A stretch of DNA of 64,000 bases from Alphaproteobacteria bacterium (lineage in GTDB: Bacteria > Pseudomonadota > Alphaproteobacteria > Reyranellales > Reyranellaceae). The position numbers were made by a program, and so were the translations under genes. The first letter of the stretch is position 1, and the number at the start of each line of letters is the position of its first letter. Positions 1 to 64,000 of the stretch are shown one piece after another. Under the pieces are notes generated by a model. The model searched no databases, was not told where the DNA came from, and saw only the letters and a program-made list of their open reading frames with translations. The DNA lies in NCBI GenBank assembly GCA_017308235.1, contig JAFKFL010000010.1, positions 186,001 to 250,000 on the forward strand, written 5' to 3'.

Positions 1-1106
1 CGGCCTTCGCCAGCGGCTGGAACGGCATCGTCCGCAAGAAGACGTTGGAGGACAACCAGTACAACTTGCGTCGTGTCGTCGACATTCCCGGAACCGGGCC
101 GTTCAAGAGCAAGCGTCGTGTCGAGAACGAAGTCTGGGTTATGGAGAAGAACAAGGACTACTGGAACAAGGGCCTGCCCTATCTCGACGGCATAGAGTTC
201 TATCACGCTCTGCCGTTTTCGCCCGAGCTCGGCTCGGCGATCCTGTCCAATCGCGTCGACTACGCTCGCATCGTCGATCCCGTCACGGCGCGCAAGGCCA
301 AGGACACGCCCGGCATGTCGTCGACCAACTTCTACCAGAGCGTCATCCAAGGCACTTGGATGAACGACAAGAAGAAGCCCTTCGACGATCCGCGGGTGCG
401 CCGCGCGATCCATCTCTGCCTTGACCGGCCGGTATTGGTCGACGTCGTCAAGGACGTGGCGCCGATGATGATGGGGGGATTTATCTACCCCTTCTCCGAC
501 TTTGCGACGCCAAAGGATCAGCTCGCCAAGCGCCTGGGCTATCAGTCCGACACGACTGCCGCGGTCAAGGAAGCCAAGGCTCTGATGGCCGCCGCCGGCT
601 ACGCCAACGGTTACAAGGGCACATTGGACTATCTCGTCCGCGAGGTGGCGAGCTTCAAGCTGTGGTCGCAGGCCATCCAGGCAATGTTGCAACAGGCCCT
701 TGGCCTGGACATCAAACTGCGGACGGTCGTCGAGTCCGTGTGGTTCGACGACATCAAGTCAGGCAACTACGATCTGGCTATCGGTGCGATCGTGTCGACG
801 CTGCTCGACCCGTCGGATTACTTCAACGCCTGGTACAAAAAGGACGGGCCGCAGAACTACGGCTTCTGGAACAACGATGGCTTCAATGCGCTGCTGCCAG
901 GTATTGATACCGAAGTCGACACGGCCAAGCGGCTTGCCCTGATCCGCAAGGCCGAAGATATCTGCGAACAGGATCCTCCCGTGCTGCCGGTCTCGTGGGA
1001 GAAGATAAACGACGTCTGGTTCAACTACGTGAAGGGTCACAATCCCTACGAATACTTCGGCATCTATGATTGCGTCCGCTTCGACACCTTCTGGCTGGAC
1101 AAATAG
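1..1106 (+). CDS. ABC transporter substrate-binding protein, family 5 (5'-truncated)
   Basis: The frame is open from base 3, so the N-terminus and any signal peptide lie outside the window; about 367 residues remain and end at a TAG. The visible part is the C-terminal two thirds of a family 5 periplasmic binding protein (peptide, opine or nickel type). Seen: a GTGPF turn followed by a lysine-rich NKDYWNKGLPYLDG strand, the FDDPRVRRAIHLCLDR helix typical of this fold, and a C-terminal LPVSWEKINDVW segment. It captures a ligand for an inner-membrane ABC permease. Ligand specificity cannot be read from the sequence. No permease genes follow, since the next gene is on the other strand, so partners must lie upstream or elsewhere. 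Confidence 0.88.
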   Translation, partial: AFASGWNGIVRKKTLEDNQYNLRRVVDIPGTGPFKSKRRVENEVWVMEKNKDYWNKGLPYLDGIEFYHALPFSPELGSAILSNRVDYARIVDPVTARKAKDTPGMSSTNFYQSVIQGTWMNDKKKPFDDPRVRRAIHLCLDRPVLVDVVKDVAPMMMGGFIYPFSDFATPKDQLAKRLGYQSDTTAAVKEAKALMAAAGYANGYKGTLDYLVREVASFKLWSQAIQAMLQQALGLDIKLRTVVESVWFDDIKSGNYDLAIGAIVSTLLDPSDYFNAWYKKDGPQNYGFWNNDGFNALLPGIDTEVDTAKRLALIRKAEDICEQDPPVLPVSWEKINDVWFNYVKGHNPYEYFGIYDCVRFDTFWLDK

Positions 1107-1116
1107 CCGGAAGGCG

Positions 1117-3459
1117 CTAGCTGCGGTTCAGCATCCGCCACACCTTTTCCGGCGTCACCGGCATGTCAATCTGGGTGACGCCAAAGCCCGAAAGTGCATC
1201 GACTACGGCGTTCATGACCGAGGGCAGCGCACCTGCGCAGCCCGCCTCGCCGCAGCCCTTCACACCCAGACGATTGGTCTTGCAGGGCACGGGATGGTTC
1301 TGAACAGTGAAGAAAGGCGCATCCGACGCCCGCGGCAGGGCATAGTCCATGTAGGAGCCGGTGAGCGGCTGGCCCTGCTCGTCATAGACCGTGCGCTCGA
1401 AGATCGCTTGGCCGATGCCCTGCACCACGCCGCCATGCGCCTGGCCCTCGACCAGCATCGGATTGATGACCGTGCCGAAGTCGTTGACCATGAAGTAACG
1501 CATGACCTCGACCTCGCCGGTGTCGGGATCGATCTCGACCTCGGCGATGTGACAGCCGTTGGGGAATGAGAACGGCGGATTGTCCGAAATGTGGCTGACA
1601 TCGAGCGACTGCGGAACATCGGGCGGCAGCTCTAGCCCCGAGCGTACTTTCTCGGCCAGTTCCATCACGCCCAAGCCGCGGTCGGTGCCAGCGATCGTGA
1701 AGCGGCCGCGCGCGAACTCGATGTCGACCGCCGACGCTTCGAGCACGTGGGCGGCGATCTGCTTGCCCTGCTCGATCAGCTTGTCGGCGGCCTCGATGAA
1801 GGCCTGGCTGCCGACTAGTGCCGACTTCGATCCGCCCGTCCCGCCGCCGACCTTGAGCTGGTCCGAATCACCCTGCAGCAGCCGGAGCCGATCGAAAGGA
1901 ATGCCGGTCCTTTCGCTCACCACCTGGGCGAAGGGCGTGGCATGGCCCTGGCCGTAGTCCAGCGTGCCGCTCAGCATGGTCACGGTTCCGTCTTCCTCGA
2001 AGCGGATGCCGCCGTACTCCTTGCTGGGCGGTCCAGTGACCTCGAGATAGGAGCCGATGCCGCGCCCGCGCAACTTGTTGCGCTTGGCGCTCTCCTGCTT
2101 CCGATTTTCGAAGCCCTGCCAGTCGGCGACGGCCAACGCCTTGTCGAGGATCGACGTGAAATCACCGGAATCGTAGTTCATGCCAGACGGTGCCTTGTAG
2201 GGCATCTGCTGAGGCTGGATGTGGTTGCGCCGCCTGAGCTCAACGCAGTCGATGCCCATCTCGCGCGCCGCCATGTCGATCAGTCGCTCCATATAGTAAT
2301 TGCCTTCCGGGCGTCCCGCGCCGCGATAGGCACCGACCGGTGTCGTGTTGGTAAACACCACCTTGGAGTTCACCTCCATCGCCGGCGTCTTGTAGACGTC
2401 GATCAGGTTCTTCACGGCATTCGTGGTGGGCGGCATCGGCGGATAGATATAGGCACCAGCATTGCCGTAACCTGTGAGCCGCACGGCAAGGAAGTTGCCG
2501 TCCTTGTCGAGGGCCAGTTCGGCAATGCGCTGGTGGTCTCGACCGTGATGATCACTGAGAAAGCTTTCCGAGCGCTCGTCGGTCCACTTCACGGGACGGC
2601 CGAGAAGCCTCGACGCCAGCAGCAACGGCCCGTACTCGGGATAGACCTGCGACTTCATGCCGAACGATCCGCCGACATTGCCGGTCAGCACGCGCACCTT
2701 ATCCGGCGTCACTTTCAAGACGTCGCGCGCTAGCCCGCCCCGCAACCCCATCACGCCCTGGCAGCCGACATGGAGCGTCCAGCGCCCGGACCCGGGATCG
2801 TAGGAACCGATCGCCGAGCGCGGCTCCATGGGATTGACGATGATGCGGTTGGAGACGATCTCCAAGCGTGTGACATGGGCTGCTTCAGCGAAAGCCTTCC
2901 TCACCGCCTCTGCGTCGCCATAGTGGAAGTCGAGTGCCAGATTGCCGGGCGCATCGTCATGAAGCTGCGGCGCGCCGGGCTCGAGTGCATCGGCCGGGTT
3001 GGTGACAGCCGGGAGCTCGTCGATGCTGAGTTCGACCAGCTCGGCCGCGTCCTTGGCCTGGAGTGCGGTCTCGGCGACGACACAAGCGACCGGCTCGCCG
3101 ACGAAGCGCACCTTGTCCTTTGCCAGGCAGGGCCGCGGCGGCGTCTTCATCGGTTTGCCGTCGCGATCCGGGATGTTCAGGGGACACATGAGCGGTCCGA
3201 ACCCCGCCGCTTCGAGATCCGCGTGCGTGAGCACCATGAGCACACCAGGCATCGCAAGCGCGGCCTTGGCGTCCATGCCCTTGACGCTGCCGTGTGCGAC
3301 CTTGCTGCGCACCATGACAGCATGAGCCTGGCCCGGAAGGTTGATGTCGTCGGTATATCGGCCCTCGCCGCGCAGGAGCATCGGATCCTCCTTGCGCGAT
3401 ACGGGCTGGCCGACGCCGAACTTCATCAACGCAAGATCGGTATCACTCAATGCGTCCAT
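1117..3459 (-). CDS. Xanthine dehydrogenase family molybdopterin-binding (large) subunit
   Basis: This 780-residue protein matches the usual size of the CoxL/XdhB-like catalytic subunit of molybdenum hydroxylases, which oxidise aldehydes, purines or aromatics by adding water-derived oxygen. Landmarks: N-terminal a/b hammerhead domain (RREDP-like VSRKEDPMLLRGEGRYTDD), GGSFGMK near residue 262, AYRGAGRPEG near 375 (the AYRGAGR active-site loop, not the AYXCSFR loop of true CO dehydrogenase), and KGCGEAG near 736 carrying the catalytic glutamate. The [2Fe-2S] and FAD subunits normally encoded beside it are absent. It is the last gene of a minus-strand cluster with a NIPSNAP protein and an enolase-family enzyme, suggesting a catabolic role. 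Substrate unknown. Confidence 0.9.
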   Translation of the reverse strand: MDALSDTDLALMKFGVGQPVSRKEDPMLLRGEGRYTDDINLPGQAHAVMVRSKVAHGSVKGMDAKAALAMPGVLMVLTHADLEAAGFGPLMCPLNIPDRDGKPMKTPPRPCLAKDKVRFVGEPVACVVAETALQAKDAAELVELSIDELPAVTNPADALEPGAPQLHDDAPGNLALDFHYGDAEAVRKAFAEAAHVTRLEIVSNRIIVNPMEPRSAIGSYDPGSGRWTLHVGCQGVMGLRGGLARDVLKVTPDKVRVLTGNVGGSFGMKSQVYPEYGPLLLASRLLGRPVKWTDERSESFLSDHHGRDHQRIAELALDKDGNFLAVRLTGYGNAGAYIYPPMPPTTNAVKNLIDVYKTPAMEVNSKVVFTNTTPVGAYRGAGRPEGNYYMERLIDMAAREMGIDCVELRRRNHIQPQQMPYKAPSGMNYDSGDFTSILDKALAVADWQGFENRKQESAKRNKLRGRGIGSYLEVTGPPSKEYGGIRFEEDGTVTMLSGTLDYGQGHATPFAQVVSERTGIPFDRLRLLQGDSDQLKVGGGTGGSKSALVGSQAFIEAADKLIEQGKQIAAHVLEASAVDIEFARGRFTIAGTDRGLGVMELAEKVRSGLELPPDVPQSLDVSHISDNPPFSFPNGCHIAEVEIDPDTGEVEVMRYFMVNDFGTVINPMLVEGQAHGGVVQGIGQAIFERTVYDEQGQPLTGSYMDYALPRASDAPFFTVQNHPVPCKTNRLGVKGCGEAGCAGALPSVMNAVVDALSGFGVTQIDMPVTPEKVWRMLNRS

Positions 3460-3485
3460 GTCTGACCTCGCAACTCAACACACAT

Positions 3486-3521
3486 CCTCACCCTGAGGAC
3501 CGCTGCTCAGGGTGAGGTTTT
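3486..3521. repeat. Short palindromic repeat (cctcaccctgag type)
   Basis: A perfect 12-base inverted repeat: cctcaccctgag at 3486-3497 and ctcagggtgagg at 3506-3517, with an 8-base loop, followed on the plus strand by TTTT. The arms equal the outer arms of the longer repeats at 23576 and 41434, so this is a short member of the same dispersed family. It lies between the NIPSNAP gene and the hydroxylase gene of the minus-strand cluster and could influence read-through or mRNA stability there. Confidence 0.8.
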
Positions 3522-3530
3522 GCCGACACT

Positions 3531-4169
3531 CTATTTCGACGGCGAGAAGCTCGCCGGGATCAGCAGCGTCGACTGCATCTCTGCGAGAAGCGGCGTTCCC
3601 TTGGCGATGTAGGCCAGCCACGCCGGGTCCTTCATTGCCGCGGCGCGCGCTTCGGTCCGCTCCTGCAGATTCTTGTAACGCCACAGATGGACCCATTCAT
3701 TGGGCTGCGGCAACTCGCCGGTCCAGGCGCCCCAGATCGGCGAATATTTCTCACGCGCCGCACGGACCTGCTTGAAGTTCTCGCCGTATTGCGCCGCGCC
3801 GCCCATGACCGTGCGGTAGATGCGCAGTTCATAGACGTTGCCCGTCGTGCCATCCGAGGGCCGCATGTCGACCACGGGCTTCAGGATGCGCAGATCCTGA
3901 CGCTGGATCAGCGGCCGGACGGCCGGAACGTAGCTATCAGTCCAGGCCTTGACCTTGGCGAGCTCGCCACGCAGCCGCTCGCGATCGTTCAAGCTGTCGA
4001 ATTGCCAAAGATGCCAGACCTGATTCAGCGCACCGAACTCGGAGAACCAGTAGCCGTGATTGATGCCGAAATTATTGCCGCGCGTCGGCCGACCGATCGT
4101 TTCGGCAGCCTTGAGATAGTCCGGCATCTTGCCCGGAAACAGCGTGTAGCAGCGTAACTCGTAGACCAT
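3531..4169 (-). CDS. NIPSNAP family protein with two repeats
   Basis: The predicted 212-residue protein carries two tandem ferredoxin-like NIPSNAP domains. The first starts at residue 2 (VYELRCYTLFPGKMPDYL) and the second near residue 100 (VYELRIYRTVMGGAAQYGENF). Both contain the family's tryptophan-rich W-x-W core (WHLWQFDSLNDRERLR; WVHLWRYKNLQERTEAR). The start at 4169 is preferred over an upstream one at 4244 because it begins exactly at the domain and follows a GAGGAGAGG Shine-Dalgarno. It begins 11 bases after the stop of the enolase-family gene and is surely co-transcribed. Bacterial NIPSNAPs often sit in catabolic operons; the biochemical role is unknown. Confidence 0.85.
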   Translation of the reverse strand: MVYELRCYTLFPGKMPDYLKAAETIGRPTRGNNFGINHGYWFSEFGALNQVWHLWQFDSLNDRERLRGELAKVKAWTDSYVPAVRPLIQRQDLRILKPVVDMRPSDGTTGNVYELRIYRTVMGGAAQYGENFKQVRAAREKYSPIWGAWTGELPQPNEWVHLWRYKNLQERTEARAAAMKDPAWLAYIAKGTPLLAEMQSTLLIPASFSPSK

Positions 4170-4180
4170 GACCTCTCCTC

Positions 4181-5365
4181 TCAGGGATGTGGGTTCCGAG
4201 GCGGATGCGCGCGCACCGCGTCCTCGTTGATGTCGGCGCCCCATCCCGGCCGGGTGGGCACGATCAATTCACCATTCTGGATGACCGGCGGATGAGTCAC
4301 CAGATCGTCCTTCCAGGGCACATCGTCGATATCTATTTCCATGATGCGGAAGTTCGGCATGGTCGCGCAAAGATGGGCGCTCATGAGCGTCGACATGTGA
4401 CCGTAAAAGTTGTGCGGAGCGCAGTTGATCTCGTAGGCGTCGGCCATGGCGGCGACCTTGAGTGACTCCATCAACCCGTTCCACGGCGTATCGATGATCG
4501 AGACATCGATCGATCGATTCTCGAAATAGGGCCGGAACTGCCGTCGTCCGAACAGCGATTCGCAGGAAGCAATCGGCATCGCCGCCCGGTCGCGGATCAG
4601 GCGCAGCCCTTCGGGATCGTAGGTATCGATCTCGAGCCAGAAGAGATTGAATGGCTCGCAGGCCCGCGCGACTTTGATGTAACCCTCGGTCTTGAAGTTG
4701 AAATTGGTGTCGAGAAGGATACCCATGTCGGAGCCCGCGCCCTGACGGAAGGCAGCCAGTCCTTCGACGATGGCGGTCAGCGTGGCACTGTCGGCATTGA
4801 GTTCCGGCCCGCCGGTGCCGCGGCCAAAGCCCGGCTGATGCATGTTGGGCGGATTGAGATCGAAGCGGAAAATATTGGTTTTGAGCGCCTTGAAGCCACG
4901 CTCCTTCACATGCTTGCCAAGCTTCACGAGATCGTCGAGCGAGCGCACCGGCTCGACCTTCATCATGTCGGCGTTGCGGAAGCGGTAGCTGCCGCAGTGC
5001 GACCAGTAGAGCGGCAGGCGATCGCGTACCGGTCCACCGAACAGCGCGTAGACGGGAATGCCGAGTGCCTTCGCTTTCACATCGAGCAGTGCATTCTCGA
5101 TCGCGGCCATCGCCTGCTGGTTCAATCCGCCCGGTGCCTGACGCGTGACGGCATAGAGCGTCGTCATGATGCGCTCGATCGGGCGCGGATCCTGACCGAT
5201 CAGGCCACCCGCCATGCGACGGATCACAGCGGTGAGGCCCGCACTGCCGTAGCCTTCATTGTATTCCGACCAGCCAATCAACCCGTCATCGGTGGTGATT
5301 TTCAGGAAAGAGAAGTCCCGCCAGCCGGCGTCGCAGTGCAGATCCTCGATTTTGGCGATTTTCAT
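4181..5365 (-). CDS. Mandelate racemase / muconate lactonizing family enzyme (enolase superfamily)
   Basis: A 394-residue enolase-superfamily member: N-terminal capping domain beginning MKIAKIEDLHCDAGWRDF, then a TIM barrel. Metal ligands are visible as Asp near 217 (LLDTNFN), Glu near 243 (WLEIDTYD) and Glu near 268 (IASCESLFGRRQF), with a candidate general base His near 317 (CAPHNFYGH). These positions match the mandelate racemase subgroup, whose members are mostly sugar-acid dehydratases. The start at 5365 follows a GCGGAGGAAAC ribosome site; the longer frame upstream would run into the divergent gene. First gene of the cluster with the NIPSNAP protein and hydroxylase subunit. The exact substrate is not predictable. 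Confidence 0.9.
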   Translation of the reverse strand: MKIAKIEDLHCDAGWRDFSFLKITTDDGLIGWSEYNEGYGSAGLTAVIRRMAGGLIGQDPRPIERIMTTLYAVTRQAPGGLNQQAMAAIENALLDVKAKALGIPVYALFGGPVRDRLPLYWSHCGSYRFRNADMMKVEPVRSLDDLVKLGKHVKERGFKALKTNIFRFDLNPPNMHQPGFGRGTGGPELNADSATLTAIVEGLAAFRQGAGSDMGILLDTNFNFKTEGYIKVARACEPFNLFWLEIDTYDPEGLRLIRDRAAMPIASCESLFGRRQFRPYFENRSIDVSIIDTPWNGLMESLKVAAMADAYEINCAPHNFYGHMSTLMSAHLCATMPNFRIMEIDIDDVPWKDDLVTHPPVIQNGELIVPTRPGWGADINEDAVRAHPPRNPHP

Positions 5366-5425
5366 GCTGTTTCCTCCGCAGCGGCGGCCAGCATAGACTG
5401 GAACCACGCTTCGGGGAGATGAAAC

Positions 5426-6103
5426 ATGGCGCTTCGCGGCAAGGGAATGCTGGTCGTGTTCAACGAAGTGAAACCACGCGACGAGCGCGACTTCAACGAA
5501 TGGTACAACCGCGAACATATTGACGAGCGCGTCAACCTGCCGGGATTCCACCGCGCGCGGCGCTACGTCGCGGTGCGCGCCACGCCGAAATATCTCGCGA
5601 CCTACGAATGCAACGGCGTCAGCGATCTCGCAGCGCCGGGCTATCTCGCCCTGCTCGCCAACCAGACACCGTGGACCCAGGCGGTGATGGCTCGCTTCAC
5701 GCACTTCAACCGCATGACGCTGCGCATGCAGATCGACCAGACGCACGGAGTCGGCGGCGCGATCACCGTTGTGCGCTTCGTGCCCGACCCGGCGCGACGC
5801 CGCGAACTCCTCGAGTGGCTACGCGGGACGGCGCTGCCGCGCGCCGTCAAGCGGCCCGGCATGCTGGGCGCCGCGGCGGGCGAGAACGACCTCGAGATCG
5901 CCAACGCGCCAATGCAGCAGAAGAGCATGGACCATCCCAGGGCCGACGAGGTCGAATGGGTGGTTCTGCTCGAGGGCGCCGAAGCCGCAGCGACCAGCGC
6001 CACTGCACGGCTCCTGTTCAAGCCGTCGGCGCTGAAGCCGTTCGGCGTCGAGGCAACACCAGTGATCGGCACATATCGGCTTCTTTATGGCAACCAGCGC
6101 TAA
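5426..6103 (+). CDS. Dimeric alpha/beta-barrel protein (DUF4286-like)
   Basis: The protein has 225 residues. The N-terminal half has the signature of small ferredoxin-fold dimeric barrel proteins: MLVVFNEVKPRDERDFNEWY, then NREHIDERVNLPGFHRARRY and PKYLATYE. The W-Y-x-x-E-H core is shared by DUF4286 and EthD-like proteins. A second, weaker copy of the fold may follow from about residue 110 (GGAITVVRFVPDPARRRE). No catalytic function is established for such proteins. It is divergent from the enolase-family operon (60 bases between starts), so the two probably share a control region and perhaps the same metabolic theme. Confidence 0.7.
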   Translation: MALRGKGMLVVFNEVKPRDERDFNEWYNREHIDERVNLPGFHRARRYVAVRATPKYLATYECNGVSDLAAPGYLALLANQTPWTQAVMARFTHFNRMTLRMQIDQTHGVGGAITVVRFVPDPARRRELLEWLRGTALPRAVKRPGMLGAAAGENDLEIANAPMQQKSMDHPRADEVEWVVLLEGAEAAATSATARLLFKPSALKPFGVEATPVIGTYRLLYGNQR

Positions 6104-6150
6104 CGCAAGTTTGACCTGTCGGTGAGGCGGCGAGTCGCTAAGTTGGTGCC

Positions 6151-7002
6151 GTGTCCACTCAACGGCTGATCTTCTGGCTGCGTCAGGCGACGCTGGTCCT
6201 GCTGTGCCTGCCGGCACTCCATCTTGCCTGGCGCTGGTATGCCGACGATCTCGGGGCGCGGCCGGTCACCGAGGCGACGCACGTCACCGGCGACTGGACG
6301 GTCGTGTTCCTGCTTTGCTCGCTGGCGCTGACGCCGGCGCGCGCGGCCTTGGGCTGGATGCCCTTGGTGCAGATCCGTCGGCGCATCGGCGTTGCCGCAG
6401 CGCTTTATGCCGGCCTGCATTTCCTGATCTATGTCGCCGACCAGAAATGGGACCTGGTCGTGGTGGCGCTGGAGATCGTCAAGCGCTTCTACCTCACCAT
6501 CGGCTTCGTAACGCTGCTGATGCTCGCCGCACTCGCCATTACCTCGACCAACGGCTGGCAGCGCCGGCTGAAGCGCAACTGGAAACGCCTGCACTGGCTG
6601 ATCTATCCCGCCGCAGTGTTGGCGCTGCTGCACTTCTTCATCCAGTCCAAGGCCAATGTCGGCGAGCCCACGGTCGCGGCAGGGCTGTTCGCCTGGCTGA
6701 TGCTGTGGCGCTTGATGCCTGCGAAACTCAGCGCCAGCTTCCTCGGCCTGTTCCTTCTGGCGATCGGCGCCACGCTCTCGGCCTTCCTGTTCGAGGTGGC
6801 CTGGTATGGGTTGGTGAACGGCATCAATCCGATGCGCCTGCTCAATGCCGATATCGATCCCGACCTGTTCCCCCGCCCCGTGCACAAGGTGTTCGTCGCC
6901 TCCCTGGCAGCGATCGCGCTCGTGGCCGCATGGCGCGGCACGGCCGGACTGAAACGCCTCTGGACGCAACGATATATCCGGACGACTATACCGACCTCGT
7001 AA
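6151..7002 (+). CDS. msrQ: MsrQ-like heme-binding membrane subunit of methionine sulfoxide reductase
   Basis: A 283-residue membrane protein with a GTG start and about six hydrophobic segments, of the ferric-reductase-like fold. It has the MsrQ hallmarks RRRIGVAAALYAGLHFLIYV and, after a basic loop (TSTNGWQRRLKRNWKRLH), a second histidine-bearing helix ending ALLHFF. MsrQ passes electrons through heme to MsrP, the periplasmic molybdopterin enzyme that repairs oxidised methionines. MsrP is not adjacent here. The C-terminus is longer than the usual ~200 residues and adds one or two membrane segments. The stop codon overlaps a possible modA start (TAATG), and a candidate ModE box lies in the last codons. 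Confidence 0.78.
   Translation: MSTQRLIFWLRQATLVLLCLPALHLAWRWYADDLGARPVTEATHVTGDWTVVFLLCSLALTPARAALGWMPLVQIRRRIGVAAALYAGLHFLIYVADQKWDLVVVALEIVKRFYLTIGFVTLLMLAALAITSTNGWQRRLKRNWKRLHWLIYPAAVLALLHFFIQSKANVGEPTVAAGLFAWLMLWRLMPAKLSASFLGLFLLAIGATLSAFLFEVAWYGLVNGINPMRLLNADIDPDLFPRPVHKVFVASLAAIALVAAWRGTAGLKRLWTQRYIRTTIPTS
6970..6993 (+). promoter_or_regulatory. Candidate ModE (molybdate-responsive) operator upstream of modA
   Basis: An imperfect 24-base palindrome reads CGATATAT, eight bases, CTATACCG. The left half equals the half-site of known alphaproteobacterial Mo-boxes (CGaTATAT), and the right half matches its complement at six of eight positions. It lies 21 bases before the modA start and within the last codons of msrQ; a ModE-like gene follows modC. 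The site is seen in the sequence, while the binding assignment is inference. Confidence 0.45.
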
Positions 7003-7013
7003 TGGAGGTTGGC

Positions 7014-7832
7014 ATGGATGGGTCGATGAGGCGCCGTACGATGAGACGCCGTACCTGGCTGGGCTTGGCCCTGGCGTCGGCGGCAGCGCCGTTCGCGACG
7101 GCGCGAGCGCAAGGGGGGAGCCTGGTGATTTTCGCCGCGGCGAGCCTCAAGAATGCGCTCGACGAGATCGCCGCCGACTGGGTCAAATCCTCGGGCAAAT
7201 CAGCACCCAAGATCTCCTATGCTGCGAGCTCGGCGCTCGCCAAGCAGTTGGAGCAAGGTGCGCCCGCCGACCTCTTCATCTCGGCCGATCTCGACTGGAT
7301 GGACTATGTCGCCAAGAAGGACCTGATCAAGGCCGACACGCGCATCAATCTGCTGGGCAACAAGATCGTCCTGATCGCGCCTCGCGATTCGACGGCCAAG
7401 GTCGAGGTGAAACAGGGTTTCGACCTCGCCAAGGCGCTGGCTGGCGGCAAGCTCGCCATGGGCAACGTCGACGCCGTGCCCGCCGGCAAGTACGGCAAGG
7501 CGGCCCTGCAGAAGCTCGGCGCCTGGGATGGCGTGAAGGACAACATCGCGCAGGCCGACAATGTGCGGGCCGCGCTCGTGCTGGTCGCGCGCGGCGAGGC
7601 ACCGCTTGGTATCGTCTACAGCACCGATGCCGCGGCCGAGCCGAACGTGAAGATCGTCGGCACCTTCCCGGACGACTCGCACCCGCCCATCATCTATCCC
7701 GCGGCCGTGACCAAGGACACGAAATCGTCCGACGCCGTGCCGTTCCTCGATTACCTGAAGAGCCCGAAGGCACGGCCCGCTTTCGAGAAGCAGGGCTTCA
7801 CGGTGCTGGTGAAGTCCAACTCCGCGACATGA
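7014..7832 (+). CDS. modA: Molybdate ABC transporter substrate-binding protein
   Basis: The 272-residue precursor begins with an arginine-rich leader (MRRRTMRRRTWLGLALASAA) ending near ARAQ, probably a Tat or Sec signal. The mature protein starts with SLVIFAAASLKNALDEIA, the oxyanion-binding strand of ModA, followed by SYAASSALAKQLEQGAPADLFISAD and later VPAGKYGKAAL and GIVYSTDA, all standard ModA landmarks. The start at 7014 is chosen because GGAGG lies five bases upstream; ATG at 7002, overlapping the msrQ stop, is an alternative. The stop overlaps the modB start (ATGA). It binds molybdate or tungstate in the periplasm for ModBC. Confidence 0.95.
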   Translation: MDGSMRRRTMRRRTWLGLALASAAAPFATARAQGGSLVIFAAASLKNALDEIAADWVKSSGKSAPKISYAASSALAKQLEQGAPADLFISADLDWMDYVAKKDLIKADTRINLLGNKIVLIAPRDSTAKVEVKQGFDLAKALAGGKLAMGNVDAVPAGKYGKAALQKLGAWDGVKDNIAQADNVRAALVLVARGEAPLGIVYSTDAAAEPNVKIVGTFPDDSHPPIIYPAAVTKDTKSSDAVPFLDYLKSPKARPAFEKQGFTVLVKSNSAT

Positions 7833-8515
7833 CGGCGGAGGAATGGACGGCCGTCCGGCTCAGCCTGCTGGTTGCGGTCACCGCGACTGCTGCGAGCTTG
7901 CCCTTTGGCATCGCCATCGCCTGGCTGCTGGCGCGCGGACGATTCTGGGGCAAGAGCCTGGTCGACACGCTCGTCCATCTGCCGCTGATCCTGCCGCCCG
8001 TCGTGACGGGCTACCTGCTGCTGATCCTGTTCGGCAAGCGCGGCCCGATCGGCGAATTCCTGAACGACACTTTCGGCATCGTCTTCGCCTTTCGCTGGAC
8101 CGGAGCGGCGCTTGCCTGCGCGGTGATGGGCTTTCCCCTGATGGTGCGTGCCATCCGGCTGTCGATCGAGGCGATCGATACGCGGCTCGAAAGTGCGGCG
8201 GGAACGTTGGGCGCCCATCCGTTGTTCGTGTTCGCCACCATCACCCTGCCGCTCAGTCTGCCGGGCGTGATCGCCGGCGCGATCCTGTGCTTTGCCAAGT
8301 CGATGGGCGAGTTTGGCGCCACCATCACGTTCGTCTCGAACATTCCAGGCGAGACCCAGACCCTGCCGTCGGCCATCTACACGCTGACCCAGGTGCCCGG
8401 CGGCGACGCTGGCGCGCTGCGCCTCACCGCGATATCGGTCGTGATCTCCATGACCGCTCTCCTCGGCTCCGAGCTGCTGGCCCGCAGCATCGGCGCTCGC
8501 CGTGTCGCGACATGA
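7829..8515 (+). CDS. modB: Molybdate ABC transporter permease
   Basis: A 228-residue inner-membrane protein with about five transmembrane helices. The binding-protein-dependent permease motif is clear: ESAAGTLGAHPLFVFATITL precedes the EAA loop, followed by PGVIAGAILCFAKSMGEFGAT, which is diagnostic of ModB. It forms the molybdate channel with ModC at the cytoplasmic face. The reading frame overlaps both modA and modC by four bases (ATGA), so translation of all three is coupled. Length is normal for the family and no defects are seen. Confidence 0.96.
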   Translation: MTAEEWTAVRLSLLVAVTATAASLPFGIAIAWLLARGRFWGKSLVDTLVHLPLILPPVVTGYLLLILFGKRGPIGEFLNDTFGIVFAFRWTGAALACAVMGFPLMVRAIRLSIEAIDTRLESAAGTLGAHPLFVFATITLPLSLPGVIAGAILCFAKSMGEFGATITFVSNIPGETQTLPSAIYTLTQVPGGDAGALRLTAISVVISMTALLGSELLARSIGARRVAT

Positions 8516-9570
8516 GCCTCGATGTCGACATAGAGCATAGTCACGGCGCTTTTCATCTCTCGGCGCGCTTCGTCTCGGAGCCCGGCGTGACGGCATTGTT
8601 CGGTCGTTCCGGTTCCGGCAAGACGACGCTCGTCAATATCGTGGGCGGATTGATCCGGCCGGACCGTGGCCGCGTGACGGTCGACGGCCAGGTACTGGTC
8701 GACACCGAACGCCGTCTGTTCGTTCCCAAGCATCGCCGTCGCATCGGCTACGTGTTCCAGGACAGCCGCCTCTTCCCTCATCTCAGCGTGCGCCAGAACC
8801 TGCTCTACGGCCGCTGGTTCACACGCGGCAATGGCGGGGCGGTCGCGGAGTTCGACGCGGTCGTCGAACTCTTGGGTATTGCCGCTTTGCTCGACCGGCG
8901 ACCCGAATCGCTGTCGGGCGGTGAAAAGCAGCGCGTCGCCCTCGGCCGCGCGCTGCTGGCCCATCCGCGGCTCCTGCTGATGGATGAGCCGCTCGCTTCG
9001 CTCGACGAGGCGCGGCGGGCGGAAATCCTGCCCTATATCGAGCGACTGCGGGACAAGGCCGGCGTACCGATCCTCTACGTCAGCCATTCCGTCGCCGAGG
9101 TCGCGCGGCTTGCCACGACCGTCGTCATCCTGGCCGATGGCAAGGTCACCGCCGTCGGGTCGGTGCTCGACATCCTGCCGCTCGCCGACACCAGCGACGG
9201 CGGCAGCGTGCTCGATGCCGTGGTCGCCCGCCACGACGAAGGATTCCAGCTCACCACGTTGGCCTCCGCCGCGGGTGAGCTGCAGGTGCCGCGGCTATCG
9301 GCGCCACGTGGCACATCCGTCCGCGCCTATATCCGGGCACGCGATGTCATGCTGTCGCTGCAGCCGCCGCAGGAGATCAGCGCGCTGAACGTGCTAGCGG
9401 GAAAGGTCGCGCAGATCACGCCATCAGGCGCGCAGGCCGACGTCCGCCTCGATTGCAACGGCGCCGTGCTGACGGCCCGCCTCACAGCCAAGTCGGTGCA
9501 GCGCCTGGCGCTTGCGCCGGGCCGGCCGGTCTACGCCGTGATCAAGAGCGTCTCGTTCGAACGCAGCTAG
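8512..9570 (+). CDS. modC: Molybdate ABC transporter ATP-binding protein
   Basis: A 352-residue ATPase. Walker A is GRSGSGKTT (residues ~31-39), the ABC signature is LSGGEKQRVALGRALL, Walker B is LLLMDEPLASLD, and the H-loop lies in ILYVSHSVAEVARL. The C-terminal ~75 residues form the TOBE/Mop-type molybdate-sensing domain (from SALNVLAGKVAQI). The start overlaps the modB stop (ATGA). A longer open frame upstream is a shadow over modB. It powers molybdate import by ModAB, and the C-terminal domain likely allows feedback inhibition by cytoplasmic molybdate. Confidence 0.96.
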   Translation: MSLDVDIEHSHGAFHLSARFVSEPGVTALFGRSGSGKTTLVNIVGGLIRPDRGRVTVDGQVLVDTERRLFVPKHRRRIGYVFQDSRLFPHLSVRQNLLYGRWFTRGNGGAVAEFDAVVELLGIAALLDRRPESLSGGEKQRVALGRALLAHPRLLLMDEPLASLDEARRAEILPYIERLRDKAGVPILYVSHSVAEVARLATTVVILADGKVTAVGSVLDILPLADTSDGGSVLDAVVARHDEGFQLTTLASAAGELQVPRLSAPRGTSVRAYIRARDVMLSLQPPQEISALNVLAGKVAQITPSGAQADVRLDCNGAVLTARLTAKSVQRLALAPGRPVYAVIKSVSFERS

Positions 9571-9580
9571 GAGTCTTGCG

Positions 9581-9931
9581 ATGCCGCATCTCAGCATCAG
9601 GATCGATTTCGACCACGAGGGCCGGCTCGGCCCCGGCAAGGTGACGCTGCTCGAGCGCATCGCCCAGGAAGGGTCGATCTCGGCTGCGGGCCGATCGATG
9701 AACATGTCCTACAAGCGCGCCTGGGAGCTGGTGGCCGACATCAACCGCAGTTTCGAGGAACCCCTGGTGACGGCCCAGACCGGTGGCCGGTCGGGCGGCG
9801 GGGCAGCGCTGACCGAACGGGGTCAGGAGTTGATCCGCCACTATCGCGCCATCGAGCGCAAGGCATTGTCGGCAACCGCAGCGCATCTGAAGGCCCTGCA
9901 GGCGATTTCCCGCAGCCCCAGGCGAGGCTAG
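9581..9931 (+). CDS. ModE-like winged helix-turn-helix regulator lacking the Mop domains
   Basis: A 116-residue protein containing only the LysR-type winged helix found at the N-terminus of ModE: RIDFDHEGRLGPGKVTLLER, then SISAAGRSMNMSYKRAWELV (recognition helix) and a glycine-rich wing TGGRSGGGAALTERGQEL. The two molybdate-binding Mop/TOBE domains of full ModE (~260 residues) are missing, as in many alphaproteobacterial homologues. It starts 10 bases after modC and is probably in the same transcript. The obvious target is the palindrome at 6970-6993. How it would sense molybdate without a ligand domain is unclear. Confidence 0.85.
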   Translation: MPHLSIRIDFDHEGRLGPGKVTLLERIAQEGSISAAGRSMNMSYKRAWELVADINRSFEEPLVTAQTGGRSGGGAALTERGQELIRHYRAIERKALSATAAHLKALQAISRSPRRG

Positions 9932-9943
9932 GCGCTATCCTGT

Positions 9944-9963
9944 GGTGTCACGATCGTGACACC
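9944..9963. promoter_or_regulatory. Perfect 20-base palindrome of unknown role
   Basis: The sequence GGTGTCACGATCGTGACACC is perfectly self-complementary (TGTCA, six bases, TGACA core). It sits 12 bases after the ModE-like gene and about 100 bases before the FMN glutamate-synthase-like gene. It lacks a T-run, so it is more like a dimeric regulator operator than an intrinsic terminator. The regulator is unknown. Confidence 0.5.
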
Positions 9964-10065
9964 GGTTCGCTGGTATCAGTCTTTGACGGCGCTGGATGCT
10001 GGGATCTGCCGTGCCGCCGCGCGCGACCGAACGCCTCCCGATCCCAACGAGTTGACCCGCGACCG

Positions 10066-11688
10066 ATGCCTATCACCTTCCCGATCTTCGAGATCCGCTT
10101 CCTGCCATTCCTGATGGCTTTCCTGCTGAGCGTGGCCTTCGCGCTTGCGCTTCTGGCCTATCCCTATGCTGCCTGGCTGTGGATCGGCTTCGGCATCGTC
10201 GCCTTTCTTTTCCTGATCGGCGTCTACGATCTGGTGCAGACGCGTCACTCTGTGCTGCGCAATTACCCGATCGCCGCGCATCTGCGCTTCATCCTGGAAG
10301 GAATCCGGCCGGAGATCCGGCAGTATTTCTTCGAGGACGAGAAGGACGGCCTGCCCTTCAGTCACGACAAGCGATCGGTCGTCTATCAGCGCGCCAAGAT
10401 GGTGCTCGATGTGCGGCCGTTCGGCACCACCTATGACGTCTATCGCGAGGGCTTCGAATGGGTGAACCATTCGATGGCACCGGCGCCGATGAGCAAGGAG
10501 CCGTTCCGCATCACCGTCGGTGGACCGGACTGCACCAAGCCTTACTCGGCTTCGGTGTTCAACATTTCAGCCATGAGCTTTGGTGCATTGTCAGCCAATG
10601 CAATCCGCGCCTTGAATGAAGGCGCGCGGCTCGGCGGCTTTGCCCACGACACCGGTGAAGGTGGCTACAGCCCCTATCATCGCGCGGGCGGCGGCGACAT
10701 CATCTGGGAGATCGGCTCGGGCTATTTCGGGTGCCGCAATCCCGACGGCACCTTCTCGACCGAGAAGTTCGCCGCGGCATCGACCAACGAGCAGATCAAG
10801 ATGATCGAGCTCAAGATGAGCCAGGGCGCCAAGCCTGGTCATGGCGGCGTGTTGCCGGCACCCAAGGTGAGCGAGGAGATTTCGCAGACGCGCGGCGTGC
10901 CGATGGGCCAGGATTGCATCTCGCCCTCACGCCATTCCGCCTTCTCGACGCCGATCGAGATGATGCAGTTCATCGCCGATCTGCGGCGGCTGTCGGGCGG
11001 CAAGCCGACAGGCTTCAAGCTCTGCGTCGGTCACGAATGGGAATTCCTCGCGATCTGCAAGGCGATGCTGGAAACCGGCCTCTACCCCGACTTCATTGTC
11101 GTCGACGGCAAGGAGGGCGGCACCGGCGCCGCGCCGCTTGAGTTCATCGATCATATCGGCAAGCCGCTGCGCGAAGGGCTGTCGTTTGTGCATAACGCGC
11201 TGGTCGGGATCGGTGCGCGCGACCGCATAAGGATCGGCGCCAGCGGCAAGATCGTGAGTGGTTTCGACATCGCCCGCGCCATGGCGCTGGGCGCCGACTG
11301 GTGCAATTCTGCACGCGGCTTCATGTTTGCAGTGGGCTGCATCCAATCGCCGAGCTGCCACACTGACCGCTGCCCCACCGGGGTCGCTACCCAGGACAAA
11401 CGCCGCCAGCGCGCGCTGGTCGTAACCGACAAGCGCGAGCGCGTCGCCAACTTCCATCGCGCGACGCTGCATGCGCTCGCCGAGCTCACTGCGGCAGCCG
11501 GCCTCGCGCATCCCAACGAGTTCCACCCGTTCCATATCGCGCATCGCCTTTCGCCCAGCGAGGTCGCAACTTTCGCCGACCTCTACCCGGCGCTCAGCGA
11601 GAAGGAGTTGCTCACGGGTGCAAGGACGGCTCGCTGGAAAGTGCCGTGGGAGATGGCCAGCGCCCAGTCGTTCCGCGCCGTGACCTAG
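10066..11688 (+). CDS. FMN-binding glutamate synthase family protein (membrane-anchored)
   Basis: The 540-residue protein has two N-terminal membrane helices (about residues 9-30 and 35-55), followed by the FMN-binding (b/a)8 barrel of glutamate synthase. Seen: SFGALSANAIRALNEGA, HDTGEGGYSPYHRAGGGDI, MSQGAKPGHGGVLPAPKVS, DFIVVDGKEGGTGAAP and ACGCIQSPSCH-like GCIQSPSCHTDRCPTGVATQ with clustered cysteines. Lacking the glutaminase and FAD domains, it is not a complete glutamate synthase. This stand-alone family is common in proteobacteria, and its reaction is not established (proposed amino-acid or amine metabolism). It has its own upstream region containing a 20-base palindrome. Confidence 0.88.
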   Translation: MPITFPIFEIRFLPFLMAFLLSVAFALALLAYPYAAWLWIGFGIVAFLFLIGVYDLVQTRHSVLRNYPIAAHLRFILEGIRPEIRQYFFEDEKDGLPFSHDKRSVVYQRAKMVLDVRPFGTTYDVYREGFEWVNHSMAPAPMSKEPFRITVGGPDCTKPYSASVFNISAMSFGALSANAIRALNEGARLGGFAHDTGEGGYSPYHRAGGGDIIWEIGSGYFGCRNPDGTFSTEKFAAASTNEQIKMIELKMSQGAKPGHGGVLPAPKVSEEISQTRGVPMGQDCISPSRHSAFSTPIEMMQFIADLRRLSGGKPTGFKLCVGHEWEFLAICKAMLETGLYPDFIVVDGKEGGTGAAPLEFIDHIGKPLREGLSFVHNALVGIGARDRIRIGASGKIVSGFDIARAMALGADWCNSARGFMFAVGCIQSPSCHTDRCPTGVATQDKRRQRALVVTDKRERVANFHRATLHALAELTAAAGLAHPNEFHPFHIAHRLSPSEVATFADLYPALSEKELLTGARTARWKVPWEMASAQSFRAVT

Positions 11689-11713
11689 ATCGACCAAACA
11701 AGTTGCGCGGCGC

Positions 11714-11753
11714 CAGGTCTTGCTCCAGCAATATCGAAACCAAGCAAGACCTG
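11714..11753 (+). promoter_or_regulatory. Inverted repeat abutting the aminotransferase ribosome site
   Basis: A perfect 11-base inverted repeat, caggtcttgct (11714-11724) and agcaagacctg (11743-11753), with an 18-base spacer. The Shine-Dalgarno GAGGAAA begins at the last base of the right arm and the ATG is at 11764. It could be an RNA hairpin affecting translation, a terminator of the upstream gene (no T-run), or an operator; the sequence alone does not decide. Confidence 0.45.
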
Positions 11754-11763
11754 AGGAAACGCC

Positions 11764-12993
11764 ATGACCGCACCATTCGATTTCGCGCCCTTGCTCGCGC
11801 CCGGTACGCCCGCGCCTGCCGTCAAATGGAGCGGATTCCCCAAATACAATTTCATCGGTGGCCACAACGACGCCAAACATGTGCCGGTCGAGGCATTGAT
11901 CGAGGCGGCCACGACAGTCCTGAAGCGCGAGGGCGCAACGCTTGCGACCTACGGGCTGAATAGTGGACCGCTCGGCTACCGGCCGCTGCGTGAGTTCCTG
12001 GCCGGCAAGCTCAAGGGGCATGCCGGCATCGCCTGCTCGCCTGACGAGATCCTGATCACGTCGGGCTCGATGCAGGGGCTGGACCTGGTCAACAGCCTGT
12101 TGCTCACCAAAGGCGACACGGTGCTGATCGAGCAGGAGACCTATGGTGGCGCACTCACCAAGCTGACGCGGCTCGGCGTCAACGCGGTCGGCATCCCGCT
12201 CGATGCCGAAGGGTTGCGGCTCGACGTGCTGAAGCAGAAACTCGAAGAGCTGAAGCACAAAGGCATCAAGCCCAAGTACATCTACACCATCCCGACGGTG
12301 CAGAACCCGACCGGCGCCATCATGGGCGAGGCACGGCGCAAGGAGCTGATCAAGCTTGCGGCCGAGCACGGCGTGATGATCTTCGAGGACGAGTGCTACT
12401 CGGACCTGGTGTGGAGCGGCAAGCGACCGAAATCGCTGCATGCCCTCGCAGGCGGCGAAGGCGTGATCCACATCGGCTCTTTCTCCAAATCGATCGCGCC
12501 AGCGCTCCGTGTCGGCTACCTGGTCGCCAAATGGGAGGTGCTGGCGCGTATCCTGGCACTCAAGCAAGACGCAGGCTCGGGCTCGCTGGAGCAGATGGTG
12601 CTGGCAGAGTTCTGCGCCAGGCACTTTGCGAACCATGTGCCGAAGCTCAGCAAAGTATTGCATGCCAAGCTCCAGGCCCTGCGCGAGGCACTGGCCGAGC
12701 AGTTCGGCACCGCGGCCGAGTTCGGCGATCCGCCGGGCGGCATCTATCTCTGGATCAAGCTGCCCGACAATGTCGACACGGTGAAGCTTGCCCAGGCGGC
12801 GCTGGCCGCCGGAGTGTCGCTCAACCCCGGTCCGGAATGGTCGACCGCCAAGGATTACGCCCGTTGCCGGTTGAGACTCTGCTTCGCCAACCCCGAGCCG
12901 GAGACGATTCGCAAGGGCGTCGAGGTGCTGGCCGAGGTCTGCCGCCGCGAGTTCGGCGTTCCCCTGCGCAGCGCCAACGTCGACAAGAAGTAA
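11764..12993 (+). CDS. PLP-dependent aminotransferase, class I/II
   Basis: A 409-residue fold-type I aminotransferase of the 2-aminoadipate/valine-pyruvate (LysN/MocR-domain) branch. Landmarks: LATYGLNSGPLGYRPLREFL near residue 60, ITSGSMQGLDLVNSLLL, EQETYGGAL, IPTVQNPTGAIMGEARRKEL, EDECYSDLVW (PLP-ring Asp/Tyr region) and GSFSKSIAPALRVGYLVA with the Schiff-base lysine, then a conserved C-terminal RLRLCFANPEPETI with the carboxylate-binding arginine. It has no N-terminal GntR domain, so it is an enzyme rather than a MocR regulator. It is preceded by a GAGGAAA site within a hairpin region. The substrate is probably a branched or dicarboxylic amino acid, which is inference. Confidence 0.9.
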   Translation: MTAPFDFAPLLAPGTPAPAVKWSGFPKYNFIGGHNDAKHVPVEALIEAATTVLKREGATLATYGLNSGPLGYRPLREFLAGKLKGHAGIACSPDEILITSGSMQGLDLVNSLLLTKGDTVLIEQETYGGALTKLTRLGVNAVGIPLDAEGLRLDVLKQKLEELKHKGIKPKYIYTIPTVQNPTGAIMGEARRKELIKLAAEHGVMIFEDECYSDLVWSGKRPKSLHALAGGEGVIHIGSFSKSIAPALRVGYLVAKWEVLARILALKQDAGSGSLEQMVLAEFCARHFANHVPKLSKVLHAKLQALREALAEQFGTAAEFGDPPGGIYLWIKLPDNVDTVKLAQAALAAGVSLNPGPEWSTAKDYARCRLRLCFANPEPETIRKGVEVLAEVCRREFGVPLRSANVDKK

Positions 12994-12997
12994 AACA

Positions 12998-13032
12998 GCG
13001 TCATCCCGAGCGGCTACAGCTCGGGATGACGC
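12998..13032. terminator. Bidirectional hairpin between convergent genes
   Basis: A perfect 14-base stem, gcgtcatcccgagc (12998-13011) with gctcgggatgacgc (13019-13032), and a 7-base loop. It lies just after the aminotransferase stop and 25 bases from the end of the convergent VOC gene. Without a T-run it is not a classical intrinsic terminator, but placement suggests transcript-end protection for both genes. The tcatcccgag arms also resemble dispersed palindromes in many bacterial genomes. Confidence 0.6.
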
Positions 13033-13056
13033 CGCTTGGTTGTTAGCGCGGCACGC

Positions 13057-13476
13057 TCAGCCCATCGACTTGGGATGGATCACCATCCAGGCTACGCCGA
13101 ATTTGTCGGTGCAGATGCCGAAGCGGTTGGCAAAGAATGCTTCTGTCATCGGCATCGTCACCTGGCCGCCGTCACTCAAGACCTTGAAAAGCTTCTCGGC
13201 CTCTGCCGGGCTCTCGGCCGAGAGGGCCAGAGATACACCGGCGAAAGATGCCTTGCCGGTGCAATAGCCATCGGATGCGAGGATCGTTGTGTCGCCGATC
13301 TTGAACGAGGCATGCATCACCTTGTCCTTGGATTCGGGCGACATCGACCCCTGCACTTCGGGCGGTGCGTCCTTGAAGCGCATCACCATCTCGACCTTCG
13401 CGCCGACTGCGCTTTTGTAGAAGTCGATTGCTTCCTGGGCGCGACCGTCAAAATTCAGATAGGCTTCCACATGCAT
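13057..13476 (-). CDS. VOC family protein (PhnB / glyoxalase-like)
   Basis: A 139-residue protein of the vicinal oxygen chelate superfamily, PhnB subgroup: MHVEAYLNFDGRAQEAIDFY, then a MHASFKIGDTTILASDG strand, VSLALSAESPAEAEKLF, and the terminal FGICTDKFGVAWMV, the usual PhnB ending. Such proteins pair two babab modules around a metal or small-molecule pocket; the function of this subgroup is poorly defined. The start at 13476 follows GGAGGAGAG, and the longer open frame overlaps the serine hydrolase gene. It is the last gene of a minus-strand run with a serine hydrolase and two SRPBCC proteins, a grouping often seen with ArsR-controlled clusters. Confidence 0.88.
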   Translation of the reverse strand: MHVEAYLNFDGRAQEAIDFYKSAVGAKVEMVMRFKDAPPEVQGSMSPESKDKVMHASFKIGDTTILASDGYCTGKASFAGVSLALSAESPAEAEKLFKVLSDGGQVTMPMTEAFFANRFGICTDKFGVAWMVIHPKSMG

Positions 13477-13496
13477 TGTTACTCTCCTCCTGCTGG

Positions 13497-14693
13497 TTAG
13501 TCGTCGATGGCCTGATAGGCCGAAGTCCAGAAGTCTCGGTACACCTCGGGCGACACGGGCGAGTCCATCGTGCGCTGGGTCATCAGGATGCCGATCATCC
13601 GCTCCGCCGGATCGAGATAGGCCGAGGTGCCGTAGCCACCATCCCAACCGAAGCGACCGGGCGTGGTGAAGATGTCTGTGCGACGCGTCACCACGGAGCC
13701 GCCCATACCCCAGCTCGCGCCGTGCCCGAAGAAGAGCTCGGTGCCCTGCTTCTGCGCTTCGGTGAGCTGATCCGACATCATCAGCTCGACCGTCGGTCGT
13801 GCCAGGATTCGTTCGCGTCCATGCCGACCCTTGTTCAGGAGCATGCGGTAGAAGGCATGAAAATCGTCGACGGTGGAAACGAGGCCGGACCCGCCCGCCG
13901 CGAAAGCCGGCGGCTTGCTCCAGCGGCTCGCACGCGCGTCGTCGAAGAAGGTGAGCGCCTTCTTCGCTGGATCCATCATATAGGCGCTCGGCAGCCGATC
14001 GAGCTTGGCCGATGGCACGTAAAAACTTGTGTCGCGCATGCCGAGCGGCGCGAACAAGCGTTCCTGTAGGAAGGTCTCGAGCGACCGGCCGCTCGCACGC
14101 GCAATCAGCACGCCGAGAACGTCGGAACCCGTGTGATAGAGCCAACGGTCGCCGGGCTGATGGCTGAGCGGCAGCGTCCCCAGCCGCCGCATGAACTCGT
14201 CGGCGTCGACCTCGGGCGCATTGGGTCCGGCTACGAGACCGAGTTCGGCCGCCGCCTTCTGGATCGGATACTTGGGCGGCCAGACCATCAGCGCGCCCAT
14301 TCCGAAGGTGAAGGTCAGCAGGTCGCGCGTTGTAACGGCCCGACGTGCCGGCACCGTGTCGCCGATCTCGCTTTCCAGGCTCTTCAACACCTTCCGGTCG
14401 GCGAATTCCGGCAAGAGGGAATCGACCGGATCGTCGAGGCGGAGCTTGCCTTCCTCGACCAGCAGCAGGGTCGCCGCCGCAATCACGGGTTTGGTCATCG
14501 ATGCGATACGGAAGATGGTGTCACGCTTCATCGGCGTGCCACCAAACGACTGGGCGCCGATTGCTTCCACGACGACCTCGTCGCCGCGGCTGGCCAGCGC
14601 CACCACGCCGGGCATGTCGCCCGCGGCGACGTGGGCTGCAAGCGCCGCGTGCAGGCGCGCAAGCCGTGTCTCGGAGAATCCGCCCTTCGCCAT
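13497..14693 (-). CDS. Serine hydrolase, beta-lactamase class C / EstB family
   Basis: A 398-residue penicillin-binding-like hydrolase. The nucleophile motif SMTK lies near residue 64 (TIFRIASMTKPVIAAATLLL). The tyrosine motif is YHTGSD, with GDRWLYHTGSDVLGVLIARASG typical of EstB-type esterases (split as WLYHTGSDV / LGVLIARA), and the third box is HGASWGMGG near 305. No signal peptide is evident (MAKGGFSETRLARLHAAL), so the enzyme is probably cytoplasmic and an esterase or amidase rather than a resistance lactamase. It lies 9 bases downstream of an SRPBCC gene and 20 upstream of the VOC gene, in one likely operon. Confidence 0.88.
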   Translation of the reverse strand: MAKGGFSETRLARLHAALAAHVAAGDMPGVVALASRGDEVVVEAIGAQSFGGTPMKRDTIFRIASMTKPVIAAATLLLVEEGKLRLDDPVDSLLPEFADRKVLKSLESEIGDTVPARRAVTTRDLLTFTFGMGALMVWPPKYPIQKAAAELGLVAGPNAPEVDADEFMRRLGTLPLSHQPGDRWLYHTGSDVLGVLIARASGRSLETFLQERLFAPLGMRDTSFYVPSAKLDRLPSAYMMDPAKKALTFFDDARASRWSKPPAFAAGGSGLVSTVDDFHAFYRMLLNKGRHGRERILARPTVELMMSDQLTEAQKQGTELFFGHGASWGMGGSVVTRRTDIFTTPGRFGWDGGYGTSAYLDPAERMIGILMTQRTMDSPVSPEVYRDFWTSAYQAIDD

Positions 14694-14702
14694 GCGTTGC
14701 CT

Positions 14703-15161
14703 TTATGCCGGCTCGATGAATGCCGCGAAGCGCTCCACGCAGCTCGTCCAGCCGCCCTCGTGGCTGGCACGCGAGGCGTCGGTCTGGAAGCCTGTATGCC
14801 GCAATGTCAGCCTGGTGCGGCCGCCGATGTCCACGAGCGTGACCGTCACCAATGTCTCCGGATCGACTCTGCCGTCGGCATATTCCGTGATGTAGGTGAA
14901 GACCAGACGCTCAGGCACCACGACCTCGCGGTAGACACCGTGCTTGGTGATCACCATTCCATCGGGAATACGCATCCGGCGGCGCCAGGTGCCACCTGGC
15001 TGCACGTCCATCTCGCAGGAGAGCGGCGTGCAGTCCTGCGGCGCCCACCAGATCGACGCCTGACGCGGATCGGTCCAGGCAGCGAAGACGCGTTCGCGCG
15101 ATGCCTTGAGGTCGCGCGTGATCAGCAGTTCAGGCTGCGAGGGTTGGTGGATGGTGTCCAT
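14703..15161 (-). CDS. SRPBCC / AHSA1 domain protein
   Basis: A 152-residue START-like helix-grip protein of the activator-of-Hsp90 ATPase homologue (AHSA1) group: ITRDLKASRERVFAAWTDP, WWAPQDCTPL, the FTYITEYADG strand and a final C-terminal helix EGGWTSCVERFAAFI, all characteristic. These small proteins bind hydrophobic ligands in a deep cavity; in bacteria many are encoded next to ArsR regulators and VOC proteins. The start at 15161 follows GGGAGAG; the longer frame runs back over the neighbouring gene. It begins 14 bases after the other SRPBCC gene and is followed after 9 bases by the serine hydrolase. Confidence 0.88.
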   Translation of the reverse strand: MDTIHQPSQPELLITRDLKASRERVFAAWTDPRQASIWWAPQDCTPLSCEMDVQPGGTWRRRMRIPDGMVITKHGVYREVVVPERLVFTYITEYADGRVDPETLVTVTLVDIGGRTRLTLRHTGFQTDASRASHEGGWTSCVERFAAFIEPA

Positions 15162-15175
15162 GAACTCTCCCGACC

Positions 15176-15712
15176 CTACTTCTCGGCAACGGTCTTGAGG
15201 GCTGCGAGACCGGCTTCGAAATCGTTGCCGATCATCTTGTCCAGGTCGAACAGGGTGCCCATGATTTTGGCGACATAAGGGCTGGGACCATACATCGCCC
15301 ATGTGACGGTCGTGTTGTCGCCGGCCGGCACCATCGTGAACTCGGCCGTGTTGTGGGCTTCGAACGGTTTCAGGAAATCGAGCTTGATCGTGACCTTCGA
15401 TGGCGTCGTGACGTCGATGATCTCCATTCGCCCCTGGCCGACATCCTTGTTGCCGGTCCATTCGTAGATGGCGCCCTTGCCACTTGCCGCCCCGCTGAAG
15501 GTCCGCTTCATATCGGGATCCTTCTTTTCGTAGGGCGACCAGGCGGACCAACCGCGCAGATCGGCGATCAAGGCGAAGATCTTGTCCGGCGGTGCCTTGA
15601 CGTTGGCGGAGCGCTGGACGCTGAACGAATCGGGCTTGGTCGCGGCATAGATCAGAATGCCAGCAACAACGACGACGACAAGCGCGGCCAGAATGGCGAC
15701 GAATCTCAACAC
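15176..15712 (-). CDS. Membrane-anchored SRPBCC (polyketide cyclase-like) protein
   Basis: The 178-residue protein (GTG start, GGAGAG ribosome site) has one N-terminal membrane helix (LRFVAILAALVVVVVAGILI) followed by a START-like domain from about residue 35: VKAPPDKIFALIADLRGW, then SPYEKKDP, and a C-terminal FEAGLAALKTVAEK helix. It resembles the widespread polyketide-cyclase/dehydrase-like SRPBCC group tethered to the inner membrane. It is the first gene of the minus-strand cluster SRPBCC, AHSA1, serine hydrolase, VOC. An 18-base palindrome lies just upstream, so the cluster is probably controlled by a dimeric repressor. Confidence 0.85.
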   Translation of the reverse strand: MLRFVAILAALVVVVVAGILIYAATKPDSFSVQRSANVKAPPDKIFALIADLRGWSAWSPYEKKDPDMKRTFSGAASGKGAIYEWTGNKDVGQGRMEIIDVTTPSKVTIKLDFLKPFEAHNTAEFTMVPAGDNTTVTWAMYGPSPYVAKIMGTLFDLDKMIGNDFEAGLAALKTVAEK

Positions 15713-15730
15713 TGGCGCTCTCCGGGTATA

Positions 15731-15748
15731 CTTAACGATGTGGTTAAG
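15731..15748 (-). promoter_or_regulatory. Palindromic operator (cttaac-N6-gttaag), ArsR-like
   Basis: CTTAAC (15731-15736), GATGTG, GTTAAG (15743-15748) form a perfect 6-6-6 palindrome, 19 bases upstream of the GTG start of the SRPBCC operon. It lies in a locally AT-rich patch that could include the -10 region (TAAGTATAC on the minus strand). SRPBCC/VOC clusters are often repressed by ArsR-family proteins acting on such palindromes; no ArsR gene is present in this window. Confidence 0.5.
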
Positions 15749-15801
15749 CTTTAGAAAGGCCGCCGCGCCCTGTCAACTACCTGTGGCGTAGTCGGCCGTT
15801 T

Positions 15802-17406
15802 TTAGCCCGTCCGTTCGAAGCGCATATTCTTGATCCGGCCGGTAGACACGATCAGGGCCCCGACCTTGCCGGCGCGGTCGCGCTCGAGACGCGCCAGCTG
15901 CGTGACGTTCAGCCAGTTGCCAGGCGTCGCGACATCGACGGTGTCGGCATCGATGCCGGTGATCGGCCAGAGTGCCCCACCGGCGATCAAGGGGCCGCCG
16001 ACATGGGCCGCAAAACCGTCGCCCTGACGCTCGATCCGCCATGTCGCCCCCGTGTCGGCGGAGAGATAAGTCCCGGCGATCGCTGCCGGCACGGCCTTGC
16101 GCTTGCCGAGCTTGTGGAAAGTAAGCACGCGGCCTGCACCGAGATCGACCCTGAGCGTGTCATTTCGGCCGGGCTTCAGCTTGAATTCGAACGAGCCCCG
16201 CTCGGCGGCGAACCATCCGTCGGCATGGCGCGCCAGCACAAAGGGCATGCCGTTCTGCGTCACCGTCGCCTCGCCGTTGCGCCACGCCAGTTCAAACAGC
16301 GACGGCTCCTCGGCGTTGAACCAGGTGCCAGCGATCGGCTTGATCTCCTTCTGCTCGAGCGGCACCGAGGCCGGCTTAAGGCGCTTGTCGCCGACAAGCA
16401 CTTCTGCGGCGATCGTGTGGGCGAGACGCCAGGGATCGACGCTGCCGAGATTGGCGATCACCACCACCACGAGCCCCGCCGATGGCACGCGCAGGAACTC
16501 GGTGCGAAAACCCGGCCACAGCCCGCCATGGCCGACCGTCTCCATCCCGCGCACGTCGCCGACTGCGACGCCGCGACGATAGGCATTGGCGTGACCACCG
16601 GTAAGCGGCTGGGCGGCGGCGAGCTGGGTCGGCAGCGTCTTGCCCAGCACCGGCGCATCGAAGTGCCGCGACCAGATCAGGAGATCCTCGACCGTCGAAG
16701 TGAGGCCACCTTCGCCGCCCTGCGGATAGGCATGGCCGGCGCGGCGAAAGCCGGTGGTCGCGTCCCCGAGATAAGCCGTTGCAAGGCCGGGAATCACGGT
16801 ATCGATCTCGGCCGCGAGCATGGTGTTGTTCATGCCGAGCGGCTTGAAGATGCGTTCGGCCAGAACCTCGCCCAGCTTCTGCTTGGTGAGCTTCTCGATG
16901 ATGCGGCCGAGCAGCAGGAAGTTGCTGTTGCTGTACAGGAAGCGGCTGCCGGGAGCGAAGTTGAGATGGCGGTTGCGCACACAGGCGGCGAACAGATCTT
17001 CAGGCCGGGCCGGCTTGTCGAGCCCATGGCCACCCAGCCGCAGCAGCTCGAGAAAATCGGGCAGGCCGCTCGAGTTGCGCATCATCTGGTCGATCGTGAC
17101 CGGCAGCGACGGAAGCTCCGAGAGATACTTGTGCGGCGGATCGGAAAGCTTGAGCTTGCCTTCCTCCGCCAACAGCAGCGCCGCGGTGACGGTGAACTGC
17201 TTGCTGACCGAGGCGATGCGAAAGCGCGTTTGCGGCGTGATCGGCACGCCGAGCTCGATGCTGGCGAGGCCATAGCCTTTGCTGATCTCGACCGCGCCGT
17301 TGCGCATGACGGCGACGACGGCGCCCGGCGAGCCAGGCAGAGTGTAGCGGGCGAACAGCGCATCGATGCGGCGTTCGAGGGCGATGGTCTCGATCGATTT
17401 CGGCAT
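15802..17406 (-). CDS. Serine hydrolase (beta-lactamase-like) with C-terminal extension
   Basis: A 534-residue protein. Residues ~1-350 form a class C beta-lactamase/D-aminopeptidase-like domain: FRIASVSKQFTVTAALLLAE has the SVSK nucleophile motif, FLYSNSNFLLLGRIIE the tyrosine motif YSN, and GHGGLWPGFRTEF the third box. The C-terminal ~180 residues form a b-rich domain (IAGTWFNAEEPSLFELAW; IAGTYLSADTGATWRIE) like the extra domain of D-aminopeptidase DmpB/DUF3471 types. The true start is 17406, since the larger open frame to 18189 is antisense to the crotonase gene. No clear signal peptide is seen. It is divergent from the crotonase gene. Likely a peptidase or esterase, with unknown substrate. 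Confidence 0.87.
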   Translation of the reverse strand: MPKSIETIALERRIDALFARYTLPGSPGAVVAVMRNGAVEISKGYGLASIELGVPITPQTRFRIASVSKQFTVTAALLLAEEGKLKLSDPPHKYLSELPSLPVTIDQMMRNSSGLPDFLELLRLGGHGLDKPARPEDLFAACVRNRHLNFAPGSRFLYSNSNFLLLGRIIEKLTKQKLGEVLAERIFKPLGMNNTMLAAEIDTVIPGLATAYLGDATTGFRRAGHAYPQGGEGGLTSTVEDLLIWSRHFDAPVLGKTLPTQLAAAQPLTGGHANAYRRGVAVGDVRGMETVGHGGLWPGFRTEFLRVPSAGLVVVVIANLGSVDPWRLAHTIAAEVLVGDKRLKPASVPLEQKEIKPIAGTWFNAEEPSLFELAWRNGEATVTQNGMPFVLARHADGWFAAERGSFEFKLKPGRNDTLRVDLGAGRVLTFHKLGKRKAVPAAIAGTYLSADTGATWRIERQGDGFAAHVGGPLIAGGALWPITGIDADTVDVATPGNWLNVTQLARLERDRAGKVGALIVSTGRIKNMRFERTG

Positions 17407-17427
17407 GAGATGCAGTGAAGCCCGAGC

Positions 17428-17450
17428 CCCTCGCTCTTGTAAAGCGAGGG
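17428..17450. promoter_or_regulatory. Small inverted repeat in divergent promoter region
   Basis: ccctcgct (17428-17435) and agcgaggg (17443-17450) form an 8-base stem with a 7-base spacer, midway between the divergent starts at 17406 and 17482. It could be an operator shared by the serine hydrolase and crotonase genes. No regulator can be named. Confidence 0.3.
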
Positions 17451-17481
17451 CGCTACTTTCGCGCGAACACAGGAGGAACGC

Positions 17482-18291
17482 ATGGAGCGGGGCTTCGTCA
17501 AGGTCGAGAAAGGGCTGGGACCGCAGGGTCGCGTCGCCGTCGTGCGTTTTGATCGCGGCGACAACATCAATGCCTTGAGCCAGCAGGCGATGCGCGAGCT
17601 CAAGGACGTGCCACGCGATTTCGAGGATGATCTCGAGACCTCGGTGGTGATCCTCACTGGAACGGCCAAGGCCTTTTCGGCCGGCTTCGATCTTAAGGAT
17701 CCCGAGGCGTGGCAGGGTAAGCCGTTGCCGATCGGCGAGCGCCGCCATCGTCAACGCTTGGGCCCCAAGCTGTGCAAGGCCTGGCAGGACATGGACCAGG
17801 TGACGATCGCCGCCGTCGAAGGCCACTGCATCGGCGGCGGTGCGGCGCTGGCCGTCGCGCTCGACTTCCGCTTTTGCGGCAAGGGTGCGCATTTCCGCAT
17901 TCCCGAGATCGAGCTCGGCATGAACATGAGCTGGGGCTCGATCCCGCGCATGCTGGCCTTGATGGGACCGGCGCGGACCAAGCAGGCGGTGATCCTGGCC
18001 TCCGATCGCATCAGCGCAGCCGAAGCGTTGGAATGGCGACTGGTCGAGAAAGTGGTCGACGACGGCCAGGCCTTCTCCGCCGCCATGGCGTTCGCCGAAC
18101 GCATCGCCCGTCAGCCGCCGATCCCGGTGCGCATGACCAAGCTCTCGGTCAATCGACTTACCCACGCACTCGACGATCTTGCCGCGCACATGGATGCCGA
18201 CCAGAACGTGCTGACCGGACTCACCGAGGACTACAAGGAAGGAACGTCCGCCTTCCGCGAGAAGCGCAAGCCAAGCTTCAAGGGGCGCTAG
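17482..18291 (+). CDS. Enoyl-CoA hydratase/isomerase family protein (crotonase)
   Basis: A 269-residue crotonase. The oxyanion-hole motifs are visible: AFSAGFDLKDPEAW (first backbone NH donor) and VEGHCIGGGAALAVALDFRF (second), then FRIPEIELGMNMSWGSIPRM. Position ~140 carries the IPEIELG pattern where a catalytic glutamate is expected in hydratases. The start follows an AGGAGG site at 17471. Members hydrate enoyl-CoAs or isomerise or hydrolyse acyl-CoAs; the exact reaction cannot be assigned. The 3' end overlaps the convergent DUF1289 gene by 14 bases. Confidence 0.9.
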   Translation: MERGFVKVEKGLGPQGRVAVVRFDRGDNINALSQQAMRELKDVPRDFEDDLETSVVILTGTAKAFSAGFDLKDPEAWQGKPLPIGERRHRQRLGPKLCKAWQDMDQVTIAAVEGHCIGGGAALAVALDFRFCGKGAHFRIPEIELGMNMSWGSIPRMLALMGPARTKQAVILASDRISAAEALEWRLVEKVVDDGQAFSAAMAFAERIARQPPIPVRMTKLSVNRLTHALDDLAAHMDADQNVLTGLTEDYKEGTSAFREKRKPSFKGR

Positions 18292-18478
18292 GCACGCGCG
18301 TCGGCAGTTCGTCGAGGATCCGTCGGCGTTCGGCGTCGTCCATGATCACCCAACGGCCTATCTCGTCGATGGTGCGCTTGCAGCCGATGCAATAGGGACT
18401 GCGCGGCTCGATCGTGCATATGCCGATGCAAGGCGAGATCACCCGCGGCGGCCGGGGCGGCGGCGCGATCTTGCGCAT
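18278..18478 (-). CDS. DUF1289 domain small cysteine-rich protein
   Basis: A 66-residue protein with the DUF1289 pattern: SPCIGICTIEPRSPYCIGCK gives four cysteines (C-x3-C-x8-C-x2-C), followed by TIDEIGRW. The cysteines suggest a metal or Fe-S site, but no function is established. It starts 6 bases downstream of phaR on the same strand and may be co-transcribed with it, while its end overlaps the convergent crotonase gene by 14 bases. Length is normal for the family. Confidence 0.85.
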   Translation of the reverse strand: MRKIAPPPRPPRVISPCIGICTIEPRSPYCIGCKRTIDEIGRWVIMDDAERRRILDELPTRVPSAP

Positions 18479-18484
18479 GCCGCG

Positions 18485-19135
18485 TCAGGACTTCTTGCCG
18501 AGTTCCGCGAGCTGGTTCTGCAGCTCATCGAGCTTGCGCTTCAAATCGTCGATGGCCTCGGCATTGTCGGCAGGCGTCACCGAGGAGGCCGGCTTGGCCT
18601 CGGCGCCATTGGCCTGTGTTGGCGTACCCGCCGCCGGACCCGGACCCTGGCCCTGGCCGGCGCCGAATGGATTGAACATGCGCATCGCCTGCTCGAACAT
18701 CGCCATGTTCTGCTTGCCCATCGATTCGAACTGCTGGAACGGGTTGAAGCCGAAGGCATTCTGCATATAGCGCCGCATCTGCTCCTGGTTGCGGGCGAAC
18801 TGGGTCATCGACATTTCGAGATATTGCGGCACCACGCCTTGCAGGCTGTCGCCATAGAAGGAGATCAGCTGGCGCAGGAAGGGAATGGGCAACAGCGTCT
18901 GGCCGCCCTTGCTCTCCTCCTCGAAGATGATCTGGGTCAGGACCGATCGCGTGATGTCGTCGCCGGTCTTGGCGTCGTAGACCACGAAATCGGTCTTGTC
19001 CTTCACCATTTGTGACAAATGGTCGAGCGTGACATAGGCCGAGGTGGCGGTGTTGTAGAGCCGCCGGTTGGCGTACTTCTTGATGACGACGGGGGCCGGC
19101 TTGGGACCGCTCTCCGGTGCTGCCTGATCGGCCAT
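18485..19135 (-). CDS. phaR: Polyhydroxyalkanoate synthesis repressor PhaR
   Basis: The predicted 216-residue regulator has the N-terminal PHB/PHA accumulation DNA-binding domain (VIKKYANRRLYNTATSAYVT, LDHLSQMVKD, FVVYDAKTGDDITRSVLTQI). Next come two PHB-binding segments with QTLLPIPFLRQLISFYGDSL and FARNQEQMRRYMQNAFGFNP, a Pro/Gly/Ala linker, and a C-terminal coiled coil (IDDLKRKLDELQNQLAELGK). PhaR represses phasin and PHA genes until it binds nascent polymer. The start at 19135 is preferred because GAGGAG lies eight bases upstream; 19174 is a possible longer start. It is divergent from the PHA synthase genes, consistent with direct control of them. Confidence 0.93.
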   Translation of the reverse strand: MADQAAPESGPKPAPVVIKKYANRRLYNTATSAYVTLDHLSQMVKDKTDFVVYDAKTGDDITRSVLTQIIFEEESKGGQTLLPIPFLRQLISFYGDSLQGVVPQYLEMSMTQFARNQEQMRRYMQNAFGFNPFQQFESMGKQNMAMFEQAMRMFNPFGAGQGQGPGPAAGTPTQANGAEAKPASSVTPADNAEAIDDLKRKLDELQNQLAELGKKS

Positions 19136-19207
19136 ACGCTGCGCTCCTCTGCGGTACGCTGAACGCTCGTTCATTCCCAGTCAGGCGACCTTAGCGCCGA
19201 TACCGCA

Positions 19208-19657
19208 GTGCGACAAGTAACCTGGGCAACTGCGAAGAAGCCGGGCGGGACAATGCGCTATAATGGCGGCATGGGCTCCGATGACATGGGTTCGGACAAG
19301 GATGCGCTGTCGGGCGAATTCGACCGCTTGGCCCGGCGTTACCTCGATTTGTGGCAAAGCCAGCTTTCCGGGTTGTCGGCCGATCCGGCGCTGACCGAGC
19401 AGATCGCCCGCCTGTTCGCGGCCGCGAACGCACAGGTTGCGTCCGCCATACAGGCCGCCCAAGCTGGCACCCATGCCACTTCCGCCGCCGCCAGCAGCGC
19501 CAACCCAAGCTCGGCTCCTGGGGGCTCCGCGCCTGGGGCCGCGTCCTCTGCCGCTGCATCTCAGCACGGCGCTGATGACCTGGGCGAGCTGCGAAAGCGC
19601 TTGGCAGCTCTGGAAGCGCGGATCGCCGAACTCGAGGCCAAGCTCCCCCCCGCCTGA
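19208..19657 (+). CDS. Coiled-coil protein preceding PHA synthase (possible PhaE-like or phasin-like)
   Basis: A 149-residue open frame; the real start may be the ATG at 19253 or 19271 (MRYNGG or MGSDDMGSD) rather than 19208. Content: an N-terminal helical part (LSGEFDRLARRYLDLWQSQL; LTEQIARLFAAANAQVASAI), an Ala/Ser/Gly/Pro linker, and a C-terminal leucine coiled coil (LGELRKRLAALEARIAELEA). This layout recalls phasins and the PhaE subunit of class III PHA synthases, though it is much shorter than PhaE. It lies directly before the PhaC-like frame, and the two frames are joined at a run of seven C residues. Function is inferred from context only. Confidence 0.6.
   Translation: MRQVTWATAKKPGGTMRYNGGMGSDDMGSDKDALSGEFDRLARRYLDLWQSQLSGLSADPALTEQIARLFAAANAQVASAIQAAQAGTHATSAAASSANPSSAPGGSAPGAASSAAASQHGADDLGELRKRLAALEARIAELEAKLPPA
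19645..19651 (+). other. Seven-C homopolymer at the junction of two frames
   Basis: The upstream coiled-coil frame ends in CTC CCC CCC GCC TGA. A +1 shift here (or loss of one C) would continue as P-P-E-S-I-A-A-L-I-A-E-A and then straight into the PHA synthase frame, giving a single protein of roughly 520 residues. It may be a sequencing error, a slippery site or a real gene boundary. Confidence 0.5.
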
Positions 19658-19754
19658 GTCGATCGCGGCCCTGATCGCCGAGGCCGAGGCACTGGAGCAG
19701 CGGGCGGGCAACGGCCAATTCGAGAGGTCACTTCATCGTGAGATCGGGCGCCGG

Positions 19755-20765
19755 ATGGAGCGGCTGGCCGACGGCGTGCTGGCCTATCGCCGGCATCCCT
19801 TCCGGCGTCCCCTCGAGGATCCGCCGGTGGCCTGGCAGGAAGGCAATACGCGCCTGCTCGATTTCGGTGCGACGCCGGGCGCCGTTCGCGAAAAAGGCGC
19901 GCGCGCTGTCTTGGTCGTGCCCTCGCTGATCAACCGCTGGGAAGTCCTCGATCTCACTGCGGAGAAGAGCCTGCTGCGCGCCATGGCGGCAGAGGGATTG
20001 CGGCCGTACCTGGTCGACTGGGGCACGCCGGACGCCGACGAACGCCGCTTCGATCTGACCGCCTACGTCGCGCGTCTCCACCGCGCGCTCTCTTTTGTCG
20101 CCAAGCGCGCGCGCCGGAAGCCCGCGGTGATGGGCTACTGCATGGGCGGCACACTCGCCGTGGCACTGGCGGCGGCACGCCCGCGCGGTATCGCGGGTCT
20201 CGCACTGTTGGCAACGCCGTGGGACTTCCATGCCGACAAGACCGGCCACGCCTTCCTGCTGTCGATGGGCCCCATGCTGGCCGAGCTCGCGGACAAGGCC
20301 GGCGAGCTGCCGGTCGATATCCTGCAGACGCTCTTCTGGTCGCTCGATCCCTGGCTCGCGGTGAAAAAGTTCGGCCGCTTCCTGGGCCTCGACCAGGAAA
20401 GCGAGCAGGCGCGCGAATTCGTGCTGCTCGAGGATTGGCTGAACGAGGGCGCACCGCTCGCGGGACCTGTGGCGCGCGAATGCCTGGTCGGCTGGTATGG
20501 CGACAACCTCCCCGGCACCGACAAGTGGATCGTGGGCGGGCGCCGCATCGTGCCGAGCAAGATAAAGACTCCGTCGTTGGTGATGATCCCCTCGGGCGAT
20601 CGCATCGTGCCGCCGCTCTCCGCTGCCGCGCTCGCCGATCCGGAACGCGGGTTCCGGAATGTGATTCGTCGCGATTTGCCGCTCGGCCATATCGGCATGG
20701 TTGTGAGCGGACGAGCAAAAGAGCTTTGCTGGATGCCACTGATCGAGTGGTTGAAATCAATATGA
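19755..20765 (+). CDS. phaC: Class III-like PHA synthase (PhaC-type alpha/beta hydrolase)
   Basis: From the ATG at 19755 the protein has 336 residues. The lipase-like box GYCMGG places the nucleophile Cys near residue 129; Asp lies in MIPSGDRIVPPLSA and His in LPLGHIGMVVSGRA, completing the C-D-H triad of PHA synthases. PYLVDWGTPDADERRFDLTAY is the class III-type N-terminal landmark (seen as LVDWGTPDADERRF). It polymerises 3-hydroxyacyl-CoA on granules. The start is uncertain: coding-like sequence (IAALIAEAEALEQ) extends upstream in frame to about 19655, and an ATG at 19575 would overlap the previous gene. The stop overlaps the LytTR start (ATGA). Confidence 0.85.
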   Translation: MERLADGVLAYRRHPFRRPLEDPPVAWQEGNTRLLDFGATPGAVREKGARAVLVVPSLINRWEVLDLTAEKSLLRAMAAEGLRPYLVDWGTPDADERRFDLTAYVARLHRALSFVAKRARRKPAVMGYCMGGTLAVALAAARPRGIAGLALLATPWDFHADKTGHAFLLSMGPMLAELADKAGELPVDILQTLFWSLDPWLAVKKFGRFLGLDQESEQAREFVLLEDWLNEGAPLAGPVARECLVGWYGDNLPGTDKWIVGGRRIVPSKIKTPSLVMIPSGDRIVPPLSAAALADPERGFRNVIRRDLPLGHIGMVVSGRAKELCWMPLIEWLKSI

Positions 20766-21613
20766 CATTGCAACCGAAGGCCTCGTTCGATTGGCGAGTC
20801 CCGCTCATCTGGGCGGTGATGCTCGCGATCTCGGTCTTCGCCCATGCCTATGTCGAGATGGCCGACAACCAGGTCACCCTGGCGAAGGCTGTCGCGCTGG
20901 AAACGACGAGCCACATCATGGTCGCGGCGATGTTGCCCGCCATCTATTGGCTTCATCGCCACCGGCCGATTTCGGGCAGTCCCGTCAATCTCGCGATCCA
21001 TGTCGCGGCGCTGGTGCCCTTCAGCTTCATCCGCACCACCGGGATGGCAGGCCTCAGGCTTTTGTGGTTCGTGGGGATCCTGGGGGAGTCCTATTCCTTT
21101 CCCCTCACCCTCGACCGGTTGCTCTATGAGCTCAGCAAGGACATCGTGAACTACGCCTTGCTAAGCGGAGCCGTGCTGGGGATTCGCTACCTGCTCGATC
21201 GTGCCGACGCGGCGAAGCAACCGGTCCCTACTGCCGTCGAGCCGCCTTCCCCGCCGGCGGCAGGCGAGCCGGCGCGGCCCGAACGGTTCACGGTGCGGCG
21301 GCGCGGCGGCAACGAGGTCGTGGTGGAGGTGGCCGACATCGACTGGATCGAGGCGGCGGGCAACTACGCCATCCTCCATGTCGGCGGCGAGACCTACGAA
21401 ATCCGTTCCTCGCTCACCAAGCTTGAAGGCGAGCTCGACCCGAAACGGTTCGTGCGCGTGCACAAATCCCATCTCGTGAATATCGGTCGGGTCGCTGAGG
21501 TGACGCCCTGGGTCAGCGGAGACTGGCGCATCCGTCTCCAGGATGGCGCCGAGGTGAACCTCAGCCGCCGCTATCGCCAGCGGTTCGAGGCCTTGGCGCC
21601 TGTCCGAAGTTGA
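20762..21613 (+). CDS. Membrane-bound LytTR-type transcriptional regulator
   Basis: A 283-residue protein with four predicted transmembrane helices (about residues 13-30, 45-63, 76-95 and 132-150), a Pro-rich linker, and a C-terminal LytTR DNA-binding domain. The latter is seen as FTVRRRGGNEVVVEVADIDW, IEAAGNYAILHVGGETYEIR, FVRVHKSHLVNIGRVAEV and LSRRYRQRF. There is no receiver domain, so it is not a classical two-component regulator; the membrane part probably senses a signal or holds the DNA-binding domain at the membrane. It overlaps the PHA synthase by four bases. Three 21-base-period repeats directly downstream (21634-21690) are its likely operator, implying control of the following oxidase gene and perhaps itself. 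Confidence 0.88.
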   Translation: MTLQPKASFDWRVPLIWAVMLAISVFAHAYVEMADNQVTLAKAVALETTSHIMVAAMLPAIYWLHRHRPISGSPVNLAIHVAALVPFSFIRTTGMAGLRLLWFVGILGESYSFPLTLDRLLYELSKDIVNYALLSGAVLGIRYLLDRADAAKQPVPTAVEPPSPPAAGEPARPERFTVRRRGGNEVVVEVADIDWIEAAGNYAILHVGGETYEIRSSLTKLEGELDPKRFVRVHKSHLVNIGRVAEVTPWVSGDWRIRLQDGAEVNLSRRYRQRFEALAPVRS

Positions 21614-21633
21614 TCGCGGAGCCGAGGCCGCCC

Positions 21634-21690
21634 GCCGGTCGTCCTGAGGGGCGCGCCGGTCGTCCCAAGGCGGCTGCCGGTCGTCACAAT
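21634..21690 (+). promoter_or_regulatory. Three direct repeats with 21-base period, candidate LytTR operator
   Basis: GCCGGTCGTC occurs at 21634, 21655 and 21676, exactly 21 bases apart (two helical turns), with diverged sequence between copies. LytTR domains are known to bind direct repeats of about 9 bases separated by about 12. The repeats start 20 bases after the LytTR gene and end 64 bases before the first flavin oxidase start. Confidence 0.6.
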
Positions 21691-21754
21691 TCGACGCCGC
21701 ATCAAGGGTTTGAGGGCTACGAAAGAGACCATCGACCTGGTGGTGGAGAACCCG

Positions 21755-23545
21755 ATGATGCGACGCGATCTCTTCAAAATGGCTGGCGCTTTCTCCGTAA
21801 TGGCGGCGGATGCCGGCGCCCAGGGGAGCGGCGGCGCGTTCCGGCGGGTAAGGCCCGGTGACGCCGGCTGGCCCTCGCAGGCACAGTGGCAGGCGCTCAA
21901 CGACCGCGTCGGCGGCCAGCTTACGGTCGTCCGGTCGCCGCTCGACGCCTGCCGTAACGGCGCCGATCCCGCCGCCTGCGACGCCGTCTTCAAGGGCTTC
22001 AAGAACCCCTACTACATCCGGGACAATGTCGCGCTGACGCAAACCACCGGCTGGGCCGACGCCTGGGCCTCGCAGCCCAGTGCCTATGCCGTGGCTGCCC
22101 GCAACGCCGCCGACGTCGCCGCGGCCGTCAACTTCGCGCGCGAGCACAAGCTGCGCCTGGTCGTGCGCGGCGGCGGCCACAGCTACCTCGGCGCCTCGAA
22201 TGCCCCCGATTCGCTGCTGGTCTGGACGCGGGCCATGGACTCGATCGTGACGCACGATGCGTTCGTGCCCCAAGGCTGCAGCACAGCGCCGCAAGCTGCC
22301 GTTTCCGTGGGCGCGGGCAATGTCTGGTTGAAAGCCTATGCCGCCGTGACCAAGGCCGGGCGCTATGTGCAGGGCGGCGGATGTTGCACGGTCGGCGTCG
22401 CGGGCCTGATCCAAGGTGGTGGCTTCGGCAGCTTCTCCAAGCAATTCGGCCTGGCCGGCGCCAGCCTTCTCGAAGCGGAGGTCGTCACCGCCGATGGCCA
22501 GGTCCGGATCGCCAATGCCTGCACGCATCCTGATCTTTTCTGGGCATTGAAAGGCGGTGGTGGTGGCAACTTCGGCGTTGTCACCCGGGTCACCCTCAAG
22601 ACGCATGAGCTGCCGAATTTCCTGGGCGGCGCTTTCGGCGCGATCCGGGCTCACTCCGACGATGCTTATCGGCGCCTGATCGCCCGGTTCGTCGCCTTCT
22701 ATCGCGAGCGGCTCTTCAATCCGCACTGGGGCGAGACCGTACGCTTCAGCCGTAACAACGTGCTGGAGATCAGCATGGTGTTCCAAGGCCTCGACCAGGC
22801 AACAGCCGCCGCGACCTGGAAGCCGTTCCTCGACTGGGTCGCCGCATCGCCGTCCGATTACACCATCGTGGCGCCCGTCATGGCGCTTGCCGCGCCTGCG
22901 CATTTCTTCTGGGATGCGGCCTTCCTCAAGCAGAGCCTGCCGCAGGTCATCCGCTCCGACGATCGCTCCGGCGCGCCGGAGGACGCCGTCTACTGGGCCG
23001 CCAACGTCGGCGAAGCGGGCTGGTATGTGCACGACTACGAATCGGTCTGGCTGCCGCAGTCGCTGCTGGCGGACGACGCACAGGCGCGCCTGGTCGATGC
23101 GCTGTTCAAGGCTTCGCGTACCTGGTCGCTGACGTTGCATTTCAACAAGGGCCTGGCCGGCGCGCCCAGGGAGGCTCTCGATGCGGCGCGCGACACGCCG
23201 ATGAATCCCGACGTGGTTGATGCCTTCGCACTGGTCATCACTGCGGCTGGTGGACCGCCGGCCGTTGCCGGCATCCCGGGCCACGAACCCGATCTCGATC
23301 GGGCGCGCAAGGAAGCGGCCAACGTCGCGGCGACGCTGGCCGAGATACGCAAGGTGGCGCCTGAGGCCGGCACCTATGTCGCCGAATCGAGCTACCACCA
23401 GAAGGACTGGCAGCGCGCCTACTGGGGCGGCAACTACGCCCGTCTGCAGGGCGTGAAGAAGACGTATGACCCGGACGGATTGTTCTTCGCCCATCATTGC
23501 GCGGGCAGCGAAGAATGGAGCGCCGACGGCTTCACTCGTCTCTAG
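21755..23545 (+). CDS. Tat-exported BBE-type FAD-linked oxidase (copy 1)
   Basis: About 596 residues. The N-terminus MMRRDLFKMAGAFSVMAADA has the twin-arginine motif RRDLFK, so it is likely Tat-exported. Next comes a PCMH-type FAD domain: RLVVRGGGHSYLGASNAPDS carries the histidine for 8a-histidyl-FAD, and GGGCCTVGVAGLIQGGGFG has a cysteine where berberine-bridge enzymes form a second, 6-S-cysteinyl bond. The BBE C-terminal domain ends YWGGNYARLQGVKKTYDPDG. It probably oxidises an alcohol, sugar or amine with O2. The start at 21755 (GGTGGTGGAG upstream) is preferred over the open-frame start at 21710. It has a paralogue immediately downstream. Confidence 0.9.
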   Translation: MMRRDLFKMAGAFSVMAADAGAQGSGGAFRRVRPGDAGWPSQAQWQALNDRVGGQLTVVRSPLDACRNGADPAACDAVFKGFKNPYYIRDNVALTQTTGWADAWASQPSAYAVAARNAADVAAAVNFAREHKLRLVVRGGGHSYLGASNAPDSLLVWTRAMDSIVTHDAFVPQGCSTAPQAAVSVGAGNVWLKAYAAVTKAGRYVQGGGCCTVGVAGLIQGGGFGSFSKQFGLAGASLLEAEVVTADGQVRIANACTHPDLFWALKGGGGGNFGVVTRVTLKTHELPNFLGGAFGAIRAHSDDAYRRLIARFVAFYRERLFNPHWGETVRFSRNNVLEISMVFQGLDQATAAATWKPFLDWVAASPSDYTIVAPVMALAAPAHFFWDAAFLKQSLPQVIRSDDRSGAPEDAVYWAANVGEAGWYVHDYESVWLPQSLLADDAQARLVDALFKASRTWSLTLHFNKGLAGAPREALDAARDTPMNPDVVDAFALVITAAGGPPAVAGIPGHEPDLDRARKEAANVAATLAEIRKVAPEAGTYVAESSYHQKDWQRAYWGGNYARLQGVKKTYDPDGLFFAHHCAGSEEWSADGFTRL

Positions 23546-23575
23546 TGCAGATTCCAAAATGTTGAAACCATCCCA

Positions 23576-23686
23576 GCCTCACCCTGAGGGCCGTGCGGAA
23601 CACGGCGTCTCGAAGGGTGGGCAACAAGCACGGTGCTCGTTTCCGCCCTTCGAGACGCGGCCCGTGGCCGCTCCTCAGGGTGAAGT
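23576..23686. repeat. Long palindromic repeat (REP-like), copy between the oxidase genes
   Basis: About 110 bases with nested inverted repeats: outer arms cctcaccctgag and cctcagggtga, inner arms cgtctcgaagggtgg and cccttcgagacg. The same structure occurs in inverted orientation at 41434-41541, and the outer arms alone at 3486-3521. The repeat is non-coding; spurious frames across it encode HPEGRAEHGVSKGG-like strings often mis-annotated as small proteins. Confidence 0.85.
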
Positions 23687-23727
23687 GATTCTGTGTCCGC
23701 CTTGAGTGGACGTCCGATGGTGACCAC

Positions 23728-25527
23728 ATGCGAAGACGCTCCCTGCTCGCAGGCCTGACAGCCCTCGCCGTCGCTGGTCTCCCCAACGAGACTCCAGCGG
23801 CACCGAAATTCTCCCGCGTCCGACCGGGCGAACCCGGATGGCCATCGGTCACGACGTGGGAGGATTTGCGCAAGAGCGTCGACGATCGGCTCGTCAAAGT
23901 GCAGCCAGCCCTCGATGTGTGCCGCGTCGATCCCGATGCCGCGGCATGTCGCGAGCTCTTCAGGGAATTGAAGAATCCCTACTTCATCGGCGACGACCCA
24001 AGCCTGACCCAGACGCTGGGCTGGGTCGATGCCTGGACGTCGCAGCCCAGCATCTATGCGGTGGCCGCGCGTCGAACCGAGGATGTCGTCGCTGCGGTGA
24101 ATTTCGCCCGCACACACCGGTTGCGGTTGGTCGTGCGCGGCGGCGGCCACAGCTACCTCGGCACCTCCAACGCGCCCGACTCGCTCATGGTCTGGACGCG
24201 CGCGATGAACGAGGTCGTCTTGCACGACGCTTTCGTCGCACGAGGCTGTGCCGGCCAGCAGCGGGCGCAACCGGCCGTATCGGTCGGTGCGGGCGCGCTC
24301 TGGATGCAGACCTATAACGCCGTCACCACGGACGGCGGGCGCTACGTGCAAGGCGGCGGCTGCGGCACGGTCGGTGTGGCCGGTCTCGTGCAGGGTGGCG
24401 GCTTTGGCAGCTATACGAAGAACTACGGTATTGCCGCGGCGAGCCTCCTCGAGGCGGAGATCGTCACAGCCGATGGCGTCGTGCGCCTGGCCAATGCCTG
24501 CACCCATCCTGACTTGTTCTGGGCCCTGAAGGGCGGTGGCGGCGGCACGTTCGGCGTCGTGACGCGCGTCACCCTGCGCACCCATGAGCTGCCGTCGTTC
24601 TTCGGCGGCATCGCTGTCACCATCAAGGCGTCATCCGATTCAGCTTTTCGAGAGCTGATCGGCCGCTTCATCGCCTTCTACGCAGAGAGCCTCGCCAATC
24701 GACATTGGGGCGAGATCGCAAACGTCCGGCCGGGCAATCGACTCGACATCGAGATGTCGTTCCAGGGATTGACCCTCGAAGAGGCCGACGCCGTATGGCG
24801 ACCCTTTCTCGACGGCGTGAAGGCAGCTCCGCAGGATTTCACGTTCGAGAAGGCGCCGCGCATGCGAGTCGCGCCGGCGCGGCATCGTTGGGATCCAGCC
24901 TTCCTAAAAAGCTTCGCGCCCGCTGCCGTCCGAACCGACGACCGGGTCGGTGCCTCGGCGGACAATATCTTCTGGGCCGCCAACGTCAGCGAGGCCGGGC
25001 ACGTTATCGAAGACTTCGAATCGCGTTGGCTGCCGGCGTCGTTGCTGCAGTCCGGCCGCCGCAGCGAGCTGGTCGAGGCGCTGGTTGCGGCGGCGCGCCA
25101 TTCGACGATCGAGATCCATTTCCAGAAGGGGCTCGCCGGCGGCGCCGAGGAGGCAATCGCCGCCGCACGTGACACGGCGATGAATCCGGCAGTGATCGAA
25201 GCCTTTGCGCTTGCGATCGTGGCGAGCGAGGCACCGCCCGCCTATCCCGGCCTTCGTGGCCATCAGCCGGATCTTGCGCAGGGGCGGTGCAATGCCGCGA
25301 AGGTTCGCAAGGCCGCAACCGAGCTTCGCAAAGTGGCGCCAGCACCCGGCGCCTACGTCGCTGAAAGCAGCTATTTCGAGACCGACTGGCAGGCGGCCTA
25401 CTGGGGCGCCCACTATCCGCGACTGCGGGCCGTGAAGGACAAGTACGATCCCGAAGGGCTGTTCTTCGTCCATCATGGCGTCGGCAGCGAGGACTGGAGT
25501 CCCGACGGCTTCACCCGCCTCACCTAG
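23728..25527 (+). CDS. Tat-exported BBE-type FAD-linked oxidase (copy 2)
   Basis: A 599-residue paralogue of the preceding oxidase, alignable along its length. The leader MRRRSLLAGLTALAVAGLP has an RRRSLL twin-arginine-like motif. Flavin sites are retained: LRLVVRGGGHSYLGTSNAPD with the FAD-linking histidine, and GGGCGTVGVAGLVQGGGFG with the cysteine predicted for the second covalent bond. The BBE end is YWGAHYPRLRAVKDKYDPEG. It is separated from copy 1 by a 180-base gap filled by a palindromic repeat, which suggests tandem duplication and perhaps separate expression. The last four bases overlap the end of a convergent small gene. Substrate unknown; probably periplasmic. Confidence 0.9.
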   Translation: MRRRSLLAGLTALAVAGLPNETPAAPKFSRVRPGEPGWPSVTTWEDLRKSVDDRLVKVQPALDVCRVDPDAAACRELFRELKNPYFIGDDPSLTQTLGWVDAWTSQPSIYAVAARRTEDVVAAVNFARTHRLRLVVRGGGHSYLGTSNAPDSLMVWTRAMNEVVLHDAFVARGCAGQQRAQPAVSVGAGALWMQTYNAVTTDGGRYVQGGGCGTVGVAGLVQGGGFGSYTKNYGIAAASLLEAEIVTADGVVRLANACTHPDLFWALKGGGGGTFGVVTRVTLRTHELPSFFGGIAVTIKASSDSAFRELIGRFIAFYAESLANRHWGEIANVRPGNRLDIEMSFQGLTLEEADAVWRPFLDGVKAAPQDFTFEKAPRMRVAPARHRWDPAFLKSFAPAAVRTDDRVGASADNIFWAANVSEAGHVIEDFESRWLPASLLQSGRRSELVEALVAAARHSTIEIHFQKGLAGGAEEAIAAARDTAMNPAVIEAFALAIVASEAPPAYPGLRGHQPDLAQGRCNAAKVRKAATELRKVAPAPGAYVAESSYFETDWQAAYWGAHYPRLRAVKDKYDPEGLFFVHHGVGSEDWSPDGFTRLT

Positions 25528-25739
25528 ACGAGTGTTCCGATCAATCGCAATAATTCTTGCTTCTCCGGACCTTGGCCGCTCCGGCTGAGAAAGGCTCCGA
25601 TGTCGATATCGGAAATCTTGCCGCCTGAAGCGAGATTGGGTTCATGTCTGATGAATACGCACGTAACCACCGGATCGTGGGCGAGAGACCAACGATCCCC
25701 ATTGGCACTCTGGTAGAGTTCTCGAGTCTGAATGCTCAT
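25524..25739 (-). CDS. Small conserved hypothetical protein
   Basis: A 71-residue protein, MSIQTRELYQSANGDRWSLA and continuing with DPVVTCVFIRHEPNLASGG, ending GPEKQELLRLIGTLV. I recognise the pattern as a small conserved family in rhizobia-like alphaproteobacteria, with no known function. The start at 25739 follows GAGGGAG; the longer frame to 25808 overlaps the neighbouring gene. The ATG overlaps the stop of the preceding minus-strand small gene (ATGA), so the two are translationally coupled. Its 3' end overlaps the convergent oxidase gene by four bases. Confidence 0.75.
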   Translation of the reverse strand: MSIQTRELYQSANGDRWSLAHDPVVTCVFIRHEPNLASGGKISDIDIGAFLSRSGQGPEKQELLRLIGTLV

Positions 25740-25945
25740 CGGATTACTCCCTCTATCGTTCGAGCTCCCGCCAGGGGCTCCCAGCCGTCGAGCAACAGGC
25801 CGTCCCAATTGACGATGCCCTGTTCCTGATGCCCAAATTTGGCGTTACGGCGATAAGCGTCCTCCCATGCTGGTTCCCATGCGAATGTCGTATCGCTCGA
25901 CCGATCATGGACCCAGCAGGGCTCCGAAGGGTCGAATTCGGACAT
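25736..25945 (-). CDS. Small hypothetical protein coupled to the next gene
   Basis: About 69 residues, MSEFDPSEPCWVHDRSSDTT, rich in tryptophan (FAWEPAWEDAYRR; NWDGLLLDGWEP). No family is recognised with certainty. Evidence that it is real: the stop overlaps the start of the small conserved gene downstream by four bases, and the composition is protein-like with several Trp and acidic residues, unlike neighbouring shadow frames. The start is uncertain, because 25963 gives six more residues and neither choice has a strong ribosome site. Function unknown; possibly a partner of the downstream protein. Confidence 0.5.
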   Translation of the reverse strand: MSEFDPSEPCWVHDRSSDTTFAWEPAWEDAYRRNAKFGHQEQGIVNWDGLLLDGWEPLAGARTIEGVIR

Positions 25946-26232
25946 CGGGCGGCGGCTACCCATGTCGTCTCAACGCATTGGCCGTTGCGAGGCTGCCATT
26001 GTTCTACTCTGCGCTGTCCGACGGTGCGGTCCATAACACGCTGACCATCGCGGTGCCCGCGATGGGGAAGTGCCCGCATCGGTGACCCCCTCCGGCCTTT
26101 CCGGCCACCTCCCCAGGTTCGCCAGAAGACAGACGAATCAATCAGCACCGATATAGCGGTTAGCCAACGCCTTGCAGGCAGCGATGAGCGGCCTATAACA
26201 TGGGCTGCAGGGCGGCCTGTAAGGAGGGACTC
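25946..26232. other. Intergenic region before phaA
   Basis: About 290 bases between the divergent small-gene pair and phaA. I see no convincing gene. A 7-base hairpin (catcgcg, 26046-26052, with cgcgatg, 26058-26064) and a CCGG-rich palindromic patch near 26095 are present. Promoters for both directions must lie here, but no strong -35/-10 pair stands out. Confidence 0.5.
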
Positions 26233-27414
26233 ATGGCTACAGATATCGTCATCGCGAGCGCGGCGCGCACGCCCATCGGCTCTTTCAATGGTGCCTTCGG
26301 GTCCGTCCCCGCCCACGACCTCGGCAAGGCCGCGATCAAGGGTGCGCTGGAGCGCGCCAAGGTGAAGCCGGAAGAGGTCGACGAGGTCATCATGGGCCAG
26401 ATCCTGAGCGCGGGTCAGGGCCAGAACCCGGCGCGCCAGGCCGCGGTCAACTCAGGCATCCCGGTCGAGAAGACAGCGCTCGGCATCAATCAGCTGTGCG
26501 GCTCGGGCCTGCGGGCCGTCGCCTTCGGCTGGCAGGCGATCCGCAATGGCGACGCCTCGATCATGGTGGTCGGTGGCCAGGAGAGCATGAGCCAGGCTCC
26601 GCACGTCGCCCATTTGCGCGACGGCGTGAAGATGGGCGAGATGAAGATGATCGATTCCATGATCAAGGACGGTCTGTGGGACGCCTTCAACGGCTATCAC
26701 ATGGGCAACACGGCGGAGAACGTGGCGCAGAAGTACCAGATCACCCGCGCCGAACAGGATGCCTTCGCGGCCTCGTCGCAGAACAAGGCCGAGGCGGCAC
26801 AGAAGAGCGGCCGCTTCAAGGACGAGATCATTCCGGTGTCGGTCAAGACGCGCAGGGGCGAGGTCGTGGTCGATACCGACGAGTTCCCCCGCCACGGCAC
26901 GACGGCGGAGGCGCTGGGCAAGCTGCGCCCCGCTTTCACCAAGGAAGGCGGCTCGGTCACCGCGGGCAACGCCTCGGGCATCAATGACGGCGCGGCGGCG
27001 CTCGTCCTGATGACCGCTGACGAGGCCAAGAAGCGTGGCGTGAAGCCCTTGGCCAAGATCGTGTCGTGGGCGACCACGGGCGTCGATCCGTCGGTCATGG
27101 GCATCGGTCCCGTCACCGCCTCGCAGGCCGCGCTCAAGAAGGCCGGCTGGACGGTGAAGGATCTCGACCTCGTCGAGGCCAATGAAGCGTTCGCCGCGCA
27201 GGCCGTCGCGGTCGGCAAGGAACTCGGCCTCGACCCGGCGAAGCTCAACGTCAACGGTGGCGCGATCGCGCTCGGCCATCCGATCGGCGCCTCGGGCGCG
27301 CGCGTGCTGACGACGCTCCTCTACGAGATGCAGAAGCGCGATGCCAAGAAGGGCCTCGCCACGCTCTGCATCGGTGGCGGCATGGGCATCGCCATGTGCG
27401 TCCAGCGCGACTGA
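26233..27414 (+). CDS. phaA: Acetyl-CoA C-acetyltransferase (beta-ketothiolase)
   Basis: A 393-residue biosynthetic thiolase joining two acetyl-CoA into acetoacetyl-CoA, the first step of poly-3-hydroxybutyrate synthesis. All catalytic blocks are present: [19 protein letters not shown] with the nucleophilic Cys near 89, [19 protein letters not shown] with His near 349, and [16 protein letters not shown] with the second Cys near 379. The start follows AAGGAGGGAC (26221-26230). Tetrameric cytosolic enzyme. phaB lies 1.45 kb downstream with an MFS gene between, an unusual break of the classic phaAB pair. Confidence 0.95.
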
Positions 27415-27425
27415 TCTTCTTCCGG

Positions 27426-27478
27426 ACCGCGGGCGTCTCGCTCGCTCTTTGCTCATGGGCGAGCGAGACGCTCGCGGT
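27426..27478. repeat. 20-base-stem inverted repeat after phaA
   Basis: accgcgggcgtctcgctcgc (27426-27445) pairs with gcgagcgagacgctcgcggt (27459-27478), with one G-T pair and a 13-base loop. It lies 11 bases after the phaA stop. The long stem without a T-run suggests either a dispersed palindrome or a transcript-stabilising or terminating structure separating phaA from the MFS gene. Confidence 0.6.
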
Positions 27479-27564
27479 CTAAAAGACAATTGAACGCCGC
27501 TTGCGGATAGAGCGGTGACGATCGGGTTCCTAGGTTTGCGGCAACGTGAACCCAGGAGCCCCTC

Positions 27565-28797
27565 ATGTCTTCGTCCCCTAGCGAAGCGCTTCCTCCGACC
27601 TTCAATCGACTGGCGTGGTCGAACCTCGCCGCGCAGTCGGCCGAACAAGTGGCACTGGCGGCGGCGCCGATCGTGGCCGTGCTGCTGTTGGGCGCCGGCG
27701 AAGCCGAAACAGGCGCACTGCAAACCGCACTCACCCTGCCATTTGTCTTGTTCGCGATTCCGGCCGGCCTGATGGCCGATCGTCTCTCTCGCCGCTGGCT
27801 GATGGCCGGCGCCGAGGCACTACGCGCGGCGGCCCTGTTGGGCATTCTCGCCGCCTTGTGGTTCGGCCTCCTCGGCATGCCGCTGCTTGCCCTGCTGGGC
27901 TTCGTCGCGGTGTGCGGCACGGTGGTCTACAGTGTCGCCGCCCCCTCGCTGGTGCCGTCGCTGGTTCAGCCTTCGGCATTGCCGGCCGCCAATGCGCGCA
28001 TCGAGCTTGCCCGCACCGTCGCCTTCGCCGGCGGACCCGCGCTGGGCGGCCTTCTGGTCGGCTGGATCGGCGCGGCGCCAGCCTTCGGCTGCGCCGCGGC
28101 CCTCTCGATCATAGCCGTTGCCCTGCTGGCCGGCCTGTTCGAACCGGCGCGCGCGCCCATCCCACGCCGGCATCCGCTGCAAGAGATCAAGGAAGGCGCG
28201 GCCTTCGTCTTCGGGCACGATCTCCTGCGGCCGGTTTTCGTCACCCAGTTCATCTTCAACACGGCGTCCTTCGTGATCCTGGCCGTGTTCGTGCCCTATG
28301 CCGTGCATCGGCTCGGCCTCACGGCCTTCGGTGTCGGCATCGTGCTCGGCATGTATGGCGTCGGCATGGTCGTGGGCGCGCTGTTGGCCACGCGTATCAT
28401 GCGCCGCCTGGCTTTCGGCACCGTGATCGGCCTTGGCCCTGTCACCGGCTTTGTCGCATCGGGTGTCATGGCCCTGACGACGGTCGTTCCCACGCCCCTC
28501 CTCGCAGGACTGAGCTTCTTCCTGCTGGGAGCCGGTCCTATCATCTGGGTCATCAGCACGACGACGCTGCGCCAGTCGGTGACGCCGCCGCGTCTGCTCG
28601 GCCGAGTCTCGGCCATCAACATCATGGCCTACGGCGCGCGGCCGCTGGGCGCGGCGCTGGGCGCCACTGTCGGCGGCGCTTTCGGTGCCGAAGCCTGTCT
28701 TTATCTCGCGATGGCGGGCTTTGCTGCCCAGGCACTCGTCATCCTCATGTCACAAGCCGTCGCGCTCCTTCGTCAACCGGAAATGGTCTCCGACTGA
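27565..28797 (+). CDS. MFS transporter (enterobactin-exporter / DHA3-like)
   Basis: A 410-residue major facilitator with about 12 hydrophobic segments. The N-terminal half has the TLPFVLFAIPAGLMADRLSRR loop (G-x-x-x-D-R-x-x-R motif A, here GLMADRLSRRW), and FAGGPALGGLLVGWIGAAPA follows helix 5. The second half includes FGVGIVLGMYGVGMVVGALL. The pattern resembles DHA3-type drug or siderophore exporters. It starts after CAGGAGCC. It lies between phaA and phaB on the same strand but is probably not part of PHA synthesis. Substrate unknown. Confidence 0.88.
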   Translation: MSSSPSEALPPTFNRLAWSNLAAQSAEQVALAAAPIVAVLLLGAGEAETGALQTALTLPFVLFAIPAGLMADRLSRRWLMAGAEALRAAALLGILAALWFGLLGMPLLALLGFVAVCGTVVYSVAAPSLVPSLVQPSALPAANARIELARTVAFAGGPALGGLLVGWIGAAPAFGCAAALSIIAVALLAGLFEPARAPIPRRHPLQEIKEGAAFVFGHDLLRPVFVTQFIFNTASFVILAVFVPYAVHRLGLTAFGVGIVLGMYGVGMVVGALLATRIMRRLAFGTVIGLGPVTGFVASGVMALTTVVPTPLLAGLSFFLLGAGPIIWVISTTTLRQSVTPPRLLGRVSAINIMAYGARPLGAALGATVGGAFGAEACLYLAMAGFAAQALVILMSQAVALLRQPEMVSD

Positions 28798-28864
28798 TCG
28801 CTTTACTTGCCTCCGACCCCGTGACTCCGGCTACAGTATCGGTGCCAGAGTCAGGGAGGAAACA

Positions 28865-29590
28865 ATGGCTGGACGAGTGGCATTGGTGACCGGCGGAACG
28901 CGTGGCATAGGCGCGGCCATCTCCAGGATGCTGAAGTTACGAGGGTATGCGGTCGCCGCGAATTACGCCGGCAATGATGTAGCCGCCGCCGCCTTTAAGG
29001 AGGAGACCGGCATTCCGGTCTACAAGTTCGATGTCGGTGACTATGCCGCGGTGAAGGAAGCGATAACCCAGATCGAAAAAGAGCTCGGGCCGATCGAGAT
29101 CATCGTCAACAACGCCGGCATCACACGCGATGGCACCATGCGCCGGCTCGACCGCAGCATGTGGGACGCCGTGATCGATACCAACCTCGGCTCCTGCTTC
29201 AACGTCAGCAAGGCAGTGTGGGACGGCATGAACCAGCGCGGCTTCGGCCGCATCGTCAACATCGGCTCGATCAACGGCCAGGGCGGCCAGTACGGCCAGG
29301 TGAACTATGCCGCGGCCAAGTCGGGCATCCATGGTTTCACCAAGGCGCTCGCCCAGGAAGGCGCGGCCAAGGGCGTTACCGTCAATGCGATCGCGCCGGG
29401 CTACACCGACACCGACATGGTTTCGGCCGTTCCGGCCAACGTGCTGGAGAAGATCATCGCCAAGATTCCCGTGGGACGCCTCGGCAAAGCCGACGAGATC
29501 GCGCGTGGCGTCCTGTTCCTGATCGCCGATGACGCAGGCTTCATCACCGGCTCGACGCTGTCGATCAATGGCGGGCAGCACATGTACTGA
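28865..29590 (+). CDS. phaB: Acetoacetyl-CoA reductase
   Basis: A 241-residue short-chain dehydrogenase. Cofactor motif TGGTRGIG near residue 9, NNAGITRDGTMRRLD (a PhaB hallmark), catalytic Ser in NIGSINGQGGQYGQVNY with Tyr-x-x-x-Lys following (NYAAAKSG), and the PhaB-type ending INGGQHMY. It reduces acetoacetyl-CoA to (R)-3-hydroxybutyryl-CoA, the PHA synthase substrate. The start follows AGGGAGGAAACA. The longer open frame from 28685 overlaps the MFS gene and is not used. A strong terminator follows at 29619. Confidence 0.96.
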   Translation: MAGRVALVTGGTRGIGAAISRMLKLRGYAVAANYAGNDVAAAAFKEETGIPVYKFDVGDYAAVKEAITQIEKELGPIEIIVNNAGITRDGTMRRLDRSMWDAVIDTNLGSCFNVSKAVWDGMNQRGFGRIVNIGSINGQGGQYGQVNYAAAKSGIHGFTKALAQEGAAKGVTVNAIAPGYTDTDMVSAVPANVLEKIIAKIPVGRLGKADEIARGVLFLIADDAGFITGSTLSINGGQHMY

Positions 29591-29618
29591 CGCAGCGACT
29601 GCGTCATGGATAAGATAA

Positions 29619-29648
29619 GGGCCGGCCCAGTCGCCGGCCCTTTTTGTT
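29619..29648 (+). terminator. Intrinsic terminator after phaB
   Basis: A perfect GC-rich 8-base stem, GGGCCGGC (29619-29626) with GCCGGCCC (29633-29640), a 6-base loop and TTTTTGTT. It is the clearest rho-independent terminator in the window. It ends the phaB transcript 28 bases after the stop codon and separates it from the following AhpD-like gene. Confidence 0.9.
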
Positions 29649-29660
29649 CGGGAGTCCGCA

Positions 29661-30059
29661 ATGCCCAAGCTGATTGAGTACAAGGACATGGATCCGCGCG
29701 CCAAAGCCGTGGTCGAGGCAATCGCCGCCGCGCGCGGCATCGATCCCGGCAGCATCAACAACGTCTGGAAGGCGCTGGCCCGCCACCCTTCGGTGATGGA
29801 GGCGTTTGCCGCGGAAATGAAGGTGGCCTTTGCTCCTGGCAAGCTCGATCCGCTCACCAAAGAGCTGATTTATCTCGCGGTGAGCGTCACCAATCAGTGC
29901 GAATATTGCATCGCCTCGCACGGCACGATGGCACGACGCAAGGGCATGACCGAGGAAATGCACGAGGAATTCATGGCTGTCGTGCTGGCGGCGCAAAAGG
30001 GCAACAAGATCGCGACGGCCTATCGCGTTCCCGTCGACGCCGCGTTCGAGGGGGCATGA
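29661..30059 (+). CDS. Carboxymuconolactone decarboxylase / AhpD-like protein
   Basis: A 132-residue all-helical CMD-domain protein with the redox motif CEYCIASH near residues 78-85 (C-x2-C-x3-H), the AhpD peroxidase-type active site rather than that of true decarboxylases. Surrounding KLDPLTKELIYLAVSVTNQ is standard for the family. Likely an alkylhydroperoxidase-like antioxidant or a disulfide exchange protein. The start lies 13 bases after the terminator, so a promoter must overlap it or read-through feeds this gene. The stop overlaps the next start (ATGA), and it heads a tightly packed run of four genes. Confidence 0.88.
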   Translation: MPKLIEYKDMDPRAKAVVEAIAAARGIDPGSINNVWKALARHPSVMEAFAAEMKVAFAPGKLDPLTKELIYLAVSVTNQCEYCIASHGTMARRKGMTEEMHEEFMAVVLAAQKGNKIATAYRVPVDAAFEGA

Positions 30060-30865
30060 TCGTGCCGCAAGAAGCTTCGACCGTGTGGGATGCCAACCTC
30101 TATCTCAAGTTCGCCGACGCCCGCATGCGGCCGGCCATCGATCTGATGGGGCGACTCGATCCGGCGAACGGCGCGCGACCGGATCATGCGATCTACGACC
30201 TGGGCTGCGGCGCCGGCAACATCTCGCGCCTTCTCGCCGAACGGTTTGCCACAAGCCGTGTCATCGGTATCGATTCCTCGGAAGAGATGCTGGCCAAGGC
30301 GCGATCGCAGACAGCCGACAAACGGGTCACCTTCGCGAAAGGCGATCTTGCGGCCTTCAAGCCCGAGGTGCCGCCGTCCATTCTCTACAGCAACGCCGCC
30401 TACCAATGGCTTCCGGGCCATATCGACCTGTTCCCCGGGCTGATGAAGCTGCTGCCGTCGGGTGGACAGCTGGCGATCCAGATGCCGCGCAACCACGATG
30501 CGCCCTCGCATGCGCTGATGCGCACGGCGGCAGAGGCCGGGCCATGGCGTGACAAGCTCGCGGGGATCGGCGGCCTTCCGCGCGTGCATGAACCCGCGCG
30601 CTACTACGATGTGCTGAAGCCGCTCTCCGCCGAGCTCGAAGTCTGGGAGACGATCTATCAGCAGGTGCTCACGGGCAAGGATCCGGTGGCGCAATACACG
30701 GCATCGACCGGTCTGCGGCCGTTCCTCGAAGCGCTTGACGCGGCCGAGCGCACGGCTTTCTCCGACACCTACGCCCGCCTGACGGCTGAGGCCTATCCCA
30801 CGCGGCCCGACGGCATCACGCTCTTCCCCTTCCGGCGACTGTTCATCGTCGCACGCCGCGCATGA
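30056..30865 (+). CDS. tam: Trans-aconitate 2-methyltransferase
   Basis: A 269-residue SAM-dependent methyltransferase. Motif I is YDLGCGAGNISRLLAERF, motif II VIGIDSSEEMLAKA, and FAKGDLAAFKPE follows. The Tam hallmarks are PSILYSNAAYQWLPGHIDLF and LAIQMPRNHDAPSHALMR. It methylates trans-aconitate, a by-product that inhibits the TCA enzyme aconitase. The start overlaps the AhpD-like gene stop by four bases and its own stop overlaps the gamma-glutamyltransferase start by four bases, so the run is translationally coupled. Normal length (E. coli enzyme ~250). Confidence 0.9.
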   Translation: MIVPQEASTVWDANLYLKFADARMRPAIDLMGRLDPANGARPDHAIYDLGCGAGNISRLLAERFATSRVIGIDSSEEMLAKARSQTADKRVTFAKGDLAAFKPEVPPSILYSNAAYQWLPGHIDLFPGLMKLLPSGGQLAIQMPRNHDAPSHALMRTAAEAGPWRDKLAGIGGLPRVHEPARYYDVLKPLSAELEVWETIYQQVLTGKDPVAQYTASTGLRPFLEALDAAERTAFSDTYARLTAEAYPTRPDGITLFPFRRLFIVARRA

Positions 30866-32538
30866 CCCTGCGGCCGCTTTTCGCTGCGCTGGCCCTGGCG
30901 GCAGGCTGTGTGTTGGCGCTGCCCGCTTTGGCACAGCGGCAGACCGCAACGAAGACGATAGTCGCGGCGGCCCATCCGCTGGCGGTCGAGGCCGGGCTGG
31001 AAATCCTGCGCCAGGGCGGCACAGCAGTCGATGCCGCTGCAGCGGTGCAGATGGCGCTGGGTGTCGTCGAGCCGCAATCCTCGGGCATCGGCGGCGGCGG
31101 CTTCCTGCTCTACTACGATGCCGCCTCGCGCACGATCAGCGTCTATGACGGCCGCGAGACGGCGCCAGCGGGTGCCACGCCCGACATGTTCCTGGCGACA
31201 GACCCATCGGGCAAAAAGAAGCCGATGCCGTTTCGCGAGGCTGTCGCCTCGGGCCTGTCGGTCGGCGTGCCGGGTGCGGTGGCGCTGCTCGACCTTGCGC
31301 ACAAAGAACACGGCAAGCTCGCCTGGAAAGACTTGTTTCCGCCGGCGATCGAGCTCGCGCGCAACGGCTATCCGGTCTCGCCGCGCCTTGCCGACTGGCT
31401 GAAGACGATCAAGTCGTTCCGTGACGATCCGTCGGCGCGCGAGATCTACTACAACGCCGACGGCTCGCCGAAGGCGGTCGGCGACCACGTCGTCAATCCG
31501 GCGCTCGCCGACATGATGCGCCGGCTGGCCGACGAAGGGCCGAAGGCGCTTTATGAAGGGCCGGTCGCGGCCGAGATCGCGGCGCGCGCGCAGGGCAATG
31601 TGCGTCCCGGCACGCTGTCGGTGACCGACCTTGCCGCCTATCGCCCGATCAAACGCGAGGCGGTGTGCGGGCCCTATCAGGTCTGGATCGTTTGCGGCAT
31701 GCCGCCGCCATCATCGGGCGGCGTTGCGATCCTGCAGGCGCTGGCGCTGATCGAGCCGTTCAAGCTCGCCCAGGATCAACCCAACGACCTGCGCTCGCTG
31801 CATCTCATTGCCGAGGCCAGTCGTCTCGCCTTCGCCGACCGTAACCGCTACATCGGCGATCCGGCGTTTGTCGACGTGCCTGTCGTCAAGCTTCTCGCGC
31901 CGGCCTATATCGACCAGCGCCGCAAGCGGATCTCGCCCGACAAGAGCATAGGAAAGGCAGCACCGGGCGATCCCAGCTATCCCGAGCACGGCACCAGCCA
32001 TATCACCATCGTCGACCGCTGGGGCAATGCCGTCTCCTTCACCACGACGATCGAAGCGCCGTTCGGCGCGCAGATGATGGTGCAGGGCTTCATCCTGAAC
32101 AACGAGCTCACCGATTTCTCGTGGCTGCCTGAAATGGATGGCCAACCAGTGGCCAATCGCGTGCAGCCCGGCAAACGGCCGCGCTCCTCCATGTCGCCAA
32201 CCTTCGTGCTCGACAAGGAGCGCGCGCTTGTCGTGGCCGTGGGCTCGGCGGGCGGTGCACGCATCATCGGCGACACGCTGCAGGCGCTGATCGGCATGCT
32301 CGACTGGAACCTCTCGCCGCAGCAGGCGCTGGCCTTGCCGCGCATCCTCAACATGAACGGACCGACCATCCTGGAGGATGTTCCGGCACTCAGGGCGCAG
32401 GCGGACGGCTTGCGTGCGCTTGGCCATGAAGTACAAGTCAGCCGTCTTGAAGGCGGCTTGACAGCCATTCGCCGTGCGGGTGATGGCTGGGAAGGCGCTG
32501 CCGATCCACGGCGCGATGGCATCGCCAAAGGAGAGTAG
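30862..32538 (+). CDS. ggt: Gamma-glutamyltransferase
   Basis: A 558-residue precursor with a Sec signal peptide (LRPLFAALALAAGCVLALPA, cleavage near ALAQ). It is an N-terminal-nucleophile hydrolase that self-cleaves before the threonine of HGTSHITIVD near residue 377, giving large and small subunits. Seen: GGTAVDAAAAVQMALGVVEP, SGIGGGGFLLYY, and GSAGGARIIGDTLQ in the small subunit. It removes gamma-glutamyl groups from glutathione and related peptides in the periplasm. The start overlaps tam by four bases. Confidence 0.95.
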   Translation: MTLRPLFAALALAAGCVLALPALAQRQTATKTIVAAAHPLAVEAGLEILRQGGTAVDAAAAVQMALGVVEPQSSGIGGGGFLLYYDAASRTISVYDGRETAPAGATPDMFLATDPSGKKKPMPFREAVASGLSVGVPGAVALLDLAHKEHGKLAWKDLFPPAIELARNGYPVSPRLADWLKTIKSFRDDPSAREIYYNADGSPKAVGDHVVNPALADMMRRLADEGPKALYEGPVAAEIAARAQGNVRPGTLSVTDLAAYRPIKREAVCGPYQVWIVCGMPPPSSGGVAILQALALIEPFKLAQDQPNDLRSLHLIAEASRLAFADRNRYIGDPAFVDVPVVKLLAPAYIDQRRKRISPDKSIGKAAPGDPSYPEHGTSHITIVDRWGNAVSFTTTIEAPFGAQMMVQGFILNNELTDFSWLPEMDGQPVANRVQPGKRPRSSMSPTFVLDKERALVVAVGSAGGARIIGDTLQALIGMLDWNLSPQQALALPRILNMNGPTILEDVPALRAQADGLRALGHEVQVSRLEGGLTAIRRAGDGWEGAADPRRDGIAKGE

Positions 32539-32539
32539 A

Positions 32540-33733
32540 GTGGCCAAGAAATTGCCCAGCGTGTTGCTGCGCGCCGGCGAGGATCGCCGCGTCCGTGCCG
32601 GCCATCCCTGGGCCTTCTCCAACGAGATCCTGATGGACGCCGAGACCAAGGCGCTGCCGGTGGGATCGCTTGCCGTCCTGCGCGCGCCGGGCGGCGAGGC
32701 GCTGGGCCTTGTCACTTTCAATCCGCATTCGCTGATCGCGGCGCGGCTTATCACGTCGAACCCGGAAGCGACGGTCGATGCGCTCTTCTTCGGCCGGCGG
32801 CTGGCGCAGGCCACCGCACTGCGCGACCGGCTGATCGGCGTGCCTTATTACAGGCTGATCCACGCCGAGGCCGACGGCCTGCCCGGTGTGATCGTCGATC
32901 GCTTCGGCGATGCCCTAGTGGTGCAGATCAACAGCGCCGGCATGGACGCGCTGACGCCCGTGCTGCTGGAAGCGCTGGAGGCAGAGCTCGCGCCCAAGAC
33001 CATCGTGCTCAAGAATGATTCGCCGGTGCGCGAGCTCGAAGGTCTGAAGCGCGAGGTCGTGGTGGCCAAGGGCGAGGCGGCAGGCGCGATCGAGCTGGTC
33101 GAGAATGGTGCCAGGTTCGTGGCCGACCTGTCGGGTGGCCAGAAGACCGGCTGGTTCTACGACCAGCGCGACAACCGGCGCTTCATGGCCGGGCTCGCGA
33201 AGGATGCAAGCGTGCTCGATGTCTATAGCTACAGCGGCGGCTTCGGCGTGCTCGCCGCCAAGCAAGGCGCTCAGTCGGTGATCTGCATCGACCGCTCGGC
33301 GGCGGCGCTCGACGCGGCTCGCGAGGCGGCGAAACTGAACGGCGTCGAGAAGGCCGTCTCGTTCCAGAAGGGCGAGGCGTTCGAGGCGCTCGAAAAGCTC
33401 GGCGGCACGTCGGCCCGCAAGTTCGGCGTGGTGATCTGCGATCCGCCGGCCTTCGTGAAAAGCCGCAAGGATCTCAAGACAGGCGCTCAAGGGTATCGCA
33501 AGCTGGTGCGGCTTGCGGCGCCGCTGGTCTCGCGCGGCGGCTTCCTGTTCGTCGCCTCCTGCTCGCATCTCGTCGAGCCAACGCTGTTCGCCGAACAGGT
33601 GCGCCGCGGCCTGCGCGATGGCGAGCGCACCGGCCGCATCCTGAGGAGTTCCGGCGCCGCGCTCGATCATCCGGTGCATCCCAACCTGCCCGAAACCGCC
33701 TATCTCAAGGCGCTCATCCTGCAGCTCGACTGA
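32540..33733 (+). CDS. Class I SAM-dependent rRNA methyltransferase (RlmI-like)
   Basis: A 397-residue protein with a GTG start after AAAGGAGAG, one base beyond the ggt stop codon. The N-terminal PUA domain reads SVLLRAGEDRRVRAGHPWAF, and an EEHD-like middle part includes IHAEADGLPGVIVDRFGDAL. The C-terminal Rossmann methyltransferase has FYDQRDNRRFM, VLDVYSYSGGFGVLAAKQGA and ICDPPAFVKSRKDL. RlmI family enzymes make m5C in 23S rRNA; this homologue may act on rRNA at an equivalent site. The longer frame from 32474 overlaps ggt. The stop overlaps the P1 peptidase start (TGATG). Confidence 0.9.
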   Translation: MAKKLPSVLLRAGEDRRVRAGHPWAFSNEILMDAETKALPVGSLAVLRAPGGEALGLVTFNPHSLIAARLITSNPEATVDALFFGRRLAQATALRDRLIGVPYYRLIHAEADGLPGVIVDRFGDALVVQINSAGMDALTPVLLEALEAELAPKTIVLKNDSPVRELEGLKREVVVAKGEAAGAIELVENGARFVADLSGGQKTGWFYDQRDNRRFMAGLAKDASVLDVYSYSGGFGVLAAKQGAQSVICIDRSAAALDAAREAAKLNGVEKAVSFQKGEAFEALEKLGGTSARKFGVVICDPPAFVKSRKDLKTGAQGYRKLVRLAAPLVSRGGFLFVASCSHLVEPTLFAEQVRRGLRDGERTGRILRSSGAALDHPVHPNLPETAYLKALILQLD

Positions 33734-34761
33734 TGTTCCAGGCAGGACCGCGCAATCTCCTCACCGATGTCGATGGCTTGCTGGTCGGCAATGCCGAGAA
33801 TGCGACGCTGCGCTCCGGCGTGAGCGTCGTTCTCTGCGAGACGCCGTCCGTTGCGTCGGTCGATGTGCGCGGCGGCGCGCCGGGGACGCGCGAGACCGAT
33901 CTGCTCGATCCCTCCTGTTGGGTCGACCGCGTCGATGCGATCTGCCTCTCCGGCGGTTCGGCCTTCGGTCTTTCGGCGGCGGACGGCGTGATGCGCTGGC
34001 TGCGCGAGCAAGGCCGAGGCATCGCGATCGGCGACGTCGTGGTGCCGATCGTGCCCGCCGCGATCCTGTTCGATCTGCTGAACGGCGGCGACAAGAAGTG
34101 GGAGTGGCCGCCCTATCGCGAGCTCGGCTACCAGGCGAGCGGCCGCGCGGCCCACGACTTCGCCCTCGGCAATGCGGGCGCGGGCCTCGGCGCCAAGGCG
34201 GGCGACCTCAAGGGCGGGCTCGGCAGCGCTTCGGCAGTCGATCCGCAGAGCGGCTTGCAGGTCGGCGCGCTGGTTGCCGTCAATGCGCGCGGTTACACGA
34301 CGATGAATGGCCTGCCGCATTTCTGGGCATGGTCGCTCGAGCAGGCCGGCGAGTTCGGCGGTCTCGAGCCGCCGCCACGCGGTGTCGGGCTTGCGGTGTC
34401 GCATGCGCGCGCCGATCTCACCCACGATCCGGCCGATGCCGTTCGCCACGATCCGCGCGCCAACACCACCATCGCTGTCATCGCCACCAATGCGCGTCTC
34501 GACAAGGCCTCGGCGCAGCGACTGGCGATGATGGCGCAGGACGGACTCGCGCGTGCAATTCGTCCTGTTCATACACCGCAGGACGGCGATACTGTGTTCG
34601 CCATCGCCACCGGCCGCCATGACCTTGGTGCTGATCCGCTGGCGCTGGGCGAGATCGGAACGCTGGCGGCCGATTGCCTGGCGCGCGCTGTTGCGCGCGG
34701 TGTGTATCACGCCAGGACGCTTGGCGCTGCGCAAAGCTGGAAAGAGGTATTCGGCCGCTGA
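33733..34761 (+). CDS. P1 family peptidase (DmpA-like aminopeptidase)
   Basis: A 342-residue N-terminal-nucleophile hydrolase. The DmpA-family blocks are clear: LLTDVDGLLVGNAENATLRS, CLSGGSAFGLSAADGVMRWL, GLGAKAGDLKGG, and near residue 248 NTTIAVIATNARLDK, where self-cleavage at the Asn-Thr bond exposes the nucleophile. These enzymes cleave N-terminal residues from D- or beta-amino peptides. Start ATG overlaps the preceding stop by one base (TGATG), so it is co-translated with the methyltransferase. No signal peptide. Confidence 0.9.
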   Translation: MFQAGPRNLLTDVDGLLVGNAENATLRSGVSVVLCETPSVASVDVRGGAPGTRETDLLDPSCWVDRVDAICLSGGSAFGLSAADGVMRWLREQGRGIAIGDVVVPIVPAAILFDLLNGGDKKWEWPPYRELGYQASGRAAHDFALGNAGAGLGAKAGDLKGGLGSASAVDPQSGLQVGALVAVNARGYTTMNGLPHFWAWSLEQAGEFGGLEPPPRGVGLAVSHARADLTHDPADAVRHDPRANTTIAVIATNARLDKASAQRLAMMAQDGLARAIRPVHTPQDGDTVFAIATGRHDLGADPLALGEIGTLAADCLARAVARGVYHARTLGAAQSWKEVFGR

Positions 34762-34835
34762 AGTTGCATCCAGTGCCCGCGTTCTGCGTTAGGCTTCATA
34801 CTGTTGCCATGCTCGCCGGTTCCCTAACAAAGATC

Positions 34836-36692
34836 ATGCAGCGACGAACCGGTGTCCTCTGGTCCGGCCGTCTGGCGACGGCAATGGCGGCACTCCTGCT
34901 GGCGTGCGGCGTCGCGGAGGCGCGCACCGGACAGATCTCGCTCACGATCGTTGGCGACAAGGAGATGTCGGACGAACTGAAGGAGCTCTCGGAGGGCCTG
35001 GACAAGGACCAGCCGATGACCGGCGATTCCCTGTCGTTGTTGCAGGCCGCCCAGGCCCGTCGCAGCCGGCTTGCATCCGCCTTGCGCTCCCGCGGCTATT
35101 ACGATGCACGCGTGGTCGCGACCGTCGGCGGCCAGCCGATCGATGAGGCAAGCGCGCTCGATGCGATCGACAATCAGCCTGAGTCGGCCAAGACCGACTT
35201 CCAGATCAATGTCGCTACGGGTCCCGTCTACAAGGTGGTCGACCTCAAGATCGACGGACCGAAGGATGTCGTCGATCCGCCCGCACTCGATCGCAGCACG
35301 CTCGCGCTGCAGCCGGGCCAGCCGGCCGATGCAGCCACGATCATCAATACCGAGAACGAGATCCTCGATCAGGTGCGCAGTCACGGCTATGCGCTGGCCA
35401 AGGTCGACCAACGCCAGGTCGTGATCGACCACGCCACGCGCGAAGCCCACGTCACCTATCACCTGCAGACAGGACCGGTGGCGACCATGGGCCCGGTCCA
35501 GTTCTCCGGCACTCAGACGGTCAACACGACCTATCTGCAGAAGCGGGTGCCGTTCAAGCCGGGCGATCCCTACACGCCGGAGAAGGTGAGCAAACTGCGC
35601 GACAGGCTGACCGCGCTCGGTGTCTTCAACGTGGTCCGCGTGAAGCCGGCAACGAGTCTTGACGCCAAAGGCGAGCTGCCGATCGACGTCGAGGTCGAGG
35701 ATCGGGCGCGGCGCTCCATCGGCTTTGGCGCCGCCTACGAGACCATCCTTGGTTTCAGCGCCAATGCGTACTGGCTGCACCGCAACCTGTTCGGCGAGGC
35801 CGAGAGCCTGCGCCTGTCGGCGATGGTAAATCATATTGGCCAGGGGTCGTTGAACGACCTCGGCTACGGGCTGCGCGCGGATTTCCTCAAGCCCGACTGG
35901 TGGGTGGCCGGCCAGGATGCCACCGGCTCGGCGCAGGCGTTGCGTGAGGTCTATCCCGCCTATACGCGCAAGGCCGTCTTGTTCGGCGCCGGACTGAACC
36001 GCGTGATCTCGGATCATTGGCGCGTATCCGCCGGACTCGCCTACGAAGCCTCCCAGATCGAAAAGTCGGGCATCACGGCCAACTATCAGCTGTTCGGCGT
36101 GCCGCTCTCGGCAACGCTGAACGAAGCCAACGACGATCTCAATCCGACGAAGGGCTACAAGGTCGTCCTCAACCTCACGCCCTACGCCGATCTCGACCAC
36201 GGCAACGACCTGTTCGCGATCGCCAAGGTGGTCGGCACGACCTATCTCGACGTAAGCGGCAACGGCCGCAGCGTGATCGCCGGCCGCGCCGCATTCGGCA
36301 CCATCCAGGGCGGCACAAGTTCTTCGGTCCCGCCGGACAAACAGTTCTACGCCGGCGGCGGCGGCTCCGTTCGCGGCTTCAATTACCAGTCCGCAGGACC
36401 ACGCGATTCGTTCAACAATCCGGTCGGCGGGGCGAGCCTGGTCGAGGCTAGCCTGGAATTCCGCCAGCGCATCGGAAAGTCCTTCGGTGTGGTCGCCTTC
36501 GTCGATGCCGGCGGCGCCTATACCAACACCCTGCCCGACTTCTCCGAAATGACGCCGCGAGTCGGCACCGGCCTCGGCGTGCGCTATTATACGGCCTTCG
36601 GACCGGCGCGCCTTGATGTTGGCTTTCCGCTCAACAAGCGCGCCGGTGATGCACCGTTCGGCATCTATGTCAGCATTGGGCAGGCATTCTGA
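34836..36692 (+). CDS. tamA: TamA-like outer membrane assembly protein (Omp85 family)
   Basis: About 618 residues. A Sec signal (MQRRTGVLWSGRLATAMAAL, with cleavage near AEA-RTG) is followed by three POTRA domains (residues ~25-270; e.g. LRSRGYYDARVVATV and YALAKVDQRQVVIDH), and then a 16-stranded beta-barrel from about 300. The barrel holds the Omp85 landmark GGSVRGFNYQSAGPRD (the RGF/Y loop) and ends DVGFPLNKRAGDAPFGIYVS-like strands finishing in aromatic F. It works with TamB in lipid transport or outer-membrane protein insertion. Start 34836 gives a well-formed signal peptide; 34809 is possible. The stop overlaps tamB (TGATG). Confidence 0.92.
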   Translation: MQRRTGVLWSGRLATAMAALLLACGVAEARTGQISLTIVGDKEMSDELKELSEGLDKDQPMTGDSLSLLQAAQARRSRLASALRSRGYYDARVVATVGGQPIDEASALDAIDNQPESAKTDFQINVATGPVYKVVDLKIDGPKDVVDPPALDRSTLALQPGQPADAATIINTENEILDQVRSHGYALAKVDQRQVVIDHATREAHVTYHLQTGPVATMGPVQFSGTQTVNTTYLQKRVPFKPGDPYTPEKVSKLRDRLTALGVFNVVRVKPATSLDAKGELPIDVEVEDRARRSIGFGAAYETILGFSANAYWLHRNLFGEAESLRLSAMVNHIGQGSLNDLGYGLRADFLKPDWWVAGQDATGSAQALREVYPAYTRKAVLFGAGLNRVISDHWRVSAGLAYEASQIEKSGITANYQLFGVPLSATLNEANDDLNPTKGYKVVLNLTPYADLDHGNDLFAIAKVVGTTYLDVSGNGRSVIAGRAAFGTIQGGTSSSVPPDKQFYAGGGGSVRGFNYQSAGPRDSFNNPVGGASLVEASLEFRQRIGKSFGVVAFVDAGGAYTNTLPDFSEMTPRVGTGLGVRYYTAFGPARLDVGFPLNKRAGDAPFGIYVSIGQAF

Positions 36693-39600
36693 TGCGCTTG
36701 AGACGACTCATCGCTTGGATCCTGGGTGGCATCGTCGGTGTCGTCATCCTGCTGTTCGCCGCAATTCAGACCGCGCCGGGCAAGCAAGTGCTGGCGAGCC
36801 TTGTCTCGTCGGTGGCGTCCTCAGACGACAGCCGGCTCGAGATTTCGGGCATCAGCGGCTTCATCCCGACCGATCTTCGGGTGGCTAAGATCGCGCTCTC
36901 CGACCCGCAGGGCGTGTGGCTCAGCATCGAGGACGCGCACGTCGCCTGGTCGTTCACCTCGCTCTTCAGCGGACAGGTGAAGATCGACGAGGTGAGCGTC
37001 GCCAAGATCGACGCGCTGCGGCCGCCGCTGCCCGCGAAAGCTCCTTCCCCTCCGGCATCGTCTTCGGGCAGCGTCAGCCTGCCGTTCGGCATCGATCTCA
37101 ATCGGCTGGCGGTCGGCGACTTGCACGTCGGCGCACCGCTGGGCGGCGTCGATTCGCGCTGGAAGCTCGAGGGCAATGCCGCTGTTGCGGGTCATGGCCA
37201 GAGCCACGCCAAGCTCGACATGAACCGGACCGACGGACCGGCGGCGCGCGTGGCGGCCAACATCGACTTCAATCTCGCGCCCTTCACGGTCGATGGCGAC
37301 GTCAGCGTCAACGAGTCGAGCAAGGGCGGTGTGGTTGCGGCCCTCATAGGCCGGCCCGATCTCGAGCAGGTTTCGTTCAAGCTCTCGGCCAAGGGCGACG
37401 AGGCCAACGGCAATGCCGTGCTCGAGGCCTCGGCAGGCGACGCCATCCATTCGAATGGCACGGCGCGCTGGCACCGCGAGAACGGATCGACCGCGATGTC
37501 CGTCGACATGTCGGCCGCCGCACCCGGCTTGCCTGACAGCCCGATCGCCCGCCTCCTGCGCTCCCCGGTGACGCTCAAGGGCAATGCCACCCTCGCCCCC
37601 TCCGGCACCCTTGACGTGCAGTCGCTAGCCCTCGTGGTCGGGCCGGCACAGGTCGACGCGACGGGACAGTACGATCAGCAAAAAGATCACCTGCAGGCGA
37701 CGGTCAAGGTGCAGGCGGGCGAAGCGGGGCAGTTGGCCGATCTCGCCGGCGGCGTCGACTGGCGCAACCTCCATGCCGAGCTCAAGGCCGACCTCACGAA
37801 TCTGGCCAAGCGGCCGCAAGGTGCTGCGACACTCACCGCGTCACTCGACGATCTTGCGGCAAAGAGCCTGGGCCCGGGCGCCCCGCCGCCACAGCATGTG
37901 GAACTCTCGGCGAAGCTTGATGCCCAGCCGGACGGCCGTCTGGTGATCCAGTCATTCGACCTCTCCTCGCCGCTGGTCTCGCTCAAGGGCAATGCAGGCT
38001 ACCAGCCCTCGGCCGAGGCGGGCGATGGCAAGATCGCGATCGACTTCCCGGATCTCGCACCGCTGTCGGGCCTTGCCGGCACGGAGATCGGCGGTCACGG
38101 CCACCTCGATCTCGACCTGTCGACGAAGACGCAGGCATCGCGCATCACCTGGCGCGGGACCTTTGACGATCTGCACGTGCCCAACATGCCGCCGGACCTG
38201 CAGCATCAGACAGTGAAGCTGAGCGGCGCTGCCGCGCTGCAAAGAGACGGATCCTGGCAACTCGACGGCGTGCGAGTCGGCGCGGAGGGATTAACCTTCA
38301 CGGTCTCCGGCCAAGGCCAGGATCAGACCGGTGCGCTCAATCTCTCGCTCGATCTGCCGCGGCTCGGCTTGCTGCAGGCGGGCATGAGTGGCGCGGCTTC
38401 GGCCAAAGGCAAGGTAACGCTGAAGCCCAACGGAGGCGACGTTCATCTCACGGTCGACCTCACCGATCTCAGCCGCGCGGCGCTTACCTCGCAACATCTC
38501 GCCCTCACCATCGACACGTCGCTCGAAGGCGAAGCGGCGAAGGGCAGCGTGTCCGCCAAGGGCGATCTCGCCCGCCAGCCGCTCACGCTCTCGGGGAACT
38601 TTTCACGCAATGCCGACGGCGGGCTGCAGGTGCCGACCCTTCAGGGGAGCTGGGCCAGCGCCACGGTCGACGTCAAAGACCTCGCCGTCACGCCTGGCGG
38701 CGCCACCGGTAGCGGACAACTCAAGATGACTCGCCTCGAGGATCTCGCGCCTCTCGTCGGCACGCCGCTCGCAGGCGCTCTCGACCTCAAGATCGCAACC
38801 GCCTCGGACAATCCCGCCGGGACGGTGACCGTTGCCCTGCGTGGCGACAAGTTGCGCGCCGGCGTCGCTGGCGTGGGCGGCCTGCAGCTCGATGCGTCCG
38901 TCGCCGATCCGTTCGGCACAGCCCGCACCGATGCGACGGTCAAAGCCACCGGGCTCGCGGGCGTGGCCGACCTGAGCAGCGCGACCGCGACCGTAAAAGG
39001 CGACCGGAGCGCCTTCGATATCGGACTTCAGGTCGCAGGCCAGGCGACGAACGCCAAACTGGCGGCCAAAGTCGAACCCGGAACCGATGCCATCCGCGTC
39101 GGCTTGCAGCGCCTCGATGCGCGCTACCAAGGCATTCCGGTGGTGCTGAATGCGCCGACGCAGGTTACCGTCGCGGGCGCGCGCGTGACCCTTCAGCCCG
39201 CATCGCTGCGGCTGGGCGGCGGCCGTCTCGGCGTGGGCGGCACCATCGATGAGGCTGCGAGCGACCTTTCGGTCGAGATCGCCGCCTTGCCGCTCTCCCT
39301 GGTCGAGGCCTTCGCACCCGGAACCGGAATTCAGGGCACGATGCAGGCCAAGGTCCGCGTCACGGGGGCGATGGCCAATCCTCGCATCGAGGCGACCTAT
39401 TCGGCCGACGGCGTGCGCGTCAAACGGCCGGAGACGGCGCTGCTGCCGGCGATCGCGATGCGCGGCACCGCCTCGCTGGTCGAGCGGCAGGCGACCTTCG
39501 ATTCGGCCGTGACGGCGGGCAACAACACGCGGCTCGGCATCAAGGGCAAGGCATCGCTCCCCCAAGGCAACGCGCCGCTTGGCGCGACGGTGGGCCTTAC

Positions 39601-40933
39601 CGGCAACATCGATCTTGCGCCGTTCTCAGCTGCGCTCGGTGACAGCATCCGCAATGTTGCCGGCACGCTCAGCCCCAATCTCACCCTCACCCTGAACGGC
39701 AACGCCATGAGCGGCAGCGGCACGGTCGTGCTCAGCAAGACGACGCTCTTCCTGCCGGCAAGCGGACTGCGGCTCACCGACGGGCAGGCAAACGTGGCAC
39801 TCCAGGGCGACACACTGCAGCTCCAGAGCCTCAGCTTCCAGACCGCACGCCATGGGGCAATTTCGGGCACCGGCAACGTGCGCCTCGATCCGGCGCAGGG
39901 CTTCCCTGTCGACCTCAGCATCACCACGCGCAATGCGCTGGTCGCCAACCGGCCCGACATGATCGCGAGCGTCTCTAGCGACATCAAGATCAGGGGATCG
40001 ACGCTCGGCGGGTTCGACGTCACCGGCCCGATCACCGTCGACCGCGCCGAGATCAATATCGGTGGAACGCAGGTGGCGAACTATCCCACCATCGCGGTCA
40101 CCGAGATCAACGGCGGCAATGCCGCTCCCAATCCCGCCCCACCGAAGCCCGCGCCGCCGGCGGGCAAGACGCCGCCCAAGCCGCCGCAGGCCAATGGCAT
40201 CCGGCTTGCGCTCGACATCAACGCGCCGCAGGCGGTGTTCGTCCGTGGCCGCGGCCTCGATGCCGAGGTCGGCGGCAAGTTCACGGTGACAGGCGATCCT
40301 TCGGCGCCGGCGGTCCTGGGCAATCTCACGTTGCGGCGTGGGACCTTCAACCTGGCGGGGCATCAGCTCAACTTCACGCGTGGCAATGTCGCGTTGATGA
40401 ACGCCAACGAGATCGATCCCGAGCTCGACTTCGCCGCCACAACCACCGTGAACTCGACCACGATTGAAGTCGATATCACGGGCTCTTCACGCGCGCCCAA
40501 GATCACGCTCAGCTCTATACCGTCCCTGCCGCAGGACGAGGCGATGGCGATGCTGCTGTTCGGCAAGCCGGCGTCGGGCCTCAGCCCCTTCGAGATCCTG
40601 AGTGCCGCACAGGCGCTGGCCGAGCTGACGGGACAGGCGTCCGGCGGCGGCACTGGTTTCCTCGGCAATTTGCGCAAAGGCCTGGGTCTCGACCAGCTTT
40701 CAGTCAACTCCTCGTCGAGCAACGCGGCGAATGCCTCGTCCGGCAGCACGACATCGATCCAGGGCGGCCGCTATGTGGCGCCCGGTATCTATGTCGGTGC
40801 GCAACAGGGAGCGAGCGGCGATTCCAGCCGTGGCATCGTCGAGATCGAGGTTTTGCCGCACACCAAGCTCGAAGGCTCATTCGGCACCGACTCCAACGAC
40901 AAGGTCGGCGCCAAGATGGAATGGGACTATTGA
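36692..40933 (+). CDS. tamB: TamB-like translocation/assembly module protein (AsmA-like, DUF490)
   Basis: The largest gene of the window, 1413 residues. An N-terminal membrane anchor (LRRLIAWILGGIVGVVILLF) is followed by a very long repetitive beta-rich region typical of AsmA-like bridge proteins that form a hydrophobic groove across the periplasm. A proline-rich insert lies near 1145-1165 (PKPAPPAGKTPPKPP). The C-terminal DUF490 domain ends with LRRGTFNLAGHQLNFTRGNV, LPQDEAMAMLLFGKPASGLS and LEGSFGTDSNDKVGAKMEWD. It moves phospholipids to the outer membrane or helps TamA. It overlaps tamA by one base. Confidence 0.93.
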   Translation: MRLRRLIAWILGGIVGVVILLFAAIQTAPGKQVLASLVSSVASSDDSRLEISGISGFIPTDLRVAKIALSDPQGVWLSIEDAHVAWSFTSLFSGQVKIDEVSVAKIDALRPPLPAKAPSPPASSSGSVSLPFGIDLNRLAVGDLHVGAPLGGVDSRWKLEGNAAVAGHGQSHAKLDMNRTDGPAARVAANIDFNLAPFTVDGDVSVNESSKGGVVAALIGRPDLEQVSFKLSAKGDEANGNAVLEASAGDAIHSNGTARWHRENGSTAMSVDMSAAAPGLPDSPIARLLRSPVTLKGNATLAPSGTLDVQSLALVVGPAQVDATGQYDQQKDHLQATVKVQAGEAGQLADLAGGVDWRNLHAELKADLTNLAKRPQGAATLTASLDDLAAKSLGPGAPPPQHVELSAKLDAQPDGRLVIQSFDLSSPLVSLKGNAGYQPSAEAGDGKIAIDFPDLAPLSGLAGTEIGGHGHLDLDLSTKTQASRITWRGTFDDLHVPNMPPDLQHQTVKLSGAAALQRDGSWQLDGVRVGAEGLTFTVSGQGQDQTGALNLSLDLPRLGLLQAGMSGAASAKGKVTLKPNGGDVHLTVDLTDLSRAALTSQHLALTIDTSLEGEAAKGSVSAKGDLARQPLTLSGNFSRNADGGLQVPTLQGSWASATVDVKDLAVTPGGATGSGQLKMTRLEDLAPLVGTPLAGALDLKIATASDNPAGTVTVALRGDKLRAGVAGVGGLQLDASVADPFGTARTDATVKATGLAGVADLSSATATVKGDRSAFDIGLQVAGQATNAKLAAKVEPGTDAIRVGLQRLDARYQGIPVVLNAPTQVTVAGARVTLQPASLRLGGGRLGVGGTIDEAASDLSVEIAALPLSLVEAFAPGTGIQGTMQAKVRVTGAMANPRIEATYSADGVRVKRPETALLPAIAMRGTASLVERQATFDSAVTAGNNTRLGIKGKASLPQGNAPLGATVGLTGNIDLAPFSAALGDSIRNVAGTLSPNLTLTLNGNAMSGSGTVVLSKTTLFLPASGLRLTDGQANVALQGDTLQLQSLSFQTARHGAISGTGNVRLDPAQGFPVDLSITTRNALVANRPDMIASVSSDIKIRGSTLGGFDVTGPITVDRAEINIGGTQVANYPTIAVTEINGGNAAPNPAPPKPAPPAGKTPPKPPQANGIRLALDINAPQAVFVRGRGLDAEVGGKFTVTGDPSAPAVLGNLTLRRGTFNLAGHQLNFTRGNVALMNANEIDPELDFAATTTVNSTTIEVDITGSSRAPKITLSSIPSLPQDEAMAMLLFGKPASGLSPFEILSAAQALAELTGQASGGGTGFLGNLRKGLGLDQLSVNSSSSNAANASSGSTTSIQGGRYVAPGIYVGAQQGASGDSSRGIVEIEVLPHTKLEGSFGTDSNDKVGAKMEWDY

Positions 40934-40956
40934 TACTCCATCGAAGGAGAACCCCA

Positions 40957-41424
40957 GTGACCACCGGTCTATCACGCCGCCTATTCGTCGCCGCCGTGGG
41001 CATTGGTGCGCTTTCGGCCAGCGCCGAGGCCGAGCCGTCGATCGAGCTTGGCCCGATCCTGGACAAGTATGCCGACGCGCTGCGGGCCGCCGACGTCGAG
41101 GCCGCCGTCGGCCTGTTCATGCCCAACGGATCCTACATGGCTCCCGGCAGCAAGGCCGCCGTCGGTTCAGACGCCGTGCGCGCCGCCCATCAACGACTCC
41201 TCGCCACGCTCAAGATCGATCTGGAATTCGACATCCGGGAAGCAGCGAAATATGCCGAAGTTGGATGGTCGCGCTCCACGGCCAAAGCCCATCTCAAGCT
41301 CCTATCGAACGGCGTGGAGAGCACGAGCTATTCCAACCAGCTCGTGGTCTTCGAGCCGCAAAACGGTGTCTGGAAAATCCGCAGCTACCTTTCGGCTGCC
41401 GCACCGGCCGATGCCGTGAAGTAA
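40957..41424 (+). CDS. SgcJ/EcaC-type NTF2-like protein with signal peptide
   Basis: A 155-residue protein with a GTG start preceded by AAGGAG at seven bases; the longer frame at 40921 would overlap tamB. Leader TTGLSRRLFVAAVGIGALSA (an RRLF twin-arginine-like or Sec signal ending near AEA) implies export. The rest is an NTF2/SnoaL fold: ILDKYADALRAADVEAAVGL, LFMPNGSYMAPGSKAAVG and NGVWKIRSYLSA at the end. Such domains bind small molecules or act as isomerase-like enzymes; no function is assigned. It lies 23 bases after tamB and is probably co-transcribed. A palindromic repeat follows. Confidence 0.82.
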   Translation: MTTGLSRRLFVAAVGIGALSASAEAEPSIELGPILDKYADALRAADVEAAVGLFMPNGSYMAPGSKAAVGSDAVRAAHQRLLATLKIDLEFDIREAAKYAEVGWSRSTAKAHLKLLSNGVESTSYSNQLVVFEPQNGVWKIRSYLSAAAPADAVK

Positions 41425-41433
41425 GGGCAATTC

Positions 41434-41541
41434 ACCTCATCCTGAGGAGCGGCCACGGGCCGCGTCTCGAAGGATGGGAACAAACACGGCGCTCGATCCC
41501 ACCCTTCGAGACGGCGCTCCGCGCCTCCTCAGGGTGAGGTT
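41434..41541. repeat. Long palindromic repeat (REP-like), inverted copy
   Basis: Outer arms acctcatcctgaggag (41434-41449) and ctcctcagggtgaggt (41525-41540) enclose inner arms cgtctcgaagga and cccttcgagacg. The reverse complement aligns with the repeat at 23576-23686 almost throughout, including ggcccgtggccgctcctcag. It separates the convergent NTF2-like gene and the amino-acid binding-protein gene and may act as a bidirectional terminator. Confidence 0.85.
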
Positions 41542-41547
41542 TATTCA

Positions 41548-42474
41548 CTAATTGCTGGCGCCGGCGGAGTCGTCGAGGACCTTGAAGCCTTCCTCTAGCT
41601 GGGGCGAAAGATCGACCCCGAGCTTTTCTCCCGTGGGAAGCCGCGCCAGGAACCATTTCTGATAGAGCGGCACCAGGTCGTGATTGGTGGCAAGCTTGCG
41701 GAAGGTGCGCTCGACCAGAGCGGCAACCTCGGGCTCTCCCTTGCGGAACATGATGCCGTACGGATCGTAGGACAGATAGTCGCCCACGACCTTCATCTTG
41801 TCCTGCGCCTTGTGCCGCGCGATCAGGCCATAGAGCAGGATGTCGTCGGTGGCGAAGGCATCGGCCTTGCCCTCGGCCAGCATCTGATACGATTGTTCAT
41901 GGTCGGCTGCAGTCACGACGTTGAGTCCGAGCGAGAGCTTCTTGTCCGCGGCGTGGATCGCCTGCTCGTTGGTCGTGCCTTTGGTCACGACGATGGTCTT
42001 GCCGCGCAGATCGGCGATGCCCTTGGCGCTCGATCCCTTGGGCACCATGAGCTTGGTGCCGGCCACGAACATCAGGGGCGAAAAGGCGACTTGCTTGCCT
42101 CGCTCGGCGTTGGCCGTGGTCGAGCCGCATTCGAGGTCGATCTTCTTGTCGAGCACGGCGGCGATGCGGTCGTCCGAGGTGACTTTGACATACTCGATCT
42201 TGAGCTCGGGTTCATCGACCGCGGCGCCGATCTCCTCGACGATGGCCTCGCAGAGCTCGAGGCTGTAGCCGATCGGACGACCGGCCTGGTCGAGAAACGA
42301 GAACGGCGGCGAGGCCTCGCGATATCCGAGCCGCACCGTGTGTGTGCTCTTGATGTTAGCCAGGGTCGGGCTCAGCCCGACCTCCTGGGCTTCGACCGTG
42401 AGAGCCGGTGCCGCCGCGATGAGCAGGGCAGCGCCTGCAATACACGTAGACAACGGGCGGGCCAGCGGGCGCAT
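41548..42474 (-). CDS. Amino acid ABC transporter substrate-binding protein (family 3, GltI-like)
   Basis: A 308-residue precursor with a Sec signal (STCIAGAALLIAAAPALTVEA). The family 3 ligand-binding pattern is clear: VRLGYREASPPFSFLDQAGR, PIGYSLELCEAIVEEI, DRIAAVLDKKIDLECGSTTA (with NAERGKQVAFS following), and LRGKTIVVTKGTTNEQAIH. This matches the glutamate/aspartate-binding GltI subgroup. No ABC permease or ATPase is adjacent; instead it lies 9 bases downstream of a dicarboxylate/amino-acid symporter gene, a curious pairing of a binding protein with a secondary transporter. Confidence 0.9.
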   Translation of the reverse strand: MRPLARPLSTCIAGAALLIAAAPALTVEAQEVGLSPTLANIKSTHTVRLGYREASPPFSFLDQAGRPIGYSLELCEAIVEEIGAAVDEPELKIEYVKVTSDDRIAAVLDKKIDLECGSTTANAERGKQVAFSPLMFVAGTKLMVPKGSSAKGIADLRGKTIVVTKGTTNEQAIHAADKKLSLGLNVVTAADHEQSYQMLAEGKADAFATDDILLYGLIARHKAQDKMKVVGDYLSYDPYGIMFRKGEPEVAALVERTFRKLATNHDLVPLYQKWFLARLPTGEKLGVDLSPQLEEGFKVLDDSAGASN

Positions 42475-42483
42475 GTCGTCCGC

Positions 42484-43770
42484 CTAGGCCCGAACCGGAT
42501 CGCCCGGCACGGCGCCAGGCGGCACGGCATCGTCCAATTGCATCTCGTGCTCGGGCGCCAGTTCGCCCTCCCACTTTGCCACCACGCTGGTGGCCAGCGT
42601 GTTGCCGATCACGTTGGTTGCGCTGCGGCCCATGTCGAGGAAGGTGTCGATGCCCATGATCATCAACAACCCGGCCTCGGGGATGTTGAACTGGCTGAGG
42701 GTGGCCGCAATCACGACCAGCGAGGCGCGGGGCACGCCGGCCACACCCTTGGACGTGATCATCAATGTCGCCAGCATCGCAAGCTGCGTGCCGATCGGCA
42801 TATCGATCTTGTAGGTCTGGGCGATGAAGATGCTGGCGAAGGTGCAGTACATCATCGTGCCGTCGAGATTGAAGGAATAACCGAGCGGCAGGACGAACGC
42901 CGAGATCCGCGGCGAGGCGCCGAAGCGATTCAATCCCTCCAGGGTCTTCGGATAGGCCGCCTCCGAGCTTGCCGTCGAGAAAGCGATCATCAGCGGTTCG
43001 CGGATGAGGCGCAGGAGGTGACGGTAGCGCGACCCGATCACGACGAAACCCACCACGACCAGGATGGCCCACAGAATGAGCAGCGAGACGTAGAAGCCAC
43101 CCATGAAGACGATCAGCTTCCACAGGACTTCGAGGCCGTTCTTGGCCACCGCCGCCATGATCGCCGCCCACACCGCAATCGGCGCGAAGAGCATCACATA
43201 GCTCGTCACCTTGAGCATGATGTGCGCGAGGTCCTCGATCAGCCCGAGGATCGGCTTGGCACGCTCGGGCATGGCGCCCATGGCCACCGCGAAGAACACC
43301 GCAAAGATCACGATCTGCAGGATCTCGTTCTGCGCCATCGCGTCGGCGATCGAGGTCGGGATGAGATGAGTGAGGAACTTCTCGATCGAGAAGGCTGTTA
43401 CCGGCAGACCCGTCGACTGCGCCTTGTCCGGCAAGGTTCCCGGGAAGTTGGCGCCGGGCTGCAGGAGGTTCACCATCACGAGCCCCAGCAGCAACGAGAT
43501 GAAGGAGGCCGACACGAACCAGCCCAGAGTCTTGGCGAAGATGCGGCCGAGCTTGGAGCCCGCACCCATATGGGCGATGCCGCCGACCAACGTGGCGAAG
43601 ACCAGCGGCGCGATGATCATCTTGATCAGCCGCAGGAACAGCATGGCGATCAAGTTCACACTCGATGCGATATCGGCGCGATTCTGTGGAAGATACTCAT
43701 AGGTGAGAGCACCCATGATCACGCCAAGCACCATGGCGATCAGGATGTATCGAGTGAACTTGCTACCCAT
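42484..43770 (-). CDS. Dicarboxylate/amino acid:cation symporter (DAACS, GltP/DctA family)
   Basis: A 428-residue membrane protein of the glutamate transporter homologue fold. The two re-entrant hairpins are seen as TAFSTASSEAAYPKTLEGL (the serine-rich HP1 SSEAA motif) and TSKGVAGVPRASLVVIAATL (HP2). The NLDGTMMYCTFASIFIAQTY helix (an NMDGT-type sodium/proton motif, here NLDGT) and NVIGNTLATSVVAKWEG near the end (NxxGD-like) are also present. Start at 43770 (MGSKFTRYILIAMVLG) fits the first helix; the longer frame to 43848 lacks support. It imports glutamate, aspartate or C4-dicarboxylates. Co-transcribed with the binding protein downstream. Confidence 0.93.
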   Translation of the reverse strand: MGSKFTRYILIAMVLGVIMGALTYEYLPQNRADIASSVNLIAMLFLRLIKMIIAPLVFATLVGGIAHMGAGSKLGRIFAKTLGWFVSASFISLLLGLVMVNLLQPGANFPGTLPDKAQSTGLPVTAFSIEKFLTHLIPTSIADAMAQNEILQIVIFAVFFAVAMGAMPERAKPILGLIEDLAHIMLKVTSYVMLFAPIAVWAAIMAAVAKNGLEVLWKLIVFMGGFYVSLLILWAILVVVGFVVIGSRYRHLLRLIREPLMIAFSTASSEAAYPKTLEGLNRFGASPRISAFVLPLGYSFNLDGTMMYCTFASIFIAQTYKIDMPIGTQLAMLATLMITSKGVAGVPRASLVVIAATLSQFNIPEAGLLMIMGIDTFLDMGRSATNVIGNTLATSVVAKWEGELAPEHEMQLDDAVPPGAVPGDPVRA

Positions 43771-43881
43771 GCGACCAAGCTCCCCTTCATGCCAGATGTC
43801 GGAATTATGACGCGATCGGTTGAACGAGCAACAGACTGTTCGCTGCAACCAACCGCGATTTTCACCCGAGCCGAATGGAGA

Positions 43882-46008
43882 TCACGAGGTAATAAGCAGA
43901 GCTGGCGTCCGCAGAACGTGCAGCAGTGCGGCGGTGCGAGGCCCCAGAAACTTGGTCTCGCCCTGGCGCAAGGAGATGCCCAGCACGACAAGGTCGAACC
44001 GCCCGCCCCGCAAGGCACGTCGGATCTCGATCTCGGGCCTGATGTTCGTGGCGGTCATGCCCTTGACCGGCACGCCGACACGTTTGCCCGCGCGATGGAT
44101 GTGGACGAGCACCGACATGCCGAGGCGGCGGGCCCGGCCGCGTAGCAACGCCACATCCCCGTGCGGATCGAAGACGTGCAGTGCGGTCACCTTTCCCTTG
44201 CTGGCGTGGCCAAGCGCGAGGGCGACTTCCATCGCGAGGCGGGTCTCCCCTGTGCCGGCCGCCGGCAACAGAATGTCGAGCGGCACGTCGGCGGGGCCGG
44301 CAGCACCAGCACCGTTTATCGCGATGGCGACGGGCCCTTCGAACTTCGCCATCAATCGCTGCAGCCGCTCGTCGAGATGGGCCTCTTCCGTGGTCGGTCG
44401 ATCGATTCCCACGAAGACGATGTCGTAGCCACGGCTGATCTCCCTCTCCAGCGCGTCCTCCGGAGTCGGCGGTCGCTCGGTCACGAGCCTTTTCGCCGCC
44501 GCGCGCTTGGGCTCGTGCAGCTCGCTCGTCGCTTTCGCGGCTTCGGCCACATGTTTGCTGGCGGCGGCTTCCTCGCTTCCCCGTTCCTCGGCGGACTCCG
44601 GCTTGATGACCGTGGTCAAGACCTGCTGATGGGCAGCGAACAAGCCGGCCAGACGCGCCGCCAGCCGGCCGTTGGGGCTGTCGTCGACATAAACCAGCGC
44701 CCGCTCCATCTTGGGCAGGTGATCGGCCGCTTCGGCGTCCTCCTTCTCCAGCCGTTTGGCCTCCTCCTCGCCGAGCGGCACGCGGGCCATCGTCCAGCGC
44801 AGCATAGGCGGCATCGCCATGGTGGTGATCACCGCCATCGCCACGATCATCGTGTAGAGCTGGCTGCCGAGCGCGCCCATCGACAGGCCGATGCTGGCGA
44901 TGATGACCTCGGTCGAGCCACGGCCGTTCAGGCCGACGCCCAGCGCCAGCGATTCGCGCGTCGTGAGCCCACCCAGCCGGCCACCAACCAGCGCGCCGGA
45001 AAATTTGCCGACGCTCGCCACCAGCACGACGGCCAGGGTGAACAACGCCAAGGTCGGGTCGAGCAAGGTGCGGAGATCCATGCCAAGACCGGCAACGGCG
45101 AAGAAGACCGGGCTGAAGAAGGCCATGATGAAGCCACGCAACTGGCCCTCGATCTGCTCGCTGAGGATCGGTGAATGGCCGATCAGGATGCCCGCGATAA
45201 AGGCGCCGAGCGCGGTGTGCACGCCGATCAGCTCGGTCGTGAGCGCCATGGAGAGCATCACGATCAGGATCGCGGTGAGCACCGGCACCTCGATGGTGAG
45301 GTTGTCGTTCACCCAGACGATCAACGCCGCCACCAGCCGACGGCCGATGCTGAAGGAGAAGGCGAGGAACAGCGCGGTGCCGGCGAGGCTGCCGCCAATG
45401 CTCGCGATATCGACCCGGCCGTGCGCGGCGATTCCCGAAATGACGGCGATGATGATCCAGGCGATCGTGTCGTCGAGGATTGCGGTAGCGAGGATGAGCT
45501 GACCGAGATCGCGCCGGATCGCGCCGATCTCCATCAGCACCATGGCGACGATCTTCACCGCCGAGATCGAGAGCGCGGTGCCGAGGAAGAGCGCCGTCAC
45601 CAGGCGATTGTGCGCCGGCACTGCTTCTTCCGGCAGTGCGTAGGCCAACGCCAGGCCGCAGGCGAAGGGGACAGCGATGCCAAACAGCGACGAAGAGATC
45701 ACCGCACGCCGCCGGCTCCGGACCAACGCCAGATTGGTCTCCATGCCGGTGAGCAGGAGCAGCAACAGGATGCCGATCTGGGCAATGGCATCGATCATGC
45801 TCTTCAACGTCTTCGAATCGGGGAAGACGATCTGCCTCAGCTCGGGCAGGAGCGCACCAAACACGGACGGGCCCAACAGCACGCCGGCCAGGAGCTGGCC
45901 GAAGAGCGCCGGCTGGCCCAACCGGCTGATGCCTTCGCCCAGCAAGCGCCCCACCAGCAGCAGAAGGATCAACTCCGCGGCGAACGTCGCCAGCGTGTGG
46001 TTGAACAT
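43882..46008 (-). CDS. Kef/CPA2-type cation:proton antiporter with C-terminal UspA-like domains
   Basis: About 708 residues. Residues ~1-395 form a Na+/H+ exchanger domain with some 12 helices (GQLLAGVLLGPSVFGALLPE; AILDDTIAWIIIAVISGIA with the DD ion-binding pair; GVHTALGAFIAGILIG; LALGVGLNGRGSTEVIIASI). The C-terminal ~290 residues are cytosolic and contain UspA-like nucleotide-binding folds (ALVYVDDSPNGRLAARLAG; IAINGAGAAGPADVPLDILL; VVLGISLRQGETKFLGP), instead of the usual TrkA-N domain. It is probably a regulated cation efflux system. The start at 46008 precedes the first helix; a GTG at 46098 would add 30 residues. Divergent from the AtzG-like gene. Confidence 0.88.
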   Translation of the reverse strand: MFNHTLATFAAELILLLLVGRLLGEGISRLGQPALFGQLLAGVLLGPSVFGALLPELRQIVFPDSKTLKSMIDAIAQIGILLLLLLTGMETNLALVRSRRRAVISSSLFGIAVPFACGLALAYALPEEAVPAHNRLVTALFLGTALSISAVKIVAMVLMEIGAIRRDLGQLILATAILDDTIAWIIIAVISGIAAHGRVDIASIGGSLAGTALFLAFSFSIGRRLVAALIVWVNDNLTIEVPVLTAILIVMLSMALTTELIGVHTALGAFIAGILIGHSPILSEQIEGQLRGFIMAFFSPVFFAVAGLGMDLRTLLDPTLALFTLAVVLVASVGKFSGALVGGRLGGLTTRESLALGVGLNGRGSTEVIIASIGLSMGALGSQLYTMIVAMAVITTMAMPPMLRWTMARVPLGEEEAKRLEKEDAEAADHLPKMERALVYVDDSPNGRLAARLAGLFAAHQQVLTTVIKPESAEERGSEEAAASKHVAEAAKATSELHEPKRAAAKRLVTERPPTPEDALEREISRGYDIVFVGIDRPTTEEAHLDERLQRLMAKFEGPVAIAINGAGAAGPADVPLDILLPAAGTGETRLAMEVALALGHASKGKVTALHVFDPHGDVALLRGRARRLGMSVLVHIHRAGKRVGVPVKGMTATNIRPEIEIRRALRGGRFDLVVLGISLRQGETKFLGPRTAALLHVLRTPALLITS

Positions 46009-46100
46009 CAGGAAGAGCCCCCATGCGAATCGTCCGATAGACGGGCGGGCGCGATTCGTGCTGACCTCAACAACGGCCGAAGTTCGGGAGGGATGCACGC

Positions 46101-46283
46101 ATGGATGAGGAAATTGTCGAGTTGCTCGCGCGCCGGGCCGGGTTGGACAAGGCGCTTGCGGAATTTCGCGACGACGTGCTGGCCGCCGCCCGCCAGACAG
46201 CGACCGTCACCCAGAAGCTGAACGCGCCCACCGATCCGCGTGTCGAACCGTGGCCCGCCATGCGGCCGGGGGACGGGCTGTGA
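46101..46283 (+). CDS. AtzG-like (DUF4089) small protein
   Basis: A 60-residue protein starting after GGGAGGG. Two short helices (MDEEIVELLARRAGLDKALA; FRDDVLAAARQTATVTQKL) are followed by a conserved-looking tail EPWPAMRPGDGL, resembling the EPAPVFRP ending of AtzG/DUF4089 proteins. AtzG forms a complex with the amidase AtzE and is needed for its activity. Here the GTG start of an amidase gene overlaps the stop by four bases (GTGA), the same gene arrangement. Its identity as an AtzG-type partner is inferred from this arrangement and the tail motif. Confidence 0.7.
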   Translation: MDEEIVELLARRAGLDKALAEFRDDVLAAARQTATVTQKLNAPTDPRVEPWPAMRPGDGL

Positions 46284-47713
46284 ACGCGGGTGCCGGCCAG
46301 GTGGAAAGGCATCGCGTGGAAGGGCCGCTCCATTTCCTGTCGGTCACGACCGCCGCGCAGGCGATCGCCGCGCGCGAGCTTTCTCCCGTCGAGCTGATGA
46401 AAGCGCATCTCGATCGTATCGCGAAGCTCGATCCGAAGCTCAATGCCTTCATCCGCCTCGACGCGGAAGCAGCGTTGCAGGCCGCGGGCGTGGCTGAAGC
46501 CGAAGCGACGGCGGGCCGCCTGCGCGGCCCCCTGCATGGCGTGCCGGTGGGCATCAAGGACATCATCGATGTCGCCGGCCTCGGCACGACGTGCCATTCC
46601 AAGGTCCTCGCCGACAATGTCGCGACATCCGACGCTGTTTGCGTGAGTAAGCTCCGCGAGGCGGGCGCCATCGTGGTCGGCAAGCTCTCGACCCATGAGT
46701 TCGCGATCGGCGGTCCGAGTTTCGACCTGCCTTGGCCGCCGGCGCGCAATCCCTGGAATCCGGACCATCATCCCGGCGGCTCGTCCTCGGGCTCGGGTTC
46801 CGGTGTCGCCGCCGGGCTGTTCCCGATGGCGCTGGGCACCGACACCGGCGGCAGCGTGCGCAATCCCGCGAGCTGCTGCGGCATCGTCGGCCTCAAGCCG
46901 ACCTACGGCCTGGTCTCGCGGCGCGGCGTGTTTCCGCTCTCCTTCACGCTCGATCATATCGGCCCGATGACGCGCACCGTCGAAGACAATGCGCTGATGC
47001 TCGAGACGATCGCGGGCCACGATGCGCGCGATCCTGGCAGCGCCGCCGCGCCGAACGGCCACTACAGAGCGGCGATGGACCGCGGCGCGCGGGGGCTACG
47101 CGTGGGCTTCGTGCGCCACTTCCACGAGACCGACATGCCGGCCGAGCCGGAAGTGGCGGCCGCGCTGGAGAACGTCGCGCAGACCTTGCAGACGATGGGC
47201 GCCGACCTGCGCGACATCCGCCTGCCCTCTCTCGGCGAATTCTCGGCCGTGAACCGCATCATCCTGCAAAGCGAGGCCTGGTCGGTGCACGCGCGCTGGT
47301 TGCGCGAGCGGCCGGGAGACTATGGCCGGTTGGCGCGCCGGCGCCTGATGGCCGGCGCCTTCCTGAACGCGGGCGACTATGTGGCGGCCAATCGGCGACG
47401 CAGCGAGATGATCGCGGACATCAACGCAGCACTCGCCGAAGTCGATGTGCTGCTGTGTGCAAGCTCGATGGATCCGGCCTGCCGCATCGACCGGCCGGAC
47501 GACATCGACCGCACCTACACGCGCCAGGCCCGCACGCCGTTCAATGTCACGGGCCACCCGGCGCTCGCGATGATGGCCGGCCTTTCCTCGACCGGCCTGC
47601 CGCTCTCGGTGCAATTCGTCGGCCGCTACTTCGACGAGGCGATGCTGTTTCGCGTCGCGCGCGCCTGGGAAAAAGCGTCCGGCGTGGACAAGAAGCATCC
47701 GCCGATCGGCTAA
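46280..47713 (+). CDS. Amidase (amidase-signature family, AtzE/GatA-like)
   Basis: A 477-residue amidase-signature enzyme. The Ser-cisSer-Lys triad is present: Lys in HGVPVGIKDIIDVAG near residue 82, the Ser-rich stretch GGSSSGSGSGVAAG near 165, and the nucleophile Ser in GTDTGGSVRNPASCCGIVGL near 187. SRRGVFPLSFTLDHIGPMTR follows. It hydrolyses an amide or carbamoyl bond; substrate unknown. The GTG start at 46280 is supported by the four-base overlap with the AtzG-like gene; an ATG at 46250 is also in frame. Convergent with sdhB. Confidence 0.92.
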   Translation: MNAGAGQVERHRVEGPLHFLSVTTAAQAIAARELSPVELMKAHLDRIAKLDPKLNAFIRLDAEAALQAAGVAEAEATAGRLRGPLHGVPVGIKDIIDVAGLGTTCHSKVLADNVATSDAVCVSKLREAGAIVVGKLSTHEFAIGGPSFDLPWPPARNPWNPDHHPGGSSSGSGSGVAAGLFPMALGTDTGGSVRNPASCCGIVGLKPTYGLVSRRGVFPLSFTLDHIGPMTRTVEDNALMLETIAGHDARDPGSAAAPNGHYRAAMDRGARGLRVGFVRHFHETDMPAEPEVAAALENVAQTLQTMGADLRDIRLPSLGEFSAVNRIILQSEAWSVHARWLRERPGDYGRLARRRLMAGAFLNAGDYVAANRRRSEMIADINAALAEVDVLLCASSMDPACRIDRPDDIDRTYTRQARTPFNVTGHPALAMMAGLSSTGLPLSVQFVGRYFDEAMLFRVARAWEKASGVDKKHPPIG

Positions 47714-47737
47714 TGCCGATCGATCAGCCCCGATTGA

Positions 47738-48517
47738 TCAGATCGTCCGCTCGACCAGCATTTTCTTGATCTCGGCGATCGCCTTCGCCGGATTGAGGCT
47801 CTTGGGGCAGGTCTTGGTGCAGTTCATGATCGTGTGACAGCGATAGAGCCGGAACGGATCCTCGAGATTGTCGAGCCGTTCGCCCTTGGCTTCGTCACGG
47901 CTGTCGGCCAGCCAGCGATAGGCCTGCAGCAGGATGGCGGGGCCGAGATAGCGGTCGCCGCTCCACCAGTAGCTGGGGCATGAGGTCGAGCAGCAGAAGC
48001 AGAGGATGCATTCCCACAGGCCGTCGAGCTTGGCGCGCTCCTCCGGCGACTGCAGGCGCTCGCGCGTCGGCGGCTGGGTCGCGGACTTCAGCCACGGCTC
48101 GATCGAGGCGAGCTGGGCGTAGGGAACGTTGAGGTCCGGCACCAGATCCTTCACCACCGGCATGTGCGGCAGCGGATAGATCTTGATGTCGCCCTTCACG
48201 TCGGAAATGTACTTCGTGCAGGCGAGCGTGTTGGTGCCGTCGATGTTCATCGCGCACGAACCGCACACGCCCTCGCGGCAGGACCGACGGAAGGTGAGCG
48301 AGCTGTCGGTCTCGTTCTTGATCTTGATCAAGGCATCCAGGATCATCGGGCCGCAGGTATCCATGTCGACTTCGTAGGTGTCGATCTTGGGCTTCTGCCC
48401 GTCGTCCGGCGTCCAGCGATAAACCTTGAACGTCTTGATGTTCTTGACGCCCGCCGCCGCCTTGTAGGTTTCGCCCACGCCGATCTTGGAATTGGCGGGC
48501 AGTGTAAACTCAGCCAT
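47738..48517 (-). CDS. sdhB: Succinate dehydrogenase iron-sulfur subunit
   Basis: A 259-residue subunit B of respiratory complex II. The [2Fe-2S] cluster cysteines lie in [18 protein letters not shown] and the following NTLAC. The [4Fe-4S] and [3Fe-4S] ligands lie in [16 protein letters not shown] and [17 protein letters not shown]. It relays electrons from SdhA flavin to the quinone site. Last gene of sdhCDAB, 28 bases after sdhA. Convergent with the amidase gene, only 24 bases apart. Confidence 0.98.
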
Positions 48518-48545
48518 CGCTTCCTCTTCCGTCCGTCACGACCGG

Positions 48546-50378
48546 TCAGTACACCCGCGCCTTGGGCGGGAAGGACTGAACGTCGTTGCTCATCGGCTGC
48601 AGGTTGACCGGCCGGTAGTCGATGCGGGTCTTGCCCGTCTCGGGATCGACCCAGACCGCGGTGTGCTTCAGCCAGTTCTTGTCGTCGCGCTCGGGATAGT
48701 CCTCGTGCGCATGGGCGCCGCGGCTTTCCTTGCGGTTGGCGGCGGAGCGGATCGTCGCCACCGCCTGCAGGATCAGGTTCTCGAACTCCAGCGTCTCCAT
48801 CAGGTCGGAGTTCCAGATCATCGAGCGATCTTTTACGCGAATGTCCGACTTGCCCTCGAACACCTTGTCGAGGTTGGCGCAGCCCTCCTCGAGCGTCTTG
48901 GAGGTGCGGAACACCGCGCAATCGTTCTGCATCGTGCGCTGCATCCGCGTGCGCAATTCCGCCGTCGGCGTGCCACCCGAGGCATGGCGCGCCTTGTCGA
49001 GGCGGGCGATCGCCTCCTCGCCGGCATGGCGCAGGTCCTTGTGCGGTGTGCCCGGTGTGAGCTGCTCGGCGGCGCGATTGGCAGCCGAGCGGCCGAACAC
49101 CACGAGCTCCAGCAGCGAGTTCGAGCCCAGGCGATTGGCGCCGTGGACGCCGACCGAGGCGGCCTCGCCCAGCGCCATCAGGCCCGGCACCGGCGTGAAG
49201 GGATCGCCGTCCTTCACCGTCATGACATCGCAGTGATAGTTCGCCGGGATGCCACCCATGTTGTAGTGGCAGGTCGGCAGGATGGGGATCGGCTGGCGCG
49301 TGACATCGACGCCGGCAAAGATGCGTGCCGTCTCGGCGATGCCGGGCAGGCGCTCGTGGATCACCTTCGGGTCGAGATGCTCGACGTGCAGTTCGATGTA
49401 GTCCTTGTTGGGACCGCAGCCGCGGCCCTCGCGGATTTCGATGGTCATCGAACGGCTGACCACGTCGCGCGAGGCGAGATCCTTGGCCGACGGCGCATAG
49501 CGTTCCATGAAGCGTTCGCCGCTAGCGTTGGTCACGTAGCCGCCCTCGCCGCGCACGCCCTCGGTGATGAGACAGCCCGCCCCATAGACGCCAGTCGGAT
49601 GGAACTGAATGAATTCCATATCCTGCAATGGCAGGCCGGCGCGCAGCACCATGGCGCCGCCGTCACCCGTGCAAGTATGGGCCGACGTGGCAGTGAAGTA
49701 GACACGGCCGTAACCGCCCGTTGCCAGCACCGTCTTGTGGGCACGGAAGCGATGGATCGTGCCGTCGTCGAGATTCCAGGCCATCACGCCGCGGCACACG
49801 CCCTCGTCCATGATGAGGTCGAGCGCGAAGTACTCGATGAAGAACTCGGCGTGGTTCCGGAGCGACTGCTGGTAGAGCGTGTGCAGGATGGCATGGCCGG
49901 TGCGGTCGGCGGCAGCGCAGGTGCGCTGGGCGATGCCCTTGCCGTACTCGGTCGTCATGCCGCCGAACGGGCGCTGGTAGATCTTGCCTTCGGGCGTGCG
50001 GCTGAAGGGCACGCCGAAATGCTCGAGCTCGATGATCGCGGGGATGCCGTCACGGCACATGTATTCGATCGCGTCCTGGTCGCCCAGCCAGTCGGAGCCC
50101 TTGACCGTATCGTACATGTGCCAGCGCCAATCGTCGGGGCCCATGTTGCCGAGCGCCGCCGAGATGCCGCCCTGTGCTGCAACCGTATGGCTGCGTGTCG
50201 GGAAGACCTTGGTGATGCAGGCGGTCTTCAACCCCTTTGCGGCCATGCCGAAGGTGGCACGCAGGCCCGAACCGCCGGCGCCGACCACCACGACGTCGTA
50301 TTCGTGATCGATAATCGTGTAGGCGCGTCCACCTATGTTGACTGTCCCCGGGGCAGCGCCGTTGCTTTTCTCGGCCAT
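48546..50378 (-). CDS. sdhA: Succinate dehydrogenase flavoprotein subunit
   Basis: A 610-residue flavoprotein. The dinucleotide motif [15 protein letters not shown] starts near residue 30, the covalent FAD histidine is His64 in [17 protein letters not shown], the substrate region is [14 protein letters not shown], and the catalytic arginine lies in [19 protein letters not shown]-like sequence ([10 protein letters not shown]). It oxidises succinate to fumarate. The start at 50378 follows GGAGG; an upstream in-frame GTG or ATG at 50441 would overlap sdhD. Genes are in the usual C-D-A-B order. Confidence 0.98.
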
Positions 50379-50379
50379 G

Positions 50380-50760
50380 TCAGCCTCCGAATCCGATACG
50401 CAGGATGGCCACGATGGCGGCGAGGCCAAAAACCGCGGCAATGAACTTCACCAGCACGATCCAGACGACCCGCCAGGCGCCGTCGGTGTAGTCCTCGAGC
50501 ACCACCTGCAGGCCGAGCTGGCCGTGATGCAGGCCGATGCCGATCACCAGGATCAGGAGCACCATGACAAGCGGCGAGCCGATCCAGGCCCGCGCGGTGG
50601 CGTAGTCGGCACCGCTCAGCATGACGAGCGACACGGCGAACCAGACAACCAGCGGAATGAGCGCGATGGCGGTGAGCCGCTGCGCCCACCAATGGCCAAC
50701 TCCGTCCTTGGCCGAACCGAGGCCGCGAGCGCGGGCGAGAGGCGTTCTGCGATCGTCCAT
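50380..50760 (-). CDS. sdhD: Succinate dehydrogenase membrane anchor subunit
   Basis: A 126-residue protein with three membrane helices: [39 protein letters not shown] and [20 protein letters not shown]. The conserved [17 protein letters not shown] segment holds the heme and quinone-site residues. Two adjacent ATGs (50763 and 50760) are possible starts; the second has better spacing to GAGGAGG. It anchors SdhAB in the inner membrane together with SdhC. It ends two bases before the sdhA start and begins ten after the sdhC stop. Confidence 0.95.
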
Positions 50761-50770
50761 CATTGCCTCC

Positions 50771-51169
50771 TCACACCAGCCTCAGGCCGACGATCCATGA
50801 CAGGGCCGTGGCGACCAGCGAGACGACAACGACGATCCATCCGCTGCGATAGGCGTCCTTGAGTTCGAAGCCGTAGCCCGCATCCCAGAACAGATGCCGG
50901 ATACCATTGCAGAGGTGATAGAAGGCGCTGAACAGCCAACCGCCCAACACGATACGGCCCACGATCGAGCCGTTGAATTCCTGGAACATTGCATAGCCGC
51001 GCGAGCTGCCGGCGGCATAGATCACCCAGGTCGCGAGGTAGAGCGCGCCGACCGAGAGTGCGATGCCGGTCGCGCGGTGCAGGATGGACAGGACCGAGGT
51101 GAGCTGCCACCGATAGACCTGCAGATGGGGGGAGAGAGGCCGGTTTGACGGCCGATTGGCGACGCTCAT
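50771..51169 (-). CDS. sdhC: Succinate dehydrogenase cytochrome b556 subunit
   Basis: A 132-residue protein with three helices. RPLSPHLQVYRWQLTSVLSI then LHRATGIALS is the SdhC signature with the quinone-binding Ser and Arg, and FYHLCNGIRHLFWDAGYG carries the heme-ligand histidine. First gene of the sdhCDAB operon; its promoter must lie in the 140 bases upstream. No irregularities. Confidence 0.97.
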   Translation of the reverse strand: MSVANRPSNRPLSPHLQVYRWQLTSVLSILHRATGIALSVGALYLATWVIYAAGSSRGYAMFQEFNGSIVGRIVLGGWLFSAFYHLCNGIRHLFWDAGYGFELKDAYRSGWIVVVVSLVATALSWIVGLRLV

Positions 51170-51216
51170 CGCGTGGAACCTCTATTGCCCTGCTAATTTG
51201 GGCAGGCAGTGGAACT

Positions 51217-51244
51217 TTTTTAACGCCCGCTGCCCCCAAGTCAA
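51217..51244 (-). promoter_or_regulatory. Putative sdh operon promoter
   Basis: On the minus strand TTGACT (51239-51244) is followed after about 16 bases by TTAAAA (51217-51222), a plausible -35/-10 pair roughly 50 bases upstream of sdhC, in the only AT-rich patch of this gap. The -35 is close to consensus; the -10 is weak. Confidence 0.3.
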
Positions 51245-51309
51245 TGAAACTCAGCCTTGCGCGACAGTTAAGCCTCGGATTCTCCAGCGAAATTCGCTTA
51301 CCGATGGCT

Positions 51310-52377
51310 TCAGGCAATGCGCCGCGGCATCAGCAGCCAATAATCGAGATCGAGCACGACGGCGGGGTGGTATTTGCCGTCGGCGCCCTTGCCTGGCCAG
51401 CCCTCGCAGGGGCAATCCTTGGCCGCAATAGTGCGCACACGCAACGCGCCCACGTCAGCCCGGTCGGGTACGGGCGAACGCTCGAGCACCTCGGTCCAGG
51501 CATAGACCGTATCGCCGCCGAAGGTCGGCGCCACGTGGCTACCGGCATTGACGGCAGCCACGCGAAAACCGTTGGCAAGGCCGTTGAATGATAACGCTCG
51601 CGCCAGCGAGATTACGTGCCCGCCATAGGCCAGCCGTCGGCCGAAACGCGTGTTCTTGCCGGCGAAGGCATCGAAATGGACGCGCGCGGTATTCTGATAG
51701 AGCCGCGTCGACAGCATATGGTCGGAATCTTCGAGCGTGATACCGCTCACATGGTCGATCCGCTCGCCCGGCTCGTAGTCTTCCCAGCGGTATGGCGAAC
51801 CGGCCGCGACGTCGTCGTAGCCTTCGATCGAAAGGCCCGCCGGCACCACAAGATCGGCCGACGCGACCGAGGCGGCCGTCTTGGACACGACCGGCGCACC
51901 AGTGGGAGCCGCCGGGTCGCGCTTGTGCACCATCACCCAGCGAACATAGTCCAGCACCATCTCGCCACGCTGATTGACGCCGGTGGATCGCACCCACACG
52001 ACGCCGCTGGTGCGATTGGAGTTCTCGCGCAGGCCCAGCACCTTGGAGCTCACCGAGAGCGTGTCGCCGGGGTAGACCAGTACGCCCCAGCGGAATTCGG
52101 CATAACCCAGGTTGGCAACGGCGTTCACCGAGATGTCGGCCACGGTCTTGCCGATCACGACATGGAACACGAGCATGTCGTCGAGCGGCGCTCGCGGCAG
52201 CCCGATGCCGCGAGCAAATTCGTCGGACGAGTTGATGGCGAAGCGCGAGCCGTAAAGCGCGACGTTCAAAGCCGCATCGGCTTCGGTCAGGGTGCGCGGC
52301 GTGGCGTGGCGGATCTCCTGGCCGACCTTGAAGTCCTCGAAGAAATTGCCCGCTTCGGTCTTGCTCTTGCTTGTCAT
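51310..52377 (-). CDS. MaoC-family dehydratase, probable mesaconyl-CoA hydratase
   Basis: A 355-residue double hot-dog protein: first domain NFFEDFKVGQEIRHATPRTL, followed by YGSRFAINSSDEFARGIGLP; second domain WEDYEPGERIDHVSGITLED, HMLSTRLYQNTARVHFDAFA and RLAYGGHVISLARAL. Length and the double-domain layout match mesaconyl-CoA hydratase (Mch), which interconverts mesaconyl-CoA and beta-methylmalyl-CoA in the ethylmalonyl-CoA pathway. The neighbour is a CitE-like CoA-ester lyase that could act on the product, supporting this. The start overlaps that gene's stop (ATGA). The larger open frame upstream is not used. Confidence 0.82.
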   Translation of the reverse strand: MTSKSKTEAGNFFEDFKVGQEIRHATPRTLTEADAALNVALYGSRFAINSSDEFARGIGLPRAPLDDMLVFHVVIGKTVADISVNAVANLGYAEFRWGVLVYPGDTLSVSSKVLGLRENSNRTSGVVWVRSTGVNQRGEMVLDYVRWVMVHKRDPAAPTGAPVVSKTAASVASADLVVPAGLSIEGYDDVAAGSPYRWEDYEPGERIDHVSGITLEDSDHMLSTRLYQNTARVHFDAFAGKNTRFGRRLAYGGHVISLARALSFNGLANGFRVAAVNAGSHVAPTFGGDTVYAWTEVLERSPVPDRADVGALRVRTIAAKDCPCEGWPGKGADGKYHPAVVLDLDYWLLMPRRIA

Positions 52378-53252
52378 GTCGCCTGTAGTTCCTTGATAGC
52401 GGTGGCAAGGGCCAGCGCGCGCTCGGCCTGCTCGACATGAAGGTTCTCGATCATGCGGCCGTCGACGGTGACGACGCCTTTGCCTTCCGCCTGTGCAGTC
52501 TTGAAGGCTGCGACGATCTTGCCGGCCGACTCGAGCTCGACTGCCGAAGGCGCAAAGATCTCGTTGCACGGCTCGACCTGGTTCGGATGGATCAACGTCT
52601 TGCCGTCGAAGCCCATCTCCAGTCCCTGCCGGCACACGTCCTTGAAGCCTTCGGCATCCTGGAGGTCGTTGTAGACGCCGTCGAGAATGGTGAGGCCATG
52701 GGCACGCGCCGCCAGCATGCAGAGCCCCAGCGCCGTCACCATCGGCAGGCGCATGGGCGTATGACGCGCACGCATATCCTTGACGAGGTCATTGGTGCCC
52801 ATGACGAAAAGCTGCAGCCGCTTGTGGGCGCCCGCGATCTCCTCGGCACGCAGGATACCCTTGGGCGTCTCCATCATCGCCCACACCGCCATCGACGGCG
52901 GCGCGCCCGACGCATCGAGCAGCGAGACAATGCTGGCAACGTCGGCGCTGCTTTCGGCCTTCGGCACCAGGATCGCATCGGCACCGGACTTGGCGATGGC
53001 CGCCACGTCGGCCTTGCCCCAGGGCGTCGAAAGGCCATTGCAACGGATGGCGATCTCGCGCTTGCCGTAGGCCTTGCTCTTTGCCGCCGCCACGACGTTG
53101 GCGCGCGCGGCCTCCTTGGCGTCGGGCGCGACCGCATCCTCGAGATCGAAGATCAGGGCATCGGCAGGCAAAGTGCGCGCTTTTTCCAGCGCGCGCGTAT
53201 TGGCGCCCGGCATATAAAGGACGCTGCGGCGCGGACGAACGTTGATCGGCAT
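52374..53252 (-). CDS. HpcH/HpaI aldolase/citrate lyase family protein (CoA-ester lyase)
   Basis: A 292-residue CitE-like TIM barrel. Landmarks: RRSVLYMPGANTRALEKART, ALIFDLEDAVAPDAKEAAR (acidic metal-binding region), IAIRCNGLSTPW with the substrate arginine, WAMMETPKGILRAEEIAG with the metal-ligand glutamate, GTNDLVKDMRA, and DGKTLIHPNQVEPCNEIFAP. Enzymes of this type cleave malyl-CoA, beta-methylmalyl-CoA or citramalyl-CoA to acetyl- or propionyl-CoA plus a 2-oxoacid. Being coupled (ATGA) to a mesaconyl-CoA hydratase-like gene, it likely handles beta-methylmalyl- or citramalyl-CoA; which one is not decidable here. Confidence 0.88.
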   Translation of the reverse strand: MPINVRPRRSVLYMPGANTRALEKARTLPADALIFDLEDAVAPDAKEAARANVVAAAKSKAYGKREIAIRCNGLSTPWGKADVAAIAKSGADAILVPKAESSADVASIVSLLDASGAPPSMAVWAMMETPKGILRAEEIAGAHKRLQLFVMGTNDLVKDMRARHTPMRLPMVTALGLCMLAARAHGLTILDGVYNDLQDAEGFKDVCRQGLEMGFDGKTLIHPNQVEPCNEIFAPSAVELESAGKIVAAFKTAQAEGKGVVTVDGRMIENLHVEQAERALALATAIKELQAT

Positions 53253-53319
53253 ATCAAGACCCCTAAAAGACGCGGCGGACTATAATGAGGGGTCTCCTTG
53301 TGGCAAGGTGGCATCGGCC

Positions 53320-54171
53320 ATGCGCTTTCTCTCGCTTCAGAGCCATGTCGCCTATGGCTACGTCGGCAATCGGGCAGCGACCTTTCCCCTGCAACGATTG
53401 GGCCACGAGGTCTGGGCGGTGAACACGGTCGAATTCTCCAACCATACGGGCTACGGCGCCTGGCGCGGCCGGACCGCGCCAGCAGAGCAGGTGGCCGACA
53501 TCGTTGACGGTATCGAGGCCTTGGGCGTGTTGCCGCGATGTGACGCTCTTCTCACCGGCTACGTCGGCGACGCGGCGCTGGGCGATGTCGTACTGAGCAC
53601 CGCCGCCAAGGTGCGGGCCGCCAACGCACGGGCGGTATGGTGCTGCGATCCGGTGCTGGGCGATACCGATACCGGCATCTACGTGAAGCCTGGCATCGAT
53701 ACCTTCTTTCGCGAGCGGGCGATTCCTGCCGCCGACCTAGTAATGCCCAACCATTTCGAGCTGGAACATCTCACCGGCCGAAAGATCGGCACCATGGCCG
53801 AGGCGCTCGATGCAGCACGCAGCCTGCTGAAGGGGCCGCGGCTTGCCCTGGTCACCAGCCTGCGCCGCGTCGATGCACCATCCGATCGAATCGAGATGGT
53901 TGCCGTGACGCACGAAGCGGCCTGGCGTGTCACGACACCGCTGATCGACTTCGAGATCATGCCCAACGGTACCGGCGACATGGTTTCGGCGCTTTTCACC
54001 GCGCACTGGCTGGAGAGCGGCGATGTGGCCGATGCCCTGGGGTGCGCCGCCGCCGCCGTCTATACCGTGCTCGAAGCGACCCGCGACATGGGCGAGCGCG
54101 AACTCCAGCTCGTCGCCGCACAGGACCGCATGGTCGCTCCGCCGCAACGCTTCATCGCCGAGAAGGTCTAG
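53320..54171 (+). CDS. pdxY: Pyridoxal kinase
   Basis: A 283-residue ribokinase-fold enzyme: FLSLQSHVAYGYVGNRAATF is the PdxY signature, VEFSNHTGYGAWRG follows, VWCCDPVLGDTDTGIYV binds the substrate, and IMPNGTGDMVSALFTAHWLE holds the GTGD anion hole with the catalytic Asp. It phosphorylates pyridoxal to PLP in the salvage pathway. The ATG at 53320 is chosen because it matches the family N-terminus exactly; the open frame from 53242 has an unrelated extension. Divergent from the CoA-ester lyase gene. Confidence 0.95.
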   Translation: MRFLSLQSHVAYGYVGNRAATFPLQRLGHEVWAVNTVEFSNHTGYGAWRGRTAPAEQVADIVDGIEALGVLPRCDALLTGYVGDAALGDVVLSTAAKVRAANARAVWCCDPVLGDTDTGIYVKPGIDTFFRERAIPAADLVMPNHFELEHLTGRKIGTMAEALDAARSLLKGPRLALVTSLRRVDAPSDRIEMVAVTHEAAWRVTTPLIDFEIMPNGTGDMVSALFTAHWLESGDVADALGCAAAAVYTVLEATRDMGERELQLVAAQDRMVAPPQRFIAEKV

Positions 54172-54178
54172 CCGCGCA

Positions 54179-54874
54179 ATGCACGTGCCTGGCTTCGCCT
54201 TCGACCCGGTCACGCTCGCAATCGAGGGAGCGGTGATCGGCTTCGTCATCGCCCTGCCGGTCGGACCCGCCGCCGCACTCTGCATCCGGCGTGCGATCAC
54301 AGTCGGCGCGGTGGCCGGCTATCTTACGGGTGTGGGTGCGGCACTCGGCGACGCGGTGTTCGGTGCCGTCGCCGCTTTCGGCCTCTCGTTCGTCGAACAG
54401 TTCGTGGCGCGGCATGAGGCCTGGCTGCGCGGCATCGGCGGTGTGATCCTCCTGATCATGGGCGTGACAACAATGCGGCTCAAGACTCGCACCGTGGGCG
54501 ATCCGGTGACCGACGATCTGGAGCACAGGATCGCCACACATTTCCACTACACGAGCTCAAGCTTCTTCATCACGGTCTTTAATCCGCTTACCGTGATGGC
54601 GTTCGGCGCTGCCTTTGCCGGCCGCAATCTCGCAGGTGTGGGCTCCAGCCTGCCCGATGCGGGGTTGCTGGTCGCAGGCGTGTTCTGCGGAGCGCTCGCC
54701 TGGTGGGCCATATTGTGCTCGATCGCTGCCGCCCTGCGCACGCAGTTCAATCACTCCGGCATGCTGTGGATGAACCGCATCTCCGGCGGCATCATTCTGG
54801 CGTTCGGCGCCGTGGCGCTGGTGTCCCTGCTGCCGCTGCCGTGGCGGAAAATCGCCATTGCGTTCGGGCTATAG
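54179..54874 (+). CDS. LysE family translocator
   Basis: A 231-residue membrane protein with about six helices: AIEGAVIGFVIALPVGPAAA (the family's N-terminal GP motif), TVGAVAGYLTGVGAALGDAV, GIGGVILLIMGVTTMRL, FFITVFNPLTVMAFGAAFAG (the NP motif of LysE/RhtB proteins) and GGIILAFGAVALVSLLPLPW. Such proteins export amino acids such as lysine, threonine or homoserine. It starts 7 bases after pdxY and is probably co-transcribed. Specific cargo unknown. Confidence 0.9.
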   Translation: MHVPGFAFDPVTLAIEGAVIGFVIALPVGPAAALCIRRAITVGAVAGYLTGVGAALGDAVFGAVAAFGLSFVEQFVARHEAWLRGIGGVILLIMGVTTMRLKTRTVGDPVTDDLEHRIATHFHYTSSSFFITVFNPLTVMAFGAAFAGRNLAGVGSSLPDAGLLVAGVFCGALAWWAILCSIAAALRTQFNHSGMLWMNRISGGIILAFGAVALVSLLPLPWRKIAIAFGL

Positions 54875-54894
54875 CGGCGAATGCCGCCAACCGC

Positions 54895-55485
54895 TCAAAC
54901 GAGCGTGCAGGCCTCCTCGAAAGAGAGACGCGGATTGCGGTTGAACAGCTTCGTCTGATCGCCGTAACCGATGTTGCACAGGAAGTTGCTCTTGAAGCGG
55001 CCGTCGGGGAAGAACGCGGCATCGACCTTGGCATTGTCGAAGCCGCTCATGGGGCCGACGTCGAGGCCCAGCGTGCGGGCGGCGATCAGCAGATAGGCTC
55101 CCTGGAGCGAGCCGTTGCGAAACGCGGTGGCCTCGGCCACGGCCTTGTTCTTTTCGCCGCTGAACCAGCCGCTCGCCGTCAAGTTATGGGGAAAGAGCTT
55201 CGGCAGATGCTCGTAGAAGAGAGGATCGTAGGCGACAATCGCCGTCACCGGCGCCGTCATCGTCTTCTCGGTATTGCCTGAACTTAGCGCGGGCCTCAGC
55301 CTCTCCTTGCCTTCCTGGGTGCGCACGAAGACGAGGCGCGCCGGCGAGGAATTGGCCGAGGTGGGCCCCCATTTCATCAGATCGTAGATCGCGCGAAGCT
55401 GATCGTCGGAGACCGGCTTGTCCTGCCAGCCATTGTGAACACGCGCATTGCGAAAGAGCACGTCGAGCGAGCGATCGTCGAGCAT
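54895..55485 (-). CDS. Malonic semialdehyde reductase (RutE-like nitroreductase)
   Basis: A 196-residue FMN-dependent nitroreductase-fold protein matching the RutE/HadB subgroup: [40 protein letters not shown] (FMN-binding), [31 protein letters not shown] and [20 protein letters not shown]. RutE reduces malonic semialdehyde to 3-hydroxypropionate in uracil breakdown, but no other rut genes are in the window, so it may serve a different reduction. Normal length. It lies downstream of the TPR gene on the same strand with a 89-base gap containing a weak hairpin (55546-55562). Confidence 0.88.
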
Positions 55486-55574
55486 TCGGGTCCCCTGGCG
55501 TCCGATGAAAGAATGACGCGGACCCTAGTAAAGGAGGCCGAGCGCGCGGTCGAGACGACCGCCTCGTAAGCTGG

Positions 55575-57023
55575 TTACTCGCCGGAAGCGGACAGCGGCA
55601 TCTGCAGCTTCAGGAGCTCGACTTCGTTGCGGATGACGGTGAAGACCGAATCCCAATCGCCGACCTTGGGCTGGCGGAACAGCCGAGCCGTCGGATACCA
55701 GGGCGCACGCGTGCCACCGAGTTGCCAGCGCCAGTCCGGATGCGCCGGCAACAGCACCCAGGTCTTGAGCCCCATTGCCGCGCTGAGATGCGCAATCGGC
55801 GCATCGATCGAGATCAGGACGTCGAGCTGTGACAGCGCGCTCGCCGCTTCGGCGAAGTCGAAGATACCGCGTCCGACGTCGTGGACGAGACCCGTCGCCC
55901 CGAACTGCTGGATGTCCTTTTGTCGAGCGCCGCCCTGCAAACTGAAGATCAGCAATTCCGGGTCGCCGGTGAAAGCGAGGAACTGGGTGAAGGGCACCGA
56001 GCGCAGCAGGTCCAATGGCTGCAGGCCATTCGCCGCCCAATAGATGCCGATGCGCAGACGCGCCTTGTCGAGCCGACCGAGCTTGATCAGCCGGTCCGAC
56101 GGGGCGGCGAGATAGGGATCCGACACCGCATCGAAATCGGGCTCGCAAAGATACGGCAGCGAGACCATGGAGGCATGGACGTCGAACGCCGGCAGGCTTT
56201 CACCTTCGGCCACGACGTCGTCGATATAGTCGACGTTGGCGAGCAGCTCCTTGAGCGGCAGCTGGCAAAGCACGAGCACCTTCGCGCCGCGGCGCTTCAG
56301 TTCGCGCGCGAAGCGCACGAACAGCAGCACGTCGCTCAGCCCCTGCTCGGGATAAAGCAGGATCCGCTTGCCCTTGATCGGTCCGCCGTCCCAGGCCGGT
56401 TGTGCGAAGTCGGGCGTCGGCGTCTCGGGCAGGCGCTTGCGCGCCTCGTAGGTGGCGAAGCCTTCGCGCAAGTCCCCGCGCAGCAGCTGGGCGATGGCAA
56501 GCTCGGTCCGCGCGCGTTTGCTGTCGGGATTGAGCGTGAGCGCTCGGGTGAAGCAGCCGACCGCTTCCTCGATACGACCCAGGTCACGCAGGCACAGCGC
56601 CAGATTGAAGAAGCCGTCACCATAGTCGCGGTTGAGGGCGATCGACCGGAAATGATGCTTCACGGCCTCTTCCGGCCGGTTCACGGCCCGCAAGGCATTC
56701 CCGAGATTGGTATGCAGTGCCGGATTTTGCGGATCCTCGGCGAGCGAGAGCCGATGATGCGACACGGCCGCTTCGAGCTTCCCTACTTGCCGCAGGGCGA
56801 CGCCCAAGCTGTTGTGCAGCTCGGCGTGGTAGGGCCGCTGCGCCAGCAGGCGGAGATAGGAGGCGATCGCTTCGTCGAGCCGACCGGCGCGCAACGCCTG
56901 GCCCGCCAGCCGCAGTTGCTGGACGAAGGTATCGACGGCCCGGCCGAACAACGGGGTCGGCGTGATCGAGGCCCGGGACTCGTGCCTCAACGGATGAATG
57001 GTCGACAAATCGCTCACAGGCAC
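55575..57023 (-). CDS. TPR protein with C-terminal glycosyltransferase-9-like domain
   Basis: A 482-residue protein with a GTG start. Residues ~35-205 hold about five tetratricopeptide repeats (e.g. GRLDEAIASYLRLLAQRPYH; NPALHTNLGNALRAVNRPEE; YGDGFFNLALCLRDLGRIEE). From about 210 a Rossmann-like domain follows: GKRILLYPEQGLSDVLLFVR, RGAKVLVLCQLPL, LRIGIYWAANGLQPLD, and the C-terminal IDAPIAHLSAAMGLKTWVLL, the GT9/GT41-like donor-site pattern. This TPR plus glycosyltransferase layout resembles bacterial O-linked GlcNAc transferase-like proteins. No signal peptide, so cytoplasmic. Acceptor unknown. Confidence 0.85.
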   Translation of the reverse strand: MPVSDLSTIHPLRHESRASITPTPLFGRAVDTFVQQLRLAGQALRAGRLDEAIASYLRLLAQRPYHAELHNSLGVALRQVGKLEAAVSHHRLSLAEDPQNPALHTNLGNALRAVNRPEEAVKHHFRSIALNRDYGDGFFNLALCLRDLGRIEEAVGCFTRALTLNPDSKRARTELAIAQLLRGDLREGFATYEARKRLPETPTPDFAQPAWDGGPIKGKRILLYPEQGLSDVLLFVRFARELKRRGAKVLVLCQLPLKELLANVDYIDDVVAEGESLPAFDVHASMVSLPYLCEPDFDAVSDPYLAAPSDRLIKLGRLDKARLRIGIYWAANGLQPLDLLRSVPFTQFLAFTGDPELLIFSLQGGARQKDIQQFGATGLVHDVGRGIFDFAEAASALSQLDVLISIDAPIAHLSAAMGLKTWVLLPAHPDWRWQLGGTRAPWYPTARLFRQPKVGDWDSVFTVIRNEVELLKLQMPLSASGE

Positions 57024-57138
57024 TGGCTCGGACAGAGGCTACTGGCTCCGATCCTATCTCAAGCACTGATCTTAAGCATCTGATATTTAAGGCGAAATTG
57101 CGAAGGCTTCCTATAGTGAGAAAGATGCTTCGTCGACA

Positions 57139-58152
57139 CTAGATGTAGCCTTTCACCAACTCCTCGGCGATCTGGATTGCATTCAGTGCCGCGCCTTTCC
57201 GCAAATTGTCGCTGACGCACCAGAGCGACAACCCATTCTCGACCGTCGGGTCGACCCGCACCCGGCTCACGAACACCGCATCCTGGCCGGTCACTTCCTT
57301 TGGCGTCACGTAGCCGCCCGGCACGCGACGGTCGACCACGAGCACACCGGGTGAAGCGGCGAGGACACGCCGCGCCTCGACCTCGTCGAGCGGGTTCTCG
57401 AGTTCGACATTCAGCGCCTCGGCATGGCCGATGAACGTCGGCACGCGCACGCAGGTGGCGTGGACCTTGATCTTGGGGTCGAGGATCTTCTTGGTCTCGA
57501 CCACCATCTTCCATTCCTCCTTGGTCGTGCCATCCTCCATGAAGACGTCGATCTGGGGAATGACATTGAAGGCAATGTTCTTGGCGAACTTCTTGGGCTC
57601 GAGGTCCTGGTTGACGAAAAAGCTCTTGGTCTGGTTCAGAAGCTCGTCCATCGCTTCCTTGCCGGCGCCCGATGTGGACTGATAGGTCGCGACCACGACG
57701 CGCTTGATGGTTGCCGCATCGTGGATCGGCTTCAGCGCCGTCACCATCTGGATCGTCGAGCAGTTGGGATTGGCGATGATGCCGCGGCGCTTGTAGCCCG
57801 CAATGGCGGCGCGATTGACCTCCGGCACGACCAACGGCACGTCCGGATCCATGCGCCAGTACGACGTGTTGTCGATCACGATCGCGCCCGCCTTGGCCGC
57901 GCGTGGGCTGTGTTCGGCAGAGACCTTGGCGCCGGGCGAACTCAACGCGATATCGATGCCCTTGAAATCGAACTTGGCGAGATCCTGGACCTTCAGCACG
58001 CCGTTCTCGCCGAACGACACCTGACGGCCGGCCGACGCCGCGGAGGCGAGCGGCACGACATCGTCGGCCGGGAAATTCCTCTCGGCCAGGATCTGCAGTA
58101 TTTCGCGACCGACATTGCCGGTCGCCCCGACGACGGCGACTCTGAAACCCAT
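57139..58152 (-). CDS. asd: Aspartate-semialdehyde dehydrogenase
   Basis: A 337-residue enzyme making aspartate semialdehyde for lysine, threonine, methionine and cell wall. NADP motif FRVAVVGATGNVGREILQIL, catalytic cysteine Cys131 in ANPNCSTIQM, the YQSTSGAGKEAMDEL loop, and FNVIPQIDVFMEDG with later VRVPTFIGHAEALNVELE carrying the catalytic histidine. The ATG at 58152 fits the family start; the longer open frame to 58455 overlaps the divergent CoA-transferase gene. Essential housekeeping gene. The AT-rich gap downstream (57024-57138) holds an 8-base inverted repeat (57074-57081 with 57123-57130). Confidence 0.97.
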   Translation of the reverse strand: MGFRVAVVGATGNVGREILQILAERNFPADDVVPLASAASAGRQVSFGENGVLKVQDLAKFDFKGIDIALSSPGAKVSAEHSPRAAKAGAIVIDNTSYWRMDPDVPLVVPEVNRAAIAGYKRRGIIANPNCSTIQMVTALKPIHDAATIKRVVVATYQSTSGAGKEAMDELLNQTKSFFVNQDLEPKKFAKNIAFNVIPQIDVFMEDGTTKEEWKMVVETKKILDPKIKVHATCVRVPTFIGHAEALNVELENPLDEVEARRVLAASPGVLVVDRRVPGGYVTPKEVTGQDAVFVSRVRVDPTVENGLSLWCVSDNLRKGAALNAIQIAEELVKGYI

Positions 58153-58303
58153 GGCGTCCTGCGCGATTGGGCGCGCATTCCTCTGGTGAAAGACGTGCTG
58201 GAGATAGGCGTGACGGGCGCTCTTGGCAACCGATGCTTGACCATCGCACGCGCCGCGTCGAGGCTCGCGGCGACGTGGAATCCTAGTGTTTCGAGGATCG
58301 ACA

Positions 58304-59515
58304 ATGGCCGACTCTTCCCTGCCGCTGGCAGGTCTGCGCGTACTGGATATCAGCTCCTTCATCGCCGCTCCGGCGGCAGCCGTGGTTCTCGGCGACTGGG
58401 GCGCCGACGTAATCAAGATCGAAAGCCCCGACGGCGACCCCAACCGGACCATCATGAAGGATTCGGGAAACTACCCGAAAGCCGAGGTGAACTACCCCTG
58501 GCAGATGGATTCCCGCAACAAGCGCTCGCTGGTCCTCGACCTCAAGAAGCCGCAGGCGCGCGCCGCGCTCGACAAGCTGATCTCGGGATCGGACATCCTG
58601 ATCTGCAACTTTCCGCCGCTGGTGCGCGAGAAGCTCGGCCTAAGCTATGAGGCGGTGAAAGCGGCAAACCCCCGGCTGATCTACGCATCACTCACCGGCT
58701 ACGGCGAGACAGGACCCGATCGCGATCGGCCGGGCTTCGATGCGACCGCCTATTTCGCCCGCTCCGGCCTTCTCGACGCCCAGCGCTACGAAGGCGGGCC
58801 GCCCGGCGTCCCGGGACCAGCGCAGGGCGACCGCGCGACGGCGATGACGCTCGTCTCGTCGATCCTGATGGCGCTGATCCATCGCATGAAGACGGGCGAA
58901 GGGTCGTGGGTCGGCACTTCGCTGCTGGGCAACGGGCTCTGGTCGTGTGGCGTGATCGCCCAGGCTGCCCTGGTCGGTGCTTTCCTGCCGCCGCGGCCGC
59001 CGCCGGATCGGCCGCGGTCGGCGCTGGGCAATATCTATCGCACCTCGGACGACCGGTGGCTGCAGCTCACCATCGTGCGCGAGGACAAGATGTGGGAGCC
59101 GCTATGTGCCGCCATCGGCCATCCGGAGATCGTCGACGATCCGCGCTTCGCCGTGCAGGACGAGCGGCGCAGGAATTCGGCGGCGCTGGCCACCATCATG
59201 CGCGAGGCCTTTGCCGCCCACGACTATGCCTATTGGCTGAAAGTGCTCGCCGCGCAGGGGATCACCTTCGGCGTCATCAGCCGACCGCAGGACGTGCCCG
59301 ACGATGCGCAGGCCGTCGCCTGTGGCGCCATCGTCGCGACCGCCATTCCCGAGGTGCCGCGCACGCTCAGCAATCCCATTCGCCTCTCCTTCGCCGAGCA
59401 ACGCGTTGCTTATCCTGCCCCTGCACTCGGGCAGCACAGCGAGGAGATCTTGCGTGAAGCTGGGCTCTCCGCCGACGAGATCGGCCAGTTGCGCGCGGCC
59501 GAGGCGATCCGATGA
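58304..59515 (+). CDS. CaiB/BaiF (class III) CoA-transferase, copy 1
   Basis: A 403-residue class III CoA-transferase: PLAGLRVLDISSFIAAPAAA, VLGDWGADVIKIESPDGDPN, RNKRSLVLDLKKP, LTGYGETGPDRDRPGFDATA with the catalytic aspartate near 150, and GSWVGTSLLGNGLW. These enzymes move CoA between acyl donors and acceptors through aspartyl anhydride intermediates. It overlaps the second copy by four bases (ATGA), so they probably form a heteromer or work together. Contains a 35-base block identical to copy 2. Substrates unknown; the acyl-CoA enzymes at 51-53 kb are possible pathway partners. Confidence 0.92.
   Translation: MADSSLPLAGLRVLDISSFIAAPAAAVVLGDWGADVIKIESPDGDPNRTIMKDSGNYPKAEVNYPWQMDSRNKRSLVLDLKKPQARAALDKLISGSDILICNFPPLVREKLGLSYEAVKAANPRLIYASLTGYGETGPDRDRPGFDATAYFARSGLLDAQRYEGGPPGVPGPAQGDRATAMTLVSSILMALIHRMKTGEGSWVGTSLLGNGLWSCGVIAQAALVGAFLPPRPPPDRPRSALGNIYRTSDDRWLQLTIVREDKMWEPLCAAIGHPEIVDDPRFAVQDERRRNSAALATIMREAFAAHDYAYWLKVLAAQGITFGVISRPQDVPDDAQAVACGAIVATAIPEVPRTLSNPIRLSFAEQRVAYPAPALGQHSEEILREAGLSADEIGQLRAAEAIR
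58691..58725 (+). repeat. 35-base block identical to 59911-59945
   Basis: The bases coding LTGYGETGPDRD in the two adjacent CaiB genes are identical over 35 positions (58691-58725 and 59911-59945), including third codon positions, whereas flanking codons differ. This suggests recent gene conversion or constraint at the active-site block. Confidence 0.85.
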
Positions 59516-60735
59516 GCGAAGCGCCCGAGCCGCTGCCGCTCGCTGGCCTCGTGGTGCTCGACATCAGTTCATTCATCGCGGCGCCCGCGGCAGCCGTGAC
59601 GCTGGCCGACTTCGGCGCTGACGTGATCAAGATCGAGCCTCCGGGCGAGGGCGATCCGCATCGCCACAACTACAGGAGCGCGAACTATCCTCGCGCCGAG
59701 AAGCAGGTGAACTTTCCCTGGCAACTCGACGGCCGACTGAAGCGCTCGCTGGCACTCGACCTCAAGAATGCAGATGCACGGCCCGTGCTCGAGCGCCTGA
59801 TCCAACGGGCCGACGTGATGATCGTGAATTTCCCGCCCGCTACGCGCGAACGCCTGAGGCTCACGTGGGAAGACGTCGAGCCGATCAATCCGCGCCTCGT
59901 TTATTGCTCGCTCACCGGCTACGGCGAGACAGGACCCGATCGCGACCGCCCCGGTTTCGATATTACAGCCTACTTCGGCCGCTCCGGCATCCTTGATGCC
60001 GCGCGCTACGAAGGTGGCCCGCCAGGTCTCTCGCTACCCGCGCAAGGCGACCGGGCGACGGCAATGACGCTGGTAGCGGCGATCCTGCTCGGACTGCGCC
60101 GCCGCGACCGCACCGGCAAGGGTGGCTGGGTCGGCACCTCGCTCTATGCCAATGGCGTGTGGGCCAACGGCACATCCGCTGCCGGCGCACTGGTCGGTGC
60201 GAAGCTGCCGCCGCGCCGGTCGCCTGATCAGCCCCGCAATGCGCTCACCAACCTCTACCGCACCGGGGACGATCGCTGGCTGCAACTCCTGATGGTCCGC
60301 GACGATCGGCTGTGGGCACCGTTCTGCAAGCTGATCGGCCGAGAGGACCTGCTGGCCGATCCACGCTTCACCGATCGCGAGGAACGCAAGAGCCGCGCTG
60401 CTGATCTTTTCAAGGAACTGGCGCCGATCTTCGCCTCGAAGACCTACGGGGAGTGGGAACGCATCCTGGCCGGGACCGGCATCCCCTTTGGCGTGATCGA
60501 GCGGTTGGCCGACGTGGTCGTGGACGAGCAGGCCCGCCACGCCGGCATCTTCGCCGATACCGGCAATCCGGAAGTGCCGCGCACGGTCAACAATCCCATC
60601 CGGCTGGGCTTTGCCACGCCCCGCACGGCAGGCCCGCCGCCAGCGGTCGGCCAGCAATCGGCCGAAATCCTGCGCGAGCTTGCCTATAGCGAGACCGAGA
60701 TCGCTGCCCTCAAAAAGACTGGCGCGCTAGGTTAA
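59512..60735 (+). CDS. CaiB/BaiF (class III) CoA-transferase, copy 2
   Basis: A 407-residue paralogue of the preceding enzyme with the same blocks: PLAGLVVLDISSFIAAPAAA, LADFGADVIKIEPPGEGDPH, LKRSLALDLKNADARPVLER, LTGYGETGPDRDRPGFDITA with the predicted catalytic aspartate, and GGWVGTSLYANGVW. The start overlaps copy 1 by four bases. Both copies keep the active-site aspartate, so each may be catalytic. Two-subunit class III transferases encoded as adjacent paralogues are known (for example benzylsuccinate BbsE/BbsF and succinyl-CoA:malate SmtA/SmtB), which makes a heteromer plausible here. Confidence 0.92.
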   Translation: MSEAPEPLPLAGLVVLDISSFIAAPAAAVTLADFGADVIKIEPPGEGDPHRHNYRSANYPRAEKQVNFPWQLDGRLKRSLALDLKNADARPVLERLIQRADVMIVNFPPATRERLRLTWEDVEPINPRLVYCSLTGYGETGPDRDRPGFDITAYFGRSGILDAARYEGGPPGLSLPAQGDRATAMTLVAAILLGLRRRDRTGKGGWVGTSLYANGVWANGTSAAGALVGAKLPPRRSPDQPRNALTNLYRTGDDRWLQLLMVRDDRLWAPFCKLIGREDLLADPRFTDREERKSRAADLFKELAPIFASKTYGEWERILAGTGIPFGVIERLADVVVDEQARHAGIFADTGNPEVPRTVNNPIRLGFATPRTAGPPPAVGQQSAEILRELAYSETEIAALKKTGALG

Positions 60736-60744
60736 ATACGACCC

Positions 60745-61077
60745 ATGGCCTCTGTGTACCGGACCTACGCCGAGTTCTGGCCGTTCTACCTCAGGGAGCA
60801 CGCCCGGCCGGCGACGCGTGTCGTTCACTATTTCGGAACGATCGCTTCGATCGTGGCGCTGATCGCGGCGGTTGCGACCGCGCACTGGTGGTGGCTTCTC
60901 GCCGTGCCGTTGTTCGGCTACGGCCCTGCCTGGTTCGGCCATTTCTTCATCGAAAAGAACAAGCCCGCCACCTTCCAGGCGCCGCTCTGGTCGCTCATCA
61001 GCGACTATCGGATGTGCGGCCTGTTCCTGACCGGCCGGCTTGGTCACGAATTGATGAGGCATCAAATCCGCGGCTGA
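60745..61077 (+). CDS. Mpo1-like (DUF962) membrane protein
   Basis: A 110-residue protein starting 9 bases after the CoA-transferase gene. The family's histidine pattern is present: [54 protein letters not shown], and [17 protein letters not shown]. Three or four hydrophobic segments. Yeast Mpo1 is an iron-dependent dioxygenase that alpha-oxidises 2-hydroxy fatty acids; bacterial homologues are uncharacterised. The conserved His residues (HY, GHFF, a late GHELMRH) could bind Fe2+. Confidence 0.85.
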
Positions 61078-61097
61078 CCCAGCCGCGTAGGAGAGGC

Positions 61098-62873
61098 ATG
61101 CGACGCCTCCTCGCTCTTTGCCTGCTGCTGATCCTCGTTTCGCCCGCGCAGGCCGAGACGCCATCGCTGCCCTGGCAGAAGTGGGAGCCCGCGCTGTTCG
61201 ATCGGGCGGCGCGCGAGCACAAATACATCCTGCTGCACATGGCAGCGGTGTGGTGCCACTGGTGCCATGTGATGGAGGAGACCACCTATCGCGACCCCGA
61301 GATCCAGAAGGCGATCCTCGCCAGGTTCATCCCGGTCCGCGTCGACCAGGACGCCGATCCCGAGCTTTCCTATCGTTACGAGAACTGGGGGTGGCCGGCC
61401 ACGATCATGTTCGATCAGGACGGCAACGAGATCCTGAAGCGCCAAGGCTATCTTCCGCCGGAGCTGTTCAAGAAGCTGCTCGCCGCAGTGATCGACGATC
61501 CGTCGGCGCTGCCCAACCTCAATGTCGGCGCATCCGTCGATCCGAATGCGGTCGCCCTTTCACCGGCACGGCGAACCAAGATCGAAACCATGATGCTCGC
61601 TGCCTACGACAAGCAGCATGGTGGCTTCGGTACCAACCAGCACTTCATCCAGGGCGATACGATCGAATGGGCACTGGAGCGCAGCCGCCCACTGAAGCGC
61701 AACATCGATGCCGATACCTGGCACGAGGTCGCGACCCGGACTCTCGAAGGTGCGCGCCGTCTGATCGATCCGGTGTGGGGCGGCATGTTCCAGTATTCCG
61801 ACAAGATCGACTGGTCGAGCCCGCACTACGAGAAGCTGTTAAACATCCAGCGCGACGGCATTCGCGCCTATGTCCTTGCCTATGAGATCGGCCGCGATCC
61901 CGCCGATCTCGCGGCCGCCCGTGACATCGGCCGCTGGCTGATGGACTTCATGCGCGATCCGGAGGGCGCCTTCTACACCAGCCAGGACGCCGATGCCGGC
62001 ACGCTTCACGGTTCCGATTTCTACGCCCGGACCGACGCTGAACGGCGCGCCGGGCCGCAACCGCCGATCGATCGCCACCTCTATGCACGCGAGAATGGTT
62101 GGGCCGTTGCGAGCCTTGCCGAGCTTTACAATGCAACAAGCGACCGGGCGCTGATCGATGCAGCAACGCGCGCTTTCGACTGGACGCTCGCCCATCGCCG
62201 CGCGCCGAATGGCGGCTTCGGCCATGTTCGAGCCGCCGATGACGACACGCATCTCGGCGACACGCTCGCCATGGCCGAAGCGGCAATGGCGCTCTATCGC
62301 TCCACGGCCAAGCGACGCTACCTCGCGCTCGCCGCCGAACTGGGCGAGGTCATCGCCCGCGATCATCGCGACCCTTCGGCTGGCTATTGGGTGCGCAGGC
62401 CCGTGCCCGGTGCAAAAGGCGTGCTCGCCAAACCGGTGAAGCAGATCGACGAGAATGTGGCTGCCACGCGCTTCTTCAATCTGCTCGCGCGCAACACCGG
62501 GAAGGCTGCCTTCCGCGCAGACGCCGAGCATGGCATGCGGTACCTGATCGCCCTGGCCGAAGATGACCTGGTGGTGCCGGGCGCGCTGCTGGCCGACCGT
62601 GAGCTTGGCCGCGAACCTGCCCATCCCACGGTCGTGGGCGCCAAGGACGATCCGGCAGCGCAGGCGCTCTATGCTGCGGCGCGTGCCTATCCCACACGCT
62701 ACCTGCGAATCGAGTGGCTTGACCGGCGCGAGGGTCCATTGCCTGCAGCCGACATCGATTATCCAGAATTGCCCCAGGCGGCGGCCTTCGCTTGTAGCAA
62801 CGGCGCCTGCTCGCTGCCGGTCTTCACGCCAGCCGAGATTGCCGGCATCGTCAGGAGGGTCGACGACCGCTGA
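61098..62873 (+). CDS. Exported thioredoxin-domain DUF255 protein (YyaL/SSP411-like)
   Basis: A 591-residue protein with an N-terminal Sec signal (RRLLALCLLLILVSPAQAE), GGAGAGG ribosome site. The DUF255 thioredoxin-like domain (residues ~25-150) has the WCHWCHVMEETTYRDPEIQK motif with C-x2-C. An (a/a)6-barrel like glycosyl-hydrolase/epimerase domains follows (GGFGTNQHFIQGDTIEWALE; GAFYTSQDADAGTLHG; ARENGWAVASLAELY). Typical bacterial YyaL proteins (~670 residues) are cytoplasmic; this one appears periplasmic. A CSNGACSLPVF pair near the C-terminus adds further cysteines. Function unknown; possibly redox or sugar related. Confidence 0.87.
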   Translation: MRRLLALCLLLILVSPAQAETPSLPWQKWEPALFDRAAREHKYILLHMAAVWCHWCHVMEETTYRDPEIQKAILARFIPVRVDQDADPELSYRYENWGWPATIMFDQDGNEILKRQGYLPPELFKKLLAAVIDDPSALPNLNVGASVDPNAVALSPARRTKIETMMLAAYDKQHGGFGTNQHFIQGDTIEWALERSRPLKRNIDADTWHEVATRTLEGARRLIDPVWGGMFQYSDKIDWSSPHYEKLLNIQRDGIRAYVLAYEIGRDPADLAAARDIGRWLMDFMRDPEGAFYTSQDADAGTLHGSDFYARTDAERRAGPQPPIDRHLYARENGWAVASLAELYNATSDRALIDAATRAFDWTLAHRRAPNGGFGHVRAADDDTHLGDTLAMAEAAMALYRSTAKRRYLALAAELGEVIARDHRDPSAGYWVRRPVPGAKGVLAKPVKQIDENVAATRFFNLLARNTGKAAFRADAEHGMRYLIALAEDDLVVPGALLADRELGREPAHPTVVGAKDDPAAQALYAAARAYPTRYLRIEWLDRREGPLPAADIDYPELPQAAAFACSNGACSLPVFTPAEIAGIVRRVDDR

Positions 62874-62957
62874 CGCCCCAGGGGAACCGCCCCTTGCGCC
62901 GGTGCGGGCCGGAGGCCACATTGCCGGGAACGCAAAATTCCCCACTTCTGAGGGCCC

Positions 62958-63887
62958 ATGGAAACGATGCTGAAGGGCGCCGCGCCGCAGGCTGCCCCCG
63001 CCGACCTCATCAAGGACAGCGACCAGACCAAGTTCGCCAAGGATGTGCTCGAAGCCTCCCGCACCGTGCCGGTGATCGTCGACTTCTGGGCGCCCTGGTG
63101 CGGGCCCTGCAAGCAGCTCCAGCCAGCCATCGAGAAGGTGGTCAAGGAAGCCAACGGTGCAGTGAAGCTGGTCAAGATCAATATCGACCAGAACCAGATG
63201 CTGGCCCAGCAACTGCGCATCCAGTCGATTCCGGCGGTCTACGCCTTCTTCGGCGGCCGCCCGGTCGATGGTTTCATGGGCGCCGTTCCGGAAAGCCAGG
63301 TGAAGCAGTTCGTTGACCGGCTGGTGCAGGCGGCCGGCGGTGCGCCTGGCGAAGGCGGCAACGAGATCGCCGAGCTTTTGGAGCATGCCAAGGCCGCTGT
63401 TGCACAAAACGACCCCGAACTCGCCGCGAAAATCTACAGCGAGATCCTCGGGGTCGAGCCGACCAATGTGACCGCGCTCGCCGGGATGGCGCGTTACCAG
63501 GTCCAGATCGGCGATCTCGAGCAGGCCCGCGAGTTGCTGGAACAGATTCCGGCCAAGGAGCGCACGGGCGCCGACATCGCCGCGGTGCAGGCCGCCATCG
63601 ACCTCGCCGAGAAGGCCAAGGAAGCGGGCCCGATCGGCGATCTCAAGGCCAAGGCCTCGGCTGACCCGAAGGATTTCCAGGCTCGCCTCGACCTGGCGCT
63701 CGCCTATTGGGCCGGTGATCAGAAGCAGGAGGCGATCGACGAGCTGCTCGCCATGATCAAGCTTGATCGCAACTGGAACGAGGGTGCGGCACGGCAGCAG
63801 CTCCTGAAGTTCTTCGAGGCGCTGGGCTTCACCGATCCGCTGGCGGTCGACGGCCGCAAGCGGTTGTCGTCGATCCTTTTCGCCTGA
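62958..63887 (+). CDS. ybbN: Thioredoxin-domain co-chaperone YbbN/CnoX-like
   Basis: A 309-residue protein: N-terminal thioredoxin domain (VIVDFWAPWCGPCKQLQPAI, WCGPC near residue 49, with IQSIPAVYAFFGGRPVDGF containing the cis-proline), then TPR-like helices from about 130 (IAELLEHAKAAVAQNDPELA) to the end. This matches YbbN/CnoX, which protects and hands unfolded, oxidised proteins to chaperones. Unlike E. coli CnoX (SxxC), the full CxxC is kept, as is usual in alphaproteobacteria, so it may be an active thioredoxin. It is followed by a LON-domain gene, the common alphaproteobacterial arrangement. Confidence 0.92.
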   Translation: METMLKGAAPQAAPADLIKDSDQTKFAKDVLEASRTVPVIVDFWAPWCGPCKQLQPAIEKVVKEANGAVKLVKINIDQNQMLAQQLRIQSIPAVYAFFGGRPVDGFMGAVPESQVKQFVDRLVQAAGGAPGEGGNEIAELLEHAKAAVAQNDPELAAKIYSEILGVEPTNVTALAGMARYQVQIGDLEQARELLEQIPAKERTGADIAAVQAAIDLAEKAKEAGPIGDLKAKASADPKDFQARLDLALAYWAGDQKQEAIDELLAMIKLDRNWNEGAARQQLLKFFEALGFTDPLAVDGRKRLSSILFA

Positions 63888-63908
63888 TCGCGCGCGGCCG
63901 GTGCGACC

Positions 63909-64000
63909 ATGACCGACCGCCCTTCAGACCGCATCCCGGGACGAAGCCCGTTTGAACCGAGCTTCGAGCAACTGCCCGAGACGCTGCCGATCTTTCCGCT
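63909..64000 (+). CDS. LON peptidase substrate-binding domain protein (3'-truncated)
   Basis: Only the first 30 residues are in the window: MTDRPSDRIPGRSPFEPSFE, then QLPETLPIFPL. The LPETLPIFPL start matches the first strand of stand-alone LON substrate-binding (PUA-like) domain proteins, normally about 220 residues, which follow ybbN in many alphaproteobacteria. It lies 21 bases after ybbN. No catalytic part can be judged here. Confidence 0.75.
   Translation, partial: MTDRPSDRIPGRSPFEPSFEQLPETLPIFP

Follow-up and report, generated by a model that had tools for sequence, protein, structure and literature searches.

Do three copies of one 10-base word, set head to tail between the gene of a membrane LytTR regulator and that of a flavin oxidase, constitute the operator of that regulator? 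In the window, as the whole 64 kb stretch of DNA analysed is called here, GCCGGTCGTC stands on the plus strand in three exact copies starting at 21634, 21655 and 21676, confirming the three direct repeats at exact intervals of 21 and 21 bases that the first-pass annotation had read at this place. Box 1 covers 21634-21643 (mostly ACCGNWCGTC in relatives), box 2, followed by CCA, covers 21655-21664, and box 3, together with a conserved ACAA, covers 21676-21689. A fourth exact copy lies on the minus strand at 42276. No other 10-mer in the 64 kb forms a triple with two equal intervals of between 15 and 30 bases, and none arose when the window was simulated 20 times under a first-order Markov model. 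When the whole genome (6.3 Mb in 42 contigs) was scanned for the two-box pattern with its 21-base spacing at up to two mismatches, both overlapping pairs at 21634-21685 were recovered with none, and two further matches elsewhere carried two mismatches each. Boxes of 9-10 bp, spacers of 11-12 bp and a conserved period of 21 bp match the geometry of a LytTR-type operator; LytTR proteins are reported to bind direct repeats that lie about two turns of the helix from one another (PMC11347149, PMC4064291, PMC6193735). Comparative evidence makes it very probable that the three repeats serve the adjacent four-helix membrane LytTR regulator as its operator, an idea strongly supported by the conservation of the element, by its co-occurrence with the regulator and by its unlinked copies.

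The regulator and its gene cluster

The regulator gene (20762-21610, plus strand) encodes 283 residues, among which the LytTR domain matches PF04397 at E=1.6e-24, with 86.4 bits against a curated cut-off of 22.6. An AF2 model built from 46 aligned sequences (mean pLDDT 91.9) predicts four N-terminal helices, at residues 12-36, 40-67, 74-106 and 117-152, and a LytTR fold at 175-278. Foldseek returned 3d6w (TMt 0.88-0.89), AgrA (0.76-0.83) and ComE as the best matches of the model, the LytTR part alone being matched and the membrane part finding nothing at E<=0.001. No receiver domain was found in Pfam, and the NCBIfam matches were confined to the C-terminal domain, so that the earlier description of a regulator with four membrane helices and no receiver holds. 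An MHYT domain is absent as well, LytTR being the sole Pfam match and the model having four helices. Residues of the helical part that are invariant in all 46 sequences include S50, H51, Y62, H80, G94, R99, E123, K126 and D127, which would be consistent with a sensor function.

By 4 nt, the regulator's ATG overlaps the stop codon of a gene for a polyhydroxyalkanoate (PHA) synthase-like protein, of class III PhaC-like type with a GYCMGG box (19437-20765, plus strand; TIGR01836 at E=3.1e-43 and 148 bits, below the cut-off of 365). On the minus strand lies phaR, the gene of the PHA synthesis repressor (18485-19174; TIGR01848, 151 bits against a cut-off of 109), and the conserved cluster is closed on the plus strand by the gene of a phaA-like thiolase, an acetyl-CoA acetyltransferase (26200-27414; Pfam and NCBIfam). 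Between the boxes and the thiolase gene stand two BBE-type FAD oxidase genes, both on the plus strand. Oxidase 1 (21755-23545; PF01565 and PF08031), the presumed target, has a twin-arginine-like N-terminus; oxidase 2 (23728-25527; Pfam) is 60% identical to it, has no element of its own and is presumed to be co-transcribed with it. The longest mechanical reading frame of oxidase 1 begins at TTG 21710, an unlikely start, since it falls inside the conserved promoter block delimited in the next section and since alignments with most homologues begin at about residue 12-16 of the frame, that is, at about ATG 21755 (MMRRDLFKM...), which is probably the true start.

The order phaR (on the opposite strand), small coiled-coil gene, phaC-like gene, LytTR gene, target gene and phaA-like thiolase gene recurs, and the regulator therefore lies inside a conserved polyhydroxyalkanoate cluster (18485-27414). 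Among 49 named loci, which end at 3 kb or at contig ends and so bound the counts of neighbouring genes, phaR was matched in 47, the phaC-like gene in 48 and the thiolase in 37.

Ahead of the phaC-like gene in the window, an Ala-rich protein of 149 residues with a coiled-coil-like end (19208-19657) has a weak Pfam match and no NCBIfam match; by its position it may be a partner of PhaE-like or phasin-like type. In several relatives the matches to AT3 acyltransferase and thiolase lie about 10-50 bases apart, a gap short enough to suggest that phaA may share the same promoter. Autoregulation of the phaC-LytTR operon was considered and rejected, no consensus box pair having been found upstream in 48 named loci (1.4-3 kb scanned; at L084 there was nothing upstream to scan).

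Conservation of the element and its company with the regulator

The element was defined on the 49 named loci before any genomes were counted, and genome copies were counted at up to two mismatches in a family sample of 75 genomes, comprising Reyranella and its kin. The cultured species R. soli and R. aquatilis are among the loci. Across the named loci the arrangement is kept in the stretch of 200 bases that follows the LytTR stop codon, with spacers that mostly differ, and its consensus reads ACCGNWCGTCCC-N9-GCCGGTCGTCCCA-N8-GCCGGTCGTCACAA-N12-TCAANG-N2-TTG-N5-TA(G). It is present in the window and in 44 of the 49 named loci, where the box spacing is 21 only, though the scan admitted 20-23; an alignment of this gap in related genomes had been proposed as a check, and the boxes and the 21-base spacing next to LytTR genes withstood it. 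In L042 and L074 the element lies some 250-700 bases farther downstream than usual. Five loci have no element at the regulator: the sequence of L066 stops 65 bases past the regulator gene, and the repeats are absent behind a regulator gene that has the thiolase gene as its immediate downstream neighbour (L049, L083) or an AT3 gene less than 60 bases further on (L065, L085). The genomes of these last four loci each carry an element before a BBE gene on another contig.

Altogether, 77 elements were found in 68 of the 75 family genomes, one to three per carrying genome. Their mean information amounts to 1.25 bits per column in box 1, 0.28 in the spacer after it, 1.93 in box 2, 0.46 in the second spacer and 1.85 in box 3; boxes 2 and 3 appear the better conserved because the elements were selected on them, whereas the selection made no use of box 1 or of the promoter block. 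This block (21702-21719, plus strand; TCAANG-N2-TTG-N5-TA), recognised from the per-column information and presumed to be the -10 side of the core promoter, begins 12 nt 3' of the ACAA of box 3 and ends in TAC in the window and mostly in TAG in relatives. Over the 77 elements it carries 1.44 bits per column in TCAA, 1.45 in TTG and 1.63 in TA, with 0.52 in the flank before and 0.39 in that after it.

A short head-to-tail repeat right past a stop codon might equally be taken for a dispersed repeat, a minisatellite, or a terminator or other RNA feature of the LytTR transcript in which the regulator has no part. We regard this as most improbable, given that the genome holds a single element and each family carrier one to three, that none was found in the 381 non-family genomes of the class-wide sample, and that all 76 elements with a readable target point at one of two gene families, their boxes being kept while the spacers vary. 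A dispersed repeat or minisatellite was ruled out by the single element in the genome together with the target specificity elsewhere, and a LytTR terminator or leader by the elements that are unlinked from a LytTR gene. In the class-wide sample of 387 genomes, six of which were family, the element was present in five, all of them family members with the regulator.

The regulator was found in 67 of the 75 family genomes, and the element accompanies it in 66 of these 67 as against two of the eight without it (Fisher P=9.5e-7, kinship ignored). For the 51 genomes with a completeness of 90% or more and a contamination of 5% or less, the corresponding figures are 48 of 48 and none of three (P=4.8e-5, kinship again ignored). 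The regulator without the element was seen in G032, a genome 60% complete in which the BBE match reaches the contig end, and the element with no regulator found in G029 and G046, incomplete drafts at 73% and 75%. Neither regulator nor element was found in G037 and G039, nor BBE (at E<=1e-30) or AT3 (at E<=1e-60). In G051, a complete genome lacking both regulator and element, a BBE gene stands about 40 bases behind the phaC-like gene (L191, G051:C1:2254500-2260500) and a remote AT3 gene has no boxes; it looks as if the switch had been lost from the locus by a natural deletion.

Part of this co-occurrence is linkage, because most elements stand directly behind a LytTR gene, and a different DNA-binding protein could be imagined to use the boxes, with the LytTR gene merely as its neighbour. 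The same genome does encode a second LytTR protein, L152 (G000:C27, about 376740-377000, outside the window), which also has several hydrophobic N-terminal stretches; in the 4 kb around it the best box-like pair is weak (15/18). That another protein is the user of the boxes seems to us improbable, in view of the unlinked BBE elements in 11 genomes, the absence of elements from the three near-complete genomes without the regulator, the one-base match to an AlgR site and the similar boxes beside distant LytTR-AT3 pairs, the latter two being taken up below.

Two presumed target families and the probable mode of action

With the nearest gene behind an element taken as its target, 46 of the 76 readable elements precede an AT3 acyltransferase gene (PF01757) and 30 a BBE flavin oxidase gene; the 77th has a contig end at a distance of about 160 bases, and its target is unreadable. 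The earlier picture of a switch controlling exported flavin oxidases is strongly supported in its core, an operator that would serve the oxidase promoter, and has to be widened by AT3 as a second presumed target. An AT3 match stands directly behind each of the elements of L045 and L078, and eight genomes have elements before both AT3 and BBE. For the AT3 protein from L039, the one member scanned, the nearest NCBIfam model is MdoC (69 bits against a cut-off of 338). The window's own genome has seven genes of the AT3 family, of which only one aligns, at 29% identity; a close AT3 homologue is absent.

An element on a contig other than the regulator's was found in 11 genomes (G015, G024, G025, G030, G034, G041, G043, G045, G049, G056 and G065), a set that includes several fragmented drafts and one genome, G030, with 8% contamination. 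Of the 13 elements concerned, 11 precede BBE and two precede AT3 (G015:C266 and G030:C124); the latter two lie less than 110 bases from a contig start and so may have been split from the regulator by assembly. In G034, G043 and G056, both contigs measure at least 88 kb and the sites are at least 18 kb from contig ends. There is strong comparative evidence for a control link of the regulator to the oxidase or acyltransferase gene. That one and the same element is followed here by an acyltransferase gene, there by an oxidase gene, clearly exemplifies an exchange of targets.

Outside the family, nine class genomes had a LytTR match at E<=1e-20, and eight of these genomes (L172-L179) have the regulator gene and an AT3 gene in divergent orientation, the AT3 product being 27-34% identical to the Reyranella AT3; no AT3 match was found within 7-7.5 kb in the ninth genome (L180) or at a second, partial LytTR match that one of the eight contains (L181). 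Two added pairs, L205 (divergent) and L182 (an order-level relative, in tandem), bring the total to ten LytTR-AT3 pairs, the second sample comprising 386 class genomes. Among the neighbour genes searched for, AT3 alone was found beside the regulator in these distant relatives. Box pairs like CCGKTCGTC, 20-21 bp apart and facing AT3, occur in nine of the ten, with shuffle P<=0.013 each (0.013, 0.007, 0.003, 0.003 and five at 0/300), the values being per stretch and uncorrected for the number of stretches; at L178 the boxes fall short of significance (P=0.33). Ten control stretches with no LytTR gene beside them (the seven AT3-family paralogues of the window's genome, the AT3 of G051 and of G386, and the BBE of G051) gave none at P<0.05 towards the gene, the lowest value being 0.087, and in one of them (L206, of G386) a weak pair lies on the opposite strand (P=0.03). 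At L205 a second AT3 gene stands behind the first, with a box-pair P of 0.87. The longest LytTR frame of L175-L177 and their kin, the start of which is uncertain, may reach with its 5' end into the boxes, and in L172, L176, L177 and L179 further boxes stand at 12 or 30-31 bp from the principal pair, possibly a second register.

We therefore hold, with considerable confidence, to the whole reading of the element as the operator of a membrane LytTR regulator whose LytTR domain would sit on the boxes and would most likely activate the gene behind. As modelled, the four helices would hold the regulator in the inner membrane, where the membrane part may sense an envelope or membrane signal, and the cytoplasmic LytTR domain would bind the three head-to-tail boxes CCGGTCGTC, lying two turns apart on one face of the helix. 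The bound regulator would then activate the gene behind through contact with RNA polymerase. The target would be the exported flavin oxidase pair here, with the oxidase presumably exported by Tat; other species would have an OpgC-like acyltransferase in its stead, or both enzymes with an element each.

As to the direction of control, about 41 bp lead from the start of box 3 down to the conserved TA(G), a probable part of the -10, since a start codon follows some 30-40 bases later in many loci; the ACAA that closes box 3 stops about 28 nt short of this presumed -10. No -35 is conserved upstream of TA(G) in the element alignment, and the block TCAANGNNTTGN5TAG is not known to fit any sigma consensus. 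A box 3 just upstream and no conserved -35 make activation the most likely action, one that we consider reasonably probable; having neither a -35 nor a known sigma signature to go by, we infer it. As a variant of the same operator reading, the regulator might be a repressor relieved by its signal, in the manner of CoxC at PcoxB. CoxC of Afipia carboxidovorans, a membrane MHYT-LytTR protein, is reported to bind three direct repeats 18-21 bp apart and to repress from them (PMC11347149), and targets that are accessory enzymes could need silencing. This variant appears rather doubtful to us, given the distance of box 3 from the presumed -10, with no conserved -35 to be covered, and the statement in the same paper that LytTR-type regulators mostly bind upstream of the -35 and activate (PMC11347149).

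Read more widely, and with activation preferred, an alphaproteobacterial four-helix LytTR switch may drive an OpgC-like AT3 by way of AlgR-type repeats, while in Reyranella the operator in the PHA cluster would also serve an unrelated exported flavin oxidase, so that one envelope signal would command interchangeable surface-modifying enzymes; towards this broader picture we lean only slightly. If true, the membrane LytTR class would gain a defined operator and regulon. A short, nearly single-copy operator with two named target families makes for a directly testable system of one regulator, one element and one or two genes.

Relation to known LytTR systems

The locus had been presented as a one-component membrane switch not previously described, a claim that has to be withdrawn, since the kind is known from the three-repeat operator of CoxC (PMC11347149), from the four-helix HigX (PMC13384398) and from Caulobacter LytTR proteins, which carry membrane segments according to a survey of transmembrane regulators (PMC10269533). 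Membrane LytTR regulators are reported to be widespread in alphaproteobacteria (PMC13384398). What is new is the operator itself, the two-target regulon of AT3 and BBE, and the place in a polyhydroxyalkanoate cluster; in the one open library consulted, no published description of these three was found, nor any literature tying LytTR to acyltransferase 3 or berberine bridge.

CoxC resembles the present regulator in being an alphaproteobacterial single component with a membrane part, a C-terminal LytTR domain and three repeats about two turns apart, the features here being seen in silico. Its seven-helix MHYT sensor of CO, its TTNNNGCN boxes, its action as a repressor and its cox targets are its own (PMC11347149), unlike the four helices without an MHYT match, the CCGGTCGTC boxes and the presumed BBE and AT3 targets seen here. 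HigX of Caulobacter crescentus, a four-helix LytTR factor with 596 ChIP peaks, is by its description alike in joining four helices to a LytTR domain, here with no receiver, and in its suspected envelope targets (PMC13384398). Peculiar to HigX are a ChIP motif that forms an 8-bp inverted repeat (ATGTTASC/GSTACCAT) and, as neighbours, ctrA and a COG4188 hydrolase (PMC13384398), in contrast to the direct repeats of different sequence, the one to three sites per genome and the phaC-like neighbour found here. By analogy, the inverted-repeat motif would count against the reading of a direct-repeat operator.

The LytTR regulatory systems HdrRM and BrsRM have direct repeats separated by 11-13 bp ahead of the promoter; LytTR control through direct repeats in that position, here presumed, and the involvement of the membrane are what they share with the present case (PMC6193735). 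They have a separate membrane inhibitor and an autoregulated operon (PMC6193735), whereas here there is one protein with four helices, its neighbours are the phaC-like gene, the oxidases and the thiolase, and no element was found before its own operon in the 48 loci scanned. Closest in DNA sequence is the AlgR site of Pseudomonas aeruginosa, CCGTTCGTC, which differs by one base from CCGGTCGTC and belongs to a protein that likewise has a LytTR domain (PMC4064291); box 1 is exactly CCGTTCGTC in L043, L048 and L080. AlgR itself is a two-component response regulator, and its sites need not be direct repeats with 12 bp between them (PMC4064291). The boxes held in common with AlgR suggest an old DNA code in this branch of LytTR proteins.
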